This document shows, in pieces, positions 1 to 64,000 of a stretch of DNA of 64,000 bases (its first letter is position 1; the number at the start of each line of letters is the position of its first letter). A program made the translations under genes and the position numbers. Source of the stretch: Cupriavidus basilensis. Lineage in GTDB: Bacteria > Pseudomonadota > Gammaproteobacteria > Burkholderiales > Burkholderiaceae. The notes beneath the pieces are model-generated. The model saw only the letters and a list, made by a program, of their open reading frames with translations, made no database searches and was not told the origin of the DNA. The stretch spans positions 3,224,001 to 3,288,000 of the forward strand of contig NZ_CP010537.1 of the NCBI RefSeq assembly GCF_000832305.1, written 5' to 3'.

Positions 1-750
1 TTGGCTTTGTCGCTCCCGGCCAGCCCGGCCTCGCAACAGTGCGACAGGAGCCGTTTCGTGATTGCCATTGATGCGGGACATACAGCCAGCCATCCGGGCG
101 CGACGAGCGCGCGCGGCGTGCCCGAGTTCGAGTTCAACACACGCCTGGCCGCAACGCTGGTGCCGGTGCTGGCGGGCATGGGGTTCGCCAACGTATTCCT
201 GACCAACGAGCGCGGCGCGGATATCTCGCTGACAGACCGCTCCGAGCTGGCGAATCGCCGCGGGGCGGATCTGTTCCTGTCGCTCCATCACGACTCGGTC
301 CAGCCGCGTTATCTTTCCGCATGGACCTTTGAGGCCAAGCCGCAGCGCTACAGCGACGACTTTGCCGGCTACTCGATCTTTTACTCCGGCCAGAACCAGC
401 AGCCAGACGAAAGCCTGCGGTTCGCGCGCGTGCTGGGGTCCGAGCTGCACAGGCACTGCCTGCGCCCGACCCTGCACCATGCCGAACAGATCGAAGGCGA
501 GAACAGGGAACTGGTCGACCCGGACCTGGGCATCTACAGGTTCGATGCACTCAAGGTCCTGGCTACCACCAGGATGCCGGCGGTACTGTTCGAAGCCGGG
601 GTGATCGTCAACCGCGCCGAGGAAACCCGGCTTGGCGATCCGGCGTACAGGCGGATGATGGCCGAGTCGATCGGCGCGGCGGTCGCCCGGTTCTGTGCCG
701 GCGACAACGGTGCGGCAACAGCGAGTGCGCAATCATGCTTCCCTCCCTGA
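1..750 (+). CDS. N-acetylmuramoyl-L-alanine amidase (Amidase_3 family), 5' end probably cut by the window
   Basis: Predicted zinc amidase that cleaves the amide bond between muramic acid and the stem peptide in the periplasm. Amidase_3 landmarks are visible: the first zinc histidine in IAIDAGH (about residues 21-27), an acidic residue in PEFEFN (about 41-46), the second zinc histidine in LSLHHDS (about 93-99) and the catalytic glutamate in LFEAGVI (about 196-202). The reading frame is open to base 1 and begins there with a TTG, with no signal peptide in view, so the true start and export signal probably lie upstream of the window. The stop overlaps the next gene by 16 bases, which suggests translational coupling. 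The substrate class is fairly certain; its role (division, recycling or autolysis) is not. Confidence 0.85.
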   Translation: MALSLPASPASQQCDRSRFVIAIDAGHTASHPGATSARGVPEFEFNTRLAATLVPVLAGMGFANVFLTNERGADISLTDRSELANRRGADLFLSLHHDSVQPRYLSAWTFEAKPQRYSDDFAGYSIFYSGQNQQPDESLRFARVLGSELHRHCLRPTLHHAEQIEGENRELVDPDLGIYRFDALKVLATTRMPAVLFEAGVIVNRAEETRLGDPAYRRMMAESIGAAVARFCAGDNGAATASAQSCFPP

Positions 751-1715
751 TGGCGCCGGACAACGGCGCGCGAGCGCGACGGGCCGGCCAGTGCTTGCAA
801 TTTACGCGGCATGCCGCATGGGCGACAGTCATCGTCTTGCTCGCCCTGTGCGCCATGGCACCGGTGGCACAGGCCGCGCCCTCGGGGCGGGTCGTGGGCA
901 CGCTGCTGCGCACCGGCGAATGGCTGGTGCATCAGTTGCGGGAATACGCGGTCCACGAAGCCATCGGCTTTGGGCTCGACGCGCTCGGCATCACCGAAGC
1001 CAAGGCCAATGAGCAAGAACTGAAGACACTGGAAAAACAGCTGGAGGCCAGCCTCGCCGCCAGCGCCGAGAACAGCGCGGCAAAGCAGGCGGAGCTGCGC
1101 GAGCAACTCCATGCCGCCGACGTGCAGCTGGCGGCGCTGCGCCAGTTGCAGACCCAGCGCCTGAGCGCGGCCGATACGCAGCAATTGCGCGACCAGGTCG
1201 AGGACAGCATGCAGCGGATCCTGACCGTGATCAACGAACACGAGCGCAGGCTGGACGCCCTGGAGCGCGACCTGAATGCCTTGAAGACGCGCGTGGCGCA
1301 GATCGATACGCCGCCCCCGCGCGCGGCGGCGCCGTACAACGCGGGAACGGCAATGGGAGCGGGAGCGGGAGCGGCGATGCTGCCGCCGAGCTTCAACTGC
1401 GGCAACGCCAGGACCGGGCCGGAAAAGCTGATCTGCAATGACCGCCGGCTTGGCGACGCGGATGGACGGCTGGGGACCATCTACGAAAACCTGCGTTTCT
1501 TCCTGAACAGCGCCGAATTCATCCAGGTGAGGGACGACGAACGGCGCTGGATCCGCTGGCGGGATGAACGCCTGGCAACGGATTGCGCGCGAGGCGGGCA
1601 GGTCGACATGAACTGCGCCATCGGCCTGTGGGAGACCCGCATCGTGCAGCTGCAGGGCAAGCTCAAGAGCATCCAGCAGGCTCGCGGCGAGCCTAACAAG
1701 GCAAGCGGGCGGTAG
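735..1715 (+). CDS. Exported coiled-coil protein with C-terminal LprI-like (DUF1311) domain
   Basis: A 326-residue protein with a hydrophobic segment at about residues 33-53 ending in AQAA, consistent with a signal peptide or signal anchor. A long Glu/Gln/Leu-rich stretch from about 90 to 195 should form coiled coil. The C-terminal part (about 220-315) has the Cys pattern of the lysozyme-inhibitor LprI-like family: FNCGNA, LICNDRRL, then further cysteines near ATDCARG and DMNCAIG. Known family members are small periplasmic proteins, a few of which inhibit lysozyme. Together with the overlapping upstream amidase gene this suggests a role in control of peptidoglycan hydrolysis (inference). The ATG at 735 was chosen because it overlaps the amidase stop; a later start is possible. 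Confidence 0.75.
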   Translation: MLPSLMAPDNGARARRAGQCLQFTRHAAWATVIVLLALCAMAPVAQAAPSGRVVGTLLRTGEWLVHQLREYAVHEAIGFGLDALGITEAKANEQELKTLEKQLEASLAASAENSAAKQAELREQLHAADVQLAALRQLQTQRLSAADTQQLRDQVEDSMQRILTVINEHERRLDALERDLNALKTRVAQIDTPPPRAAAPYNAGTAMGAGAGAAMLPPSFNCGNARTGPEKLICNDRRLGDADGRLGTIYENLRFFLNSAEFIQVRDDERRWIRWRDERLATDCARGGQVDMNCAIGLWETRIVQLQGKLKSIQQARGEPNKASGR

Positions 1716-1856
1716 AGGCAAGGGCCTCGTCGCACGGCATGCGCCGCGCCCCCATCCCCTTGGAGGCGGCTTCAACATGAAGCGATGCGGTTCTGGCCGG
1801 GGTCAGCACCCAGCAACCCGAAGCGATCCCCCTATCCGGCGATGCCGAGGCCGTCC

Positions 1857-4800
1857 CTAGGACGCGGCGCCGCCATCCAGCGTGGCCAGTGCCGCCAGGT
1901 AGTCGTAGCGCTCGACCTGTGCCTGCAGGCGCTGGCAGCCATCGGCGCACAGCAGGCGGGTAAAGACGTCCCGGTAGCGGGCAAAGGTGTTGTTGGCCGC
2001 GCTGTCGCCCTCTTCCAGCTGTTCGCGCAGGAGCTTGAGCACGGACTCCTGCTTGACATCGGGACCCGCAAGGGGGCCGCACGCATCCGGCGCGCCGCCA
2101 TCCAACGCTGCGGGTTCGGTTGGCAGGTGCGTGCGCAAGGCCGCCAGCAATGGCAGGAAGGCAGTGCGCAAGGCTGCCAGCAGCGTAACGGGGTCGGGGC
2201 GCCCGGGCGCATGAGGAAGTTGCAGGCTCGCCTCCAGCGTAGCCGCCGCGCTCGAGATCGGCATGGCACCGAGATTGGCGGCCAGGCCCTTGAGCGAGTG
2301 CGCGAGCGACAACGCGCCGTCGCGGTCGCCATGCGCCAGCCGCTCGCCGATCCGTTCCGGCATGTCGGCGTAACCGCTGGCAAAGCGCTCAAGCAACTGC
2401 CGGTAGACTTGCGCGCGGCCGCTGACGCGGCCCAGGCCGCCGCCGACATCAAGATGCGGCGAGCTTGCCAGCGCGTCCACCCAGGCCGGCCGGGACCCGG
2501 CTGACGGGGCGGCGTCGTCGCCGCCCGGGACGGCCAGCCACTGGCGCAGCATGGCGTAGAAGGCCGGCGGGCTGATCGGCTTGGCGATATGGTCGTTCAT
2601 GCCGGCGGCCAGGCAGCGCGCCCGGTCTTCCGGCAACGCGTTAGCCGTCATTGCCACCACCGGCAGGCTTGCGAACGCCTCTTGCTCGCGGATGTGCCGG
2701 GTAGCTTCGAACCCATCCATCACGGGCATCTGCACGTCCATCAGGACCAGGTCGTAAGCGCCGGACTGGAGCAGGTGCAGCGCCACGGCGCCGTTCTCGG
2801 CCGTATCGGGGTAGATGCCCGCAGCCTGCAGCAAGTGGACCGCGACCTCGCGGTTGATGTCATTGTCTTCTACCAGCAGCACGCGCGCGCTCGGCAACTC
2901 CGGCGTGGCATCGAGCGCCGCCGAATGCGGCTGCGTCGCCTCCGGTGGCGCGTCATTGTCCGGGGACAGCGTGCGCACCGTCGCCTCCAGCAGCAGCGAT
3001 GCGCTCACCGGCTTGATCAATGTCGCGTCAAAGCCCGATTGCTCGCCCTCGCGCAAGACTTCCTCGCGGCCATGGGCGGTAATCATGACGCGGCGCGGGC
3101 GCGGGTGGCGCAGGCGCATGGCGTCGATATGGCGAGCGGTCTCGATGCCGTCGAGACCAGGCATCTTCCAGTCGATGAACACGGCCTGGTAGGGATCGGC
3201 GGCTTCGTCGGCCTGGGCGATCCTTGCCAGAGCAGCCCGGCCGGAACCCGCCTCGTCCACGCGGAAGCCAAAGTTGCGCAGCATGGCAATGATGACCTGG
3301 CGGGCGTAGTCATGATCGTCCGCCACCAGCAGGCGGCAGCCCGCCAACTGTGGCGCGACCAAGGCGCTGGCAGGCCGCTTCTTGCCCGCCAGCAGGTCCA
3401 GCTCGAACCAGAAGTTGCTGCCCTTGCCCGGCGTGCTTTCGACCCCGAGGGTGCCGCCCATCAACTCCACCAGACGGCGGCAGATGGCCAGACCCAGGCC
3501 GCTGCCGCCGTAGCGCCGGGTAGTCGAGGCGTCGGCCTGCTCGAAACTCTGGAACAGGCGCGCGCAGGTCGCGGGGTCGATGCCGATGCCGGTGTCGCGC
3601 ACCTCGAAGCGCAAGCGGATGCGGGGCTGGCATTGCCCGTCGCCGTGGCGCTCGACGCGTATTACGATTTCACCCTGGTGGGTGAACTTCACCGCGTTGT
3701 TGGCGAAGTTGATCAGGATCTGGCGCAGGCGCAGCGGATCGCCGCGCAGCGAGTCCGGCACGTCCGGGGCGACTTCGACGATCAGTTCGAGGTGCTTGGC
3801 AACGGCCCGTTCGGCCACCAGGTCGCTCACCGTGCGCAGCATCCGCTCCAGCGAAAAATCGATCCGTTCGATCTCCAGCTTGCCGGCCTCGATCTTCGAC
3901 AGGTCCAGGATGTCATCGATGATCTCGAGCAGATGCTGGCCGGAATGCTGGATCTTTTCCAGGTAGCCGCGTTGCTTGTCGTCAAGCCGCGTGCGCAGCG
4001 CCAGATGCGCCATGCCGATCACCGCGTTCATCGGGGTACGGATTTCATGGCTCATATTGGCCAGGAAGCTGGCCTTGGCATGCGCGGCGCTCTCCGCGGC
4101 CTGCTTGGCCACGACCAGTTCAGCATTGGTCTGGGCAAGCTCGCGCGTACGTTCCTCGACGCGGCGCTCCAGCGTCTGGGACAGCGAGGTCAGCCGGCGG
4201 TTGACCTCGACCTGCTCCGTGATATCGATACCCACCGCACCGACCCCCACCACCTGATGGGTGGCCGGGTTGCGCACCGGAAAGCGCGTCATCTGGAGAT
4301 GGCGCTCGCCATGGGGCGTGCGCAGCGCGTAGACGTGCTCCTCGGCCTTGCCCGATGACATCACGCGCGCCTCCATCTCCCGGCGTGCCCGCGCGACTTC
4401 AGGGTTGGAGCCGGCATCCCAGTCGGACCTGCCCAGCACTTCGCCCTCGCTCGCGCCGAGCAGCGCCTGCATGGCCGGGTTCAGGGCCAGCATGGTGTGA
4501 TCGCTGTCCTTGAGCGACATGACGGCGGGCGAGTGCTCAAGCATCGCGCGCATCCTTTCCTGGCTTTCCGCCAGGCGCCTGCCGTCGCGCCGCGCGATCC
4601 ACGTGGCGGTGCCGATCAGCAGCAAGATGATGGCCGTCAGTGCCGCCAGCACGTCGCGGGTGAACAGGTATGGGGCGAACGCTTCGCCCATGTCCTGCTC
4701 CACGATCAAGCCCATCTCCAGGCCGGGGACCCAGATGCCTGCGCCCGCGGCCCGCTGGCCACGGTAGTCGGCATAGTCGTAGGCAAGCACGGAGGCATGG

Positions 4801-5705
4801 TCGCGCAGCAGGCGCTCGGCAACCAGGGTCAGCGGGCCGCCCGGCTGGGCGCCGCCGCCATCCTTGCCGCTCTGGCCGGGGACCCGGGCCCATACATTGA
4901 GCATGGACGCGGTGCCTGGCGCCAGCCGGCCCTTGGCCTCCAGCTCGGCGCCGAAGCGGCTGGGAGACACCAGCCGGCCCCGGGCGTCGATGGCGTAGAG
5001 TTCGCCAGTGCGGCCGAACTGGCCAGCCGCGATGATCGGCAGCATCACGGCGCCGGGATCCAGCCGCAGGCATAGCACGCCAATGGCGCGTCCCGCGTCC
5101 AGCAGCCGGGCGCACACCACCTGGAACGGCAGGTCCACCAGCGTGCCCCACGGGTCCCGGGTTCGCTCCGGGGCAGGATAAGGCGGCGAGGCGGCGCTGC
5201 CCTCTTCCAGCGCCCGCCGGGCTGTCTGGGCAGGCTCTGGCAAAAGCAGGCGGCCGGTGCGGCCGGGCAGCTCCGACGCCACGATCTTGAGGTCCGGCGT
5301 AGCCAGGACGTAACCGAGGTAGCCGCTGCTCTGGAAGACCGGGGTCACCCAGCGTTCGAACCTCGCCACCGCCTCGCCATCCGGCAACGGCTGGCCCGGG
5401 GCCGGGGCCAAGAGCAGCGGGCGCGCGAACCTGAGCGCCTCCGGCAGGCGCGCAATCCGCTCGGCGCGCCGCTGCTGCTCGCCACTCCAGAGCCCCAGCA
5501 GGCGCGCGTTCGTCGCCAGCATCGACTCCACGCGCGTGCCCAGGTTGGCCCGGTCGTTCTCGTACACCAGCTGGGCGGCGCCGCCGGCCAGCAGGCAGAC
5601 TGTCACCACCAGCAGCACGGCATAGGCGTAGCGCCGCAGACCGGCGCGCGTGGCCAGCCGCCTGCGCCAGGCAGCCAGCAATCCAGAAGCGGATGCGGCC
5701 ATCAT
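1857..5705 (-). CDS. Membrane hybrid sensor histidine kinase (Cache-like sensor, PAS, HisKA, HATPase, two REC, HPt)
   Basis: A 1282-residue hybrid kinase. TM1 lies near residues 27-46, a periplasmic Cache-like sensor follows, and TM2 is near 345-367. A PAS domain (about 380-500) and a short coiled coil lead to the H-box [13 protein letters not shown], with the phospho-histidine near 553. The ATPase G2 box GGSGLGLAI is near 735-743. REC1 begins at about 790 (FIDWKMPG holds the acceptor Asp), REC2 at about 945 ([11 protein letters not shown]), and an HPt domain near 1138 carries AHSLKG. All phosphorelay residues appear intact. The ATG overlaps the stop of the HD-GYP gene as ATGA, so the two are translationally coupled and probably partners. 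The frame is open further upstream, but that part only shadows the HD-GYP gene. Confidence 0.93.
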
Positions 5706-6868
5706 GCTTGCGGCGTGGCGGCGGGATAGCCGTTGGCGGCGAGCAATGCCACCTCGCGCGCATGGTCCGCGTCGGTGTCTGCGTAGCGTTGCGAAATGGC
5801 CAGGAACTCGGGCGCGATGGCCAGGAACGCGTCCACCATGTCCGGATCGAAATGGCTGCCTCTCCCTTCGCCGATCATCCTTACCGCCTGCTCGTGCGGA
5901 AATGCGGGCTTGTAGACGCGCCGGCTGATGAGCGCATCGTAGACATCGGCGACCGCCATCAGGCGCGCGGAGACGGGAATCGCATCGCCCGACAACCCGT
6001 CGGGGTAGCCGCTGCCGTTCCATTTCTCCTGGTGATAGTGCGCAATCTCGCGGGCGTAGCGCAGGAAGGAGTTAGGGGTGCCGCACTGGGCCTCGGCATG
6101 CGCAATGGCGTCACGCCCCAGCGTGGTGTGGGTCTTCATGACCTCGAATTCTTCGGCGGTCAGCTTGCCGGGCTTGAGCAGGATGCGATCCGGGATGCCG
6201 ACCTTGCCAATGTCATGCAGCGGGGCCGACTTGAACAGCAACTCGATGGTCTCGTCGTTGAGCTCGTCGCAAAAGCGAGGATGGTGCCGCAGCGCCTGCG
6301 CCAGGCGGCGCACGTAGTGCTGGGTGCGCCGCAGGTGATTGCCGGTTTCGTTGTCGCGCGTCTCTGCCAGGGATGCCATGGCCATGATGGTGACGTCCTG
6401 GATCACGGAGATCTCCCGCAGCCGCCGCTGCACCTCCTGTTCCAGGTAGGCCGACTTGTCCTGGAGAAAATCCCTGGCGCTCTTGAGGGTGAGATGGGTG
6501 GCGATGCGCGCGTGCATCACCAACGGGCTGAGCGGCTTCATGATGTAGTCCACCGCGCCTACCTGGAACCCGCGCGTCTCGTCGTGCTCACCGGTACGGG
6601 ACGTCAGGAAGATCACGGGGACGTCCATGGTGGCCGGGTTCGCCTTGAGCTGCCGGCACGCTTCGTAGCCGTCCATGTCCGGCATCATCACGTCCAGCAA
6701 GATCAGGCTCGGCGGGGCCGCCGTGGCGATGCGCACCGCCGCGCTGCCCGAGGTCGCCACCTTCACCCGATAGCGGTCCTGGAGCAACGCGGCCATCATC
6801 GCGATGTTTTCTGGAAGATCATCCACCACAAGAATCGTGGGCTGGGCATCGGAATTGTCAGAGCGCAT
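5702..6868 (-). CDS. Response regulator with HD-GYP c-di-GMP phosphodiesterase domain (RpfG-like)
   Basis: A 388-residue two-domain protein. The receiver domain (about 10-125) has acidic DD near VVDDLPEN, acceptor Asp in LILLDVMMP (about 62) and the KP lysine in YIMKPLS. A helical linker joins it to an HD-GYP domain with [13 protein letters not shown] (about 215-227), [10 protein letters not shown] upstream, and the GYP signature [11 protein letters not shown] (about 285). HD-GYP enzymes hydrolyse c-di-GMP to pGpG or GMP, and all metal-ligand motifs look present. The gene is upstream of and overlaps the hybrid kinase by four bases, so the kinase phosphorelay probably controls this phosphodiesterase, as in RpfC/RpfG systems. 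The sensor here is a Cache-like domain rather than the RpfC 5TM type. Confidence 0.92.
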
Positions 6869-7152
6869 GGGGAGATTCAGGTCGGGATACTTGCCGGGCA
6901 GGCAAGATGACGGCGTTTGCGGCGCGCTTCGAAAGACATGCCGTCATATTGCGTTGACATAGCGGATTACTCGCACCGGTTCGCTTTTCGCCCGGGCCAG
7001 GCCACAGATTGCACGGGACGCAAAAAACCAAGGTGCATCCCTGCCCCTGTCTTGCCATAACGGACATCTCGCGTCGCAAATTCAGCCCCCCTTGCGGAGG
7101 GGATCAAGTATCGGCGCCCACTGCCGTTAACCCCGCTCCGAGCGGGCGCAGC

Positions 7153-7182
7153 AAAAAAAAAGGCCCACCGAAGTGGGCTTTC
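7153..7182 (-). terminator. Intrinsic terminator, minus strand
   Basis: On the minus strand the stem GCCCAC / GTGGGC closes a TTCG loop and is followed by nine T residues (7153-7161 on the plus strand are A). The UUCG tetraloop and long U tract make this a strong rho-independent terminator. No recognisable minus-strand gene lies directly upstream. Confidence 0.85.
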
Positions 7183-7404
7183 CCAAGACAAACGGACATC
7201 GGTCGCATGGCATTGACACTGACACCCCCGCAATCGATTCAATGCACGCCGACTACGTCAGAAGACGTGTCCGCATTGCCGGCATCGCCGCACGCCACAC
7301 CGGCTTGTTGCCCGACCCACAGCGAGTCCATGCAGGCATCGAGGCCCGTCTTTCGCCGAATCGAAGCAACGGCCGCATTGTCATGGGTTCCCGCTGGATC
7401 GGAA

Positions 7405-7420
7405 AGAGTAAAAATACTCT
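7405..7420. promoter_or_regulatory. Perfect palindrome AGAGTA-AAAA-TACTCT
   Basis: Six-base arms around an AAAA centre, about 100 bases upstream of the small gene at 7523 and inside the unexplained minus-strand transcript region. It could be a dimeric regulator site. It lacks the GC-rich stem and T tract of a terminator. Confidence 0.35.
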
Positions 7421-7522
7421 CCCCGTCCCCTATTCCTGCCCTGGCAACGGATGCGCATGCAGGGCGTGCGAACTGAGTAATTCCACTCTTTCGCGGCAGC
7501 CATCGCCAAGCCATCATGAGGC

Positions 7523-7942
7523 ATGGAATCTCATCAGCTAACTGTTCGCCACACCTTGCGCATCGACCAGTGGATGACGGCGGTGGGCAACGGCGAAACC
7601 TCACTGGAGTATGACAACTGGTTAAGCTGCGTGCTCAATGACCTGGAACCCGGGCGGCCGGAGTACGCGATATCGATCACGACCCGGGAAGGCAAGAACG
7701 AGTTCCGGTTCCAGCATCGCGCGCGCTATGAGGTACGGCACCCCAAGTACGGCATCCGGCGATTCGTGTGCGCCGTCGACAGCGATGCGACATTGATCGC
7801 CTTCGAGAATACGATCTCCGGTGTCCGCTACCCATGGGTGACGATCGACGGCACATTCACCCAGGCTGAACTGTGGTCGCTCAGGTTGCTGTGCGCCGGA
7901 GTCGACCTGTGCGCCGCCCCGGTCGGCGTGGAGAGCCGCTGA
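7523..7942 (+). CDS. Hypothetical protein of 139 residues
   Basis: I do not recognise this protein. It is soluble, without signal peptide or membrane segment, and of mixed composition with several Trp, Tyr and Phe (YDNWLSC, VRYPWVTIDG), which reads like a folded small domain rather than a shadow frame. It stands alone between two minus-strand kinase genes, downstream of a palindrome at 7405-7420. The ATG at 7523 has only a GAGG placed too close to serve as a good ribosome site, so the start is uncertain; an ATG at 7574 is an alternative. A competing minus-strand frame (8092-7622) is considered a shadow. Confidence 0.5.
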   Translation: MESHQLTVRHTLRIDQWMTAVGNGETSLEYDNWLSCVLNDLEPGRPEYAISITTREGKNEFRFQHRARYEVRHPKYGIRRFVCAVDSDATLIAFENTISGVRYPWVTIDGTFTQAELWSLRLLCAGVDLCAAPVGVESR

Positions 7943-8117
7943 AACGTTGGCGGTTCCGGGGAACGATGTCATGGCCGGCCCCCTTTTTCCGGTCCAGAGC
8001 GTGCTTTGCGCGTGAGGCTTACCAGCATGGCCGATTTTGCAGGGAAACAGCACTCCCCGTGTCCCCACCTGCAGATGACGCGCCAGATTCACGCGCCGGG
8101 CTGCCTCTGGACCCTTT

Positions 8118-11100
8118 TTACACCGCGCCCACGGCGCACGCCGAGCGCAGGTTGGCGATCAGCGCCGGAAAGTCCCGGGCCAGCGTGGCGAGCGCCACGG
8201 CATCCGCCCGGTCATCCTGCAAGCCACGGTCCAGCACCGAACATGCCTGCGCGAGCTCAGCCGCCCCAAGCATGCCGAGCACGGCCCTCAGGCCATGGGC
8301 ATGCAGGCTTGCCTGGCCAAAGTCGCCGGCCCCGATGGCCGCATGGATCTGCGTTACCACGTCCGCGCGCTCGGCGCAGACGCGCTTGGCCAGATTGATG
8401 TAGATATCCTCGCGGCCGAACAAGAGTTTGATCCCCGCGGCGGCATCCAGGCCCGGTACTCGCTTCAGGGCCTGCGTCACCGCCGTCCCCGCTCCTGCCG
8501 GGCCGCGAGCCGCGCCCGATGGCACGGCGACGGGCGGTAGCCATGCCGCGATGGTGCGAAACATTGCCTGTGCGTCGATCGGCTTTGAGATGTGATCGTT
8601 CATCCCGCCCTCGATGCAGCGAATGCGGTCCGCCGACATCGCGTCCGCCGTCAGCGCCAGCACCGGCAGGGCATGAAGGCCCAGGGCGTGGCGAATCGCG
8701 CCGGTGGTCTCTATACCGTCCATGCCCGGCATATGGATGTCCATCAGCACGATATCGAATGCGTTTTCCTTGAGCGCCACCAGCGCCCGCTGGCCGTCGC
8801 CGGCAACTTGCACGTCCATGCCCGCCAGCTCGAGAAGATCGCGCGCGACCTCCTGATTGATCGGATTGTCCTCGACCAGCAAGACCCTGCGCCCGCGCAA
8901 TGCCTCCCACGCCGGCCCGGCGAGCGAGTGGCAATCCGATGGCGCCACAGCCATACGCGAAAGCGCGGAGCCCGGAGCGGCCGCCCGGTCCGCGCACGCA
9001 ATCCCCAGCGACACCTCGAACGAGAAGATGCTTCCGACACCAGCCTGGCTCCGCGCGAAGACGCGCCCACCCATGAGTTCCGCCAGCTTCTTGCTGATCA
9101 CAAGCCCAAGCCCCGTGCCTTCAAAGCGGCGGTTCATCGCGCTGTCCAATTGCTGGAACGGCGTGAATAGCTCCGCCAATGCTTCCTGAGCAATGCCTAC
9201 GCCCGTGTCCTCGACCTCGAAACACAAGCCGATATGGCTGTCGCGCACGAGCGTCTCCCTGACTCGCAGGCAGACCTCGCCACGATCCGTGAACTTCAGC
9301 GCATTGCCCAGGAAATTGATCAGGATCTGCCCGACACGCAGCGGATCGCCGACCAGCCGAAGCGGAATCGCGGGGGATGTGAAGATGGACATCGTGATGC
9401 CCTTCGCTTCCGCCGTTTCCCAGAACAGTCCCGTAACACGGTCCAGCAGTTCAGACAGGTAGAATTCGCGCGCGTCGATGGTCAGCTTTTCCGCCTCGAT
9501 CTTCGAGAAATCCAGGATATCGTTGACGATCCCCAGCAAGTGCCCGGCGGATGCACCGATGCGCGTCAGATAGCGATCCAGCTTGTCCGCGCGCTCGCGG
9601 CTCAGCGCCAGATGCGACATGCCGATGATGGCATTGAGCGGCGTCCTGATCTCGTGGCTCATGTTGGCCAGGAACTGTGCCTTGACGCGCGCAGCCGATT
9701 CAGCCGCCTCGCGGGCCGCCGTCAGCTGTAGCGTTCGCTCTTCGACGCGTGCTTCCAGCGTGTTGGTAAGCGCCTCCAGCGCCTGCCTTGTGCGCTCCTG
9801 CTCAGTGATATCGGCGGCCACGGTACCGACGCCGATGATGCCCGCATCGTCCGGCCCGCGCACCGGGAACGTGACCATGCGGAAGACACGTTCATACCCA
9901 TAGCGAGGACTGATCGTATGCACCTGGTTCTGGGATGTTCCGCTGGCCACGACCAGTTCGTGCATATCGCGGCTGATCTGCGCGATATGGCGATTCGGGA
10001 TGACGTCCCAGTCGCAGCATCCCACGAAAGCGCCGCGCGGCACCCCGATGGCTTGCTCGTAAGCTTGATTGGCCATGATGCCCACACCCTCGATGTTCTT
10101 GTAGGCCAGCCCGGTCGGCAGGTTCTCGCGGAATGCGCGTATGCGCTCCTCGCTCTCGATCGCGCCGCGGCGCGCGCGCCACTGGAATGCCGCCAGCGCA
10201 AGGATCAGCCCGATCGCGATCGCGGCAAGGCTGGCGATCGCCCTGCGGACCAGGAAATACGACTGATAGGCTTCGTCCACCTGCAGCTCGACCACCAGCC
10301 CCATATCCTGGTCAGCCAGCCATCGGCTAGCCCCGATGACCTTGTGTCCGCCATAGCCGTCATAACCCTCGGCGTCCACCGCCTCCTTGACTTTATCCGT
10401 CAGCAGTTGCTGCGCAAGTTTTGTCGGGGCATAGCCAGTACGGCCCTGCACCAGCAAATCGGCCGCCGGCCGCTCGCCGGGCAAAATCCCCCACGGCACC
10501 GGGGAGTCGTCCTGCCGCGTACGATCAGGCGGCGCATCGCGCGCCGAGTCGCGGGTCGGGGAGATAATGCGTGCGGCGGAATCGATCACGTAAGCCTCGC
10601 CCGTTTCGCCTATCCGGCCCGCCTTGAGAATCTTGAACAGCCTCACGTAGGGATCGACACGCAGGCACAGGAAGCCAGCGGCCCCTCCATCCACATCGAT
10701 GCGCGCGCAGGCAACCTGATAGAACATCCCGGCCGGCTGTTCAACGCCCTGTGCCATGAGCGGCAGCGTCGAGACAGTGGGCCGCGAAATGGCAAATCCA
10801 AGCGCCTGCGCCTCGCGCAACGTCCGTATGGTCTGCTCGGTCAGGTCCGAGGCGTTGACATAGCGCGGGCTGCTCGCCGCGAGAATGGTATGGTCCGGGT
10901 GGATCAGGGCATAGCCGTCGAAGCCCCGGCTCCTGTAGATCGGCAGGATCCACTGGTCGAATTCAGCCCGCAAATCGGCCCGGCCGGGATCGGCCAGGAT
11001 ACGTTTCACCAGCTTTTTCAGGGCAGGGTTCTCGGCGATGCTCCCGACTCGCCCCGCAGAATCCTCGCCCATCGCCTGGTTCAGGTCCAATATCGCCTGG

Positions 11101-11273
11101 AGCACGGCTTTCAGGCGGCCTTCGGCCCTCCGATGAAATTGCCTTTCAAGCCCCCGCAGCACCGCGTGGCTCAAGACCAGCAGCAATACAACGGCCGCCG
11201 CCGTCATGATGAGATTCTGGCGGACCTCTCTCCCGCTTGTCCCTCGCAGACTCCTGAAGTAACGCTTGATCAT
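8118..11273 (-). CDS. Membrane hybrid sensor histidine kinase (Cache-like sensor, PAS, HisKA, HATPase, REC, HPt)
   Basis: A 1051-residue hybrid kinase similar in layout to the one at 1857-5705 but with a single receiver. TM1 is at about 21-39, the periplasmic sensor spans about 40-340, TM2 is near 341-361 and a PAS domain follows. The H-box [13 protein letters not shown] places the phospho-histidine near 539, and the G2 box is [15 protein letters not shown] has [11 protein letters not shown] (about 794) and [11 protein letters not shown] (about 841). The HPt domain near 991 reads [10 protein letters not shown], keeping the histidine but with Arg where Lys is usual. The ATG at 11273 is preceded by CAGGAAATC. 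The sensors of the two kinases look alike, so the pair may be paralogues. No output regulator is coupled directly; the FixJ-like gene 127 bases upstream is the obvious candidate. Confidence 0.92.
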
Positions 11274-11399
11274 GATTTCCTGCGACGAATCGCGACGCAT
11301 CGAAGACGGGGCGGCATTCCTGCCCCGTGCCGGCAACCGGCGGGCTCTTGATTTCTGCTTTTCGCGACTTCTACTTTATTGGCGGCCACGCAGGATGGA

Positions 11400-12002
11400 T
11401 CAATCGAGAAGCAGCGTTGTCAATTCAATCGCGGATCTGACTTGCAGTTTCTCCATCAAGTGCGCACGGTGATTTTCCACGGTACGGACGCTGATGCCCA
11501 GTTCCGTGGCAATCGCTTTGCTGGTCTTGCCGGTCGTGACATGCCAGGCGACCAGCCGCTCCTTCGGGGTCAGCAGTGCAAGCCGGATGCTTTTGTCGGC
11601 CGAGGCCAGCCTCTGCTCGTGCATCTGGCGGCTGCGTTCCAGCGCGCCCCGCACTTTTTGCACCAGCATTGCGCCATCGACGGGCTTCTCCAGAAAATCG
11701 AGCGCCCCCGCTTTGATCGCCTTGACCACCGAAGGAACCTCGGAGTAGGCGGAAACAAAGATGGTAGGTGGAAGAAGGCCCTTGCCGGCCAACTGGCTCT
11801 GCACCTGCAGGCCGCACATCCCCGGCATGCGCAGATCGCAGACCAGGCATTCAACCGGCGCCGGCCGGTACGATTCGACGAAATCGCGAGCGGAAACAAA
11901 TGTCCTTATTTCCGTGCCAAGGCCACGAAGCAACTCATGGTATGTCCAGAGCACAATGTCGTCGTCATCGACTAGATAGATTACGGGTCGTTCTACTGCC
12001 AC
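11400..12002 (-). CDS. FixJ/NarL-family response regulator
   Basis: A 200-residue regulator with a receiver domain (YLVDDDDIVL at about 9-18, acceptor Asp in LVCDLRMPG near 58, Lys in FLEKPVDG near 107) and a C-terminal LuxR-type helix-turn-helix (LTPKERLVAWHV, GISVRTVENHRAHLMEKL, about 143-185). The start is GTG at 12002 with GGAG nine bases upstream. It is transcribed toward the hybrid kinase ending at 8118, with 126 bases between the genes, and could be its output. The recognition helix suggests a typical FixJ-like DNA-binding activator; targets are unknown, but NarL-type palindromes occur at 16274 and 16475. Confidence 0.9.
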   Translation of the reverse strand: MAVERPVIYLVDDDDIVLWTYHELLRGLGTEIRTFVSARDFVESYRPAPVECLVCDLRMPGMCGLQVQSQLAGKGLLPPTIFVSAYSEVPSVVKAIKAGALDFLEKPVDGAMLVQKVRGALERSRQMHEQRLASADKSIRLALLTPKERLVAWHVTTGKTSKAIATELGISVRTVENHRAHLMEKLQVRSAIELTTLLLD

Positions 12003-12443
12003 AGCCTACATCTCCAATTCCTGGCTTCCCGCGGCCGGATCTCGGCCGGATGTCGGCCTGCCGACACGTTCACATACTGTGCCATGTGGCCATGCGGTCC
12101 ACTGGGCACCTGAGAAGCCCTGCACCCATCAGCACAGTAAGCCATCATGATGGCAAAGTTGAAATTGGGTAATGCCCGGAGTCGCCGGAAAATAATGAAA
12201 CCAAAAATATCTTAATTGCGGCACTTCCGTTTATTAAGAAGAAACTTAATAGCGCAACGTCTCCCGGCGTGCGGCGAGGTGGATGTGCGGTTTTAGCCTC
12301 CGACCGATGAGGAGCCGGAATTAAGATTAAATCCAATGACTGCGAGCCAGGATAAAATCACTTCTTGCAATGTGCCGGCGGCACCCGGGATGACTCCAGG
12401 GCGCCGGCACACGCCAGCCACATCCGGTCGCGCAAGCGCGCGA
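12003..12443. other. 441-bp intergenic region upstream of the FixJ-like gene
   Basis: No gene seen. A locally AT-rich stretch (about 12180-12255) and a perfect 14-bp palindrome GCCATCA-TGATGGC at 12141-12154 lie about 140 bases upstream of the FixJ-like start. The side near 12400-12443 follows the chemoreceptor stop and shows no clear terminator. Confidence 0.5.
12141..12154. promoter_or_regulatory. 14-bp perfect palindrome upstream of FixJ-like gene
   Basis: GCCATCATGATGGC is fully self-complementary and has no spacer. It sits in the leader side of the minus-strand FixJ-like gene and is a candidate operator; no regulator can be assigned. Confidence 0.3.
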
Positions 12444-14081
12444 TCAGGCCACTGCCGCGCTGCGCTGGCGGCGTGCTTCCCGGTCGCTCGCCGGTGCATG
12501 TGGCCGCCCGGCGCCGCCGGCGCCCGGCAGGCGGAAGAACGCCACCGCCTCGTTGAGTTCCTGGCCCTGTTCCTGCAGCGCGCGCGACGCGCTGGCGGCT
12601 TGTTCCACCATGGCGGCATTCTGCTGGGTCACCTGGTCCATCTGCGAGATCGCCTGGTTCACCTGCTCGATGCCGCGGCTTTGTTCCATCGATGCGCTGG
12701 CGATGTCTTCCACGATGCTGCTCACGCGCGCGACCGCCCTGGTCACCGAGTTCATGGTCTGCCCGGCTTCGCCCGCCAGCGTGGCGCCGTTCTGGATCTG
12801 CTGGAGCGAGCCCGCGATCAGTTCCTTGATCTCCTTGGCGGCGCTTGACGAGCGCTGCGCGAGGCTGCGCACCTCGCTGGCCACCACGGCAAAGCCGCGG
12901 CCTTGCTCACCGGCGCGGGCGGCTTCCACCGCGGCGTTGAGCGCCAGGATATTGGTCTGGAAGGCGATGCCTTCGATCATGCCGGTGATGTCGGCGATCC
13001 TGGTGGAGCTGGCGCTGATGCCTTGCATCGTATCGACCACGCGGCCAACCGCCGTGCTGCCGCTCTGCGCGATATCGGCGGCCTCGCGCGCCAGGTCGTT
13101 GGCTTGCCGGGCGTTCTCGCTGCTCAGGCGTACCGTGGTGGTCAGCTCCTCCATGCTGGCGGCGGTTTCCTCAAGCGACGCCGCTTGCTCTTCGGTGCGC
13201 TGGCTCAGGTCCGCATTGCCCGCGGCGATCTCCGCCGACGCGCCGGCGATGCTTGCGCTGCTCTGGCGCACGCGGGACACGATCTGCGTCAGGCGCTCGT
13301 TCATGTCACGCAGGGCCGACAGCAGGCGGCCGGTCTCGTCCCGCGCCACCACGGCAATCTGGCTGCTCAGATCACCGCGCGCTACCGTTTGCGCCACGTC
13401 CACGGCCGTTTGCATGGGCCGGGTGATGGAGCGCGTGATCAGCAGGCCGCCCACCGCAGCGAGCGCCACGGCGGCAATGGACATGACGATCAACAGGTTG
13501 CGCTGCGCGGCATAGTCCTCCTCCAGCTTGCGCACCGTATCGGCCTGGCGGCCTTTGGTGAACTCCGTGTAGGCGTCGGTCGCCTTGACCAGCGCCCCCA
13601 GCAAGGGGCGGCATTCGTCGTTCATCTTGACGATGGCCTCGTCGCGCCTGGCGGCGAGCGCGAGGTCCGCGATGGCGATGGCCACGGGACCATAGCGCGA
13701 CTCCACGCTGCCGATCTCGCGCACCAGGTTGCGCGCGGTGTCACTGGCGTCGCTGTTGCCCGACACCATGTCCTTGAGCTTTGCCAGTTGCGCCTGCACG
13801 TCTTCATGCGCGCGCAATGCGGCTGCATTCTCCAGGGCCAGGTCCTCGGGCCTGGTGACAAGTACCAGGTTGCGCGCCGCGATGGCGCGCCGGTCGACGG
13901 CGGTGCGCACCTGCGCGGCGACTTCGGCGCGCGCGTTGATGCCATGCAGGTAGCGGGAAAAACCGTCCGTGGCCTGGCTCAACGCGCGTAGCGACAGAGC
14001 GGAAATGGATAGCGCGATGATGGCTAGCAGGCTAAAGCTCAGCAAGAGCTTGCCCTTGATGGTCAGGCTGTTGAAGTTCAC
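12444..14081 (-). CDS. Methyl-accepting chemotaxis protein, Tar-like topology
   Basis: A 545-residue transmembrane chemoreceptor. TM1 is at about 10-31, a four-helix-bundle type periplasmic domain spans about 35-190, TM2 is at about 195-218, then HAMP and a long cytoplasmic signalling helix pair. The highly conserved hairpin tip is seen as [18 protein letters not shown]. No C-terminal CheR-tethering pentapeptide is present (the chain ends SAAVA). Translation starts at a GTG preceded by AAAAGGGGATC. The gene is monocistronic and lies among c-di-GMP genes rather than in a che operon, so it probably feeds a chemotaxis array encoded elsewhere. The ligand is unknown. Confidence 0.93.
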
Positions 14082-14467
14082 GATTTGATCCCCTTTTCCC
14101 GTTGTCCCGTTGTCCCGCTATGACGTTGGCGCTGCGCCATGGTCCGTGCGTCCTGATTGGAATCACCAATGCGAACCGTTACGCTGCAATCCCGCTCCTG
14201 TTTCTCCTGTTTGTGATGATCTGGGCGGTCGTCTTCGCGTCGCGCCGTCTGGTTATGGCCTTAACAGCACAATTCCAAATATGTGCGGAACCACGCTGCA
14301 GAATGGCTAACGGCAGGTAATCGGAATAACCTCCCCCTCCTGCAGAGGGGGCAGGTTTCATGGCATTCGGCGCAAGTAGCGCCGGGGCCGCTTTGCGTTG
14401 CGCAAGCGGGCACTGCGTTCCCGCCCGGCAGGCGGCGTGGTGTCACCCACTGGTCGAATCCGCGGGC
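14082..14467. other. 386-bp intergenic region upstream of the chemoreceptor
   Basis: No gene seen. Close to the chemoreceptor start is a short tandem repeat of CCGTTGTC (about 14099-14117), and the rest holds the promoter side of that gene and the short tail after the EAL gene. I could not identify a convincing sigma-28 promoter by eye. Confidence 0.45.
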
Positions 14468-16081
14468 TCAAGCCGGCAATGAGTCCGGCATGGTCTCCTG
14501 CGCGGCCTCGGTGACACGGGGACGGTTGTGGCGCCACGCCGCCCACTCCTCCACCCCCAACGGCGCAGCGAACAGATAGCCTTGCGCCCAATGCACGCCG
14601 TGCTGGCGCAGGTAGGCGGCCTGCACCTCGTTCTCGATCCCCTCGGCTGTCAGCTCCAGATGCAGCCGCTGGCCCAGGCTGATCATGGTGTCGAGCACCA
14701 CGGCGTTGACGGAGTCCGTGCCAATGCCCATGACGAACGAGCGATCGATCTTGAGGAAATCGGCATGGAGCTGTTCAAGGTAGGACAGCGAACTCTGCCC
14801 CGTGCCGAAGTCGTCGAGCGCCCAGAGCACGCCCTGCGCGCGCAGGTCCGCGATGTTGCGTTGCACCTGCTCGTCGTTCGGCAGCGCTTCGCGCTCGGTC
14901 ACCTCCAGGACCAGCAGCGGCCCGTCGGGGCCGAGCTTGCCCAGCAGCCGCTGCACATCAGCGACGAATCCGGGCGTTGCCAGGTGGGAAGCGCTGACAT
15001 TGACACCGATATGGTCACGCGGCCCCAGCCCCAAGCGTGGCAAGTCGGCGGCCACCAGATCAAAGATATGCCGAGTCAGGTCGCCGATGACGCCATTGTC
15101 TTCCGCCAGCGGGATGAAGATGTCCGGCCGGATATGGCCCCGGCCGGGCCGGTGCCAGCGGACCAGGGCCTCGAGCCCGCTGCACTCCCCCGTGGCCAAC
15201 CGGATGACCGGCTGGTAGACCATGTGGAACTCGCGCTGGCGCATGCCTCGGTAGATCTCGTTGACCAGCGACAAGCGCCGCCTGCAGAACAGATGTGCCA
15301 GGTATCCCGAAAGCAGCGTCGCCATGAGCAGGAAAGGCGCGTAGTGACGCCACAGCTCATGGCGGTAAGCGGCGATCAGCGCCGGTGCGACCGCGACGCG
15401 CACCTCGATGGGAAAGGCGGCAGACTTGGCCAGTTGCATGCTGTTCCGGTAGCGCGGGCCGGTTGGCGTCGCCAACGGCGCACCGGTCGGCAGCTGGCGC
15501 AGCGAGTCGCTGAGCAGGATCTGGACCTGGAACTGGCCGCTGTACGAGGCGGCTGCCTGAATGTCCAGCAGGTACTGCCCGTCGATCACGGCCAGCACGC
15601 CCGAGCCGTTGCCGATGCCTCGCGAGACGATCACCGCGGGCCGGTCCGGGACCAGGGAGGTACCTGAGCTGGGGGTGATCAGCAGCCCCGGTGGCAAGCT
15701 GGTCATCGCATCGAATGCCAGGGTGAGCGGGATGTCGTTGACCTTGCCCAGGACCGGTGAGCAGTAGAGCTTCTCTTGATGGACCAGGATGAGCGAGCGG
15801 AAATACGGACTCAGGGTACTGGTCCGCGTGAGTTCGCCGATCACCTCCTCGCATGGCTTGCCGAGCAGCGCCATGGACTTGTCGACATTGGCGGTGACTA
15901 CGCCGAGGATGTTGTCCATCTGCTTCTGGATTGCCACCGCCGTGACCAACGCTTCGCCGTCGGCGCGTTGCCTTGCCTGCAGGAACACCAGCGGCACCAT
16001 GACGAGTGTGGGAATCAGCATGGCTGCCAGCACGATTGCCAGGTGCCAGTATTGCTCACGCCGAGGCTTGATGGTCTGCAC
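14468..16081 (-). CDS. Membrane c-di-GMP phosphodiesterase with CSS-motif sensor and EAL domain
   Basis: A 537-residue protein with TM1 at about 11-33, a periplasmic region of about 210 residues, TM2 at about 247-266 and a cytoplasmic EAL domain (about 275-520). The periplasmic part carries cysteines in KPCEEV (about 77) and YCSPVLG (about 107), matching the CSS-motif redox sensor of this family in the variant form CSP. The EAL signature is GLEALVRW (about 299-306), followed by LEVTERE, DDFGTGQSSLSYL, KIDRSF and QGYLF, so catalysis is probably intact. In E. coli PdeB/C/G-type proteins the cysteine pair senses disulfide state and regulates hydrolysis. It is divergent from the Sel1-repeat gene, with two related palindromes between them. 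Confidence 0.9.
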   Translation of the reverse strand: MQTIKPRREQYWHLAIVLAAMLIPTLVMVPLVFLQARQRADGEALVTAVAIQKQMDNILGVVTANVDKSMALLGKPCEEVIGELTRTSTLSPYFRSLILVHQEKLYCSPVLGKVNDIPLTLAFDAMTSLPPGLLITPSSGTSLVPDRPAVIVSRGIGNGSGVLAVIDGQYLLDIQAAASYSGQFQVQILLSDSLRQLPTGAPLATPTGPRYRNSMQLAKSAAFPIEVRVAVAPALIAAYRHELWRHYAPFLLMATLLSGYLAHLFCRRRLSLVNEIYRGMRQREFHMVYQPVIRLATGECSGLEALVRWHRPGRGHIRPDIFIPLAEDNGVIGDLTRHIFDLVAADLPRLGLGPRDHIGVNVSASHLATPGFVADVQRLLGKLGPDGPLLVLEVTEREALPNDEQVQRNIADLRAQGVLWALDDFGTGQSSLSYLEQLHADFLKIDRSFVMGIGTDSVNAVVLDTMISLGQRLHLELTAEGIENEVQAAYLRQHGVHWAQGYLFAAPLGVEEWAAWRHNRPRVTEAAQETMPDSLPA

Positions 16082-16273
16082 GTTCGAGGCTCCTGCGCGT
16101 GACGTGCCCGCGCTACGGTGTGATTGATGTGTACTCGTCCAGGCCCGCCAGGAGTCCGGGCCCCACCCTCAGCACTGCCGACCGCTGCAATCCAGGTCAG
16201 CTTCCCGGTGATCTTGTCTTTGTCTTGCGAGTGTTCCCTTCGCCTTGCTGCATCCTGGCGGGGCCCTCACTTT

Positions 16274-16287
16274 TAGTACAAGCCCTA
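16274..16287. promoter_or_regulatory. Imperfect 14-bp inverted repeat, copy 1
   Basis: TAGTACAAGCCCTA shares the T-A-G-x-A-C / G-x-C-C-T-A frame with the perfect site at 16475. The spacing resembles NarL/FixJ-type boxes such as the RcsB box. It lies about 190 bases upstream of the EAL gene start. Confidence 0.35.
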
Positions 16288-16474
16288 AATTCAGAAGATG
16301 GATCTTACAATAAGGCATTGCTTAGGCGGCGAGTTCCATCATCACCGTAACCTCTCTCGCATTGATCCAATTAGCCGGCGCGACATCCATCGAGGATGGC
16401 ATCGATATGCGCCATATGATCCGGGATTTGGCGATACCGCTCGAAGGGATCGGTTGCGCCCGACGCTTGCATTT

Positions 16475-16488
16475 TAGGACTTGTCCTA
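16475..16488. promoter_or_regulatory. Perfect 14-bp inverted repeat TAGGAC-TT-GTCCTA, copy 2
   Basis: A fully symmetric site 56 bases upstream of the Sel1-protein start, where it would overlap the core promoter. With the related copy at 16274 it suggests one regulator controls both divergent genes. Confidence 0.45.
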
Positions 16489-16543
16489 TTCCCTTGACGA
16501 CACGCCACCAGTAAGCTGGCGCCCTGTCTTACCGAGAAGCGAA

Positions 16544-17383
16544 ATGAAGCACAACGAAACGCGCCGTGCCTTGACGCTCGGACTCGCCGCCATTTCCATG
16601 GCCACGGGCAGCGCCTGGGCTGGCGAGGCCGAGGACCTGTACGCGGCGATGATCAGTGGCAAGTGCGAGCCCGCCGCCACCACCTTGCAAGCGCGCGCCA
16701 AAGCTGGCGTGGCCGGGGCCCAGGGCCGTCTGGGCATTGCCTATGTCCGCGGCGCCTGCGTCAGGGAGGACATGCAGGCGGGCGCGGCTTGGCTGCGCAA
16801 GGCCGCCGAGCAGGGCGACGCGATTTCGCGCAATGAGCTTGGTAGTCTCTACTCGACGGGCAATGGCGTGCCCAAGGACTACGCGCAGGCGAGGCGCTGG
16901 TTCCGCCTGGCGGCCGAGCAAGGGTACGGGCCGGCCCAGTACAACCTGGCGCTCCAGTACCACTTCGGAGAAGGCGGGCCGGTGGATGACCGCGATGCGG
17001 TCATTTGGCTGCGCAAGGCGGCCGTGCAGGGCCTTGCGGACGCGCAGGCGAACCTGGGCGGCATGTTGATCAAAGGCGAAGGCATGGTCCTGAGCAACAA
17101 GCGCGAAGGCGTGCATTGGCTGCGCAAGTCCGCCATGCAAGGCCACCCCACCGGCCAGAACAACCTGGCAGCAGCCTACGAGAATGGCTTGGGCGTGGCG
17201 CGCAACATGGTGCTGGCCTACGCCTGGGTGCTGCTGTCGACCCGCGAAGCCGAGCCGGGTTCGGAGGACATGGCGCTGCGCACCGGAATGGCCGCGGAAC
17301 TGACCGCCAAACAGCGGGCCGAGTCCGAGCGGCTGGCGCGCCAGTGGAGGGTGGGACAAGACCTCACGACCACGATGCCATGA
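16544..17383 (+). CDS. Secreted Sel1-repeat (TPR-like) protein
   Basis: A 279-residue protein with a signal peptide (hydrophobic to about residue 24, cleavage after SAWA). The mature part holds tandem Sel1-like repeats of about 36 residues, seen as recurring AAEQGDAISRNELGSLY, AAEQGYGPAQYNLALQY, AAVQGLADAQANLGGML and SAMQGHPTGQNNLAAAY. Sel1 repeats form alpha-solenoids for protein-protein contact in the envelope. The ATG at 16544 was chosen over an upstream start because it gives a proper signal sequence, with GAGAAG just before it. It is divergent from the CSS-EAL gene, and they share a putative operator, so it may be an accessory of c-di-GMP-regulated envelope functions (inference). Confidence 0.88.
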   Translation: MKHNETRRALTLGLAAISMATGSAWAGEAEDLYAAMISGKCEPAATTLQARAKAGVAGAQGRLGIAYVRGACVREDMQAGAAWLRKAAEQGDAISRNELGSLYSTGNGVPKDYAQARRWFRLAAEQGYGPAQYNLALQYHFGEGGPVDDRDAVIWLRKAAVQGLADAQANLGGMLIKGEGMVLSNKREGVHWLRKSAMQGHPTGQNNLAAAYENGLGVARNMVLAYAWVLLSTREAEPGSEDMALRTGMAAELTAKQRAESERLARQWRVGQDLTTTMP

Positions 17384-17590
17384 GCAGTGGATGAGCCGTG
17401 GCAAACCATCGACCATTGTCGAATGGTTTCTGCATCAACGTCTTGGCAAGTTCAACGGGTTCACCCCCGAGGCCTGCCTGCGGCTCCGGCTCGCTCGCAC
17501 TGCTGATTATCCGTTCAATCGCGTTGATGAACGGCTGCACTGTGCCATTGCCGGCCGGCCTTTGGCGCCTGTCACTCTTACCCAAAAAAA

Positions 17591-17947
17591 ATGTACCTGC
17601 TTCCGCTATCGCTATCGCTATCCTTGATTGCACTCAGTTCCGGCTGCGCTTTGACGCCCGAATCCATGATCCGGTCTCAGCTTGGCGAGGCGGTGGCGAA
17701 GGCGGAGAGCATGGCAGTCACTGACTCCGGAAATAGGGGCGACTGCAAAGCGTCCCCAAAGACCTGGCGTGCACCAATCCACTTGCTAACGCAGGATATC
17801 CGCGTACAGAGGTGCGAGACCGTCTACTACTATTTCGCCACCTACGCACAATTTGTGGGAGACGCCTACCCCATCGCCTTTGCGCCGAGCATCGCTTTCG
17901 TTGGGTCCGAGGATCTTCTCACGGGTGAAAAAAGAATGGCCGACTAG
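17591..17947 (+). CDS. Small predicted lipoprotein, unknown function
   Basis: A 118-residue protein with a hydrophobic N terminus and the lipobox LSSGC (Cys at about 19), predicting lipid attachment in the inner or outer membrane. The mature region has two further cysteines (RGDCKA and VQRCET) that could form a disulfide, and a Tyr/Phe-rich stretch VYYYFATYAQF. No family recognised. The ATG follows a run of eight A residues and lacks a clear ribosome site, so translation efficiency is uncertain. A terminator-like hairpin follows at 17952-17990, supporting a stand-alone gene. Confidence 0.65.
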   Translation: MYLLPLSLSLSLIALSSGCALTPESMIRSQLGEAVAKAESMAVTDSGNRGDCKASPKTWRAPIHLLTQDIRVQRCETVYYYFATYAQFVGDAYPIAFAPSIAFVGSEDLLTGEKRMAD

Positions 17948-17951
17948 CCAT

Positions 17952-17990
17952 GCGCCAGCGGCCGTAAGGCATCGATTTGGCGCTTTTTTT
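17952..17990 (+). terminator. Probable intrinsic terminator after the lipoprotein gene
   Basis: GCGCCA (17952-17957) pairs with TGGCGC (17978-17983), directly followed by seven T residues. The loop is long (20 bases), so the structure is weaker than a classical terminator, but its position just after the stop supports the call. Confidence 0.5.
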
Positions 17991-18227
17991 CCGGGCCTGA
18001 AGCTCGTTGTCATTGCCCCAAGCTCACTGTCGCATATCAGCCGGTCATCCATCGATGATCACTTATTGCGCTTCACTTCGCATCAGATTGGGAGCATTCA
18101 TGCGAAAAAGCATTACCCCGGCCGGCCGTTCCGCGCGCCGCCTGCTGGCAAAACGAGCAATGACACGCAACAAGAACGTAGCGAGAGCACGCACTTCGCG
18201 CAGGTCCGCGAGGAAACGCGAATGTAG

Positions 18228-19819
18228 TTATGAAAAGGCGGTATCCAGCACCGGCGCGACACCGACGTCGCGCGTGGGGGTGTGCACCAGCGCGCAAACC
18301 ATGTCCAGGCATGCCAGGGCCTGGCCAATGAGGTGCCGCTCCTGATCCAGGTCCCGCGCTGCCTGGACTACCAGCCTGGCGCTCAGGCACAGCCGCAAGG
18401 CGCTGACCGGGACACCGGCCCTGTGGCCGCAGTCCACGGGCTGGCCAAGCTGGTAGGCCACGCCGGCGTCGGCGCTCCCCGGCGCCTGGACCCGGCGAAA
18501 GATGGCGGCCGTCTCCTCCCGGCTGAGCGCGGCCCTGCCACCCCCGGCTGGCAACGGTAAAGCAGGAAGGGATGAATGGTCTGGATCTCGTCCCAGTGGG
18601 ATGGCGTGTTCAGCGCGGTGCGGTCCAGCGCCGGCACCGCCAGCGCGGCAAAGGCGGGATCGCGGCCCAGCCTTTGCTGGATGGCGCTGGCAAAGCGCCG
18701 CGCAATGCCAGCGGCTTGCCCGGGCGGCACCGCGAGGAATTCGCGCAGCTCGTGGATCGCAGCCTGCCAGCGCAGCAGCAAGCCAAAGTTCGCAAAGCTG
18801 CCGAGCGCTTGCGTGCTTGCCCAGCCTTGCGGCCATTCCTCGCGCGCGGAGTACAGGCGCAGCTCCGCCGGGACGCCGCGCTCGCGCAGTGTCTTGCCAA
18901 TTGCCGCTGGCAGCAGCAAGGCGCCGGAGAACGAAGGCCCGGTCACGAACTTGGAGCCGGTCAGCGCCACCATGCAGCCGTTGCGCAGGTAGGCTCGGAG
19001 CGTACCCGGCTCAATGCGGAACTGGCAGGCGTCGACCAGGACCTGCACCGCCGAGGGCCAGCGGCGATGCAGCGCGGTCACGCACGCAATGCTCGGCGCG
19101 ATGCATCCGGTCTTGGATACGTCGATCAGCACCAGCAGCACCTGGCGTGCGTCTTGCACGGCCTGGCTGACGAGCGCTTCGATTTGCGCATCGACCACGC
19201 TCGCATCCCGCAAGCTGCCGTCCGCATTGCGGATCGGCACATCAAGGATGTCGCTGGCGCAGGCCTGGCTCAGCGACTCGCCAGGGATGGTGGTACGGCC
19301 CAGTGCGTTGTACGTGCTGAAGTGGCGAGCGGCGAGCGCAGCGGCCACACCGCTGCCGCTCTCGGCCTCGCCGGCCAGGATCACCAGCGGCCGGCCCCGA
19401 ACGCCCCGAATGCCCGCATCTCCCGCATCACTGCCGGCCCCATTGGCCGCCACCCGCGCGGCAACGCGCGCCGCGAGCAGGTGCACATCGGTGCCGGAAG
19501 CCGAGAAGACAAGCCCGGTGCCAAGCGCATCGCCTATGCCGCACAGCGCCAGCAGCTCGCCGCGCAGCCGGTCCAGCTCGCGGCGATACAGTTCGGCCGC
19601 GCTCTGGTGCGGCAGCGCCGCGGCAAGCCGGTTGCGCAGCGCGTCCACCTCGGCGAACGCGGCGGGAGAGATGCCCGAGGACGTGGAGGAGCCAAAGGGG
19701 ACCAGCCCCGTTGCGGCGAGCGGCTGGCAACCGTACTTGTTACGGCCGGTCGCCGGATCCAGCGCGATGCGGTGGTCCCCGCCGCTGACCAGCAGGTCAG
19801 CCGTCGATGGCAGCGGCAT
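18228..19819 (-). pseudogene. Class-V-aminotransferase-like PLP enzyme gene with an apparent -1 frameshift
   Basis: Reads as a PLP-dependent enzyme of fold type I: a DACQ motif and, about 30 residues on, the probable PLP lysine in TGSKFVTGPSFSG. The frame starting at 19819 (or 19843) is convincing up to HPFLLYRCQPG and then turns into Arg/Pro-rich nonsense ending at 18383. The neighbouring minus frame picks up at GGRAALSREETAAIF and runs to a typical C-terminal domain (ALRLCLSARLVVQA) with a stop at 18228. Adding one base to the C5 run at 18541-18545 restores one 530-residue protein. It may be a real mutation, a slippage site or a sequencing error. It overlaps the upstream ATP-grasp gene, so it belongs to that operon. 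Function beyond PLP chemistry is unknown. Confidence 0.7.
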
Positions 19820-21074
19820 CGTGAGCGTCCACGCGGTCGGCATGCGCCTGGCTGGCGTTGATCAGCATGGTCCGGAACGCCGCGAAGATCTTGTGCATCT
19901 GCGGCTGCTTGTACGGGAAGAGGTCAACCGGATCGATATCGTGCACCACCATCGCCGTATCGGCCTCGAACACCAGCAACGCCCCGTCCGGCGTCTCGGC
20001 GCAATCCAGGCCCACGTAATCCAGGCCCAGCCGCTCCTGGATCAGCGCGAGGGCATCCTTGTGGCGCAGCGCGAAGGTGCCGTCGAAGTCGCGCATGATG
20101 GCCGCCTCTTCATCCCGCTTGGCCGCGCTCTCTGCCATGCCGGCATTGAGATAGTGGATCATCCAGTGCTCGGAGATACCCACGTGGCACACATACGCGC
20201 GCCCTTCGATCAGCACCAGCCGGTACTTGCGGAACTGGCCGTCATCGTTGCGGTAATCGATGAAGTAAGAGACGTAGAAAGCCGGCTCGTCCGTCTGCGC
20301 CAGGTAGCCGGCGAGTTCGGCCGCGTCGCCGATCTTCTCCAGGCCCTTGCCGGCATGCGAACCAAGCGGCCTGACAATGATCGGGAAAGCGCCCTCGCCC
20401 AGCACCGACGAAATCGCTGCCTGCCCGCTGGCGATGCTGGCCAGTACCTGGCGATCCACGCGCAGCGTCGGCGGCATGCACACGCCCGGCGCCGAAGCCA
20501 GCAACGCCGCCGCCCGGTCCCGCGAGAGCTGTTGCAGGCGATCCGGCTGGTTCAGCACCGGGCGCGGCCAGATTGCCGCGAGCGCGCGCAGATGCTCCAG
20601 CACGGGCTGGGTACGGTCGGATTCGCCCACGGCGATGAACAGCACGTCGTGCTCCGGCACGGCCTGCGGCAACGGGTTCTCCGGCGTGACGTAGAGCGCA
20701 TCGAGCGCCACGTCGGAGTTGCCCAGCAAGCACTCCAGCGGCGTGTTGGCCATCAGGTCGCCCGACACCATGATGGCCAGCACGCGCAGGCGGGCTTCGC
20801 CATTGCGCAGGGTCGGCAAGTGATAGAGCTGGCGTGCCTGCAGCGCCTCGGCCTGCATGGTCATAGCCAGCGCGTGATCGCCGATGAGCTGCAGGACCAG
20901 CGAGAGATCCATCAGCGCATTGGCATCGTCCGGCCGCGACTGCAGATGGTTGATCAGCTCGGCGCCGAGCGGGCGCAGGTCCTCGTTCTGATGGGCCGCC
21001 CGCAGCAGGTGGCGCAGTCCGATCAGGGTGTCAGGGGCCGGCGTCATGTTGGCGGAATCAAGGATTGCGTTCAT
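19797..21074 (-). CDS. ATP-grasp family ligase-like protein with helical N-terminal region
   Basis: A 425-residue protein. The N-terminal part (about 1-90) is helical and TPR-like. From about 180 it resembles an ATP-grasp fold: IIVRPLGSHAGKGLEK supplies the ATP-binding lysine and Gly-rich loop, FRKYRLVLIEGRAY the second strand pair, and LDYVGLDCAETPDGALLVFEADT the acidic Mg-binding end (Asp and Glu ligands near 375-390). ATP-grasp ligases join a carboxylate to an amine via an acylphosphate. It is coupled by ATGA overlap to the upstream decarboxylase and overlaps the downstream PLP enzyme, so the three proteins probably act in one pathway, perhaps joining a decarboxylated amino acid to an acid. 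Substrates cannot be read from sequence. Confidence 0.75.
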   Translation of the reverse strand: MNAILDSANMTPAPDTLIGLRHLLRAAHQNEDLRPLGAELINHLQSRPDDANALMDLSLVLQLIGDHALAMTMQAEALQARQLYHLPTLRNGEARLRVLAIMVSGDLMANTPLECLLGNSDVALDALYVTPENPLPQAVPEHDVLFIAVGESDRTQPVLEHLRALAAIWPRPVLNQPDRLQQLSRDRAAALLASAPGVCMPPTLRVDRQVLASIASGQAAISSVLGEGAFPIIVRPLGSHAGKGLEKIGDAAELAGYLAQTDEPAFYVSYFIDYRNDDGQFRKYRLVLIEGRAYVCHVGISEHWMIHYLNAGMAESAAKRDEEAAIMRDFDGTFALRHKDALALIQERLGLDYVGLDCAETPDGALLVFEADTAMVVHDIDPVDLFPYKQPQMHKIFAAFRTMLINASQAHADRVDAHDAAAIDG

Positions 21075-22591
21075 TGTGGTAGGCCGCTGGCTTCGGGAAC
21101 GGGTACGGGTGACATGGCGCTCAGCGACCGGCCAAGCGCGAGGGTGGCGTTCAGCAGGACATCGATATCCTGCTGCGCGCTGCGATGATTGAAGAGCGCA
21201 ACCCGGATCGCAAAGCGGCCGTCGAGCACGGTCGACGACGGCGCGCAGAGGCCGGATTCCTGCAGGGCGACAACAAGATCGCGGTTGACCTGTTCGATGG
21301 CGCCGTTCGCATCGGCACCGATGAAACGGAAGCAAACGATGTTGAGCGATACCGGCGCCAGCAGCTCCAGCTCCGGCTCGGACTCGATACGCCGCGCGAG
21401 CCCCTGCGCCAGGGTGCAGGTGTGGGCGATCATGCCGCCAAGCCGCTCGGTGCCGTAGACCTTGATCGTGAACCAGGTCTTCAGCGCACGGAAGCCGCGC
21501 GACAGGTCCGGCCCGAAATCGCAGGGCCAGGGGGAGCCGGCCGCCATGCCGCGCTCGCCGCGGCTGAGGTACGTGCCCTCGTGCGTGGCAAAGGTGCGCA
21601 GGTGCAATTGCCGGTCGCGGACCACAAAGAAGCCGGCGTCATAGGGGACCTGCAGCCACTTGTGAAAGTCGAAGGCGATCGAGTCCGCCTGCTCGATGCC
21701 GCGCAGGCGCGGCGCCAGTTGGGGGCACAGCATGGCCAGCGCGCCAAAGGCACCGTCGACGTGAAAATGCAGTTGCTCCCGGCGGGCAATGCACGCAATC
21801 TCGGCAAGGTCGTCGATGGCGCCCGTATCCACGGTGCCGGCGGTGCCCACCACGAGAAACGGCTGGAAGCCGGCAGCGCGGTCCACAGCGATGGCGGCGG
21901 CAAGGCACGCCATATCCATGCGCCCCATCTCGTCAACGGGGATCGCGCGCAGATTGTCTTTGCCGAGGCCGGCCAGGTCCATGCCTTGGGCAATGCAGCC
22001 ATGCGCCCGGGTGGAGGTGTAGGCCGTCAGGCGCCGCGAAGCCTTCGCCATGCCGGTTGACCGCACGCCGGACCCGAGCGCCCGGGTCCGGGCGACCAGC
22101 ACGCCGGACAGGTTGGCCATGGAGGAGCCGGTCAGGAACAGGCCGCTGGCATCCTCGGGAAAACCAAACAGCTCGATCACCCAGCGCAGCACCTGCCACT
22201 CCACCTCCACCGGGATATGGTCGCGCCCACCCAGGTTGGCATTGAGCCCGGCCGCCAGCATTTCCGCCAGCATCCCGACCGGCGTGCCGCCGCCGTGCAC
22301 CCAGCCCATGAAGCCGGGATGCGCGTTGCCCACGGCAAAAGGCAGGATGCTGTCCATGAAGGCCTCATGCACCTGGTCCAGCCCGCTGCCCTCACGGGGC
22401 AACGGCTCGCGGAAACTGGCGCGCACCGCATCGGGGATCGGCTGCCAGACCGGGCGGGCACGGATGCCCTGGAGGTGGTCCAGCATATCGTCGAGCATGC
22501 TGTGCCCCTGCGCCCTCAGCGCGCTCCAGTCGACAGGATCGAGACTGGTGGGGACTGGCTGCCAGCTGCCCTGGGTGGTTGGTGTTGACAT
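21071..22591 (-). CDS. Group II PLP-dependent amino-acid decarboxylase
   Basis: A 506-residue enzyme of the aromatic-amino-acid/glutamate decarboxylase family. Landmarks are HPGFMGWVHGGG (substrate-side loop, about 95), TGSSMANLSG (PLP phosphate region, about 160), HVDGAFGALA (PLP-ring Asp, about 270) and DFHKWLQVPYD (PLP lysine, about 305). Such enzymes make amines from amino acids; the specificity is not readable here. The start at 22591 lacks a good ribosome site; an in-frame ATG 39 bases upstream is possible. It is the first gene of a three-gene minus-strand operon and divergent from an MFS exporter, suggesting that an amine-derived compound is made and exported. Confidence 0.85.
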   Translation of the reverse strand: MSTPTTQGSWQPVPTSLDPVDWSALRAQGHSMLDDMLDHLQGIRARPVWQPIPDAVRASFREPLPREGSGLDQVHEAFMDSILPFAVGNAHPGFMGWVHGGGTPVGMLAEMLAAGLNANLGGRDHIPVEVEWQVLRWVIELFGFPEDASGLFLTGSSMANLSGVLVARTRALGSGVRSTGMAKASRRLTAYTSTRAHGCIAQGMDLAGLGKDNLRAIPVDEMGRMDMACLAAAIAVDRAAGFQPFLVVGTAGTVDTGAIDDLAEIACIARREQLHFHVDGAFGALAMLCPQLAPRLRGIEQADSIAFDFHKWLQVPYDAGFFVVRDRQLHLRTFATHEGTYLSRGERGMAAGSPWPCDFGPDLSRGFRALKTWFTIKVYGTERLGGMIAHTCTLAQGLARRIESEPELELLAPVSLNIVCFRFIGADANGAIEQVNRDLVVALQESGLCAPSSTVLDGRFAIRVALFNHRSAQQDIDVLLNATLALGRSLSAMSPVPVPEASGLPQ

Positions 22592-22872
22592 GGCTAATGG
22601 CGGTCCGGAAAAACGCTGCGTCCCCATGGGAGGTGCTGTTCGCGACCTGGTTTCCGGGACATCGTGCCGGGGATCATAGCGCTGGGCCAGCCAGGCATTT
22701 GGTGGAGTACGGCGGGTTTTCCGCCCTATTTCTCTGCGACCGAAAAACAACACTGCCGGCGCTGCCTTACCACATTCCAATCATTTGCGAGCGCCGCTCC
22801 GCGAGACGATAATTGTGTCGTCAAGCATCTCAAGCATTGCTCGCGCCACTCCTTCAGCCGCCGCCCTCCCTC

Positions 22873-24267
22873 ATGCAGCCACACCAAGGCCTACCCTATC
22901 CCCAACGCTCCTGGGCCATCCTCACCGTGTTTTGCGGCCTGATCATGGCCGTGCTCGACGGCTCGATCGCCAACATCGCACTGCCCTCGATCTCGCGCGA
23001 GCTGGCGGCGGACCCGTCCAGCACCATCTGGGTGGTCAACGCCTACCAGCTCACCGTCACGGTGTGCCTGCTGCCGCTGTCCTCGTTGGGCGACATCCTT
23101 GGCTACAAGCGTGTGTACCGCGGCGGCCTGGCGATCTTCCTGGCGGGCTCGCTGTTGTGCGCGCTGTCGCCCAACCTGCCGGTGCTGGTGGCCGCGCGGG
23201 TGCTGCAGGGCATCGGCGGCGCCGGCATCATGAGCGTGAACACGGCGCTGGTGCGCTTTATCTATCCGCCCACCAAGCTGGGCCGGGGCATCGGGCTGAA
23301 CGCGCTGGTGGTGGGCATCACCATTGCCGTGGGGCCCTCCGTGGGCGCGCTGATCCTGTCGGTGGCGAGCTGGCCGTGGCTGTTCGCCATCAACGTGCCG
23401 GTGGCAATCTTTGCCCTGGCGCTGGCCCGCACCGCGCTGCCGGCGACGCCGCCCCAGCCGCGCAGCTTCGATTATCGCAGCGCGCTGCTCTCGGCCGTGG
23501 TCTTTGCCTTGTTCATCCTGGGCGTAGACGGCGCGGGCCACGCGCAATGGCGCCCCGCCGCCGCCGCAGGCCTGGTAGTGGCAGCGTTGCTGGGATGGTG
23601 CCTGGTGCGCATGCAGCGCGGCAAGCATGCGCCGCTGGTGCCGGTGGACCTGTTCGCCAGCCGCGCCTTCACGCTGGCGGTGGGCACTTCCTTCTGCTCG
23701 TTCATGGCGCAGATGCTGGCCTTCGTGGCGCTGCCCTTCTACCTCGAATACCAGCTTGGCCGCACGCTGCACGAGACCGGGCTGCTGATCACGCCGTGGC
23801 CGCTGATGGTGGCCATCATGGCGCCAATCTCGGGACGCCTGTCAGATCGCTACCCCGCCAGCATCCTCGCCGGCATCGGGCTGGCCTTGCTTGGGACGGG
23901 GCTGATCGGCCTGGCGATGCTTGGGCCGGAAGCGTCCAGCTTTGCCGTGTGCTGGCGCATGGCCATGTGCGGATTGGGATTCGGGCTATTCCAGTCGCCG
24001 AACAACCGCGCGATGATCGGCGCCACGCCGCCGGCGCGCAGTGGCGGCGCTAGCGGGGCGCAGGCTACAACGCGGTTGCTGGGGCAGACTACCGGGACTG
24101 CAGTGGTGGCCTTGTTGTTTAGTGTTGATGCCAGCGAGGCGGCCCGGGTGGCGCTTTTTGTTGCCGCGGGGGTGGCGCTGGTCGGGGCCCTGGTTAGCTT
24201 TAGCCGGTTGCGCAGCGGGAGTGGGCCGGCGGTGCAGGTGGGGGTGGCGGCTGAGGCGGATTTGTGA
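22873..24267 (+). CDS. MFS exporter, DHA2 (EmrB/QacA-like) family
   Basis: A 464-residue inner-membrane transporter with many hydrophobic helices. Motif A-like SLGDILGYKRVY is in the loop after TM2, motif D1-like LDGSIANIALPSI is in TM1, and the family motif C-like stretch is LNALVVGITIAVGPSVGALI in TM5. These mark a proton-driven drug or metabolite exporter of the DHA2 group with 14 helices expected. The ATG at 22873 precedes MQPHQG; an upstream start at 22813 is less likely. It is divergent from the decarboxylase operon and probably exports its product or gives self-resistance (inference). The 281-bp divergent region holds GACGA..TCGTC arms at 22804-22821 and no gene. Confidence 0.88.
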   Translation: MQPHQGLPYPQRSWAILTVFCGLIMAVLDGSIANIALPSISRELAADPSSTIWVVNAYQLTVTVCLLPLSSLGDILGYKRVYRGGLAIFLAGSLLCALSPNLPVLVAARVLQGIGGAGIMSVNTALVRFIYPPTKLGRGIGLNALVVGITIAVGPSVGALILSVASWPWLFAINVPVAIFALALARTALPATPPQPRSFDYRSALLSAVVFALFILGVDGAGHAQWRPAAAAGLVVAALLGWCLVRMQRGKHAPLVPVDLFASRAFTLAVGTSFCSFMAQMLAFVALPFYLEYQLGRTLHETGLLITPWPLMVAIMAPISGRLSDRYPASILAGIGLALLGTGLIGLAMLGPEASSFAVCWRMAMCGLGFGLFQSPNNRAMIGATPPARSGGASGAQATTRLLGQTTGTAVVALLFSVDASEAARVALFVAAGVALVGALVSFSRLRSGSGPAVQVGVAAEADL

Positions 24268-24355
24268 TTTTTGTTGGTGGTGGTTTTTGAGCCCAAGGGC
24301 CATACGACACGCCAGCGCAACGTCGTACGGCTCCTGCCCCCAAAAGCCAACACCT

Positions 24356-25330
24356 TTACTCCGCCTTGGCCCCCGAATCCCTCACCACCTTCGCCCACTT
24401 GGCAATCTCAACCTTCTGATAGCCCGCCAACTTTTCCGGCGTACCAAGAACAGGATCCAGCCCCAGGGTCTTGAGCTTGGCTTGCACATCGGGAAGCTGG
24501 TAAATCCGGTTAAGCTCGGTGTTGAGCCTGGCGATCACTTCCTTGGGCGTATTCGCCGGTGCAAAGATCGCAAACCACGAGTCCGCATCAAACCCGGGCA
24601 GCCCCTGCTCTGCCAGCGTGGGAATATCCGGCGCCGAATGCGAGCGTTTCGCGCTGGTCACGCCAAGGGCCCGTACCTTACCCTCCTTGATCACCGGCAG
24701 CGCCGACGGCAGGTTGTCGAACATCATGCTGATATGGCCGCCGAGAAGATCGGGAATGGCCATGGCGCGGCCCTTGTAGGGCACGTGGGTGAGCTTGACC
24801 CCGGCCAGGGCGTTGAACATCTCGCCCGCCACGTGCGGCGAGGTGCCGATGCCCGGCGTGCCGAACGTCAGGGCGCCCGGCTTGGCCTTGGCCAGCGCGA
24901 TCAGCTCCGCCACGTTCCTGGCCGGCACTGAAGGGTTGACCACCAGCACGTTGGGCGTGGTGGCGACCAGGATCACCGGGGTGAAATCCTTGACCATGTC
25001 GTACGGCATCTTGCTGTAAAGCGCGCCGTTGATGGAGTGCGTGCCGACCGTGCCCAGCGCCAGCGTGTAGCCATCCGGCGCGGCATGCGCGACGGCCTCG
25101 GCGCCAATGTTGCCGCCTGCGCCGGGCTTGTTGTCCACCACCACGGGCTGGCCCCACGAGGGTGAGATTTTTTCGGAGAAGATGCGCGCCAGGATGTCAG
25201 GCGCGCCGCCGCTGGGAAAGCCCACCACCATCCGGATGGGCTTGGAAGGATAGGTGTCGGCATGGGCCGAGGGCACGGCGAAGGCGGCGCAGGCGGCCAG
25301 GACGGCAGCTGCGAAAGGTTTGCAACGCAT
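24356..25330 (-). CDS. Bug-family (TctC-like) periplasmic solute receptor
   Basis: A 324-residue periplasmic protein with a clear signal peptide (cleavage after AHA) followed by the Bug signature: YPSKPIRMVVGFPSGG, VVVDNKPGAGGNIGAE, VPYKG and a C-terminal helix pair. Bug receptors bind carboxylates for tripartite tricarboxylate transporters, and many are orphan receptors in Burkholderiales. GGAGA lies eight bases before the ATG. No tctA or tctB is adjacent; tctBA occurs about 25 kb away without its own receptor. It follows the SDR and IclR genes on the same strand, suggesting one catabolic operon, divergent from the liv operon. Confidence 0.9.
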   Translation of the reverse strand: MRCKPFAAAVLAACAAFAVPSAHADTYPSKPIRMVVGFPSGGAPDILARIFSEKISPSWGQPVVVDNKPGAGGNIGAEAVAHAAPDGYTLALGTVGTHSINGALYSKMPYDMVKDFTPVILVATTPNVLVVNPSVPARNVAELIALAKAKPGALTFGTPGIGTSPHVAGEMFNALAGVKLTHVPYKGRAMAIPDLLGGHISMMFDNLPSALPVIKEGKVRALGVTSAKRSHSAPDIPTLAEQGLPGFDADSWFAIFAPANTPKEVIARLNTELNRIYQLPDVQAKLKTLGLDPVLGTPEKLAGYQKVEIAKWAKVVRDSGAKAE

Positions 25331-25475
25331 GGTGTGTCTCCCGATGATCGGATTTGTTCTGGTGTCGGACTGATCTTGCATGCTGCCGGCGCCAAGGGGC
25401 CAAGGGGCCAAGCCTTGCGCCTGTTCGCCGGCAGCGGTGACTCAACTGACTGTCGCGCGGGGTTTCACGCCACGC

Positions 25476-26288
25476 TTAAACTACCGTGCCGCCGAACTCC
25501 GCCATCACTTTATCGTGCAGCCGGCGCATTCCCTTTAGCCAACGATCGTAATCCTGCCCTTTGCGCTGGTAATACTCGAGCACTTCGGGATGCGGCAGGA
25601 TCAGGAAGCGCTCGTCCTTCACGCCTTCCAGCGTGACCTGCGCCACGTGCTCGGGCGTGACCGAGCCGGCCTGCAGGAAGCCCTTGCGCTCGCCATCCTC
25701 GCCGAACAGCATGCGCGTCTGCACGCCCTGCGGGCAGATGCAGCTGACCTTGATGCCGCGATCGCCGTAGGTGATCGACAGCCACTCGGCGAAGCCGATG
25801 GCGGCGTGCTTGGTCACGGCGTAAGGCGCCGAGCCGATCTGCGACAGCAGGCCGGCGGCCGATACGGTGTTGACGAAATAGCCATCGCCGCGCGCCAGCA
25901 TCTGCGGCAGCACGGCGCGCGAGGCGTGGATGTGGGCCATGACGTTGATCTCCCAGATGCGCTGCCATTCCTCGGCGCTGGCATCCAGGCCCTTGCGCAG
26001 GATGATGCCGGCGTTGGAGCAGAACACATCGATCTGGCCAAAGCGTTGCGTGGCCGCATCGGCCAGCGCCTGCACGGCGGCCGCATCGGCCACGTCGGTT
26101 TGCTGCGCGAACACCTGGCAGTCCGGGCTGGCCTTGGCCACTTCCTCGGCTACCGCCTGCGCGCCCTTGCCGTCCAGGTCGGCCACGGCCACGCCGCGCG
26201 CGCCCCCGGCGGCAAACGCCAGCGCCAGCGCGCGCCCGATGCCGGTGGCGGCACCCGTCACCACGACGGTCTTGTTGCGAATCTCCAT
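25476..26288 (-). CDS. Short-chain dehydrogenase/reductase
   Basis: A 270-residue classical SDR: nucleotide-binding TGAATGIG at about 11-18, a DLDG turn at about 37-40 that favours NAD(H), the NAG motif in CSNAGII (about 93), catalytic Ser in TVSAAG (about 143) and the Tyr-x3-Lys pair in PYAVTKHA (about 155-159). The C-terminal tail is longer than usual and rich in aromatic and charged residues. The substrate is unknown; neighbouring Bug receptor and IclR genes suggest oxidation of an imported hydroxy acid or alcohol. Preceded by AGGAGACAAGG-like sequence and co-directional with its neighbours. Confidence 0.88.
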   Translation of the reverse strand: MEIRNKTVVVTGAATGIGRALALAFAAGGARGVAVADLDGKGAQAVAEEVAKASPDCQVFAQQTDVADAAAVQALADAATQRFGQIDVFCSNAGIILRKGLDASAEEWQRIWEINVMAHIHASRAVLPQMLARGDGYFVNTVSAAGLLSQIGSAPYAVTKHAAIGFAEWLSITYGDRGIKVSCICPQGVQTRMLFGEDGERKGFLQAGSVTPEHVAQVTLEGVKDERFLILPHPEVLEYYQRKGQDYDRWLKGMRRLHDKVMAEFGGTVV

Positions 26289-26394
26289 CCTTGTCTCCTT
26301 TGTTTGCTATGTCTGTATTGCCAGCTAGATGTGTGGCCCTGGGGCCGTGAGAAAGCGATACGTGGCGATGGCATCGATGGCGCGCATGGCGCTG

Positions 26395-27288
26395 CTATCC
26401 GCGCCCCTGCCATAGACGGCTCTGCAGCACTTCGGCCAGTTCGCGGATGCGCGGGCCGAGATTGCCGTCGAGGATTTCCGGCGTCAGCCGCGTGGCCGCG
26501 CCGCCGATATTGATGGCCAGCACTTCCGCGCCGCCTTCTAGCACCACGGGCGCAGCCGCGCCGCTGACCGTGCGGTCCCACTCCGCGTGGGCCAGGCAGA
26601 AGCCGCGCTTGGCGTAGTCGCGCAGCGCGCGTTCGAGCTTGATGCGGATCGCGGGCCAGCGCGCGCCGTAGTGGCCCTCCAGGTCGGCCAGCACGGCGGC
26701 GCGCCGCTGCGGCGCCAGCCCGGACAACCACGCGCGCCCGATGGCGGAGGTGGCGGTGGGCAGGCGCGAGCCGGGCGCCAGCCGCATCACCAGCGCGCCG
26801 CGCGGCTGGCAGACTTCCAGGTACACCATTTCGTGGCGGTCCGATGTGGCAAGCGCCACCGTGCAATCGGTGGCGAACGCCAATGACTGCATCAGCGGTT
26901 GCGCGATCTCGCGGATGCCCGAGCCGGCGAGGTAACGCTGGCCGAGCACCATCGCGCCCTGGCCGAGCCGGTACTTCTCCAGCGACGCGGAGTAGATCAG
27001 GTAGCCCAGGCTGGTGAGCGTGTAGGTCAGGCGTGAAACCGTGGGGCGCGGGATGCCGGCGCGCCGCGCCAGTTCCGCATTGCCAAGGTAATCGTCGTGC
27101 GGGCCGAAGGCGCGCAGCAGGTCCAGCCCACGCGCCAGCGCGGTGACAAAATTGCGGTCGTCACGATCGATGTCCGGTTCCCTGCCGTCGTGCGGCGCAT
27201 CTGCGGCGCGCGCGGCCGCGGCATGCGCGCCGCCGGGCAAGGAAGCTGGGGAGGCAGGCGAGAGCGGGATCGACGAGGTGCGCTTCAT
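26395..27288 (-). CDS. IclR-family transcriptional regulator
   Basis: A 297-residue regulator. An Ala/Pro/Asp-rich N-terminal tail (about 1-45) precedes the winged helix (AELARRAGIPRPTVSRLTY, about 72-90), followed by the IclR effector domain with RLAPGSRLPTATSAIGRAWL and AINIGG. IclR proteins bind small acids and repress or activate a neighbouring catabolic operon. It is divergent from livHMGF and upstream of the SDR and Bug genes. The inverted repeat TGCGGAA-N5-TTCCGTA at 27382-27400 in the shared promoter region is a likely target. Confidence 0.9.
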   Translation of the reverse strand: MKRTSSIPLSPASPASLPGGAHAAAARAADAPHDGREPDIDRDDRNFVTALARGLDLLRAFGPHDDYLGNAELARRAGIPRPTVSRLTYTLTSLGYLIYSASLEKYRLGQGAMVLGQRYLAGSGIREIAQPLMQSLAFATDCTVALATSDRHEMVYLEVCQPRGALVMRLAPGSRLPTATSAIGRAWLSGLAPQRRAAVLADLEGHYGARWPAIRIKLERALRDYAKRGFCLAHAEWDRTVSGAAAPVVLEGGAEVLAINIGGAATRLTPEILDGNLGPRIRELAEVLQSRLWQGRG

Positions 27289-27726
27289 ACGTGGCGATAA
27301 CGCTTGGCTACTGGGTGCGGGAAGCAGACCTGTGGCCGCCTTTGGAGATGGCGGGCCGGAGGTAAGCCGGCTATTTCGCTGTGCGGAAGACTATTCCGTA
27401 TTTCTTGACTGTGCCTCAGGCCGTATGCAACAGTCAATGAAAACGAACGATCGTGCTGGAACATACCTACGCAGACATGCGTAGCGCTTCACGGTACACG
27501 ACGACACCGCACCCGGGGCCTGCACGGCAGGCCATTCCGCATCGCACAGGAGACCACGCATGCATCACGCACCTCACCAGGCCGCACCGCCCCGCGGCTG
27601 ACTCTCGCCCCGCATGACCAAGTGGCCCTCGTAGTGTTTTCTGCGCGGCGCCGCCATTTCCACGCAGCCCGCGGCGCGGCTTGCGTGCCTTCGTTCGTGA
27701 TTCGAAAAGTCGCATGAGGTAAGCCC
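27289..27726. other. 438-bp divergent promoter region between iclR and livH
   Basis: No gene. Contains the candidate IclR operator at 27382-27400 and the livH leader, with GAGGTAA ahead of the GTG start of livH. The part from 27480 to 27700 is ordinary GC-rich sequence with no structure that I can support. Confidence 0.5.
27382..27400. promoter_or_regulatory. Candidate IclR operator, TGCGGAA-N5-TTCCGTA
   Basis: Seven-base arms with one mismatch around a five-base spacer, 94 bases from the iclR start and in the divergent region. IclR-type regulators often bind GGAA/TTCC-centred palindromes, which fits. Confidence 0.5.
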
Positions 27727-28590
27727 GTGACATTGTTTCTTCAACAAGTCCTCAACGGCCTGACGCTGGGCGGCGTATATAGCCTGGTGGCGTTGGGCCT
27801 GACGCTGGTCTACGGCATCCTGCACGTGCCCAATTTCGCGCATGGCGCCTTCTACATGGCAGGCGCCTACGTCTCGTACTACTTGATGACGTCGCTGGGC
27901 ATGAACTACTGGCTGGCGATGGGCGCCGCCGCCATCGCGGTGGCGGTGCTGTCGATGCTGGCCGACCGGCTGGTGTTCCATCCGCTGCGCAACGCGCCGG
28001 AGCTGCACGACATGATCGCCGCCATCGGCATCATGCTGTTCCTCGAAGCCGGCGCGCAGGCAATGTGGGGCGCCGACTTCCATCGCATGCCCACGCCTTA
28101 CGGCCAGATGGTGGAAGTGATGGGCCTGAGCGCACCGGCGCAACGGCTGCTGATCATCGCCGCCGCCTTCGGGCTGATGGTGCTGCTGCACCTGTTCCTC
28201 ACCCGCACCGTGACCGGCTCCACCATCGTGGCGATGGCGCAGAACCGCGAGGGCGCGGCGCTGGTTGGCATCGACGCCACGCGTGTCACGCTGCTGGTGT
28301 TTGCCATCTCCGGCGCGCTCGCCGCCATCGCCGCCACGCTCTACGCGCCGATCAACCTGGTCTACCCGAGCATGGGCAACCTGGTCATCACCAAGGCCTT
28401 CGTCATCATCATCCTTGGCGGCATGGGCAGCATTCCCGGCGCCATCGTGGGCGGGCTGATCATCGGCATGGCCGAGAGCTTCGGCGGCTTCTACGTCTCG
28501 ACGGACTACAAGGACATCATCGCCTTTGCGCTGCTGGTGCTCATCCTGTCGATCCGGCCCCAAGGCCTGTTTGCCGGCAAGGCCGCATAA
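27727..28590 (+). CDS. livH: Branched-chain amino acid-type ABC transporter permease, LivH
   Basis: A 287-residue inner-membrane permease with eight or so hydrophobic helices, beginning with the LivH-typical LNGLTLGGVYSLVALGLTLVYGIL and containing NFAHGAFYM and the cytoplasmic coupling region AMAQNREGAALVGIDATRV. Starts with GTG preceded by GAGGTAA. It is the first gene of a five-gene set (H, M, G, F, then the binding protein). LivH/LivM permeases form a heterodimer for amino acids, amides or aromatic and short-chain acids, so the substrate need not be a branched-chain amino acid. Confidence 0.93.
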   Translation: MTLFLQQVLNGLTLGGVYSLVALGLTLVYGILHVPNFAHGAFYMAGAYVSYYLMTSLGMNYWLAMGAAAIAVAVLSMLADRLVFHPLRNAPELHDMIAAIGIMLFLEAGAQAMWGADFHRMPTPYGQMVEVMGLSAPAQRLLIIAAAFGLMVLLHLFLTRTVTGSTIVAMAQNREGAALVGIDATRVTLLVFAISGALAAIAATLYAPINLVYPSMGNLVITKAFVIIILGGMGSIPGAIVGGLIIGMAESFGGFYVSTDYKDIIAFALLVLILSIRPQGLFAGKAA

Positions 28591-28600
28591 GGAGCGCACC

Positions 28601-29647
28601 ATGACAAAGACACTGCAAGGCAAGACCGGCTGGGCCCTGTTGCTGGCGCTGGCCATCGCGTTCCCGCTGGTCACGCCCAACAGCTACTACCTGACGGTGA
28701 TGACACTGGCCTTCATCTACGCCATCGCCACGCTGGGGCTGAACCTGATCACCGGCTATACGGGCCAGCTCAACCTGGCGCACGGCGGCTTCATGGCCAT
28801 CGGCGCCTACACGCTGGGCATTCTCACGGTGGATCACCAGGTGCCGTTCTGGGCGGCGTTCGTGCTGTCCGGCGTGGTGTGCATGATGGTAGGCTACTTC
28901 GTCGGCGTGGTATCGCTGCGGCTCAAAGGCCACTACTTCTCGATCTTCACGCTGTGCATCGGCTACATCATCTATCTGCTGATCGAGAAGTGGGAAAGCC
29001 TGACGCACGGCACCGTGGGCCTGATCGGCATTCCGGTGCCGGCCTCGGTGGGCCCGCTCGCGTTCGACAACGTGCAGGCACAGTACTACCTCGTGCTGTT
29101 CTTCCTGGTGGCAGGCACCTTCCTGATGCACCGCATCGTCACTTCGCTGCTGGGCCGCAGCTTCATGGCGGTGCGCAACAGCGACGCGCTGGCGGAGGCC
29201 CTCGGCATCAACCTGATGCGCACCAAGGTGCTGTCGTTCGTGCTGTCGGTGGGCTACGCCGGCTTTGCCGGCGCGCTGTACGCGGGCCAGGTGCGTTTTC
29301 TCGGGCCGGACATCGCGCGCACCGACCTGACCTTCGAGATGGTGATGGCGATGCTGGTGGGCGGCACCGGCACGCTGCTGGGGCCGCTGCTGGGCGCGGT
29401 GCTGGTGCCGTGGGTCACGCAGACGCTGCAGTTCCTGCAGGACTACCGCATGCTGGTGTTCGGGCCGGTGCTGGTGCTGCTGATCATTTTCGTGCCGGAC
29501 GGCATCGTGGGCTCGTGGGCCAAGCGCCAGGCACGCCGCGCCGCGGCCGCACGCCGCGGCGGCACAAGCCGCGCGCACCCGGCGGGCACGCCCGTCGCCG
29601 GCAACCCGAATGCAAACGCTGCGAACGCAGGGGCCGACCATGCTTGA
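28601..29647 (+). CDS. livM: Branched-chain amino acid-type ABC transporter permease, LivM
   Basis: A 348-residue permease that pairs with LivH. It shows the LivM signatures LNLITGYTGQLNLAHGGFMAIGAY near residue 50, the coupling segment AVRNSDALAEALGINLMRTK and GGTGTLLGPLLGA near the C-terminal helices. The tail after about 310 is Ala/Arg-rich and cytoplasmic. The ATG at 28601 has AAGGAG seven bases upstream; a longer frame upstream only overlaps livH. The stop overlaps livG by eight bases. Confidence 0.93.
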   Translation: MTKTLQGKTGWALLLALAIAFPLVTPNSYYLTVMTLAFIYAIATLGLNLITGYTGQLNLAHGGFMAIGAYTLGILTVDHQVPFWAAFVLSGVVCMMVGYFVGVVSLRLKGHYFSIFTLCIGYIIYLLIEKWESLTHGTVGLIGIPVPASVGPLAFDNVQAQYYLVLFFLVAGTFLMHRIVTSLLGRSFMAVRNSDALAEALGINLMRTKVLSFVLSVGYAGFAGALYAGQVRFLGPDIARTDLTFEMVMAMLVGGTGTLLGPLLGAVLVPWVTQTLQFLQDYRMLVFGPVLVLLIIFVPDGIVGSWAKRQARRAAAARRGGTSRAHPAGTPVAGNPNANAANAGADHA

Positions 29648-30404
29648 GATCCGCAACCTGACCAGGAAATTCGGCGGCCTGAGCGCCGTGCACGATGTCT
29701 CGATCACCTTCGAGACGGGCCATATCAACGCCATCATCGGCCCCAACGGCGCGGGCAAGACCACCTTCTTCAACCTGATCGCCGGCACCCATGCGCCGAC
29801 CTCCGGGCAGATCCTGCTCAAGGGCCGCAACGTGGCCGGCCTGCGCGCCGACCAGATCGCCCGGCTCGGCGTGGCCCGCACCTTCCAGGCCACGCACCTG
29901 TTCGACCGCGCCACCGTGCTGGACAACCTGATCGTGGGCCACCGGCTGCGCACGCAAGCGGGGCTGGCCGACGTGATCTTCAATACGCGCCGGCTGCGCG
30001 AGGAAGAACGGCTGTGCCGCGCCAAGGCCGAGGAAGCGCTCGACTTCGTGGGCCTGGCGCACCTCGCGCATGAAGTGGCGGCGGACATCACGCAGGAAGA
30101 GCGCAAGCGCGTGGCCTTTGCGCTGGCGCTGGCCACCGATGCCGAACTGCTGCTGCTCGACGAGCCCGCGGGCGGCGTGAACCCCGAGGAGACCGTGGGC
30201 CTGGCCGAACTGATCCGCAAGATGGTCCGCCACGGCAAGACGGTCTGCCTGATCGAACACAAGATGGACATGATCATGCGGCTGGCCGACAAGATCATGG
30301 TGCTTAACCACGGCGAGAAGATCGCCGAGGGGTCGCCCGCGCAGATCCAGCAAGACCCGCAGGTCATCGAAGCCTATCTGGGAGCCGACCATGTTGCAGC
30401 TTGA
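29640..30404 (+). CDS. livG: ABC transporter ATP-binding protein, LivG
   Basis: A 254-residue ATPase: Walker [10 protein letters not shown] (about 37-45), Q-loop in [10 protein letters not shown], Walker [16 protein letters not shown] (about 165) and H-loop in LIEHKMD. The ABC signature position reads [12 protein letters not shown] rather than the usual LSGGQ-like form, a variant seen in some LivG subgroups. Energises the LivHM permease. Overlaps livM by eight and livF by fourteen bases, indicating tight coupling. Confidence 0.93.
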
Positions 30405-31098
30405 ACGCGTTTCGCTTTCGTACGGGAGCTTTCGCGCGCTCGACAACATCACGCTGAACGCCGCGGCCGGCGAGCTGGTGGTGCTGCTGGGCGCCAACGG
30501 GGCCGGCAAGAGCTCGATCTTCATGGCGCTCAGCGGCATCCACCGCACCAGCGGCGGCAGCATGCGCTTTGACGGCCGCGAGCTGGCCGGCATGAAGCCC
30601 TCGCAGATCGTGCAGGCGGGGCTGGTGCACTGCCCTGAGGGACGCAAGCTGTTCCCCGCCATGAGCGTGCAGAAGAACCTGACGCTGGGCGCCTACGTGC
30701 ACCGCCGCGACTCCGCCGGCATCAAGCGCTCGCTGGAAGACGTCTTCGAGATGTTCCCGATCCTGCGGCAGAAAAAGGACGATCCGGCCGGCTCGCTGTC
30801 CGGCGGACAGCAGCAGATGGTGGCGCTCGGCCGCGCGCTGATGGGGCGCCCGCGCACGCTGCTGCTCGACGAGCCATCGCTGGGCCTGGCGCCACTGGTG
30901 GTCAAGCAGATGTTCGAGGTGATCCAGCGCATCAACCGCGCGGGCACCACGGTTCTGCTGGCCGAGCAGAACGCCTACGCGGCGCTGGGCATCGCCCACC
31001 GCGCGTATGTGATCGAGAGCGGCCGCATCGTGATGCAAGGCGACCGCGACGCGTTGCTAAAGGATGAAGGGATTCGCCGCGCTTATATCGGTGGCTAA
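30391..31098 (+). CDS. livF: ABC transporter ATP-binding protein, LivF
   Basis: A 235-residue ATPase with Walker [10 protein letters not shown] (about 34-42), a normal signature [15 protein letters not shown] (about 134) and Walker [13 protein letters not shown] (about 155). It is the second nucleotide-binding subunit of the transporter, and its signature is canonical in contrast to that of LivG. The gene is followed by a repeat-rich 330-bp gap before the binding protein gene. Confidence 0.93.
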
Positions 31099-31101
31099 GG
31101 C

Positions 31102-31159
31102 GCGCCAACGCCGCTTGAAATGACGACGGCAGTTACTCCCTCTCCCCTCATGGGGAGAG
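31102..31159 (+). repeat. 58-bp direct repeat, copy 1 (REP-like)
   Basis: Begins GCGCCAACGCCGCTTGAAAT and runs through ATGACGACGGCAGTT and a CCCCTCATGGGG palindrome. Nearly identical to copy 2, with two differences seen (A/T at two sites). It starts a few bases after the livF stop. Confidence 0.85.
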
Positions 31160-31318
31160 GGTTGGGGAGAGGGGCGGTTTGGCTAGGAGCCACGGGAAGC
31201 GAAGCCAATGGTTTTTTTCCACCGCGAAGGCGTAACGAGCGCCCGCCCTCTCCCCCGGCCCCTCTCCCACAAGTGGGAGAGGGGAGCAAACCAGCAGCAT
31301 CGCTCGAAGCCGACGAGT

Positions 31319-31376
31319 GCGCCAACGCCGCTTGAAATGACGACGGCTGTTACTCCCTCTCCCCTCATGGGGAGTG
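31319..31376 (+). repeat. 58-bp direct repeat, copy 2 (REP-like)
   Basis: Same order of elements as copy 1, 217 bases downstream, ending 52 bases before the binding protein ATG. The core ATGACGACGGCTGT recurs on the other strand at 52016-52029. Confidence 0.85.
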
Positions 31377-31428
31377 GGGAGCAAGACCAGAGAACGAACG
31401 CAGTGCAACCACATCAGGAGACAGCCAA

Positions 31429-32601
<1,173 letters not shown>

Positions 32602-32660
32602 GCCGGCAAGGCCGGCCACGCGGCCGACGCCCGGATCGGGCGCCGGCCGCCTGAGCCGGC

Positions 32661-35291
32661 TCAGTGAACCTCATGCCCGCGCTCTTGCGCATTGTCTGCC
32701 TGGCCTTGGGCACGCGGTTGCTGCTGCATCGCCACGTGCTGAGCTGACTGTGGCTGCGCGGCGTGCTGTTGCTGGCGCTGCAACTCCTGCTGCCGGCGCT
32801 GCTGTTCCTGCTGCTGGCGCTGTTGCTGCTGCTGGCGTTGCTGCTCCTGCTGCTGACGCTGCTGCTCCTGCTGCTGACGCTGCTGCTCCTGCTGCTGGCG
32901 CTGCTGTTCTTGCTGCTGGCGCTGCATGACCTGTTGCTGGCGCTGCTGCTCCTGCTGGCGTTGCTGCTCCTGTTGCTGGCGCTGCATGTCCTGCTGGCGG
33001 CGCTGCTGCTCTTGCTGCTGACGCTGCAAGTCCTGCTGCTGACGCTGCATGGCCTGCTGTTGCTGTATCGCCTGCTGCGCCCGCTGCTGGTCGCCAGCCT
33101 GTCTTTGCTGCTGCTGACGCTGCATCTCCTGCTGCTGTTGCAGCGCTTGCTGTGCCCGCTGCTGGTCCCCCATCTGTCTTTGCTGCTGCTGGCGCTGCAT
33201 CTCCTGCTGCTGTTGCAGCGCTTGCTGCGCGCGCTGCTGGTCCCCCATCTGCCTTTGCTGCTGCTGGCGCTGCATCTCCTGCTGCTGTTGCAGCGCTTGC
33301 TGCGCCCGCTGCTGGTCCCCCATCTGCCGCTCTTGCTGCTGGCGCTGCATCTCCTGCTGCTGGCGGGCCATGGCTTGCGGGTCGGTTTGCAGGGTCCGGC
33401 CGTTCTGCTGCACCATGCCGCGCTGCTCGGCCTGGCGTTGCTGAAGCTGCTGGGCTTGTTGGGCTTGCTGGATCTGCTGCGCCTGCTGGAGTTGCGCGGC
33501 CGACTGGCCATTTTGCGGCGGCTGGCCGTGCGCCTGCTCCGGCCGCGTAGTCCAGCCGCGCGTGCGCGGATCGCCGCCCTGCGCGGGCGGCTGCCCGCCA
33601 TGGTCGGTACCCACCAGGCCTTGCGGCACGGGCCCACGGGCGCCGCCTTCCGCGCGCTGCGGCCCGAAGGCTGGATTGCCTTGATTTGCCGGATTTACCG
33701 GATTCCCGCCGTTCGGTGTCCCCGGCCCGCCGGGCATCTGGCCTGCCCCGTTGCGCCCGTGGTATCCCGGTGCCGCCTGGCTCAGCCGGACCGGGGCAGG
33801 CGCCATGGCCTGGCCGCCACCCCGGGCATTGCGCCCACCCTGCCATGCCGGGCCGGCGCCGGGCACGGTGCCGCCAGCGCGGGCAAAGCGCTGGGCCAGT
33901 TCATCGTCGGCCGGGCGGCCGGGCGCGCGTGCAGCAATGGCGGGCCGCGCAAAGCCCTGCATGACTGCCGCCGGAGCCGGCCGCGCGGGCGCCGCGCCGA
34001 TCAGGCTGGCCTTGACAGGCGCCAGCGGCGGCGCGCCGTTGGCCTCGCCCTGCGGCAGGTTGCGCCATGCCATACCGCGCGCGCCCGGCGGCACGCGCTG
34101 GCCTTGCACGAAGGCGCGCGCGGGCATGCCGGTGATGGCGCCCGGCACGGTCCGGTTGATATAGGTGTTCCGGATATGGTTCTCGATCACCTCATTGTTG
34201 ACGGTGAAATGGTTGATGCGCGTGATGTAGGCCGGGCTGGCGCCATAGACCGGGCGATATGCCTCGCGCGGGCCTAGCGGGTACCAGGCCACGCCGGGGC
34301 CGCTGCCCGGACCGCCGCCGATAAAGCCAACCAGCGCGGGGGCGTAGACCGGGCGGCCCACCCTTGGGCCTGGCATCCATCCCCACCGGTCGCCAACGCG
34401 GGCCCAGCGCCCATAGTGGGACGGGGCGAAGCCCCACGGCGCATCGTCGCACCAGCTCCATCCCCATGGCGCCACCCAGGCCCAGTGGCCGGCGCTATAG
34501 GGCGCCCAGTCCGCCGCCACCACGCGCGGGAACCATACGGCGCCGTACCCAGGGTCTTCCTGCCAGTCGCCATAGTCGTCCAGCGCGGCATAGCCCGTCA
34601 TTTCCGGCGCCACATAACGGGCGGACGGCGAGCGGTCCTCCCGCGCGTCGCGCGCCATGGTCCAGCTATCGAAGCCGTCCATGGGTGGGTTGGCGGCGCG
34701 GCCGGCCTCGGCCAGGTCGGTGCCGCCGAAGCGCACTTGCTCGCCGCGCCGCATTTCTAGCGAGCGGTTGTCGCCGTACAGCATGGCCGAGCCGTGGTGC
34801 ATGGTGACGACCGTGGAGCTGCCGTCAGGCGCTACGTCCAGCCGGTAGTCGCCCGGCTCGCGCGGCACGAAGGCCAGGTTGGGCGTATCGATCTCGACCG
34901 GCTGGTCGGGCGGCAGCGCGCGCACGCGCAATTGCAGCGTGCCCTGGGTCAGCTTGACCTGGGTGGCGCTGTCGTCGAGATTGAGCACGGTCACGGCGGT
35001 GCCGCTGCCTAGCCGGATCGCAGTGGAGCCGGCGTGCAGCTCGGCCCGCCCGCCGTTGTCGACCCAGAGTCGGTCCCCGGTGGTGATCGGCCGGTTCAGC
35101 GCGGCCTGCGCCCAGTCGTCCGACCCCGCGGGGGCAAAGCTCAGGTTGCCAGCGGCATCGGTCACAGTGGCAATGCGGGCGGTGGGATCAGCGGATTGCG
35201 CCAGCGCCGGCAGTTGCCAAGTGACCAAAACGAGGCTAGTGGCCAGGAACAGGAAGCGCGCACGCGGGCCAAGCTTGCGGTCAGGGAACAT
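32661..35291 (-). CDS. Exported FecR-domain, Trp-rich protein with a long Gln/Arg-rich repetitive tail
   Basis: An 876-residue protein. A signal peptide (about 1-32, ending ALAQ) is followed by a FecR-like beta domain (about 50-170), then a Trp/Tyr-rich segment (about 235-340: YGDWQEDPGYGAVWFPRV and repeated W-containing motifs) of the DUF6600-like type, then Pro/Ala/Gly-rich linkers. From about 595 to 860 the chain is mostly Gln with Arg, Met and Ala, including four 25-residue repeats. AAGAGG lies eight bases before the ATG. Such proteins are exported to the periplasm or surface; their function is unknown. Because of the repeats, length may vary between strains. Confidence 0.8.
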   Translation of the reverse strand: MFPDRKLGPRARFLFLATSLVLVTWQLPALAQSADPTARIATVTDAAGNLSFAPAGSDDWAQAALNRPITTGDRLWVDNGGRAELHAGSTAIRLGSGTAVTVLNLDDSATQVKLTQGTLQLRVRALPPDQPVEIDTPNLAFVPREPGDYRLDVAPDGSSTVVTMHHGSAMLYGDNRSLEMRRGEQVRFGGTDLAEAGRAANPPMDGFDSWTMARDAREDRSPSARYVAPEMTGYAALDDYGDWQEDPGYGAVWFPRVVAADWAPYSAGHWAWVAPWGWSWCDDAPWGFAPSHYGRWARVGDRWGWMPGPRVGRPVYAPALVGFIGGGPGSGPGVAWYPLGPREAYRPVYGASPAYITRINHFTVNNEVIENHIRNTYINRTVPGAITGMPARAFVQGQRVPPGARGMAWRNLPQGEANGAPPLAPVKASLIGAAPARPAPAAVMQGFARPAIAARAPGRPADDELAQRFARAGGTVPGAGPAWQGGRNARGGGQAMAPAPVRLSQAAPGYHGRNGAGQMPGGPGTPNGGNPVNPANQGNPAFGPQRAEGGARGPVPQGLVGTDHGGQPPAQGGDPRTRGWTTRPEQAHGQPPQNGQSAAQLQQAQQIQQAQQAQQLQQRQAEQRGMVQQNGRTLQTDPQAMARQQQEMQRQQQERQMGDQQRAQQALQQQQEMQRQQQQRQMGDQQRAQQALQQQQEMQRQQQQRQMGDQQRAQQALQQQQEMQRQQQQRQAGDQQRAQQAIQQQQAMQRQQQDLQRQQQEQQRRQQDMQRQQQEQQRQQEQQRQQQVMQRQQQEQQRQQQEQQRQQQEQQRQQQEQQRQQQQQRQQQEQQRRQQELQRQQQHAAQPQSAQHVAMQQQPRAQGQADNAQERGHEVH
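33040..33360 (-). repeat. 75-bp tandem repeats encoding 25-residue Gln-rich units
   Basis: About four in-frame copies with period 75 bp; matching points fall at 33096, 33171, 33246 and 33321. Each encodes a unit like QQQEMQRQQQQRQMGDQQRA plus AQQAL. From about 32760 to 33040 the pattern continues as shorter 21-bp QQQEQQR-type units. Not a CRISPR: the repeats are contiguous, translated and without spacers. Confidence 0.9.
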
Positions 35292-35586
35292 GTGAATACC
35301 TCTTGGTCAAAATAGGCGCGCGGGCCAACACCTGCCGCCCCTGCTGTCACCATACTTCCGATAACGCCGGGCCGCCGGACTGGCGCACTTGACTTTGTAA
35401 GCACATATTTCCCTTGTTTCCCCCGTGCAGCCGCGCCGGGAAGGCACGATCCGGCTGCGCGCCGCCCGCCGTGGCCTCCGGCCCGCGCGGGGACCACGGC
35501 GGGCCAGCGCATGCAGGACAAAGCTGGAAACAATTGCGCATCGGCGCCGCACGCCCGCGAGAGGGGAAAGGCGCGGCCGGCCCGGC

Positions 35587-36939
35587 TTAGCGGGCGGCGG
35601 ACTGCTGCAGGAACTCGGTGAACTTGTCGGCGGACATGGGCCGGCCATACAGGTAGCCCTGTACCTCATGGCAGCCATTCTCGGCAAGGAAATCCCGCTG
35701 CTCGACGGTTTCCACGCCCTCGGCCACCACGCCGATGCCCAGGCTGCCACCGACGTTCACCATGGCGCGCACGATGGCGGCGTCAACCGGGTTCTGCGTG
35801 ACATTGCGGATAAACGACTGGTCGATCTTGATGCGGTCCACGGGGAAGGACTTGAGGAAGCTGAGCGAGGCGTAGCCGGTGCCGAAATCGTCGCAGGTCA
35901 GGGTCACCCCGTCGCGGCGCAGGGTCTGCAGCTGCCCAGAGAACTCGTCGCCCTGCTGCAAGGCGATGGTCTCGGTGATCTCCAGCTCCAGCCGCTCCGG
36001 CGCCAGTGCCAGCTCGCGCAGCACGTGACGGACTTCGGTCAGCAGCCGGCTCTCGCTGAGCTGCGCGGCAAACAGGTTGATGGCCACCCGCGGTGCATCG
36101 GCAAACCCGAGCGACCACATGCGCGCCTGGGCGCAGGCGGTGTGCAGCAGCCAGACGCCGACGTCCGCCGCCACGCTGCTGGCGGCCAGCGCATCGATGA
36201 AGCTGGCCGGCGTCAGCAAGCCCTGGGTGGGATGGCGCCAGCGCATCAGCGCCTCCGCGCCAACCACGCGGCCGTCGCGCAGGTCGATCTGGGGCTGGTA
36301 CAGCAACTCGAACTGGCGCTGCGCGTAGGCGTCGCGCAGCGCTTGCACCAGCGACAGGCGAGTCGTCACGTCGGTGCGCATCTGCGGCTTGAAAAAGCGG
36401 ATGGTGCGGCCGCCGTCGCGCTTGGCCCTGCCCAGAGCCAGGCTGGCCGACGCCAGGGCATCGGAGGCATTGTCGCCGCCGGCAGGCATCACGCAGGCGC
36501 CCAGGCTGGCCAGCACGTGGTGGCGCCGGTTGCCATACTCGTGGGGCTCGGTCTGCAGCGAAAGGATGGCGGCGCTGACGTGGCGCACCAGGGTGGGATC
36601 GGCAATGGACGGCAGCAAGACGGCAAACTCGTCGCCGCCGATCCGCCCCAGGATGGCGTCGCGCGGCGAGGCGTCGCGCAGGCGGCGAGCCACCCGGCGC
36701 AGGATCTCGTCGCCCTCGGCATGGCCATGCATGTCATTGAATGCGCGGAAATCGTCGATGCCGAGCAGCAATAGCGCGCAGCGCGGGGAAGCCTCCGTGC
36801 GCAGGCGGCCTTCCAGCGTGTTCAAGAATGCCTGGCGCGACGCTAAGCCCGTCAGCGAATCAATGTCCGCGTTTGGCGGGGCGCCGGCCTTCGCCTCTGA
36901 CCTGGCCACCATGCCTGCCCTGTTCGTGATTATCGACAT
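35587..36939 (-). CDS. Cytoplasmic GGDEF-EAL protein
   Basis: A 450-residue protein lacking membrane segments. The GGDEF domain (about 20-180) has an intact GGDEF loop (GRIGGDEFAVLL, near 100-106), so diguanylate cyclase activity is possible, though no RxxD inhibitory site is seen at the usual place. The EAL domain (about 200-445) has GAEALMRW, ITETIAL, DDFGTGYASLSFL, KIDQSF and QGYLYGRP, so phosphodiesterase activity is also possible. A TTG start at 36963 has no ribosome site; the ATG at 36939 with GGA upstream is preferred. It is divergent from the wsp operon and may tune the same c-di-GMP pool. Confidence 0.9.
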   Translation of the reverse strand: MSIITNRAGMVARSEAKAGAPPNADIDSLTGLASRQAFLNTLEGRLRTEASPRCALLLLGIDDFRAFNDMHGHAEGDEILRRVARRLRDASPRDAILGRIGGDEFAVLLPSIADPTLVRHVSAAILSLQTEPHEYGNRRHHVLASLGACVMPAGGDNASDALASASLALGRAKRDGGRTIRFFKPQMRTDVTTRLSLVQALRDAYAQRQFELLYQPQIDLRDGRVVGAEALMRWRHPTQGLLTPASFIDALAASSVAADVGVWLLHTACAQARMWSLGFADAPRVAINLFAAQLSESRLLTEVRHVLRELALAPERLELEITETIALQQGDEFSGQLQTLRRDGVTLTCDDFGTGYASLSFLKSFPVDRIKIDQSFIRNVTQNPVDAAIVRAMVNVGGSLGIGVVAEGVETVEQRDFLAENGCHEVQGYLYGRPMSADKFTEFLQQSAAR

Positions 36940-37203
36940 CGGTCCGATCTGTCCATTTGGCAAGTGTGACTAAAACCAGGAAAAAATCAAGCCAAGTTGA
37001 ACGATATGTTGCGGCAACAAGTTGCGACGCACCGAATCCCCTTACCGCTCGGCGGGCGCCATTGAAATGGCCGGGGCCTTACAGTACCCTACGCCGCTAT
37101 AAACCGGCCGCTCGCGCCCGGCCCGCGTACGCGCGCCGCTTCCGGTGCGCCCGGCCGGCCATGGGCCGCCTTCCGACAAGAATAAGCAACGGGAAACCGC
37201 ACC

Positions 37204-38820
37204 GTGACTCACTGGACCATCCGCACGCGCATCCTGGCAAGTTTTGCCTTCATCCTGGCGGTGATTTTACTCACGGCGGTGGTCGCCTATGACCGCCAGT
37301 CGGCCATCCAGACCAATGCGGATGCGCTGCGCGACGATGCGCTCCCTGGACTCTACTACAGCACCGCGATGCGCGGCGCCTGGGGCGAGACCTATGTGCT
37401 GGCCTGGCAGAGCGTGACCGCGGCCAATGACACCGAGCGCCGGCAATACGCCGAGGCCAACTCGGCCCTGCTCAAGCGGCTGGACGGCCTGGAGGCAAAG
37501 TACGCCGAATCGATCCGGCGCGCCGACGATCGCGAGCGCTTCGATAAGTACCGTGAGCTGCGCCGGCACTATGACGAACTCTCGGCGCCGCTGTTCGCGG
37601 CGGCCAGCGCGGAGGCCGCCGCCGCCGAGACCAAGCTGCGCGGACCCATCCACGCAGCCTGGACCGAAGGCCGCACGGCCGTGCAAGAACTGTTGGAAGA
37701 TAACAACAAAGTGGCCGCGCAAGGCGCCAGCAGCATCAACCAGGCGGTGCAAACGGCCAAGATCAGCATCGAGGTCTCCCTGATCGCCGCCATTCTGGAG
37801 TCGCTGGTGGCCGGCTACCTGCTGTTCCGCTCCATTACGGTACCGATGCGCTCGATCGTCAGGCAGCTCGCCGACATGCGTGGCGGCGACTTCCGCCAGC
37901 GCCTGTCGCTGAACCGCAAGGATGAGTTCCTGGAAGTCGAGCAGGGTTTCAACCAGATGACCGGCGACCTTACCGCGCTGGTCGGGCAGGCCCAGCGCTC
38001 GGCCATCCAGGTCACCACCTCGGTCAACGAGATCGCCGCCACCGCGCGCCAGCAGCAGGCCACCGCCACCGAAACGGCGGCCACCACCACCGAGATCGGC
38101 GCCACCTCGCGCGAGATCTCCGCCACCTCGCGCGACCTGGTCCGGACCATGACCGAAGTCTCCGGCGCCGCCGAGCAGACCGCTGGCCTGGCCGGCACCG
38201 GCCAGGCCAGCTTGTCGCGCATGGAAGCCACCATGCACCATGTGATGGAAGCCGCCGGCTCGGTCAACGCCAAGCTGGCCACCCTGAACGAGAAGGCGGG
38301 CAATATCAACCAGGTGGTCACCACCATCGCGAAGGTCGCGGACCAGACCAACCTGCTGTCGCTCAACGCTGCCATCGAAGCCGAAAAGGCTGGCGAGTAC
38401 GGGCGCGGCTTCTCGGTGGTCGCCACCGAGATCCGCCGCCTGGCCGACCAGACCGCGGTGGCCACCTACGACATCGAGCAGATGGTGCGCGAGATCCAGT
38501 CAGCGGTGGCCGCGGGCGTGATGGGCATGGACAAGTTCTCGGAGGAAGTGCGGCGCGGCATGTCGGAGGTGACCCAGGTGGGCGACCAGCTCTCCCAGAT
38601 CATCGGCCAAGTGCAGTCGCTGGCGCCGCGCGTGCAGATGGTCAACGAGGGCATGCAAGCCCAGGCGGGCGGCGCGGAACAGATCAACCAGGCCTTGATG
38701 CAGTTGTCCGAGGCGGCCCAGCAGACCGTGGAATCCCTGCGCCAGTCCAGCCAGGCGATCGACGAGCTGACGCTGGTCGCTAACGACCTGCGCACCGGCG
38801 TGTCGCGCTTCAAGGTTTGA
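37204..38820 (+). CDS. wspA: WspA, surface-sensing chemoreceptor
   Basis: A 538-residue chemoreceptor: TM1 at about 9-28, periplasmic helical domain, TM2 at about 187-208, HAMP, and a cytoplasmic hairpin with [16 protein letters not shown] near 381-396. In Pseudomonas, WspA senses surface contact and signals to WspE; the EAEKAG tip variant is typical of Wsp rather than of flagellar receptors. The identity rests mainly on the full operon order wspA-B-C-D-E-F-R. It starts with GTG. There is no C-terminal pentapeptide. Confidence 0.92.
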
Positions 38821-38856
38821 GCGCACTTTGAGCGGCCCGGGCATCCACGCCACCCC

Positions 38857-39345
38857 ATGAAACTCTTCCTGCTCTTTCGCATCGGGACCGACCACTACGC
38901 CCTGGACGCGCAGGAGATCGTCGAAGTGCTGCCGCTGACCACGCTCAAGCACTTGCCCGAGGCACCGGCCTGGGTCAGCGGGCTGCTGGCGCGGGGCGGC
39001 CAGGTGGTGCCGGTCATTGACATCAATGCGCTGGCCATCGGCATGCCGGTCGCCAGCCGGACCAGCACACGCACCGTATTAGTGCATTACCGCCGGCACG
39101 CGGAGGCGCCCGCGCGCCTGCTCGGGTTACGGCTGGAGTACGCCACCGAGACGCTGCGCTGCGAGCCCGCCGAATTTATCGACAGCGGCGTGGACGCCGC
39201 CCCGGCCCGCTACCTGGGGCCCGTGCGCAGCGGTAGCCAAGGGCTGGTGCAGTGGATCAAGGTCGATGCCCTGCTGCCTGACGACGTGCACGCAAGGCTA
39301 TTCCCCGATCTGCCGGCGGCTGACGCCCGCGCGCCAGGGCCATGA
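38857..39345 (+). CDS. wspB: WspB, CheW-like adaptor
   Basis: A 162-residue CheW-domain protein: LFLLFRIGTDHYALDAQEIVEV at the N terminus, GLLARGGQVVPVIDINAL and a C-terminal LVQWIKVDALLP. CheW adaptors link the receptor to the kinase. It sits 36 bases after wspA and overlaps wspC by four bases. Two CheW-like proteins (this and WspD) in one operon is the normal Wsp arrangement. Confidence 0.92.
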   Translation: MKLFLLFRIGTDHYALDAQEIVEVLPLTTLKHLPEAPAWVSGLLARGGQVVPVIDINALAIGMPVASRTSTRTVLVHYRRHAEAPARLLGLRLEYATETLRCEPAEFIDSGVDAAPARYLGPVRSGSQGLVQWIKVDALLPDDVHARLFPDLPAADARAPGP

Positions 39346-40679
39346 CCACCGCCTCTCATATCGAAGCGCTGCTCAAGGAGCGCATTGGCCTGGACGCCGC
39401 CACCGTCGGCCCCGGCATGATCGAGCGCGCGTTGCGCGAGCGCCTGGCAGCTGCCGCGGTGTCCGACCACCACGCGTACTGGAACCTGCTGCACTCGCAC
39501 CCGGACGAACTGCAGTCGCTGATCGAAGCCGTGGTGGTCCCCGAGACCTGGTTCTTCCGCCATCGCGAGGCGCTGCTGGCGCTCGGCCGCTTCGCCGCCA
39601 TGCGGGTCTTCGGCAGTGATCGCGCGCCGGATGGCGCCGCGCCCTTGCGCATCCTCAGTGTGCCCTGCTCGACCGGCGAAGAGCCTTACTCGATCGTCAT
39701 GGCGCTGCTGGACGCCGGCGTGCCGGAGCAACGCTTCCAGGTCGATGCCGTGGACGTGAGCGCCCGCTCGCTGGAGCGCGCGCGCATCGGGCAATACGGC
39801 AACAACGCCTTCCGGGGCGCCCCGCTGGACTTCCGCGACCGGCATTTCACCCCCTGCGCGGGTGGCTACGCGCTCAAGGCCAACGTGCGCGCCAAAGTGC
39901 GGCTGCTGCGCGGCAACCTGCTCGACCCGGGGCTGATGGCCAATGAACCGCCCTACCACTTTGTGTTCTGCCGCAACCTCCTGATCTATTTCGATCCGCC
40001 GACCCAGCGCCGTTCGCTCAAGATGCTGGAACGGCTTAGCCGGCAGGATGCCACGCTCTTTGTCGGCCCGGCCGAGGCCAGCCTGCTCACGCGGCACGGC
40101 TTTGTCTCGGCGGGCGTGCCGCTCGCCTTTGCCTTCACCCGGCGCGGCGCGCACCAGGCGGGCAGCGCCACGCCGGCAATGCCGCGCTACCCTGCGCACC
40201 CGAGTGCGCCGGTGGCAGCCGCCCCACAACAGTGGCCGCAGCCGCCACTGCACCCGAGGCCGCCGGCCGCGCGCGGCCAGGCGGGTTCCACCGGCGTGCT
40301 AGCGCCCCCGGCACCGGCGCCTGGCGCCCCCGCCACCGGCAACGCGGCCGAACGGGCCAAGGCCGGCGCCGAGGCGCTGGCCCGAATCTCCCGGCTCGCC
40401 GATCGCGGCGAACTGGCCGCCGCGGTGACCGCCTGCGTGGCGCACCTGGACGCGCAAGGTCCGTCGGCTGCCGGCTACTGCCTGCTGGGCGTGCTCCACG
40501 ACGCCACCGGCCGTCACGCCGACGCGCGCGAGTCCTATCGCCGCGCGCTTTACCTCGACCCGGCCCACCAGGAGGCGCTCTACCATATGGCCGCCATCCT
40601 GGAAGCGGAAGGTGACAGCGTGGCCTCGGCCCGCCTGAGAAACCGCGCACAGCGCAAGACCCCGACCCGTCATGGCTGA
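39342..40679 (+). CDS. wspC: WspC, CheR-type receptor methyltransferase with TPR tail
   Basis: A 445-residue protein. The CheR N-terminal helical region and SAM domain occupy about 1-270, with LSVPCSTGEEPYSI (SAM-binding loop near 105), the region around QVDAVDVSARSLERA, and FCRNLLIYFD near 210. A Pro/Ala-rich linker (about 275-340) leads to a short TPR segment (about 365-435: GVLHDATGRHADARESYRRAL). WspC methylates WspA glutamates to raise kinase output. The TPR tail matches WspC of Pseudomonas. Overlaps both neighbours by a few bases. Confidence 0.92.
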   Translation: MTTASHIEALLKERIGLDAATVGPGMIERALRERLAAAAVSDHHAYWNLLHSHPDELQSLIEAVVVPETWFFRHREALLALGRFAAMRVFGSDRAPDGAAPLRILSVPCSTGEEPYSIVMALLDAGVPEQRFQVDAVDVSARSLERARIGQYGNNAFRGAPLDFRDRHFTPCAGGYALKANVRAKVRLLRGNLLDPGLMANEPPYHFVFCRNLLIYFDPPTQRRSLKMLERLSRQDATLFVGPAEASLLTRHGFVSAGVPLAFAFTRRGAHQAGSATPAMPRYPAHPSAPVAAAPQQWPQPPLHPRPPAARGQAGSTGVLAPPAPAPGAPATGNAAERAKAGAEALARISRLADRGELAAAVTACVAHLDAQGPSAAGYCLLGVLHDATGRHADARESYRRALYLDPAHQEALYHMAAILEAEGDSVASARLRNRAQRKTPTRHG

Positions 40680-41412
40680 GCCCGCATCGCACCCCCTGGC
40701 CGCACATGGCCAGCCGCCCGGCATGGGCACTGTTACGGTCGCCGTCGACGATTGCTGGCGCCGCATCGGCGTGCTGGGCGATGGCAGCTGTCCGCTGCTG
40801 GCCGAGCACATCCATTGCCGCAACTGCCCAACCTATTCGCGCGCGGCGCTCACGCTGCTCGACAACCTGCCCACCGGTGAAGTCAGCCTGCCGGACGGCC
40901 ACGCCGTTCATGCCAATGCCACCGCGAGCGGGCCCGCCATGTCATGCCTGGTGTTTCGCATCGGCGACGAATGGCTGGCGCTGCCCGCGGGCGCGCTGGC
41001 GCTGGTCACCGCGCCCTGCCCCGTGCACTCGCTGCCGCACCGCCGCCACGCCGCGGTACTGGGCCTGGCCAGCGTGCGCGGCAATCTGCTGGTATGCATC
41101 TCGCTGGCACGGTTGCTCGGGCAGGACCCTGCCGCCGGCGCCGCCGCCAACGCCGCCGCCAACGCCAAAGGCAGCGCCGGGCACGGCGCCCGGCTGCTGG
41201 TGCTGGGCCAGGGCCGCACCGCCATCGCGCTGCCTGTGGATGAAGTCACCGGCATCGAACGGATCGGCGAAGCCGACCTGCAGCCATTGCCGACCACCTT
41301 GTCACGCGCCTCGGCGCATTACACCCGGGCGCTGCTGACAAGCGGCCAACGCACAGTGGGCTTGCTCGACCCGGCCCTGCTGCAACAAGCCTTGAAGCGG
41401 AGCCTGGCATGA
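40672..41412 (+). CDS. wspD: WspD, CheW-like adaptor with N-terminal Cys-containing extension
   Basis: A 246-residue protein. Its N-terminal extension (about 1-75) includes a conserved-looking DDCWRRIGVLGD and CRNCPTYSRA, as in WspD proteins, and a CheW domain follows (LVFRIGDEWLALPAGALALV, GLASVRGNLLVCISLARLLG, VDEVTGIERI). Cysteines in HCRNCP could bind metal or form a disulfide; their role is not known to me. Overlaps wspC by eight bases and wspE by four, so it is translationally coupled. Confidence 0.9.
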   Translation: MAEPASHPLAAHGQPPGMGTVTVAVDDCWRRIGVLGDGSCPLLAEHIHCRNCPTYSRAALTLLDNLPTGEVSLPDGHAVHANATASGPAMSCLVFRIGDEWLALPAGALALVTAPCPVHSLPHRRHAAVLGLASVRGNLLVCISLARLLGQDPAAGAAANAAANAKGSAGHGARLLVLGQGRTAIALPVDEVTGIERIGEADLQPLPTTLSRASAHYTRALLTSGQRTVGLLDPALLQQALKRSLA

Positions 41413-43796
41413 ACCCCGACCAGTTGCGCGACGCCTCGCTGCTCGAGCTGTTCGCGCTGGAGGCGCAGTCGCAGGCCGAAGTCCTTAACGCCGGCCTGCT
41501 CGCGCTGGAGCGCGACCCCACCGCGGCCGAGCAGCTCGAGGCGTGCATGCGCGCCGCGCATTCGCTCAAGGGTGCCGCGCGCATCGTCGGCCTGGATGGC
41601 GGCGTGCGCGTGGCACACGTGATGGAAGACTGCCTGGTGGCCGCCCAGCACGGCGAGCTGCTGCTGCGGCCCGTGCATATCGACACCCTGCTGCATGGCA
41701 CCGACCTCCTGCTGCGGCTGGGCTGCCCGCCCGGCGGTGATCTGGACTGGGCCGACCGGGACGGCAAGGCCGAGGTCGATGCGCTGGTGCTGCGCATGGC
41801 CGCGCTGCTGGCCGGCGAGGAGGTGGACGCCGACGCCTGGGCCACGGGCCATGCCCCTGCGGCGGCAACGCCCGGGAGCGCATCCGCGAGCGCGCCGGAA
41901 GCCACGGTGGCAGAGACCATCCACCCGGCGCCACCCGATGGCACGGCGGCCGACACGGTCCCCGGCACGACCACGGCATCTGCCACGCCAGCTTCGCCAG
42001 CCACGTCCGCGCCCGGCGAAGCCCCCCGCGAGCCGCAGGCCCAGGAGCGCATGCTGCGCGTCAGCGCCGATACGCTGGACCAGTTGCTGGCGTTGTCGGG
42101 CGCGGCGATGGTGGAGACGCACTGGCTCAAGCCTTTCGGCAACGCCCTGCAGCAGACCCGGCGCATACAGATGCGCGCGCTGCAGGCGCTCGACGCCCTG
42201 CAGGTAACGCTCGCGGCCGGCGCGGCCAACGCGGCCGATTCCGCCGCCCACGCCGCGCTGGCAGAAGCACAGCGCCTGCTGGGCGAGAGCCACCAGCAAC
42301 TGTCGCAACGGGTCACGGAGCTGGAGCAGTACGACCACCGCACCGGCCAGCTTTCGCACCAGCTCTACGACCGGGCGCTGGCCAGCCGCATGCGGCCCCT
42401 CGCCGACGGGCTCACCGGCTACTCGCGCATGGTGCGCGACCTGGGGCGCTCGCTGGGCAAGGCAGTGCACCTTGAACTGGTCGGCGAGAGCACCAAGGTC
42501 GACCGCGACATCCTGGAGCAGCTCGAAGCGCCGCTGGCGCACCTGCTGCGCAACGCGGTGGACCACGGCATCGAGCTGCCCGAGGCGCGCCGCGCCGCCG
42601 GCAAGCCGGCCGAAGGCAGCATCACGCTGAACGCGCGCCACAACGCCGGCCGCCTGATGATCGTGATTGCCGACGACGGTGCGGGCGTGGACCTCGACGC
42701 CCTGCGCGCCGCCATCGTGCGGCGCAAGCTGGTGCCCGAGGAAACCGTGGCCAGGCTGTCGCAGGCCGAGCTGCTCGACTTCCTGCTGTTGCCCGGCTTC
42801 AGCATGCGCGACACCGTCAGCGAGGTGTCCGGGCGCGGCGTCGGGCTCGACGCCGTGCAGGACATGATCCGCCAGGTGCGCGGCAGCATTCGCCTGACGC
42901 AGGAAAGCGGGCGCGGCATGCAGTTCTACCTGGAGTTGCCGCTCACCTTGTCGGTGGTGCGCGCCTTGCTGGTGGAGGTGTCCGGCGAGGCCTATGCCTT
43001 CCCTCTGGCCTATGTCATGCAGGCCATCAACCTGGATCGCGGCAGCATCGAGCAGCTGGAAAACCGCCAGCACTTCCGCTTTGGCGGGCGCCAGGTCGGG
43101 CTGGTGAGCGCGGCGCAGGTCCTGCAGCAGGCGGAGACCCGGCGCGACGAGGACACCGTGCCGGTGGTGGTGCTGGGCGATCACGAACGTACCTACGGCG
43201 TGGCGGTGGACCGGCTGCTGGGCGAGCGCATCCTGGTGGTGCAGCCCCTGGTGGCCAGCCTGGGCAAGATCAAGGACATCGCCGCCGGCAGCCTCACCGA
43301 GGATGGCACGCCGGTGCTCATCTTCGACGTGGAGGATATGGTCCGCTCGGTGGAGAAGCTGCTCTCGGAGGGCAAGATCGACCGCATCCGGCGCGCAGCG
43401 GAGGCGGCCCCGGTGCGGCGCAAGCGCGTGCTGGTGGTGGACGATTCGCTTACGGTGCGCGAGCTGGAGCGCAAGCTCCTGTCCAACCGCGGCTATGACG
43501 TGACGGTAGCGGTGGACGGCATGGATGCCTGGAACGTGCTGCGCGCGGAATCCTTCGACCTGGTCATCACCGACATCGACATGCCGCGCATGGACGGCAT
43601 CGAGCTGGTCAGCCGCATCAAGCGCGAGTCCCGCCTGATGCACCTGCCTGTGATGGTGGTCTCCTACAAGGACCGGGAGCAGGATCGCCAGCGCGGCCTG
43701 CAGGCCGGCGCGGACTATTATCTGGCCAAGGGCAGCTTCCAGGACGCCGCGTTGCTCGATGCGGTGCAAGACCTGATTGGAGAAGCACGCGCATGA
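41409..43796 (+). CDS. wspE: WspE, hybrid CheA-type histidine kinase
   Basis: A 795-residue kinase: an HPt domain at the N terminus with AHSLKGAARIVG (phospho-His near 51), a Pro/Ala/Thr-rich linker (about 145-210), a dimerisation region, an HATPase with LLRNAVDHGIELPEARR (N box near 380) and SGRGVGLDAVQDM (G box near 478), a CheW-like domain and a C-terminal receiver (VLVVDDSLTVRELER, ITDIDMPRMDG with acceptor Asp near 725). WspE phosphorylates WspR (cyclase on) and WspF (adaptation). All catalytic motifs appear intact. Confidence 0.94.
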   Translation: MNPDQLRDASLLELFALEAQSQAEVLNAGLLALERDPTAAEQLEACMRAAHSLKGAARIVGLDGGVRVAHVMEDCLVAAQHGELLLRPVHIDTLLHGTDLLLRLGCPPGGDLDWADRDGKAEVDALVLRMAALLAGEEVDADAWATGHAPAAATPGSASASAPEATVAETIHPAPPDGTAADTVPGTTTASATPASPATSAPGEAPREPQAQERMLRVSADTLDQLLALSGAAMVETHWLKPFGNALQQTRRIQMRALQALDALQVTLAAGAANAADSAAHAALAEAQRLLGESHQQLSQRVTELEQYDHRTGQLSHQLYDRALASRMRPLADGLTGYSRMVRDLGRSLGKAVHLELVGESTKVDRDILEQLEAPLAHLLRNAVDHGIELPEARRAAGKPAEGSITLNARHNAGRLMIVIADDGAGVDLDALRAAIVRRKLVPEETVARLSQAELLDFLLLPGFSMRDTVSEVSGRGVGLDAVQDMIRQVRGSIRLTQESGRGMQFYLELPLTLSVVRALLVEVSGEAYAFPLAYVMQAINLDRGSIEQLENRQHFRFGGRQVGLVSAAQVLQQAETRRDEDTVPVVVLGDHERTYGVAVDRLLGERILVVQPLVASLGKIKDIAAGSLTEDGTPVLIFDVEDMVRSVEKLLSEGKIDRIRRAAEAAPVRRKRVLVVDDSLTVRELERKLLSNRGYDVTVAVDGMDAWNVLRAESFDLVITDIDMPRMDGIELVSRIKRESRLMHLPVMVVSYKDREQDRQRGLQAGADYYLAKGSFQDAALLDAVQDLIGEARA

Positions 43797-44815
43797 AGAT
43801 CGGCATCGTCAACGACTCCCACCTGGCGGTGGTCGCCCTGCGGCGCGTCATCGCCCTCGATCCCGCGCTGGAGGTCACATGGGTGGCCGAGGATGGCGAG
43901 AGCGCCGTGCGCCTGGCCGCCGCGCGCACGCCCGACCTGATCCTGATGGACCTGATGATGCCGGTGATGGATGGCGTCGAGGCAACCCGCCGCATCATGG
44001 CCGCCACGCCATGCGCCATTGTGGTGGTGACCATGGACCTTGGCCGCAACGCCACCCAGGTCTTCGATGCCATGGGACAAGGCGCCATCGACGCGGTGGA
44101 TACGCCCACGTTGACCCAGCCGGATTCGCAACTGGCAAGCGGTCCCCTGCTGCGCAAGATCCGCAATATCGGCCGCTTGCTGGAGGGCCGCGCCGGACCC
44201 GCGCGCGCAGCCTCGGCACCAAGGCGCAAGGCCGGCACCGAGCGACTTGTCGCGCTGGGCGCGTCGGCCGGCGGCCCGGCCGCGCTGGCTACCGTGCTGG
44301 GCGGCCTGCCGGCCGGCTTCACCGCCGCCGTGGTCGCGGTCCAGCACGTGGACGAGGCTTTCGCGGCTGGCATGGCCGACTGGCTGGACGCGCAGTGCGC
44401 GTTGCCGGTGCGCCTGGCCCGCGAGGGCGAGGGGCCGCAGCCGGGCACCGTGCTGCTGGCTGGCAGCAACGACCACCTGCGCCTGGTCAGCGCCTCGCGC
44501 ATGGTCTATACCGAAGAGCCGAGCGACTACCTGTACCGGCCCTCGATCGATGTGTTTTTCGAGACCGTGGCGCAGCACTGGCGCGGTGACGCGGTGGGCG
44601 TGCTGCTCACCGGCATGGGCCGGGACGGCGCGCTGGGCCTCAAGGCCATGCGCGAGCGCGGCTACCTGACCATTGCCCAGGACCAGGCCAGCAGTGCCGT
44701 CTATGGGATGCCCAAGGCCGCCGCCGCCATCGGGGCCGCCAGCGAAATCCTGCCTTTGCAGCAGATCGCCGCCCGCATCGTACGGGCATGCAATGCCATC
44801 AACAACCAGGGGTAG
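43793..44815 (+). CDS. wspF: WspF, CheB-type receptor methylesterase
   Basis: A 340-residue response regulator with receiver (LILMDLMMPVMDG, acceptor Asp near 54) and CheB methylesterase domain: catalytic Ser in LGASAGGPAAL, His in VQHVDEAF and Asp in TGMGRDGALGL. It removes methyl groups from WspA and so resets signalling; loss of WspF in Pseudomonas gives high c-di-GMP and wrinkly colonies. Intact here, so the system should be adaptive. It overlaps wspE by four bases. Confidence 0.94.
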   Translation: MKIGIVNDSHLAVVALRRVIALDPALEVTWVAEDGESAVRLAAARTPDLILMDLMMPVMDGVEATRRIMAATPCAIVVVTMDLGRNATQVFDAMGQGAIDAVDTPTLTQPDSQLASGPLLRKIRNIGRLLEGRAGPARAASAPRRKAGTERLVALGASAGGPAALATVLGGLPAGFTAAVVAVQHVDEAFAAGMADWLDAQCALPVRLAREGEGPQPGTVLLAGSNDHLRLVSASRMVYTEEPSDYLYRPSIDVFFETVAQHWRGDAVGVLLTGMGRDGALGLKAMRERGYLTIAQDQASSAVYGMPKAAAAIGAASEILPLQQIAARIVRACNAINNQG

Positions 44816-44927
44816 CACCGAGGCGCTAACAACATGAGCAACGATGCGAACCTGGCCCCGCGCGCCCGCGCCGCCATGCCAGGATCATGCTGTTAGCGTC
44901 TCCAGGTCGGAGAGCACGAGGAAGACA

Positions 44928-45938
44928 ATGTCTAAAGATACAACCCCTAGAGCGCCCCTGCGCCCGGATGAATACCTGGCCATGGTGCTGCTGGTGGACG
45001 ACCAGGCCATGGTAGGCGAAGCGGTACGGCGCGAGCTGGAGCCCGAGCACGATATCGATTTTCACTATTGCGCCAAGCCTGATGAGGCCGTCGCCGTGGC
45101 CGAGCGCACCCGTCCCACGGTGATCCTGCAGGATCTGGTGATGCCTGGCATCGACGGCCTGACGCTGGTGCGCCGCTACCGCGCCAACCCGGCAACGCGC
45201 GATATCCCCATCATCGTGCTCTCCACCAAGGAAGACCCGCTCATGAAGAGCGCGGCCTTCGCCGCCGGCGCGAACGACTATCTGGTCAAGCTGCCCGATA
45301 CCATCGAGCTGGTCGCGCGCATCCGCTATCACTCGCGCTCGTACCTCAACCTGCAGCAGCGCGACGAGGCCTACCGCGCGCTGCGCCAGAGCCAGCAGCA
45401 GTTGCTCGAGACCAACCTGGAGCTGCAGCGGCTGACCAACTCGGACGGGCTGACGGGGCTGTCGAACCGGCGTTATTTCGACGAGTACCTCGGGGCCGAA
45501 TGGAAACGCGCCAATCGCGAGCAAAGCCAGCTGGCGCTGCTGATGATCGACGTGGATTCGTTCAAGGCTTACAACGACACCTACGGCCATGTGGCCGGGG
45601 ACGAGGTGCTGCGCCGCGTGGCCGCCGTGATCCGCGAGAACTGCGCGCGCCCGGCGGACCTTCCGGCGCGCTTTGGCGGCGAGGAGTTCGCCATGATCCT
45701 GCCGTCCACCACGCCCGGCGGGGCGCGGCTGCTGGCCGAGAAGGTCAGGCGCGCGATCGAGTCCCTGCAGGTGCCGCATAGTGGGTCGCTGGTGGGGCAG
45801 CATGTGACTGTCAGCATTGGGGGCACGGCGATCGTGCCTGGTGCGGATTTGCCTTTTAGCCGGATTGTGGAGATTGCTGATGCTGGGCTTTATCAGGCTA
45901 AGCGGAATGGGAGGAATCAGGTTGTTATGACTTCTTGA
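44928..45938 (+). CDS. wspR: WspR, response-regulator diguanylate cyclase
   Basis: A 336-residue output protein: receiver with [11 protein letters not shown], acceptor Asp in [12 protein letters not shown] and lysine in LVKLPD, a helical linker, and a GGDEF domain whose active loop is GGEEF ([13 protein letters not shown]). Phosphorylated WspR makes c-di-GMP from GTP. The start at 44928 has GAGGAAGAC just upstream; an upstream frame from 44844 is rejected. A run of four-base overlaps ends at wspF, so wspR has its own leader of about 110 bases. Confidence 0.94.
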
Positions 45939-45960
45939 GGATTTTGGGGTGGGGTGGGGT

Positions 45961-45992
45961 TGCAACTGCAACTGCAACTGCAACTGCAACTG
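45961..45992 (+). repeat. TGCAAC hexamer tandem array, about five copies
   Basis: Five perfect TGCAAC units; a shorter copy of the same motif, GCAACTGCAACTGCAG, follows at 46012-46027. Located directly after wspR; noncoding. Confidence 0.9.
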
Positions 45993-46052
45993 ATTAACTT
46001 CAACGTCAAAGGCAACTGCAACTGCAGTTTCACCACCCCTGCGGGGCGGCGA

Positions 46053-46082
46053 CCTACTTTCTTGTCTTGCCAAGAAAGTAGG
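46053..46082. repeat. Palindromic element CCTACTTTCTTG..CAAGAAAGTAGG
   Basis: Perfect 12-bp arms with a six-base TCTTGC loop. I recall very similar stem-loops as dispersed repeats in Burkholderiales genomes, but could not search. Without a T tract on either side it is unlikely to be a simple terminator, though it could act in mRNA 3'-end processing after wspR. Confidence 0.7.
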
Positions 46083-46099
46083 CAAAGAAGGCGCGCCGG

Positions 46100-46227
46100 A
46101 TGGGGCGACAACCCCTCGGGATTTCACGAAAAGAGCGGCCGGGACCCAAACTCGCATCGCCTTAAGGCGATACTCAGACATGGGCCCCTCTTTTCCGCTC
46201 TTTTCGTGAAATCCCGAGGCGCCCCAT
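46100..46227. repeat. Long interrupted inverted repeat
   Basis: Outer arms ATGGGGCG / CGCCCCAT (46100-46107, 46220-46227) and inner 25-bp arms (46114-46138 with 46195-46219) are perfect complements; the left side has six extra bases between them. The 56-base centre is GC-rich. The size resembles a miniature mobile element or REP pair. Confidence 0.75.
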
Positions 46228-46326
46228 ACGGCCTTGGCACACCTTTACGGCTCGCTTCGCATCGCGCTGGGGTGTTGCCCGCCTGACTGGCGGGAAACAC
46301 GGCCGAACCGAATGGCGGGTTTGGTT

Positions 46327-46354
46327 CCTTCTCCCTTCTCCCTTCTCCCTTCTT
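46327..46354 (+). repeat. CCTTCTC tandem array, four copies
   Basis: Four heptamers, the last ending in T. Pyrimidine-rich on the plus strand, located about 145 bases upstream of the LuxR-type regulator start. Confidence 0.85.
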
Positions 46355-46498
46355 CCTGCCCTGCTGCGGCGCGGCCTGCCGCCGGTTTGACCGTATCCGG
46401 TGCCGGCGCTACGATTAGCCGCCGGACGCCATCCCATGAATATGGAGTACCGTCCCCCGCCAATGCGCGCCATAGTCGAGACTAGCTCAGGCCAAACC

Positions 46499-47206
46499 AT
46501 GCGCTCACAGAACCTGTCTGCGGCCCCGGAAGCCGATATCCGTGTCCTGCTGGTCGAGGATGACCCCGCCACCAGCGCGCGCCTGCAAAGCGCGCTGGCC
46601 AGCTTGCCGGGCATCCAGGTGATGGCGGCCTGCGCGCAGCGCGCCAGCGCCTGCGAGTGGCTGGGCGCGCACGAGCCCGACGTGCTGCTGTGCGACCTCG
46701 GGCTGCCGGACGGCTCCGGCATCGATGTCATCCGCCACGCGCGCCGGCTGTATCCGCGTTGCGACTGCATGGTGATCACCATGTTCGGCGACGAGGCCAA
46801 TGTGCTGGCCAGCATCGCCGCGGGCGCCACCGGCTACCTGCTCAAGGACGAATCGGACGACAACCTTCGCGCCTCCGTGCTGGCGTTGCGTGCCGGCGGC
46901 TCGCCGATGAGCCCGGTGATCGCGCGCAAGGTCATCACGCGGCTACGCAGTGCCAGCGTGCCTGGGATCCCGGCGCCGGACGCGCCGGGCGCCCCTGGCA
47001 TGGACGTGACGCTATCCGCCCGCGAGACCGAGGTGCTCGACCTGATCTCGCGCGGGTACACCTATGCGGAAACCGCCGGGCACCTGGCGATCAGCGTGCA
47101 CACCGTGCAGGCGCACATCAAGAACATCTACGGCAAGCTAGCGGTCAACTCCCGCACCGAGGCCGTATTCGAAGCCCACAAGCTTGGCCTGTTGAAGACC
47201 TTGTGA
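46499..47206 (+). CDS. NarL/LuxR-type response regulator
   Basis: A 235-residue regulator: receiver domain (VLLVEDDPATSARL, acceptor Asp in LLCDLGLPDG near 64, Lys in GYLLKDESDD near 115) and a C-terminal LuxR helix-turn-helix (LSARETEVLDLISRGYTYAETAGHL, HTVQAHIKNIYGKL). Partner of the kinase gene that follows, with which it overlaps or nearly abuts. Several in-frame ATGs lie upstream (46400, 46436, 46463); 46499 was chosen since it directly precedes the domain and none has a good ribosome site. Confidence 0.88.
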   Translation: MRSQNLSAAPEADIRVLLVEDDPATSARLQSALASLPGIQVMAACAQRASACEWLGAHEPDVLLCDLGLPDGSGIDVIRHARRLYPRCDCMVITMFGDEANVLASIAAGATGYLLKDESDDNLRASVLALRAGGSPMSPVIARKVITRLRSASVPGIPAPDAPGAPGMDVTLSARETEVLDLISRGYTYAETAGHLAISVHTVQAHIKNIYGKLAVNSRTEAVFEAHKLGLLKTL

Positions 47207-47217
47207 GGCCAAAGCCG

Positions 47218-49107
47218 ATGGCCCTGCTGCCCATCCTGCGGCTGGTGTGCCTGAGTGCCCTGTGGCTCGCCATGGGCTGTGGGGTCACCGCCTGCGGCGC
47301 AGAGCGAGGGCCATCCGCGCCAGACCCGGCGAACCAGGTGCAGGTGCTGCGGCAAGCGCTGGCCGTGGTCCGCCCCGACGGCGCCCGGCAAGGCCAGGCG
47401 CCGCAGCCGGCCGAAGTCACATTGCCCCATGACTGGGACCGCGTCTACCCCGGCCGAGACGGCATGGCGACCTACCGCCTGGACTTTCCCTACCACGGCG
47501 GCGGGCAGGACATCCCCGCGCTGTACCTGGCGCGCGCGGCCAACAGCTTCGAGATGCGTCTCAACGGCAAGCTGCTGGCCGCCTCCGGCGCCATGGATGC
47601 GCCTGCCCTCTATGGCGGCCAGCGCCCCTTGTACATCCCCGTGCCCGAGGCCATGCTGCAGCCGGAGAACGCGCTGACGATCACGATCGCCGCACGCGCC
47701 AATGCCAAAGCCGGCCTGTCGCGCGTCGAGTTCGGGCCGGGCCAGCTGGTGCATTCGCACTACCTGGGCGCGCTTTGGTTCCGCGTGATCGGGCCGTTGG
47801 TGATCACCGCGCTGAGCCTGTTGCTGACTGCGATCTCGCTGCTGATCTGGTGGCGCCAGCGCGATCCGTTGTTCGGCCTCTATGCGCTGGCCGAGATCGC
47901 ATGGTCGGTCAGCGTGGTCGAGCGCCTGCTGGACAGCGCCCCGTTGCCGCTGCACGCGTGGCTGGTGCTTGTGCTGGCCAGCCGGACCCTGTTTATCGTG
48001 GCCACCGCCCGGTTCGCGCTGATCATCATCGATGTTCGCTCGCCGTGGCCGGCATGGCTGGTCACCGCGTTCCTGTGGATCAAGCTGCCGCTGATCGTGG
48101 TGATGACATTCCTGTTCAACACCCCCAGCCTCAAGCTGTTCGACTGGGCCATCAACATGCTGCTGGCGTGCGGCATCGCCACAGCGCTGGCGTGGGCGGC
48201 GCTGCGGCGCCCCAGCCGCGAGCGCCTGGTGCTGGCTGCCACGGTGGCGCTGGCCAGCGCGCTGAGCACCGCCGACGTGATCCGCATCCAGTTCAGCAAC
48301 GATTATTACTGGGACACCTCGCTGACCAAGTACGTCTCGCAGCTGTTCAGCCTCAGCATGGCCTGGCTGCTGGTGGACCGCTATACGCGCACCACCAGCA
48401 CGCTGGCTGAGCTCAACCGCAACCTGGACCGCAAGGTTGCGCAAAAAGAAGAAGAGTTGCATCTGCTCTATGCGCACTCACGCGAGATCGAGCGCGAGCA
48501 GGCCACCTTGCGCGAGCGCGGGCGCATCATGCGCGACATGCACGATGGCCTGGGCAGCACACTGGTCGGCGCACTCAGCCTGCTGCGCTCGGGCCATGGC
48601 TCGCCCATGGTGCTGCAGCAACATCTGCAGCAAGCGCTGGATGCCTTGAAGCTCTCGGTCGATGCCATGCAAGACACCGGCGGCGACCTCGCCGTGGTGC
48701 TGGGCAACCTGCGCTACCGGCTGCGGGCGCGGCTGGAAGCGGCAAGGTTGCGGGTGGACTGGCAAGTGGAGCGGCTGCCGCCCGTGGCCGGCCTGACGCC
48801 GCAGATCGTGCGCGAGCTACAGTACCTGCTGCTGGAAGCCTTCTCCAACGTCATGCAGCATGCCGGCGGCGCCACGGTGCAAGTGGTGGCGCGCAGCGTC
48901 GCGGGCGCCGAGGCCATCCTGATCGAGATCCGCGACGACGGGCGCGGCTTCGATGCGCAGTCCGGCGCGCAGGGCCACGGCCTGGCCAATATGCGCAGCC
49001 GCGCGGCCGCCATTGGCGGCGAATTGTCGATTGCGTCTTCGGATCGGGGCACAACCGTCAGCCTGCTGCTCTACCCGGCGCGGTGGGCCGAGGGCGAGGC
49101 TGCCTGA
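47218..49107 (+). CDS. 7TM-type sensor histidine kinase with HisKA_3 dimerisation domain
   Basis: A 629-residue kinase. An N-terminal signal segment is followed by a periplasmic jelly-roll-like domain (about 60-180: LPHDWDRVYPG, YLARAANSFEMRLNGKLL), then about seven hydrophobic helices (about 185-395) in the 7TM-DISM manner. A coiled coil and the HisKA_3 box MRDMHDGLGSTLVG (phospho-His near 441) precede a HATPase (EAFSNVMQHAGG, IRDDGRGFD, GHGLANMRSRA). The extracellular domain suggests carbohydrate- or lipid-like ligands, but this is a guess. A GTG at 47203 overlapping the regulator stop as GTGA is an alternative start; the ATG at 47218 has GAGG about eleven bases upstream. Confidence 0.88.
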   Translation: MALLPILRLVCLSALWLAMGCGVTACGAERGPSAPDPANQVQVLRQALAVVRPDGARQGQAPQPAEVTLPHDWDRVYPGRDGMATYRLDFPYHGGGQDIPALYLARAANSFEMRLNGKLLAASGAMDAPALYGGQRPLYIPVPEAMLQPENALTITIAARANAKAGLSRVEFGPGQLVHSHYLGALWFRVIGPLVITALSLLLTAISLLIWWRQRDPLFGLYALAEIAWSVSVVERLLDSAPLPLHAWLVLVLASRTLFIVATARFALIIIDVRSPWPAWLVTAFLWIKLPLIVVMTFLFNTPSLKLFDWAINMLLACGIATALAWAALRRPSRERLVLAATVALASALSTADVIRIQFSNDYYWDTSLTKYVSQLFSLSMAWLLVDRYTRTTSTLAELNRNLDRKVAQKEEELHLLYAHSREIEREQATLRERGRIMRDMHDGLGSTLVGALSLLRSGHGSPMVLQQHLQQALDALKLSVDAMQDTGGDLAVVLGNLRYRLRARLEAARLRVDWQVERLPPVAGLTPQIVRELQYLLLEAFSNVMQHAGGATVQVVARSVAGAEAILIEIRDDGRGFDAQSGAQGHGLANMRSRAAAIGGELSIASSDRGTTVSLLLYPARWAEGEAA

Positions 49108-49129
49108 GCGATGGCCAGTTACGGCAGTC

Positions 49130-49426
49130 CTAGCGCGTCTGCTCGATGTCGCTTTGCAGGACGTCGAGGTGCGACAGGTATTTGTGCAGTTCTTCGCGTC
49201 CGCTATCGGTGATGCAATAGACGCGGCCGCTGCCTTCCACCAGCTCCGCCGTGATCGCGCGCGCGATCATCAAGCTGCGCAGGATGGGCCTGAGCGAACG
49301 GATGTTCTTCTCCACCCCATGCTCGCGCAGGCGGTCGACCAGCGTCATGACCGTCGACGGGCTCGACTGGACAAGCTTGAGGATATACAGCTTCGAAACG
49401 AAGCCGTCTAGCGTTGGCGCTCTCAT
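49130..49426 (-). CDS. PadR-like winged-helix regulator
   Basis: A 98-residue protein with a PadR-style winged helix: FVSKLYILKLVQSSPSTVMTLVDRL, SLRPILRSLMIARAI and a beta wing AELVEGSGRVYCITDSGREEL, then a short C-terminal helix. PadR proteins sense small molecules and repress nearby genes. AGGAG is seven bases before the ATG at 49426. It faces the kinase gene tail-to-tail with 22 bases between them and lies downstream of tctBA on the same strand; its target is unknown. Confidence 0.8.
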   Translation of the reverse strand: MRAPTLDGFVSKLYILKLVQSSPSTVMTLVDRLREHGVEKNIRSLRPILRSLMIARAITAELVEGSGRVYCITDSGREELHKYLSHLDVLQSDIEQTR

Positions 49427-49548
49427 GCGGCTCCTGTGACACACCAGCCAGCGGTGCGATAGAGCAGATCTACATAGGCAGCCCTGGCGCTGCGAGCGCA
49501 CCCGGGCGTGCTACCAGCAAGCGGCCCGGTCGGCACCAGGCGCGCCAA

Positions 49549-49580
49549 TTAAAAAAATAGGGTGCACGAGGCACCCCATT
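49549..49580 (-). terminator. Intrinsic terminator after tctA
   Basis: On the minus strand GGGTGC-CTCGT-GCACCC is followed by a TATTTTTTT tract (plus-strand A run at 49551-49557). It ends the tctBA transcript about 50 bases after the tctA stop and separates it from the PadR gene. Confidence 0.88.
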
Positions 49581-49630
49581 TCCTGCATTGCGCGCGCCAG
49601 CACAAGGCCGGCGCGGATGGGGCTTGACGA

Positions 49631-51133
49631 CTACTCTTCCTGGAACGCCTCTTCGCGCTTTGCCTTGATGGAAGGCAGGGCAACGATGGCAACCAGCGAA
49701 GCCGCTGCGATCAGCAGGCCCAGCGACAGCGGACGGGTCACGAACACCGTGAACTCGCCACGCGACAGCAGCAGGGAGCGGCGGAAGTTCTCTTCCATCA
49801 TCGGCCCCAGCACGAAGCCCAGCAGCAGCGGCGCCGGCTCGCACTTGAGCTTCAGGAACAGGTAGCCGATGATGCCGAAGCCAGCCGCCATGAACACGTC
49901 GAAGGTCTGGTTGTTGACCGAGTACACGCCGATACCGCAGAACACCAGAATGGCCGGGTACAGGTAGCGGTAAGGCACGGTCAGCAGCTTCACCCACACG
50001 CCAATCATCGGCAGGTTCAGGATGATGAGCATCAGGTTGCCGATCCACATCGAGGCGATCAGGCCCCAGAACAGCGCGGGGTTGCTGGTCATGACCTGCG
50101 GGCCCGGCTGGATGTTGTGGATGGTCATCGCGCCCACCATCAGCGCCATCACGGCGTTGGGCGGAATGCCCAGCGTCAGCAGCGGGATGAAGGAGGTCTG
50201 CGCCGCGGCGTTGTTGGCCGATTCCGGACCCGCCACGCCTTCGATGGCGCCCTTGCCAAACTCATGTGCGTACTTGGAGGTCTTCTTTTCCAGCGAGTAG
50301 GCTGCAAACGAAGCCAGTGCCGCACCGCCGCCCGGCAGGATGCCCAGCGCGGAGCCCAGGAACGTGCCGCGAAGCACCGCCGGGATCATGCGACGGAAGT
50401 CTTCCCTGGTCGGCCAGAGGTTGGTTACGCTGTCGGTGAAGGTCTCGCGGGCTTCCTTCTGCTCCAGGTTCGCGATGATTTCCGCGAAGCCGAACATACC
50501 CATGGCCAGCGCGACGAAGTCGATGCCATCGGTCAGCTCGGGGATATCGAAGGAGAAGCGTGCGGCGCCCGAGTTCACGTCGGTACCGATCAGGCCCAGC
50601 AGCAGGCCCAGCACGATCATCGCCACGGCCTTGGGCAGCGAGCCCGATGCCAGCACCACGGCGCCGATCAGGCCCAGGCACATCAGCGAGAAGTACTCGG
50701 CAGGACCGAACTTGAACGCCAGTTCCGACAGCGGCGTAGCAAACGCGGCCAGGATCAGGGTAGCCACGCAGCCGGCAAAGAAGGAACCCAGGCCGGCGGT
50801 GGCCAGTGCCACGCCCGCTCGTCCCCGCCGTGCCATCTGGTAGCCGTCGATGGTAGTCACCACCGATGACGATTCACCCGGCAGGTTGACCAGGATGGCG
50901 GTGGTGGAGCCACCGTACTGTGCGCCGTAGTAAATACCGGCCAGCATGATCAGCGCGGCCACCGGGGGCAGCGTGTAAGTCACCGGCAGCAGCATGGCGA
51001 TGGTGGCCAGAGGCCCCAGGCCCGGCAGCACGCCGATCAGCGTACCCAGCACACAGCCCAGGAAGGCGTATGCCAGGTTCTGCAACGAAAGCGCCGTGGA
51101 AAAGCCCAAGGCAAGATGGTCAATCAATTCCAT
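49631..51133 (-). CDS. tctA: Tripartite tricarboxylate transporter large membrane subunit, TctA
   Basis: A 500-residue inner-membrane protein with about twelve hydrophobic segments. Family motifs are GTLIGVLPGLGPLATIA near the N terminus, YYGAQYGGSTTAILVNLPGE and GGGAALASFAAYSLEKK, and GIPPNAVMALMVGAM. TctA, with TctB and a periplasmic receptor, moves carboxylates with an ion gradient. AAGGAG is eight bases before the ATG. The operon lacks a tctC gene, so the receptor must be encoded elsewhere, possibly the Bug gene at 24356. Confidence 0.94.
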   Translation of the reverse strand: MELIDHLALGFSTALSLQNLAYAFLGCVLGTLIGVLPGLGPLATIAMLLPVTYTLPPVAALIMLAGIYYGAQYGGSTTAILVNLPGESSSVVTTIDGYQMARRGRAGVALATAGLGSFFAGCVATLILAAFATPLSELAFKFGPAEYFSLMCLGLIGAVVLASGSLPKAVAMIVLGLLLGLIGTDVNSGAARFSFDIPELTDGIDFVALAMGMFGFAEIIANLEQKEARETFTDSVTNLWPTREDFRRMIPAVLRGTFLGSALGILPGGGAALASFAAYSLEKKTSKYAHEFGKGAIEGVAGPESANNAAAQTSFIPLLTLGIPPNAVMALMVGAMTIHNIQPGPQVMTSNPALFWGLIASMWIGNLMLIILNLPMIGVWVKLLTVPYRYLYPAILVFCGIGVYSVNNQTFDVFMAAGFGIIGYLFLKLKCEPAPLLLGFVLGPMMEENFRRSLLLSRGEFTVFVTRPLSLGLLIAAASLVAIVALPSIKAKREEAFQEE

Positions 51134-51145
51134 ATGGCCGACTCC

Positions 51146-51607
51146 TTAACCAGTAATGAAAGCAGGCCACACCGGCATCTGCAGGTTGATGCCGTACACG
51201 AAGGCGCCCATGCTGATCAGCACCAGGACGATCGCGTTCAAGACCGCGCCCTTCCAGCTGAACTCATGGCTGGCCATCGACGACACCAGCACCAGCACGA
51301 ACACCGACAACACCATGCCGAGCGGCTTGAGCAGCAGGCCGAACAGCACCACCGAACCCAGAATCCACAACAGGGTCTTCAAGTCCCAGCGGGCGAGCTG
51401 GTCGGCTTCACCCTTTTTCGATACCGCGCCGATCAGCACGAATGCACCGAGCACGGCGAGTACCAGGCCGAGTAGAAACGGAAAGTATCCGGGGCCCATC
51501 TTGGCGGCTGTTCCCATGGAATAGCCGCGGGCGACCCAGGAAAAGCACAATCCGACCAGAATGAACATCAGGCCGGAGGCAAAGTCCTTTTGGCTGCGTA
51601 TGCGCAA
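51146..51607 (-). CDS. tctB: Tripartite tricarboxylate transporter small membrane subunit, TctB
   Basis: A 153-residue protein with four hydrophobic helices and the TctB-like AAKMGPGYFPFLLGLVLAVLG. It partners TctA, whose gene starts 12 bases downstream. I chose the TTG start at 51607 because AGGAGA lies six bases upstream on the minus strand; the longer frame from 51622 would place this ribosome site inside the gene. Confidence 0.88.
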   Translation of the reverse strand: MRIRSQKDFASGLMFILVGLCFSWVARGYSMGTAAKMGPGYFPFLLGLVLAVLGAFVLIGAVSKKGEADQLARWDLKTLLWILGSVVLFGLLLKPLGMVLSVFVLVLVSSMASHEFSWKGAVLNAIVLVLISMGAFVYGINLQMPVWPAFITG

Positions 51608-51807
51608 AACGATTCTCCTCAAAGTACGTGAAAGCAGTGCCCCTCCGCTCGCAGGCTCTTTGCATGCGGAGGTGGTCCGTTCGGCAGGAAGAAAACAGTG
51701 TCCCTGCAGGATGGAACGAACATTAGAGAGGCGATCTTTCAGCTTGCTTTCATTTGTCTTGGTTTAGGGGTATTCACCGATGCGCCGGTAAATCCCGCCA
51801 AAATACA

Positions 51808-51826
51808 TACATCACGCTGTGATGTA
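51808..51826. promoter_or_regulatory. Candidate operator TACATCAC-GCT-GTGATGTA
   Basis: Eight-base perfect arms with a three-base spacer, about 200 bases upstream of tctB. The lack of a T tract argues for a dimeric regulator site rather than a terminator. Confidence 0.45.
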
Positions 51827-52015
51827 ATACCGAAAGACGAATGAAAGGAAGCCGAAGGGAAATTGAAGGGAGCCGAAAGGAAAACGTAAGGAAAACACGA
51901 GGATCAGCCTGGTGCGGACACGTGCCGGCAGACGCGAAGGCCGCTTACATCACCTTTCCGGCACGCCGGATATGCGCTGTCGCGCCCCCCCTCACCCTGA
52001 GGGGGCAAGGGAGAG

Positions 52016-52029
52016 ACAGCCGTCGTCAT
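52016..52029 (-). repeat. Third, partial copy of the livF-linked repeat core
   Basis: The minus strand reads ATGACGACGGCTGT, identical to the core at 31337-31350, followed by a similar TCCCT-rich and palindromic CCCCCTCAGGGTGAGGGGG-like tail. It lies about 20 bases after the MATE gene stop, again a 3'-flanking position. Confidence 0.6.
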
Positions 52030-52049
52030 GGCGCGCGGTTTTGGCCTGT

Positions 52050-53570
52050 TCAGTGGGCTTCTGCTGGCGCCGGTGACTTGCCCGCCAGCGCCTGCTCGCC
52101 GGCGGCGCCGGCCGTGCTCAGGGCTTCCTCGCACGCTGTGCCCATGCTGGTATCGGGTGCCTGGGCCGCGAACTCCGGCTCCGGGGCCGGCCCGGGCGCG
52201 ACCGGCAGGATATGGGCCGCGCGCCAGTTGCCAAAGCGGTAATACGCCACGGCCAGCGTGACCGAGACCACCGAGCCCAGCGGAAAGCTCCACCAGATCG
52301 CATCGGCGCCGACGGTGCGCTCGAGCACCCAGGCAAATGGCAGGCGCACCACCCACATCGACAGGAACAGGATCACCAGCGGGGCCATCACCGCGCCGGT
52401 GGCGCGCACGGTGCCGAACAGCACGATGGTGAAGCCGAACAGGATGAAGGACCACAGCACGATGGCATTGATATGCTGCGCAATACCGATGGCCGTGCCG
52501 TCATCGGGCAGGAACAAGCCTAGCGAGTGACGGTTGAACAGGTAGATCAGGGCAACCAGCGCACCGGTCATCAGCAGGTTGAACAGCAGCCCTACGCGTG
52601 TGATGCGCGTCACGCGATCCCACAGCCCGGCGCCCACGTTCTGCGCCACCATCGACGACACGCTGGCGCCAACCGCCAGCGCGGGCATCTGCACGTACGT
52701 CCACAACTGCGAGGCCACGCCATAGGCGGCGGTGGTCTGCGAGCCGTAGCGATTGACCAGCGACATCATCACGATCGCCGACGACGAGATCACCACCATC
52801 TGCAGCCCCATCGGCAAGCCCTTGGCCACCAGCGCGCGCAGGATCGCGGTATCGGGCCTCAGGTAGGCGAGCTGGTGGCGCCGCAGCGCCAGGAAGTGGT
52901 GGCGGCGGTAGAGTACGATCAGCATCGCGGCCAGGCTCGCCAACTGCGCGATCAGCGTGGACAGCGCCGAGCCCGCGATGCCGAGCTCCGGGAACGGGCC
53001 GATGCCAAAGATCAGCAGCGGATTGAGCACCACGTCCAGCCCCACCGACAACAGCATGAAATAGAACGGCGTGCGTGAGTCTCCCGCGCCGCGCAGCGTC
53101 ATCATCACGAAGTTGTAGAAATACATGAAGGGCAGCGCCAGGAAAATGATGCGCAGGTAGCTGATGGCAAGCGCCCTGGCATCGGCCGGCGTGCCCATCG
53201 CGGCAAGGATGTCGGGCGTGAAGGCGTAGCCCAGCGCCGCCGCCAGCACCGACAGCAGGATGAAGAATGTGGTGCTGGTGCCGACCACGCGGCGCGCCTC
53301 GACCAGGTCGCGCGCGCCCACGGCCTGCCCGATCATGATGGTGTTGGCCATGCTGATGCCGAACACCACGCCAAGCAGGAAGAACAGGATGATGTTGGCA
53401 TTTGAGGTGGCCGTCAGCGCCGCCTCGCCGAGGAAATGCCCCACCCACACGGAATTGATCGAGGCGTTGAGTGACTGCAGGATATTGCTGCCCAGTACCG
53501 GCAGCGAAAACAGCAGCAGCGTGCGGCCGATCGGGCCTGTGGTCAGCTGGGCTTTGGATTTTGTTGGCAT
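52050..53570 (-). CDS. MATE-family efflux transporter
   Basis: A 506-residue inner-membrane protein with about twelve helices in two homologous halves. MATE features include the N-terminal LLLFSLPVLGSNILQSLNASINSVWVG, the second-half start LVAKGLPMGLQMVVISSSAIVMMSLVNRYG and PALAVGASVSSMVAQNVGAG. It exports cationic compounds using Na+ or H+. The tail after about 460 is Ala/Pro/Glu-rich and cytoplasmic. No ribosome site precedes the ATG; the leader instead has three 11-bp direct repeats and a palindrome further up. Confidence 0.93.
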   Translation of the reverse strand: MPTKSKAQLTTGPIGRTLLLFSLPVLGSNILQSLNASINSVWVGHFLGEAALTATSNANIILFFLLGVVFGISMANTIMIGQAVGARDLVEARRVVGTSTTFFILLSVLAAALGYAFTPDILAAMGTPADARALAISYLRIIFLALPFMYFYNFVMMTLRGAGDSRTPFYFMLLSVGLDVVLNPLLIFGIGPFPELGIAGSALSTLIAQLASLAAMLIVLYRRHHFLALRRHQLAYLRPDTAILRALVAKGLPMGLQMVVISSSAIVMMSLVNRYGSQTTAAYGVASQLWTYVQMPALAVGASVSSMVAQNVGAGLWDRVTRITRVGLLFNLLMTGALVALIYLFNRHSLGLFLPDDGTAIGIAQHINAIVLWSFILFGFTIVLFGTVRATGAVMAPLVILFLSMWVVRLPFAWVLERTVGADAIWWSFPLGSVVSVTLAVAYYRFGNWRAAHILPVAPGPAPEPEFAAQAPDTSMGTACEEALSTAGAAGEQALAGKSPAPAEAH

Positions 53571-53585
53571 GTTCGAGGGAGGTCT

Positions 53586-53618
53586 CGTGTTCTTATCGTG
53601 TTCTTATCGTGTTCTTGT
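53586..53618 (+). repeat. Three tandem 11-bp repeats in the MATE leader
   Basis: CGTGTTCTTAT twice and CGTGTTCTTGT once, 16 to 48 bases upstream of the MATE start. In the transcript they read as ATAAGAACACG units. Could be a regulator array or a variable-number site controlling expression. Confidence 0.85.
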
Positions 53619-53715
53619 TGCGCCTGGGATCGCCGGGAAACACGGGGCAATGCCATGTACGGCACCCACGTTCGCCACTATGTCACACCTTGCTGACAAC
53701 CCTTGTCGGTAGTTG

Positions 53716-53728
53716 TCTGTCAGACAGA
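53716..53728. promoter_or_regulatory. 13-bp perfect palindrome TCTGTC-A-GACAGA
   Basis: Lies about 150 bases upstream of the MATE gene. Possible operator of a TetR- or MarR-type repressor, though none is encoded next to it. Confidence 0.4.
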
Positions 53729-53901
53729 AAGCCAATTGTAAGCAGTTGTTTGGATCAGGGCACGGCCTCTGCGCGCGAGCAGTCAAACATTGGCGAAACG
53801 CAATGCACAAGTGGCCCTTGGTGTCTCGCAGAGCGGCCATGGGGGTATCCCCCGCCATGGCGTCCAAGCGCCGTTTCCATCCATGAACCGTGAGGTCCAA
53901 T

Positions 53902-54252
53902 ATGACGACGAACACGCCGATTCGCTTTTTGCAAGCTGCCACCGCCATGGCTGCCGGCCTGCTATGTGCGGCTGCCTTTGCCCAGACGCCCGCCGTTCCT
54001 GCCGATAGCGGCAATGCCGCGGTGCCGGCTGGCATGACACAGATCGAGCCACCTAAGGATCCGCTCGTCCAGCGCCGCGATGCCAACAAGCAGGCCTCGG
54101 ACGAATACAAGGCCAAGAAAAAGGCCGCCAAGACGGAGTACAAGCAGGATGTGAAGTCCGCCAAGCAGCAAAAGAGCGCCGAGAAGAAGGCCAACAACGA
54201 CACCATGAAGCAGGGCATGTCGGCCGCGCCCGTCGACGCGCAGAAGAACTAA
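53902..54252 (+). CDS. Small exported Lys/Ala-rich protein, unknown function
   Basis: A 116-residue protein with a signal peptide (cleavage after AFA, mature QTPAVP). The mature part is highly charged, with Lys/Asp/Ala-rich helices (DANKQASDEYKAKKKAAKTEY) and no cysteine. GAGG lies before the ATG at 53902; a GTG at 53890 is rejected because the ribosome site would be inside the gene. A very strong terminator follows at 54307-54345, so it is monocistronic. Many Burkholderiaceae encode such small basic periplasmic proteins of unknown role. Confidence 0.75.
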   Translation: MTTNTPIRFLQAATAMAAGLLCAAAFAQTPAVPADSGNAAVPAGMTQIEPPKDPLVQRRDANKQASDEYKAKKKAAKTEYKQDVKSAKQQKSAEKKANNDTMKQGMSAAPVDAQKN

Positions 54253-54306
54253 GCGCGTACGACCGCGTTCTTGCCGCCTACCCCTTACCCCTTACGGGCA
54301 ACCACG

Positions 54307-54345
54307 AAAAACGCCCCGCCTCCCTCAAGGAGGCGGGGCGTTTTA
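54307..54345 (+). terminator. Strong intrinsic terminator, potentially bidirectional
   Basis: AAAACGCCCCGCCTCC pairs with GGAGGCGGGGCGTTTT around a short CTCAA loop, with A residues before and T residues after the stem. It ends the Lys-rich protein transcript and insulates the operon starting at 54457. Confidence 0.95.
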
Positions 54346-54456
54346 TCGTGATGATCGCTTGAACCGCGGCGCCGTTGGGTGAACCATCGGACGCCATTTC
54401 CGGGTCTGTTGCATCTGCGGGTAGAATCGCGCGGTAGGTGCAAATTAGATCACATT

Positions 54457-56823
54457 ATGGGAAGAACCGTGGATAGCAATGGCAACGCATTGACAGGTGC
54501 TCAGCTGGAACAGTTACTGGATCGCCTCGATGCCGATCTCGAGGAAGGCAACGCAAGCGAAGCCGCCGATTTGCTGGCCAGATTGCGCGCCAGGCCGCTG
54601 CGGGCCGATTCCCTTGAGTCCATCGACCGGCTGCATACGCTATGGATGCGCGCGGGGGATCCGCAGGCTGCCCTGGCGGTGGTCGACGCAGACGGCGCCG
54701 GCACGCTGGAAGCCACGCCGCGCGAAGCGCAGGCCGAGCTGCGCATGCACCTGGCGCTCTATCGGCTCCAGATAGCCAACCACGTCAACGAGGAAGAGCG
54801 CATCCGGCGTGCCCTCGCTGAGATGCGCGCCATCGTGGCAGGGACGGCGGAGCTGAATGCGGACCGATATCGGCAGCTTCGCGTGTTCGATAGCCTGGAG
54901 CTGCGCAAGCTGGACATTGCGCTGGAGACGATTGACCTGCGCCATGCCTTGAACGGGGCCATCGCGGGACGCGCGCCGTTCCGTGCATGGGACCTCGCCG
55001 ACCATCAGCGGCGGCGCGCCTGGGCGCTGTCGCGCCATGACCGCAACGACGAGGCCAGCGCAGCGGCTGGCGCGGCCATCCTGGCGCTGCAGACGGCCGG
55101 CGCGGAACAGGACATCGACGAGAACGACTGGCTGCGCCTGGGCAGCGCCCTGATCGGCATCGCGCCCGAGCGCCTTGCCGACTTCCAGCAGGCCGCGAGG
55201 GCCCTGGCAGCGCAATGGTCCTTGCCGCAGCGCCGTGAGCTGGAAGTCCGGCTGTCCCGGCTCGCGGCGCGCGCCTTGCACGCGCAAGGCGATTTGCCCG
55301 GCGCGCTAGACGCCTGCTCCGCCGCGCGCCATAGCCTGTCGTCGAACGGCAGCGATGACTTCATCGAATACGAGCTGCCGTGGCTGATGGAAGCCCGGCG
55401 CGTTGACGAGGCCGGCCGCCGGGCGTTCCTGCACATCTATCAGGTCGAGGACGAGATGTGGGACGGCGCCGCGCAGCTGGTTCACGCGCGGCTGGCCGAT
55501 GCGGCCGACGACTCGGCCTGGTGGCCATTGTGCGCCATGCGGGCCTGCAACACGGCAGAGACGCTGGCGGCCTTCCTGTCAAAAGCGCAAGAGGGAGAGC
55601 AGGATCCGCGGACCCTCTCCCCGACCCATGAAGCGCTCTTTGGCGCCGTGGGTGAGCAAGTGGATGCGCAGGCCTTGCAGGCGGTGTTCGACGCGGCACG
55701 CGCACTGGCCGAGCAGCGTTCGCCGGGCCATCCATGGATCGCCAGACTGGCGGCAGTCAACGACGGCGCGGCGGGCCGCATCGATGCCACTACGCAAGCG
55801 GCGCGACTGTATGCGGCGGCGCAGGAAGGCGGCATGCAGGACAATCGCACGGCCTATGCCCTGTTCGAGGCACGGGTGCAATCGCTGGGGGTGATCCAGA
55901 CGCTGAAGCTGCCGGCCTGCTCGCTGCCAAGCGGGCTGTGGGCGTACAACTTCGGCGTCGCGCTTGGCGATTTGCTCGAGGAACACCTTGACCGCGTCCC
56001 CGCCGAGTCGCGCAACGAAACCTACAGCGATTTCATCAAGCTGCAGATTGCCGCCTACGAACAAGGGCAAGCATGCCTGGAGCGCTATTTCGAGAGCGGC
56101 GCCGGCCATCCGTACGATGCCTGCGCGCACCTCTACTCCATGCTGTGCAACAACCTGGCCATCATCTACCGGTACGACGAGCGGCGCTACGAGGATGCCG
56201 TCGAGCTGCACAGGCGCGGCATCGCCGCCAGCCCGTTTGCCGAACACTACGCAGGCCTGCTGAGCGTGCGGATCGCGATGCAGGATGCCGAGGGGATCAT
56301 CGGCGCCGCCGAGCAGCTCTGGCACTACGCCGCCGAGTTTGGCTACAGCCGGCATGACCCCAACGAATACCTGAGCGAGGTGTCGCAGGCCCTGTACAAG
56401 CTCGATCGCGACCGCGAGATTCCCATCTGGCTGGAGCGCCTGGTGAAATGGGAGCGGGAAGAAGGCCGGGACGGTAGCAACGGTAGCAACCTGTCGAGCA
56501 GGGACTTGGGCGTGCGCCTGCAAATGGCCTTCAACCTGGCGCATCACTGCCCGGAAGAAGCCACGGCCCTGTGGAGCCGCATTGCACGTCAGGTCGATGA
56601 CTGCCCGGAATCCTGGCTGGTCAGCCTGGCGGCCGACACGCTCAGCGGGCTGCAGCGCCACGCCGAGGCCACTGCGCTCTTCGAGCGTGCCATCGCAATC
56701 AATCCACGCAGCAACGAATACGAGCTAGCCGATGTCAAGGCGATGGAGGAGAAAGTGGCGCTCTACCGCGCGCAAGCCAACCCCGCCGGCAAGAGCAAGA
56801 GCTGGTGGCAAGTCTGGAAATGA
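54457..56823 (+). CDS. Large TPR-like protein, first gene of a coupled three-gene module
   Basis: A 788-residue soluble protein without signal peptide or membrane helix, built of alpha-helical, TPR-like repeats that are clearest near the C terminus (ALYKLDRDREIPIWLERL, LQRHAEATALFERAIAINP). N-terminal residues up to about 300 are also helical and rich in Ala, Glu and Arg. No catalytic motif recognised; the C terminus ends in KSWWQVWK. The ATG at 54457 was chosen from the in-frame starts by position; a GTG at 54469 is possible. Its stop overlaps the next gene as ATGA. It probably acts as a scaffold for the two downstream proteins (inference). Confidence 0.75.
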   Translation: MGRTVDSNGNALTGAQLEQLLDRLDADLEEGNASEAADLLARLRARPLRADSLESIDRLHTLWMRAGDPQAALAVVDADGAGTLEATPREAQAELRMHLALYRLQIANHVNEEERIRRALAEMRAIVAGTAELNADRYRQLRVFDSLELRKLDIALETIDLRHALNGAIAGRAPFRAWDLADHQRRRAWALSRHDRNDEASAAAGAAILALQTAGAEQDIDENDWLRLGSALIGIAPERLADFQQAARALAAQWSLPQRRELEVRLSRLAARALHAQGDLPGALDACSAARHSLSSNGSDDFIEYELPWLMEARRVDEAGRRAFLHIYQVEDEMWDGAAQLVHARLADAADDSAWWPLCAMRACNTAETLAAFLSKAQEGEQDPRTLSPTHEALFGAVGEQVDAQALQAVFDAARALAEQRSPGHPWIARLAAVNDGAAGRIDATTQAARLYAAAQEGGMQDNRTAYALFEARVQSLGVIQTLKLPACSLPSGLWAYNFGVALGDLLEEHLDRVPAESRNETYSDFIKLQIAAYEQGQACLERYFESGAGHPYDACAHLYSMLCNNLAIIYRYDERRYEDAVELHRRGIAASPFAEHYAGLLSVRIAMQDAEGIIGAAEQLWHYAAEFGYSRHDPNEYLSEVSQALYKLDRDREIPIWLERLVKWEREEGRDGSNGSNLSSRDLGVRLQMAFNLAHHCPEEATALWSRIARQVDDCPESWLVSLAADTLSGLQRHAEATALFERAIAINPRSNEYELADVKAMEEKVALYRAQANPAGKSKSWWQVWK

Positions 56824-58055
56824 GTACCGCCAGGCGGACGACGGGCTACGCGCCGCGCAACGCCCTCAATGCCGGCGCCCTGAAGTCCGGCATCGCCGCG
56901 CGCAGCCAGGCGCGCGGCGACGATGCGGCGGTGCGCGCCTGGCTGCTCAACCACTTCTATCGGCATCTCGTCGCCAACTTCGAGCCTGCCGTCAAGATCG
57001 ATTCGCTCGACGGTGCGCGCCAGGCCCTGAGATCCGAGGCGATGCCGGAGTGGGTTGCGGCGCGCCTTGGCGCGCCGGCCAAGGCGAGCGTCGGTGAAGC
57101 CGCGGCGCCACCGGCCCCGGTCGTCTGGGTGGATCCTGTCGAGCCGCGCCTGCTGGCGCTGGAAGTGCGGCTCGTCGAGTTCCTGACCTCGCGCAAGGGC
57201 ACCGCGCTTGACGGCAAGCTCGACCGCATCACCTGCCCGCAAGCGCTGGCGCTGTGGGATAACGAACATGCTGAAATGGCCACGCGCATCGAGCGCGGCT
57301 GGCGCCATAGCCAGCCCGAAGCGCTGCGCACCATGCTGCCGACGTCGCATGGCGTGTTCGTGGAGTTGCTGCCGGACAGCGCGCTGCTGCGCGCGGAAAT
57401 GGCCTTTGAAAGCTATGTCATGCGGCATTGCCTGGGGCAGTTTTCCGACCGGCGCGCGCTGTCCGGCGGCTACGGCGAGCGCTATGCCGAAGCGGTGGCG
57501 CAGCGGCGCCTGCGCCTGCTGAGTTTGCGCGATGCCAGCGGGCAACCGCATATCACCATCAGCGTGCACGTGCTGGCCAATGGCGCGCTCACCGTCGACC
57601 AGGTCAAGGGCAAGCAGAACAAGCCGCCCATCGCGCGCTACGTGGAAGATGTGCTGGCCTGCCTGAACGCCCTGGGTACCGGCGAGGAAACCCCGGACGA
57701 TTGCATCGCCATCGGCGTGGTACGCACGCCAGCCGGCTGGACTCGCATTGAAGACGTGGCCGACGCCACGACGCAGACCCGATTGGTCGCCCGCTACCCA
57801 CAACTCTTTGCCAGGCTCAGCGCGCCGACGCCAATGGTGGAGTGGCTGGTCGCCGCGCGCCAGCCTGGCTTGCTGGCGGAGCGCTCGCCAATGGCGGCAT
57901 CGGTCCGGTATGCCACTCGGCAAATGCCGGCCCCGGGTGACGCCGAGGCGGTAGTCGCCACGGAAGGGGTGCCATGGCCGGACATCTCGCCGTCGCACGC
58001 GGCGCAGATCCAGGCTTCGCCCTCGCGAGGCATAGCGGAGCGCCAGACCGGATGA
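56820..58055 (+). CDS. PcfJ-like domain protein
   Basis: A 411-residue protein whose middle part resembles the PcfJ-like family: SYVMRHCLGQF (His-Cys near 204), then an RLRLLSLRDASGQPHITISV beta segment (about 225-250) and VDQVKGKQNKPPI (about 261-273). The family is named after a conjugative-plasmid protein of Enterococcus, and its biochemical role is unknown to me. The first 100 residues are helical; the tail after about 340 is Ala/Pro-rich. Coupled on both sides by four-base overlaps, so it belongs to one functional unit with its neighbours. Confidence 0.7.
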   Translation: MSTARRTTGYAPRNALNAGALKSGIAARSQARGDDAAVRAWLLNHFYRHLVANFEPAVKIDSLDGARQALRSEAMPEWVAARLGAPAKASVGEAAAPPAPVVWVDPVEPRLLALEVRLVEFLTSRKGTALDGKLDRITCPQALALWDNEHAEMATRIERGWRHSQPEALRTMLPTSHGVFVELLPDSALLRAEMAFESYVMRHCLGQFSDRRALSGGYGERYAEAVAQRRLRLLSLRDASGQPHITISVHVLANGALTVDQVKGKQNKPPIARYVEDVLACLNALGTGEETPDDCIAIGVVRTPAGWTRIEDVADATTQTRLVARYPQLFARLSAPTPMVEWLVAARQPGLLAERSPMAASVRYATRQMPAPGDAEAVVATEGVPWPDISPSHAAQIQASPSRGIAERQTG

Positions 58056-58726
58056 ATGGGATGAATGGGATCAATATCTTCTACCTGCTCCTCGGGGCCT
58101 TTGTGCTATGGCGGGTCTACCGCTTCCTGCGCCCCAAGCGTCCGGCTGTGTTCACCCGGCGCAAGCAATGGGCATTGACGTTGGCGCAGCCCATGGTCGA
58201 TGCCAGCAGCATGACGGGCTTTTTCAACCCCGCCTCGGACCACATGACCGACGCCGCGCGCGCGTTGTTCCGCGTGCAGTTGCTGCATCAGATGGAGTTC
58301 CGCGCCAATGCCACGGATGACGAAGTGCGCCAGCACCTCGCCCATGTGTTCGAATCACGGTGGTTTCGCGCCGACCTGCATGCGCTGCTGCCGACCGACG
58401 ATCCGCGCGCCGCGCTGGCCTTTGCCTGCGTCCGGATGGCCTTTTTTGCGCGCAACGTCATGTTGATGGGCTGGGTCGAGCCGATGGCCGCGTGGCGCGT
58501 GCTCCTGCTCAACGCGCAGCGCGCGCAGGACTGCTTTGCCAGCTGGGAAGATTTCGGCCACGCCTTTATCGCCGGGCGCCAGCAATGGCTTGCCGCATTC
58601 CGCGCCGACCCTCTGGGCAAGTCCTTCGATGCAGCCAGCTTGCGCCAGCTGCTGGCGCCGCCCAAGGGCGCCTGGGCGGCGCTCGCATGGCCGGACCTGC
58701 CGGCGTTCAGCCCCGAGCCGCGCTGA
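58052..58726 (+). CDS. DUF1266-like protein with N-terminal membrane anchor
   Basis: A 224-residue protein: one hydrophobic segment near residues 6-20 (IFYLLLGAFVLWRVYRFL), then a soluble region that resembles DUF1266, with alternating charged helices, a conserved-looking ALAFACVRMAFFARNVMLMGWVEP and FASWEDFGHAFIAGRQQWL. The family is of unknown function. The N terminus has a repeated MNG (MNGMNG), so the exact ATG is uncertain. It anchors the module to the inner membrane. It faces the enoyl-CoA hydratase gene tail-to-tail. Confidence 0.7.
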   Translation: MNGMNGINIFYLLLGAFVLWRVYRFLRPKRPAVFTRRKQWALTLAQPMVDASSMTGFFNPASDHMTDAARALFRVQLLHQMEFRANATDDEVRQHLAHVFESRWFRADLHALLPTDDPRAALAFACVRMAFFARNVMLMGWVEPMAAWRVLLLNAQRAQDCFASWEDFGHAFIAGRQQWLAAFRADPLGKSFDAASLRQLLAPPKGAWAALAWPDLPAFSPEPR

Positions 58727-58727
58727 G

Positions 58728-59483
58728 TCAGCGCCCGGACGCCGCCCGGTAGGCGGCGATGCGCGCCTTGAGTCCCGGCCGGGCGGCGGAACGCACCAGC
58801 TCGGCCAGCTGCGCCGCGCGTGCCGCTTCGGCCATGGCGTGGCCGCCCTGCGTGGCGGCCTGGATAGCGGCATGGGTTGGCGCATCCAGCCGGCGTGCAC
58901 GCTGCGCCAATGCGGCAAGCGCGCCGGCGCGCGCCTGCGGCGCCACCAGATCGCCGGCCATGTCGCAGGCCAGCGCTTCCTCGGCCCGGACCGCCCGTCC
59001 GCTCGCGATCCAGTCCCGCGCCGTCGCCACACCCACCAGCTGCGCCAGCCGGGCGCTGCCCAGCACCAGGCCGAAGGCCGCGCCGGGGAAAGCCAGCGTG
59101 CTGCCCGGCGCGATCCAATGCTGCTCGCAGGCCACCATCAGGTCGGCGCCCGCACCCATGGCGCGGCCCTGGACCAGCGCTACGGTGGTGAAGGGCGCGC
59201 CGTGCACGCTTTGCAGCAGCAGCTCGACGCGCACGAAACGCGCCAGCAGCGAATCGTCGCTCTCGCCATCGAGCTCACCCAGGTCGAACCCCGTGCAGAA
59301 ATGCGTGCCGGCGCCGTCAATGGCGAGCAGGCGGGTGCCATCGTGGTAGCACGCCAGCACCGCCGCCGCGAGCGCCTCCACCAGCCCGGCCGACAGCGCA
59401 TTGCCGCGCTCGGGCCGGTTCAGCGTCAATCGGGTGACGTCACCTTGCTTGTCAATCAGCAGACCGGCTTGTTCCACGTTCAC
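58728..59483 (-). CDS. Enoyl-CoA hydratase/isomerase-family protein
   Basis: A 251-residue crotonase-fold protein: LTLNRPERGNALSAGLVEAL near the N terminus, an oxyanion-hole strand FCTGFDLGEL and the second one VQGRAMGAGADLMVACEQHW, then AFPGAAFGLVLGSARLAQLVG. The usual catalytic Glu pair of hydratases is not obvious, so it may be an isomerase, thioesterase-like or hydrolase member. The start is GTG at 59483, overlapping the cupin stop as GTGA. It is the last gene of the CoA-transferase operon. Confidence 0.82.
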   Translation of the reverse strand: MNVEQAGLLIDKQGDVTRLTLNRPERGNALSAGLVEALAAAVLACYHDGTRLLAIDGAGTHFCTGFDLGELDGESDDSLLARFVRVELLLQSVHGAPFTTVALVQGRAMGAGADLMVACEQHWIAPGSTLAFPGAAFGLVLGSARLAQLVGVATARDWIASGRAVRAEEALACDMAGDLVAPQARAGALAALAQRARRLDAPTHAAIQAATQGGHAMAEAARAAQLAELVRSAARPGLKARIAAYRAASGR

Positions 59484-60121
59484 CCCTGCGCCGGTGGTGC
59501 CACCGGCGCCCACAGGTTGGGCACCAGCGCATTGGAGTAGCCGGATACAAACGGCTTGGTGGCGCCGCTGGCAGCGTCATACACGTGGCGCTGTATGCGG
59601 CCGATGTTGCCGCCATAGAGATGCACGCTGATCGACACCCGGTCGTCATGCGCATTGCGCACGCGGTGCACATCGCCCAGCGTGGGCGAGACCGCGGCCA
59701 CCTGGCCGGCGCTCAGCACCACGCCATCGCCGTCCTCCACCAGCCGGCCGCCTTCCACGCGGTAGTGCTGGTCCACCTCGGCGCCGCGCAGCATGCCGAT
59801 CAGGCCCCACACCGTGTGGTCGTGCACGGGCGTTTGCTGGCCCGGCCCCCAGACGAAGCTGACCAGCGAAAAACGATCGAGCGGATCACCATAGAGCAAA
59901 TGCTGCTGGTAGTAGACAGGATGCGGGCGCGCCATGGCCTCAGGCAGCCAGTCGTCGTGCGCCACCAGTTCGCTCAGCGCGGCGCTGGCTTGCGCGAGGA
60001 TGTCCGGCTCGCTGCTGCCCTCACGTTCCGCCTGCGTGACCACGCGGCTGATGGTGGCAACGAACGCGCGCAGCCGATCGATGTTGCCGGTGTTGCTGGT
60101 GTTGCCAGTGTTGCCGCTCAT
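59480..60121 (-). CDS. Cysteine-dioxygenase-like cupin, possible thiol dioxygenase
   Basis: A 213-residue cupin of the cysteine dioxygenase superfamily. Metal-binding motif PVHDHTVWGLIGMLRG (about 97-112) and a later VSPTLGDVHRVRNA His region support a mononuclear Fe site. Family members oxidise cysteine or 3-mercaptopropionate to sulfinates. The N terminus begins with NTG/NTS repeats encoded by a short tandem array at 60082-60116. Flanked by CoA-transferase and crotonase genes in one operon, which favours a 3-mercaptopropionate-type pathway (inference). Confidence 0.8.
   Translation of the reverse strand: MSGNTGNTSNTGNIDRLRAFVATISRVVTQAEREGSSEPDILAQASAALSELVAHDDWLPEAMARPHPVYYQQHLLYGDPLDRFSLVSFVWGPGQQTPVHDHTVWGLIGMLRGAEVDQHYRVEGGRLVEDGDGVVLSAGQVAAVSPTLGDVHRVRNAHDDRVSISVHLYGGNIGRIQRHVYDAASGATKPFVSGYSNALVPNLWAPVAPPAQG
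60082..60116 (-). repeat. Short 9-bp tandem array within the cupin gene start
   Basis: About four copies of TGTTGCYGG-like units (60082-60116, last partial), giving Asn-Thr-Gly/Ser repeats at the protein N terminus. Could vary in number without changing the frame. Confidence 0.75.
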
Positions 60122-60147
60122 GATGATTCCTCTATCTGCCTTTGACT

Positions 60148-61344
60148 TTACGTAGGGTCTTGTTCCGTGGCTGCCCTGCCCGCCTGGTAGCGGGCGCGCA
60201 CGGCGGCGTTGTGCTCGCCCAGCGCCGGCGGGTCGCGGCGGATCGGCAAGCCCAGCCCGTCGAAACGCAGCGGCGAGGCGAAGGTGCGGGTCTGGTGGCC
60301 GCCAGGCAGCGTCAGCGGGCGCACCCAATCCATATGCGCCACCTGCGGATCGTCCAGCGCGGCGGCATAGTCGTTGATACGCGCATGCGGCACGCCAGCG
60401 GCATTGAAGGCGGCAATCCAGTGCGCCACGCCAGCGGTGGCAAAGCGCTCTTCGAGCAGGATCTTCAGTGCGGCCTGGTTGGCCGCGCGGTCGCGCGTGG
60501 TGGCAAAGCGCGCGTCCTGCGCCAGCGCGGGCAGAGCCACCACGCGCACCACTTCGAGCCAGAGCTTCTGGTTGCCCGCGGCGATGGCAAAGTAGCCATC
60601 GGCGGCCTGGAATGCCTGGTAGGGCGCATTGCGCGGATGCGCGGAGCCCAGCTTGGCCGGGCTCCGGCCGGTGCCGAAGTACTCGCTGGTCTGCAGTGCG
60701 GCGATGCCGAGCGTGCAGCCGTACATCGGCACATCGATATGCGCGCCCGCGCCGCCGGCCCGCACACGCGTGAGCGCGCTGGCAATGGCAAAGGCGCCGT
60801 ACAGGCCCGAAGCAAAGTCGGCCAGCGGCACGCCGCACTTCACCGGCGCGCCATCGGGCTCGCCGGTCACGCTCATCACGCCGGCGGCAGCCTGGATGGT
60901 CAGGTCGAACCCGCCCTCGCCCGCGCGCGGGCCGCTCTGGCCGTAGGCGGACACAGAGCAATACACCAGCCCCGGCTTTTGCTCGCGAAAGCTGGCGTAG
61001 CCCAGCCCGAGCCGGTCCATCACCCCCGGGCGGTTGTTCTCGATCACCACGTCGGCATCCAGGATCAGCGCACGCGCCAGCGCCACGTCGGCGGCATCCT
61101 TCAGGTTGAGCGCCACCGACTCCTTGTTGCGGTTGAGCGAAGCGAAATTCTCGGAGAAGCCATCGGACAGCGGCGGCCACTGCCGCAAGGTGTCGCCCTC
61201 GGGCGCTTCCACCTTGATCACCTCGGCGCCCATATCGGCCAGCAACATGCCGCAAAAGGGCCCGGCGGCAACGGTACAGAATTCCACAACCCGCACGCCT
61301 TGCAGCGGCAGGTCCTGTTGGTCGAGATCACGCATGGGAAGCAT
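60148..61344 (-). CDS. Class III CoA-transferase (CaiB/BaiF family)
   Basis: A 398-residue protein of the formyl-CoA-transferase type. Landmarks: GVRVVEFCTVAAGPFCGMLLADMGAEVIKVE at the N terminus, the catalytic Asp in VPLADFASGLYGA (near 173), and RNAPYQAFQAADGYFAIA. These enzymes move CoA between acids through an aspartyl-CoA intermediate, here probably to activate an acid for the downstream enzymes. First gene of a minus-strand operon with TATAAT at 61419-61424; divergent from an IclR regulator. An in-frame ATG at 61335 is an alternative start. Confidence 0.9.
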   Translation of the reverse strand: MLPMRDLDQQDLPLQGVRVVEFCTVAAGPFCGMLLADMGAEVIKVEAPEGDTLRQWPPLSDGFSENFASLNRNKESVALNLKDAADVALARALILDADVVIENNRPGVMDRLGLGYASFREQKPGLVYCSVSAYGQSGPRAGEGGFDLTIQAAAGVMSVTGEPDGAPVKCGVPLADFASGLYGAFAIASALTRVRAGGAGAHIDVPMYGCTLGIAALQTSEYFGTGRSPAKLGSAHPRNAPYQAFQAADGYFAIAAGNQKLWLEVVRVVALPALAQDARFATTRDRAANQAALKILLEERFATAGVAHWIAAFNAAGVPHARINDYAAALDDPQVAHMDWVRPLTLPGGHQTRTFASPLRFDGLGLPIRRDPPALGEHNAAVRARYQAGRAATEQDPT

Positions 61345-61512
61345 CCACAGGGAAGGAGAGAGAGGCGGCGCAGTGCATCAGCCGTCCTCATCGGCAGGCT
61401 GCCGGCCGCGTTGCGACGATTATAGGGAGTTGCAAAATACGATACTATCGTTCCACATTTGAGAACAGCGCGCGCCATCCGCATAGGATGCCCGCATGGA
61501 GCATAAGCATCG
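61345..61512. promoter_or_regulatory. Divergent promoter region of the CoA-transferase operon and iclR2
   Basis: On the minus strand TATAAT (61419-61424) is a near-perfect -10 box. The perfect palindrome ACGATA-C-TATCGT lies at 61439-61451, where it would overlap the -35 position of that promoter. This fits control by the IclR protein encoded just to the right. Confidence 0.6.
61439..61451. promoter_or_regulatory. Candidate IclR operator ACGATA-C-TATCGT
   Basis: 13 bases with perfect symmetry around C, 15 bases upstream of the -10 box of the CoA-transferase promoter and 61 bases before the iclR start. Confidence 0.55.
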
Positions 61513-62319
61513 ATGAACAACACCTTGATCAAGGGCCTCGGCGTGATCGAGTTGCTGGCGCACAGCGACCGGCCGCTGGGCCTCACCGAGATCGCCACCC
61601 ACCTGGGCCTGGCCAAGAGCAATGTGCATCGGCTGCTGCAAGCGCTGACCGAGCTCAACTATGTGATCCGCGACGCCTCCGGCACCGGCACCGGCTACAG
61701 CGCGTCGATCAAGCTCTGGGAGCTGGGCTCGGCGGTGCTCTCGCGGCTGGACCTGCGCCGCCATGCCCAGGCGTGGATGGACAAGCTGATGCACGCCAGC
61801 GGCGAGAGCGTGCACCTGTCCGTGCTGGACCGCGCCGAGGTGGTCTACGTGCACAAGATCGACAGCCCCAACCCCGTGCGCGCCTATACCCAGATCGGCG
61901 GGCGGGCGCTGGCGCACTGCGTGGCCACCGGCAAGGCGATACTGGCCTTCCAGCCGGACACCGCGTTGCAGCGCATGTTCGCCACGCTGGCGCCGTCCAC
62001 CCCCAACAGCATCGTCGAGCCCGAGCGTTTCCTGCGGGAGATGGCCAAGGTGCGCAAAGAGGGCTATGCGGTCAACCGCGGCGAGTGGCGCGAGACCGTC
62101 TACGGCGTGGCCGCGCCCATCTGCGACGGCAACGGGCACGTCATCGCCGCCATCGGGCTGTCGGGGCCGGCTGAGCGGTTCAAGCCGCACAAGATCAAGG
62201 GCTTTGCCGCGCTGGTGCTGAACGCGGCCACGGAGATCTCCGATGACCTGGGCGGCGGCAACCGGCACAATGCCCTGGCGCTGGCCACCCGCAGCATGGT
62301 GGCGATGCGGCGCGGCTGA
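61513..62319 (+). CDS. IclR-family transcriptional regulator
   Basis: A 268-residue regulator: winged helix with [22 protein letters not shown] (about 24-45), and effector domain with [35 protein letters not shown] (about 110-145) and a C-terminal [21 protein letters not shown]. Divergent from the CoA-transferase operon and followed by an aldehyde dehydrogenase gene, so it probably controls both. The effector is likely a short acid or thio-acid. Confidence 0.92.
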
Positions 62320-62540
62320 GCCCGGGGCATCAGCCATGCTTCCCGAACCCGCGAGAGGGCGCGAATGGTGGCCTTTGCCGCACCTGGCCCCGCCCCCCTC
62401 GGCAACGCCGGCGCCTGCCGGTGCACAAAACCGGCCGACGGGTTAAGCTTGCGGTTTGGCCGCCGCGCCCAGGCGCGGCATCCCCCACCGCGGCGGCACC
62501 GGCTGCGCTTGTCGCACGCAACCTTCTTCAGGAGAAAGGC

Positions 62541-63968
62541 ATGTACCAGGATCTCGCCCTCTACATCGACGGGGAATTCGTCAAGGGAGGGGACCGACGC
62601 GAGCAAGACGTCATCAACCCCGCCACCCAGGAACTGCTGGGCAAGCTGCCGCATGCCAACCGCGGCGATCTGGACCGCGCCCTGGCCGCCGCGCAGCGCG
62701 CCTTTGAAAGCTGGAAGAAGACCTCGCCGCTGGAGCGCTCCAAGATCCTGCGCCGCGTGGCGGAACTGACCCGCGAGCGCGCCAAGGACATCGGCCGCAA
62801 CATCACGCTGGACCAGGGCAAGCCGCTGGCCGAAGCCATCGGCGAAGTCATGATCTGCGCCGAGCATGCCGAATGGCACGCCGAGGAATGCCGGCGCATC
62901 TACGGCCGCGTGATCCCGCCGCGCCAGCCCAACGTGCGCCAGATCGTGGTGCGCGAGCCGATCGGCGTGTGCGCTGCCTTTACGCCGTGGAACTTCCCCT
63001 TCAACCAGGCGATCCGCAAGATGGTCTCGGCCATCGGCGCCGGCTGCACGCTGATCCTCAAGGGACCGGAAGACTCGCCCAGCGCGGTGGTCGCGCTGGC
63101 CCAGCTGTTCCACGATGCAGGCCTGCCCCCGGGCGTGCTGAACATCGTCTGGGGCGTGCCGGGCGAAATCTCCACCTACCTGATCGAGTCGCCGATCGTG
63201 CGCAAGATCTCCTTCACCGGTTCGGTGCCGGTGGGCAAGCAGCTGGCCGCGCTGGCCGGCGCCCACATGAAGCGCGTGACCATGGAGCTAGGCGGGCACT
63301 CGCCGGTGCTGGTGTTTGACGACGCCGACATCGAGCCGGCAGCGGAAATGCTGGCGCGCTTCAAGCTGCGCAACGCCGGCCAGGTGTGCGTGTCGCCCAC
63401 GCGCTTCTACGTGCAGGAAAAAGCCTACGACAAGTTCCTGGCGCGCTTTACCGAGGTGATCGGCTCGATCAAGGTTGGCGACGGCCTGGACGACGGCACG
63501 CAGATGGGGCCGCTTGCGCACGAGCGCCGCATCGCCTCGATGGAGCAGTTCCTGGACGACGCCAATCACCGCGGCGGCAAGGTGGTGGCGGGCGGCAAGC
63601 GCATCGGCGACAAGGGCTTCTTCTTTGCCCCGACCGTGGTCACCGACCTGCCCGACGACGCCAAGCTGATGGTCGACGAGCCCTTCGGCCCGGTGGCGCC
63701 GGTGACGCGCTTCAAGGATGTGGAAGAAGTGCTGCGCCGCGCCAACAGCCTGCCGTTCGGCCTGGCCTCGTACGTCTTCACCAACTCGCTGAAGACCGCG
63801 ACGGTGGTGTCCAACGGCCTGGAAGCCGGCATGGTCAACATCAACCACTTCGGCATGGCGCTGGCCGAGACGCCGTTTGGCGGCATCAAGGATTCCGGCA
63901 TCGGCAGCGAAGGCGGCCAGGAAACCTTCGATGGCTACCTGGTGACCAAGTTCATCACGCAGGTCTGA
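62541..63968 (+). CDS. NAD(P)-dependent aldehyde dehydrogenase, succinate-semialdehyde dehydrogenase-like
   Basis: A 475-residue ALDH. Cofactor-binding [14 protein letters not shown] (about 150), [14 protein letters not shown] (about 225), catalytic Glu in [13 protein letters not shown] (near 250), catalytic Cys in [12 protein letters not shown] (near 285) and the EPFGPVAPV motif (about 380) are all present, so the enzyme should be active. It oxidises a semialdehyde to an acid. AGGAGAAAGGC precedes the ATG. Its place next to the IclR/CoA-transferase locus suggests that it supplies or removes an acid used by the CoA-transferase, but it may belong to the next operon. Confidence 0.92.
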
Positions 63969-63976
63969 CGTACCGT

Positions 63977-63998
63977 GCTGGCCGGGCAACCGGCCAGC
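63977..63998 (+). terminator. Hairpin after the aldehyde dehydrogenase, cut by the window end
   Basis: GCTGGCCGG pairs with CCGGCCAGC around GCAA. It starts nine bases after the stop codon. Whether a T tract follows cannot be seen. Confidence 0.5.
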
Positions 63999-64000
63999 CA

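Follow-up and report, generated by a model that had tools for sequence, protein, structure and literature searches.

The three adjacent genes at positions 54457 to 58726 of the window, that is, of the whole 64,000-nucleotide stretch of DNA analyzed here, are best explained as encoding an accessory complex on the cytoplasmic side of the cell membrane, perhaps acting in envelope stress or quality control, a reading to which we assign a probability of about 0.4. It builds on gene order, co-occurrence, gene fusions, a partner swap and empty sites, all of them directly observed. The locus and its relevant features are as follows.

54303 to 54350, + strand: strong intrinsic terminator that follows the 120-aa gene upstream and insulates the cassette (RNA fold).
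54457 to 56823, + strand: gene 1, a 788-aa alpha-solenoid (TPR) protein, the partner arm of the TPR type.
56820 to 56823, + strand: ATGA overlap of gene 1 stop and gene 2 start (sequence).
56820 to 58055, + strand: gene 2, a 411-aa divergent PcfJ-like protein with no membrane segment detected by hydropathy.
57426 to 57431, + strand: His203-Cys204 codons of the PcfJ signature (MRHCLGQ; alignment of 46 relatives).
57600 to 57620, + strand: QVKGKQN motif of the PcfJ core, with Q261, G264 and N267 invariant (46/46 relatives).
58052 to 58055, + strand: ATGA overlap of gene 2 stop and gene 3 start (sequence).
58052 to 58726, + strand: gene 3, a 224-aa DUF1266 protein with a short N-terminal hydrophobic stretch and basic residues after it.
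58070 to 58117, + strand: stretch encoding the predicted membrane anchor, at about residues 7-22 (hydropathy only).

Open reading frames and sequence confirm the gene coordinates and the 4-nt ATGA overlaps at both junctions reported in the first-pass annotation, and the strong upstream terminator it described is corroborated by RNA folding (-40.5 kcal/mol, shuffled sequences averaging -16.3; z -8.7), this element being absent from the + strand list of a simple terminator scan. A similar stem-loop was noticed by eye at the empty site of the relative L106. The coupling, which had been called strict, is so in the window but only partly so in relatives, where the first junction shows the ATGA overlap in only 8 of 17 loci inspected by eye, the genes lying close together without overlap in the others; genes 2 and 3 are fused in 3 of the same 17 loci, also by eye. 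The DUF1266 gene has an alternative in-frame ATG at 58061, nine bases downstream of the overlap ATG, and no RNA families were found within 53000-60000 of the window.

The joint function proposed earlier for the three genes is strongly supported by co-occurrence (15/15), conserved order, fusions, empty sites, presence of the cassette as a whole in E. coli and the swap of one partner. The PcfJ-like and DUF1266 subfamily profiles match the identical 15 of 200 genomes in the family sample and no others (Fisher p 7e-23, uncorrected for kinship among genomes), with both genes adjacent in 14 of the 15 and on two contigs in the 15th. Among 23 named loci, DUF1266 adjoins the PcfJ-like gene in 22 (the contig ends in the other) and the TPR gene does so in 19. 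PF06889 lies inside at least 7 PcfJ homologues, among 120 listed of 232, which constitute natural PcfJ-DUF1266 fusions, and the fused loci L017, L018, L019 and L025 read as one frame. This tie is limited to these subfamilies and does not extend to the domains generally, since class-wide Pfam samples show DUF1266 in 7/274 genomes and PcfJ in 4/252, with no genome common to both.

The cassette, carried by some soil bacteria as well as by E. coli and Salmonella, behaves as an insertion of patchy presence (15/200 in the family sample and 5/60 in a genus sample). Two relatives, L106 and L111, lack the three genes but keep the surrounding MATE, 120-aa and enoyl-CoA hydratase genes. G504 has both an empty site and, on a different contig, a copy of the cassette, a placement of which we are unsure, the assembly having 8% contamination. 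With crude gene calls, no neighbours shared across genera at a fixed place were seen outside the cassette. That the genes are merely co-transcribed, with no joint function, is highly improbable in view of the co-occurrence, the fusions, the partner swap and the presence of the set as a whole across differing neighbourhoods.

The variable element is the helical-repeat protein. A TPR protein stands directly upstream of the PcfJ-like gene in 10 of the 15 module genomes; in the remaining 5 it is replaced by a DUF4034/Sel1 protein, with a long DUF4034 match, directly downstream of the pair. In the PcfJ-like tree, the two partner types correspond to the two sides of one branch (support 100/99). This tree includes the Lysobacter fusion L025, whose partner gene could not be located and which was therefore placed in neither group, and leaves out G143, counted as a module genome, in which the PcfJ-like gene is in two pieces and the DUF4034 gene carries a stop. 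TPR matches in the window protein itself fall under the Pfam cut-offs (best E 1.8e-4), whereas its family profile reaches 5e-11 with designed TPR proteins of the PDB, as befits a TPR solenoid. The idea that the DUF4034-type arm is a diverged TPR arm was rejected: only 34 columns could be aligned, with a probability of 0.9%, and hence we treat both arms as analogous and not homologous.

Among 5,426 complete E. coli genomes, 297, including ATCC 25922 and UTI89, contain the DUF4034-type cassette at no less than 80% coverage of the three-gene query (two whole genes plus most of the third), in each of the 297 within one place on the chromosome; K-12 has the empty site. The cassette also occurs in Salmonella, and in all four records examined, two from Salmonella and two from E. 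coli, it adjoins mdtABC-baeSR, a hint of a link to envelope stress; this neighbourhood was seen only in Enterobacteriaceae, and the neighbours tested elsewhere belong to unrelated metabolism. At this yegQ locus (STM2135 and its upstream neighbours in Salmonella) genes for PcfJ-like, DUF1266 and helical-repeat proteins lie in a row on one strand, as in the window, the Salmonella PcfJ and DUF1266 proteins being 38% and 33% identical to their window counterparts. The repeat protein there is DUF4034 and encoded downstream, whereas that of the window is TPR and encoded upstream, and the PcfJ-like and DUF1266 genes overlap by one base instead of 4 nt. No function for these genes was found in the literature searched. 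A Salmonella STM2133 mutant appears in a list of hypermotile mutants (swarming 1.55 +/- 0.46, swimming 1.08 +/- 0.10); from the numbering, STM2133 would be the PcfJ-like gene, and this phenotype, the only one seen, does not point to quality control. STM2135 is, by position, the DUF4034 gene. According to one report (PMC7400221), SAIDI-1, a T6SS/CDI immunity islet of Salmonella, is flanked by STM2135 (about 700 aa) and yegQ, between which it inserted. P2-type phage genes adjoin yegQ in one E. coli strain.

Concerning gene 2, its relation to PcfJ is distant. PF14284 scores 16.5 bits against the window protein (curated cut-off 25; E 0.0077), and a scan of the window's genome with this model gave no match; of 46 PcfJ-like relatives, 26 reach E<=0.01, the best of them 6.1e-7, and the copy of E. 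coli, at 27 bits, passes the cut-off. The His203-Cys204 pair is invariant in all 46 aligned relatives, and hence throughout the window subfamily, M-x-HC is also present in 4/4 distant PcfJ matches, and HC is found in the E. coli and Salmonella proteins examined; in our reading of these alignments, the HC motif would define the PcfJ family. Together with this shared pair, the cassette proteins have a conserved N-terminal region of their own, and they reside in a chromosomal cassette, not in a conjugation region. Neither the PcfJ-like nor the DUF1266 profile found a solved relative at E<=1 in a profile search against solved structures.

The PcfJ name comes from a conjugative plasmid. A role in conjugation or element maintenance could be suggested by this name, by the distant PcfJ-domain similarity and by the PcfJ genes named on IncI2 plasmids; we regard it as extremely improbable, as relatives occur in only 8 of 72,556 plasmid records, all non-mobilizable, the two Salmonella plasmid records examined carry chromosomal-type neighbours beside the cassette, and every E. 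coli copy is chromosomal. The PcfJ-like subfamily was thus not found to be located in a conjugative element.

Gene 3 is clearly a DUF1266 protein (PF06889, 7.7e-15, 56 bits for a cut-off of 27), matched over profile positions 83-175 of 175. Among the three proteins, it alone hits an NCBIfam entry, a hypothetical-protein model, and far under threshold (24.6 vs 386 bits). Its N-terminal hydropathy, 1.66 over 17 residues, is slightly under the counting cut-off of 1.7, which 56 of 96 DUF1266 homologues pass and 40 fail, and points weakly to an anchor in the window protein itself. In 52 of the 56 passing homologues charge is more positive after the segment, therefore a cytoplasmic DUF1266 domain is predicted.

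On these grounds, the three genes would encode one dedicated multi-protein unit, gained and lost whole. In the proposed topology, the N-terminal segment would tether DUF1266 to the inner membrane on its cytoplasmic side, DUF1266 would bind the PcfJ-like protein to form the physical complex, and catalysis or ligand binding would likely fall to the PcfJ-like protein, which carries the conserved His-Cys ... Gln-Val-Lys-Gly-Lys-Gln-Asn site. The large helical-repeat protein, of the TPR kind in the window and of the DUF4034/Sel1 kind in the other type, may serve as an interchangeable arm bringing the client or trigger. As for the role, our best guess is a conditional membrane/envelope stress or protein quality-control unit, useful in some habitats only.

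A known system with comparable architecture is the K-12 cluster ybeQ-ybeR-djlB-ybeT-ybeU-djlC-hscC, in which DUF1266 genes overlap the next gene by 4 nt (ybeR-djlB and ybeU-djlC), as in the cassette, with the Sel1-repeat genes ybeQ and ybeT, hscC and a membrane-linked partner alongside; a Dickeya gene table (PMC6329079) likewise lists HscC under a number consecutive with those of a J-domain protein and a DUF1266 protein. A specialised co-chaperone set like HscC-DjlB/DjlC, with DUF1266 and the helical-repeat protein working around an Hsp70 at the membrane, is nevertheless unlikely. The K-12 partner is a J-domain protein acting with the Hsp70 HscC, whereas none of the three cassette proteins has a J-domain match; YbeR and YbeU show, by eye, no N-terminal anchor such as is predicted for the cassette DUF1266, and the cluster has no annotated PcfJ gene. 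HscC-grade Hsp70 (50-51% identity) is present in only 2/15 module genomes and 0/10 lacking the module, and is absent from the window's genome, whose best matches are 35% identical, as for other Hsp70s; the HscC link was rejected on this basis. Profile comparison revealed no hidden kinship either, the DjlB/C profile (two sequences) being unrelated to the PcfJ-like and TPR profiles.

A defence or interbacterial-conflict system, in which a phage or delivered toxin would be sensed by the helical arm and met at the membrane by the PcfJ-like protein as effector, deserves more consideration, although we hold it doubtful. Patchy presence, cassette-like insertion at the L106 and L111 sites, a swappable sensor-like arm, and the immunity islet and P2-type genes near yegQ would all suit it, as would the match of the L024 DUF4034 protein to phrog_8741 (3.3e-8), a phage protein family with no known function. 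On the other hand, PADLOC matched 0/3 cassette proteins and 0/10 others, made up of 6 neighbours and 4 proteins that belong to the DUF4034 type or lie next to it. Ten neighbour proteins were drawn from six loci, and 9 of them fall into Pfam families of metabolism or housekeeping, the tenth into no Pfam family. A search of 50,697 phage records with the PcfJ-like protein came back empty, as did one of viral contigs with its profile, and none of the three proteins matched a nuclease, NTPase or pore family. PHROGs gave no match for the three window proteins. In these data and the plasmid counts, the conflict, transfer or mobile-island role entertained in the first-pass annotation finds no support.

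Its suggestion of an undescribed system stands within the literature and PADLOC searches performed: the parts of the literature searched gave no functional description of PcfJ, DUF1266, DUF4034, STM-number or ybe/ynjI genes. The novelty lies in composition: the searches turned up no described system built from these parts, which is no claim to a new mechanism. Beyond the preferred reading of an accessory membrane complex, we tentatively put forward a widespread, undescribed membrane-tethered surveillance machine, which might combine a constant PcfJ-DUF1266 core, PcfJ being a new enzyme, with helical sensor arms of either kind, TPR or DUF4034/Sel1, the whole being acquired as a cassette whose sites would include the yegQ region of E. 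coli and Salmonella. If true, the unknown-function families PcfJ, DUF1266 and DUF4034 would become parts of one unit. Such a unit is testable in E. coli, since ATCC 25922 carries the cassette and K-12 has the empty site, and the partner swap would provide a natural experiment on which part sets specificity.

Genes of the cassette and its upstream neighbour (positions in the window)
53890-54252, upstream neighbour ending before a stem-loop, 120 aa, without a Pfam match
54457-56823, + strand, gene 1, TPR protein, 788 aa
56820-58055, + strand, gene 2, PcfJ-like protein, 411 aa
58052-58726, + strand, gene 3, DUF1266 protein, 224 aa

The ATGA overlaps that the first-pass annotation described are present in the sequence at both junctions (gene 1/2 and gene 2/3), and its strong upstream terminator corresponds to a stem-loop after the 120-aa gene that folds at -40.5 kcal/mol (z -8.7). 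This 120-aa gene, tentatively labelled psiF, encodes a lysine-rich product with a signal-like start and is common in the genus, with a match in 55 of 60 genomes. The flanks also contain a MatE efflux gene, two genes upstream of the cassette, and, downstream, a convergent enoyl-CoA hydratase/isomerase gene. At 67.4%, the cassette's G+C content differs little from the 66.7% of the window. The genome comprises 8.4 Mb in two contigs, and the nearest named relatives at this locus, also Cupriavidus basilensis, show 95% identity.

Taken alone, gene 1 gives weak Pfam TPR matches; the profile of its family (48 members) matches designed TPR chains at 5e-11. Gene 2 falls under the cut-off of the PcfJ model (E 0.0077), and a scan of the window's whole genome with this model gave zero matches, hence its PcfJ membership should be considered distant. 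Of 46 gene 2 relatives, 26 match the model at E<=0.01, the strongest of them at 6.1e-7; the E. coli relative exceeds the cut-off (27 vs 25 bits). His203, Cys204, Gln207, Arg237, Thr246, Gln261, Gly264 and Asn267 are invariant in all 46 PcfJ-like proteins, the His-Cys pair being kept also in 4/4 more distant PcfJ matches. Gene 3 is a DUF1266 protein (Pfam, 7.7e-15). Searches of solved structures with the PcfJ-like and DUF1266 profiles found no relative at E<=1 for either; PHROGs gave no match for any of the three proteins, and NCBIfam a single one, sub-threshold, to a hypothetical-protein model. In the literature searched DUF4034 is not mentioned, and the excerpts covered describe no function for DUF1266 and use PcfJ as a gene name on plasmids.

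Gene order is conserved among cassette homologues, and the PcfJ-like and DUF1266 profiles, which as profiles built on the family itself favour its members, match the identical 15 of 200 sampled family genomes and no others. In 14 of these 15 module genomes the genes are same-strand neighbours; genome G137 has them on separate contigs, one of which begins with DUF1266. A TPR relative directly precedes the PcfJ-like gene in ten, each match spanning the whole profile except in G137, where a contig end cuts it, and long DUF4034 matches (137-220 bits) occur beside DUF1266 in exactly the other five. DUF4034 is matched only weakly (22-33 bits) in four further cases; one of these lies elsewhere in the window's genome, outside the cassette (contig C2, 3062020-3062415, 30 bits). 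Outside the module genomes the TPR profile (E<=1e-20) found four partial matches (75-85 bits) and a fragment in genome G132 (181 bits). Fisher p values were 7e-23 and 1e-13, to be read for scale only, as relatedness is ignored. The G132 fragment (contig C27, 145517-146209, 39% identity) stands alone in a genome without PcfJ-like or DUF1266 matches and is perhaps a remnant. In genome G143 (contig C5) the PcfJ-like gene is in two pieces and a stop falls inside the DUF4034 gene, apparently a decayed cassette of that type.

A PcfJ-like query of named species genomes yielded 23 loci, with crude gene calls in the flanking DNA. DUF1266 follows the PcfJ-like gene in 22, the remaining locus being a contig end, and a TPR relative precedes it in 19. 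At two loci (L023, L024) a DUF4034/Sel1 gene after DUF1266 takes the place of the TPR gene; one contig (L006) starts within the PcfJ-like gene, and no partner gene was found for a fusion, L025. In a tree of 30 PcfJ-like sequences, the 20 TPR-partnered and 9 DUF4034-partnered ones occupy opposite sides of one branch (100/99), a single change, with L025 ungrouped, some branches long and the root arbitrary. Either type is found in Burkholderia, and the TPR type also in Pseudomonas, Ralstonia, Trinickia, Acidovorax, Tahibacter and Eleftheria, as well as in metagenome-assembled Zoogloeaceae and Desulfovibrionaceae, the latter of which may be a binning error.

The tie concerns these subfamilies. No such link holds between the Pfam families at large: class-wide samples show DUF1266 in 7/274 genomes and PcfJ in 4/252, with no genome in both lists. 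One of six other DUF1266 genomes, looked at closely (G423), carries PcfJ-like, DUF1266 and TPR relatives in cassette order, the last 29% identical. The window's genome has a second DUF1266 gene (contig C1, 1093860-1094381, in a 335-aa ORF) that matches more strongly (E 5e-28), with no PcfJ-like or TPR partner within the 3.5 kb examined.

PcfJ-DUF1266 fusions (608-699 aa) number 7 among the 120 homologues listed of 232, and one frame runs across both parts at four loci (L017, L018, L019, L025). In 7/7 fusions the two parts are still separated by a hydrophobic stretch (hydropathy cut 1.5). Near the N-terminus, 56 of 96 DUF1266 homologues pass a cut of 1.7, and in 52 of these 56 the charge is more positive after the segment, hence the DUF1266 domain is predicted to be cytoplasmic. 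The window's protein scores 1.66, so for this protein the anchor prediction is modest. The cut is passed by 2/112 PcfJ-like proteins under 450 aa and 3/84 TPR proteins, which therefore look soluble. The simplest reading is one unit of three products, in which DUF1266 would anchor at the membrane, the PcfJ-like protein would carry a putative active or binding site, and the helical arm (TPR or DUF4034) would be a swappable part. We put the probability of a physical complex at roughly three in four.

Two Salmonella entries, classed as plasmids although they carry genes of chromosomal type, have a DUF4034-type cassette after baeR; yegQ comes directly next in one and an islet in the other. Identity with the window's proteins is 38% for PcfJ-like and 33% for DUF1266; the third product is a match to the DUF4034-arm profile (probability 100%). 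Among 5,426 complete E. coli genomes, 297, including ATCC 25922 and UTI89, matched a 3,924-base Salmonella query that comprises the PcfJ-like and DUF1266 genes and the larger part of the DUF4034 gene. Each has a single chromosomal match that covers at least 80% of the query at 60-80% identity; the count is by DNA similarity (~66%), would miss more distant copies, and judges whole presence for the copies found. All three families are named in the 22 matches listed. In two E. coli strains read, the cassette lies between yegP and yegQ, which adjoin in K-12 (yegQ as trhP), where it is absent. Its orientation relative to baeR is opposite to that in Salmonella in a shared yegQ region, which suggests inversion or independent insertion. 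The gene after DUF4034 encodes 201 aa without a Pfam match in one E. coli (L119, 11787-12392) and 239 aa with a weak TPR match in one Salmonella (L115, 16022-16741); such a fourth gene may belong to the DUF4034 type.

Excerpts of published work place a neighbouring Salmonella islet beside STM2135, a ~700-aa gene termed of unknown function (PMC7400221) and elsewhere an inner membrane protein (PMC3420936), and list a mutant of STM2133, by locus numbering probably the PcfJ-like gene, as hypermotile (swimming 1.08 +/- 0.10, swarming 1.55 +/- 0.46; PMC4219756). The DUF1266 gene EC042_RS03510 of E. coli 042 is strongly raised in the H-NS and H-NS2 mutant tables seen (PMC7582179), which suggests silencing by H-NS.

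The adjoining islet, the swappable arm and a patchy distribution would fit a role in conflict, as the first-pass annotation had considered. Sampled genus genomes carry the cassette in 5 of 60, the window's included, and in G485 and one G504 contig the window's flanking genes are adjacent, the three genes missing. However, PADLOC gave no match for the cassette proteins, for four others that belong to the DUF4034 type or adjoin it, or for six of the ten neighbour proteins described next, and we consider this role unlikely. Neighbour proteins from six other loci have a Pfam family in nine of ten cases (PrpF, GST, ABC permease, GntR/UTRA regulator, carbamoyltransferase domain, PPK2, M81 peptidase, SRP54, FAD oxidoreductase). 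Co-occurrence, order and fusions speak strongly for the proposed joint function; placement in a defence island is not supported.

In K-12, DUF1266 genes of the ybe/hscC cluster overlap J-protein genes beside hscC, by 4 nt each for ybeR-djlB and ybeU-djlC (region 676711-683393), an adjacency for which the excerpts searched offer no functional explanation. HscC itself is not required, being present in only 2/15 module genomes. These overlaps, the suggestion in the part seen of PMC8215388 that HscC acts at the plasma membrane, and the position beside baeSR in enterobacteria hint weakly at upkeep of the envelope or of membrane proteins, so that the membrane-anchored unit with a swappable arm may serve such upkeep, a full explanation we hold tentatively, at somewhat under even odds.
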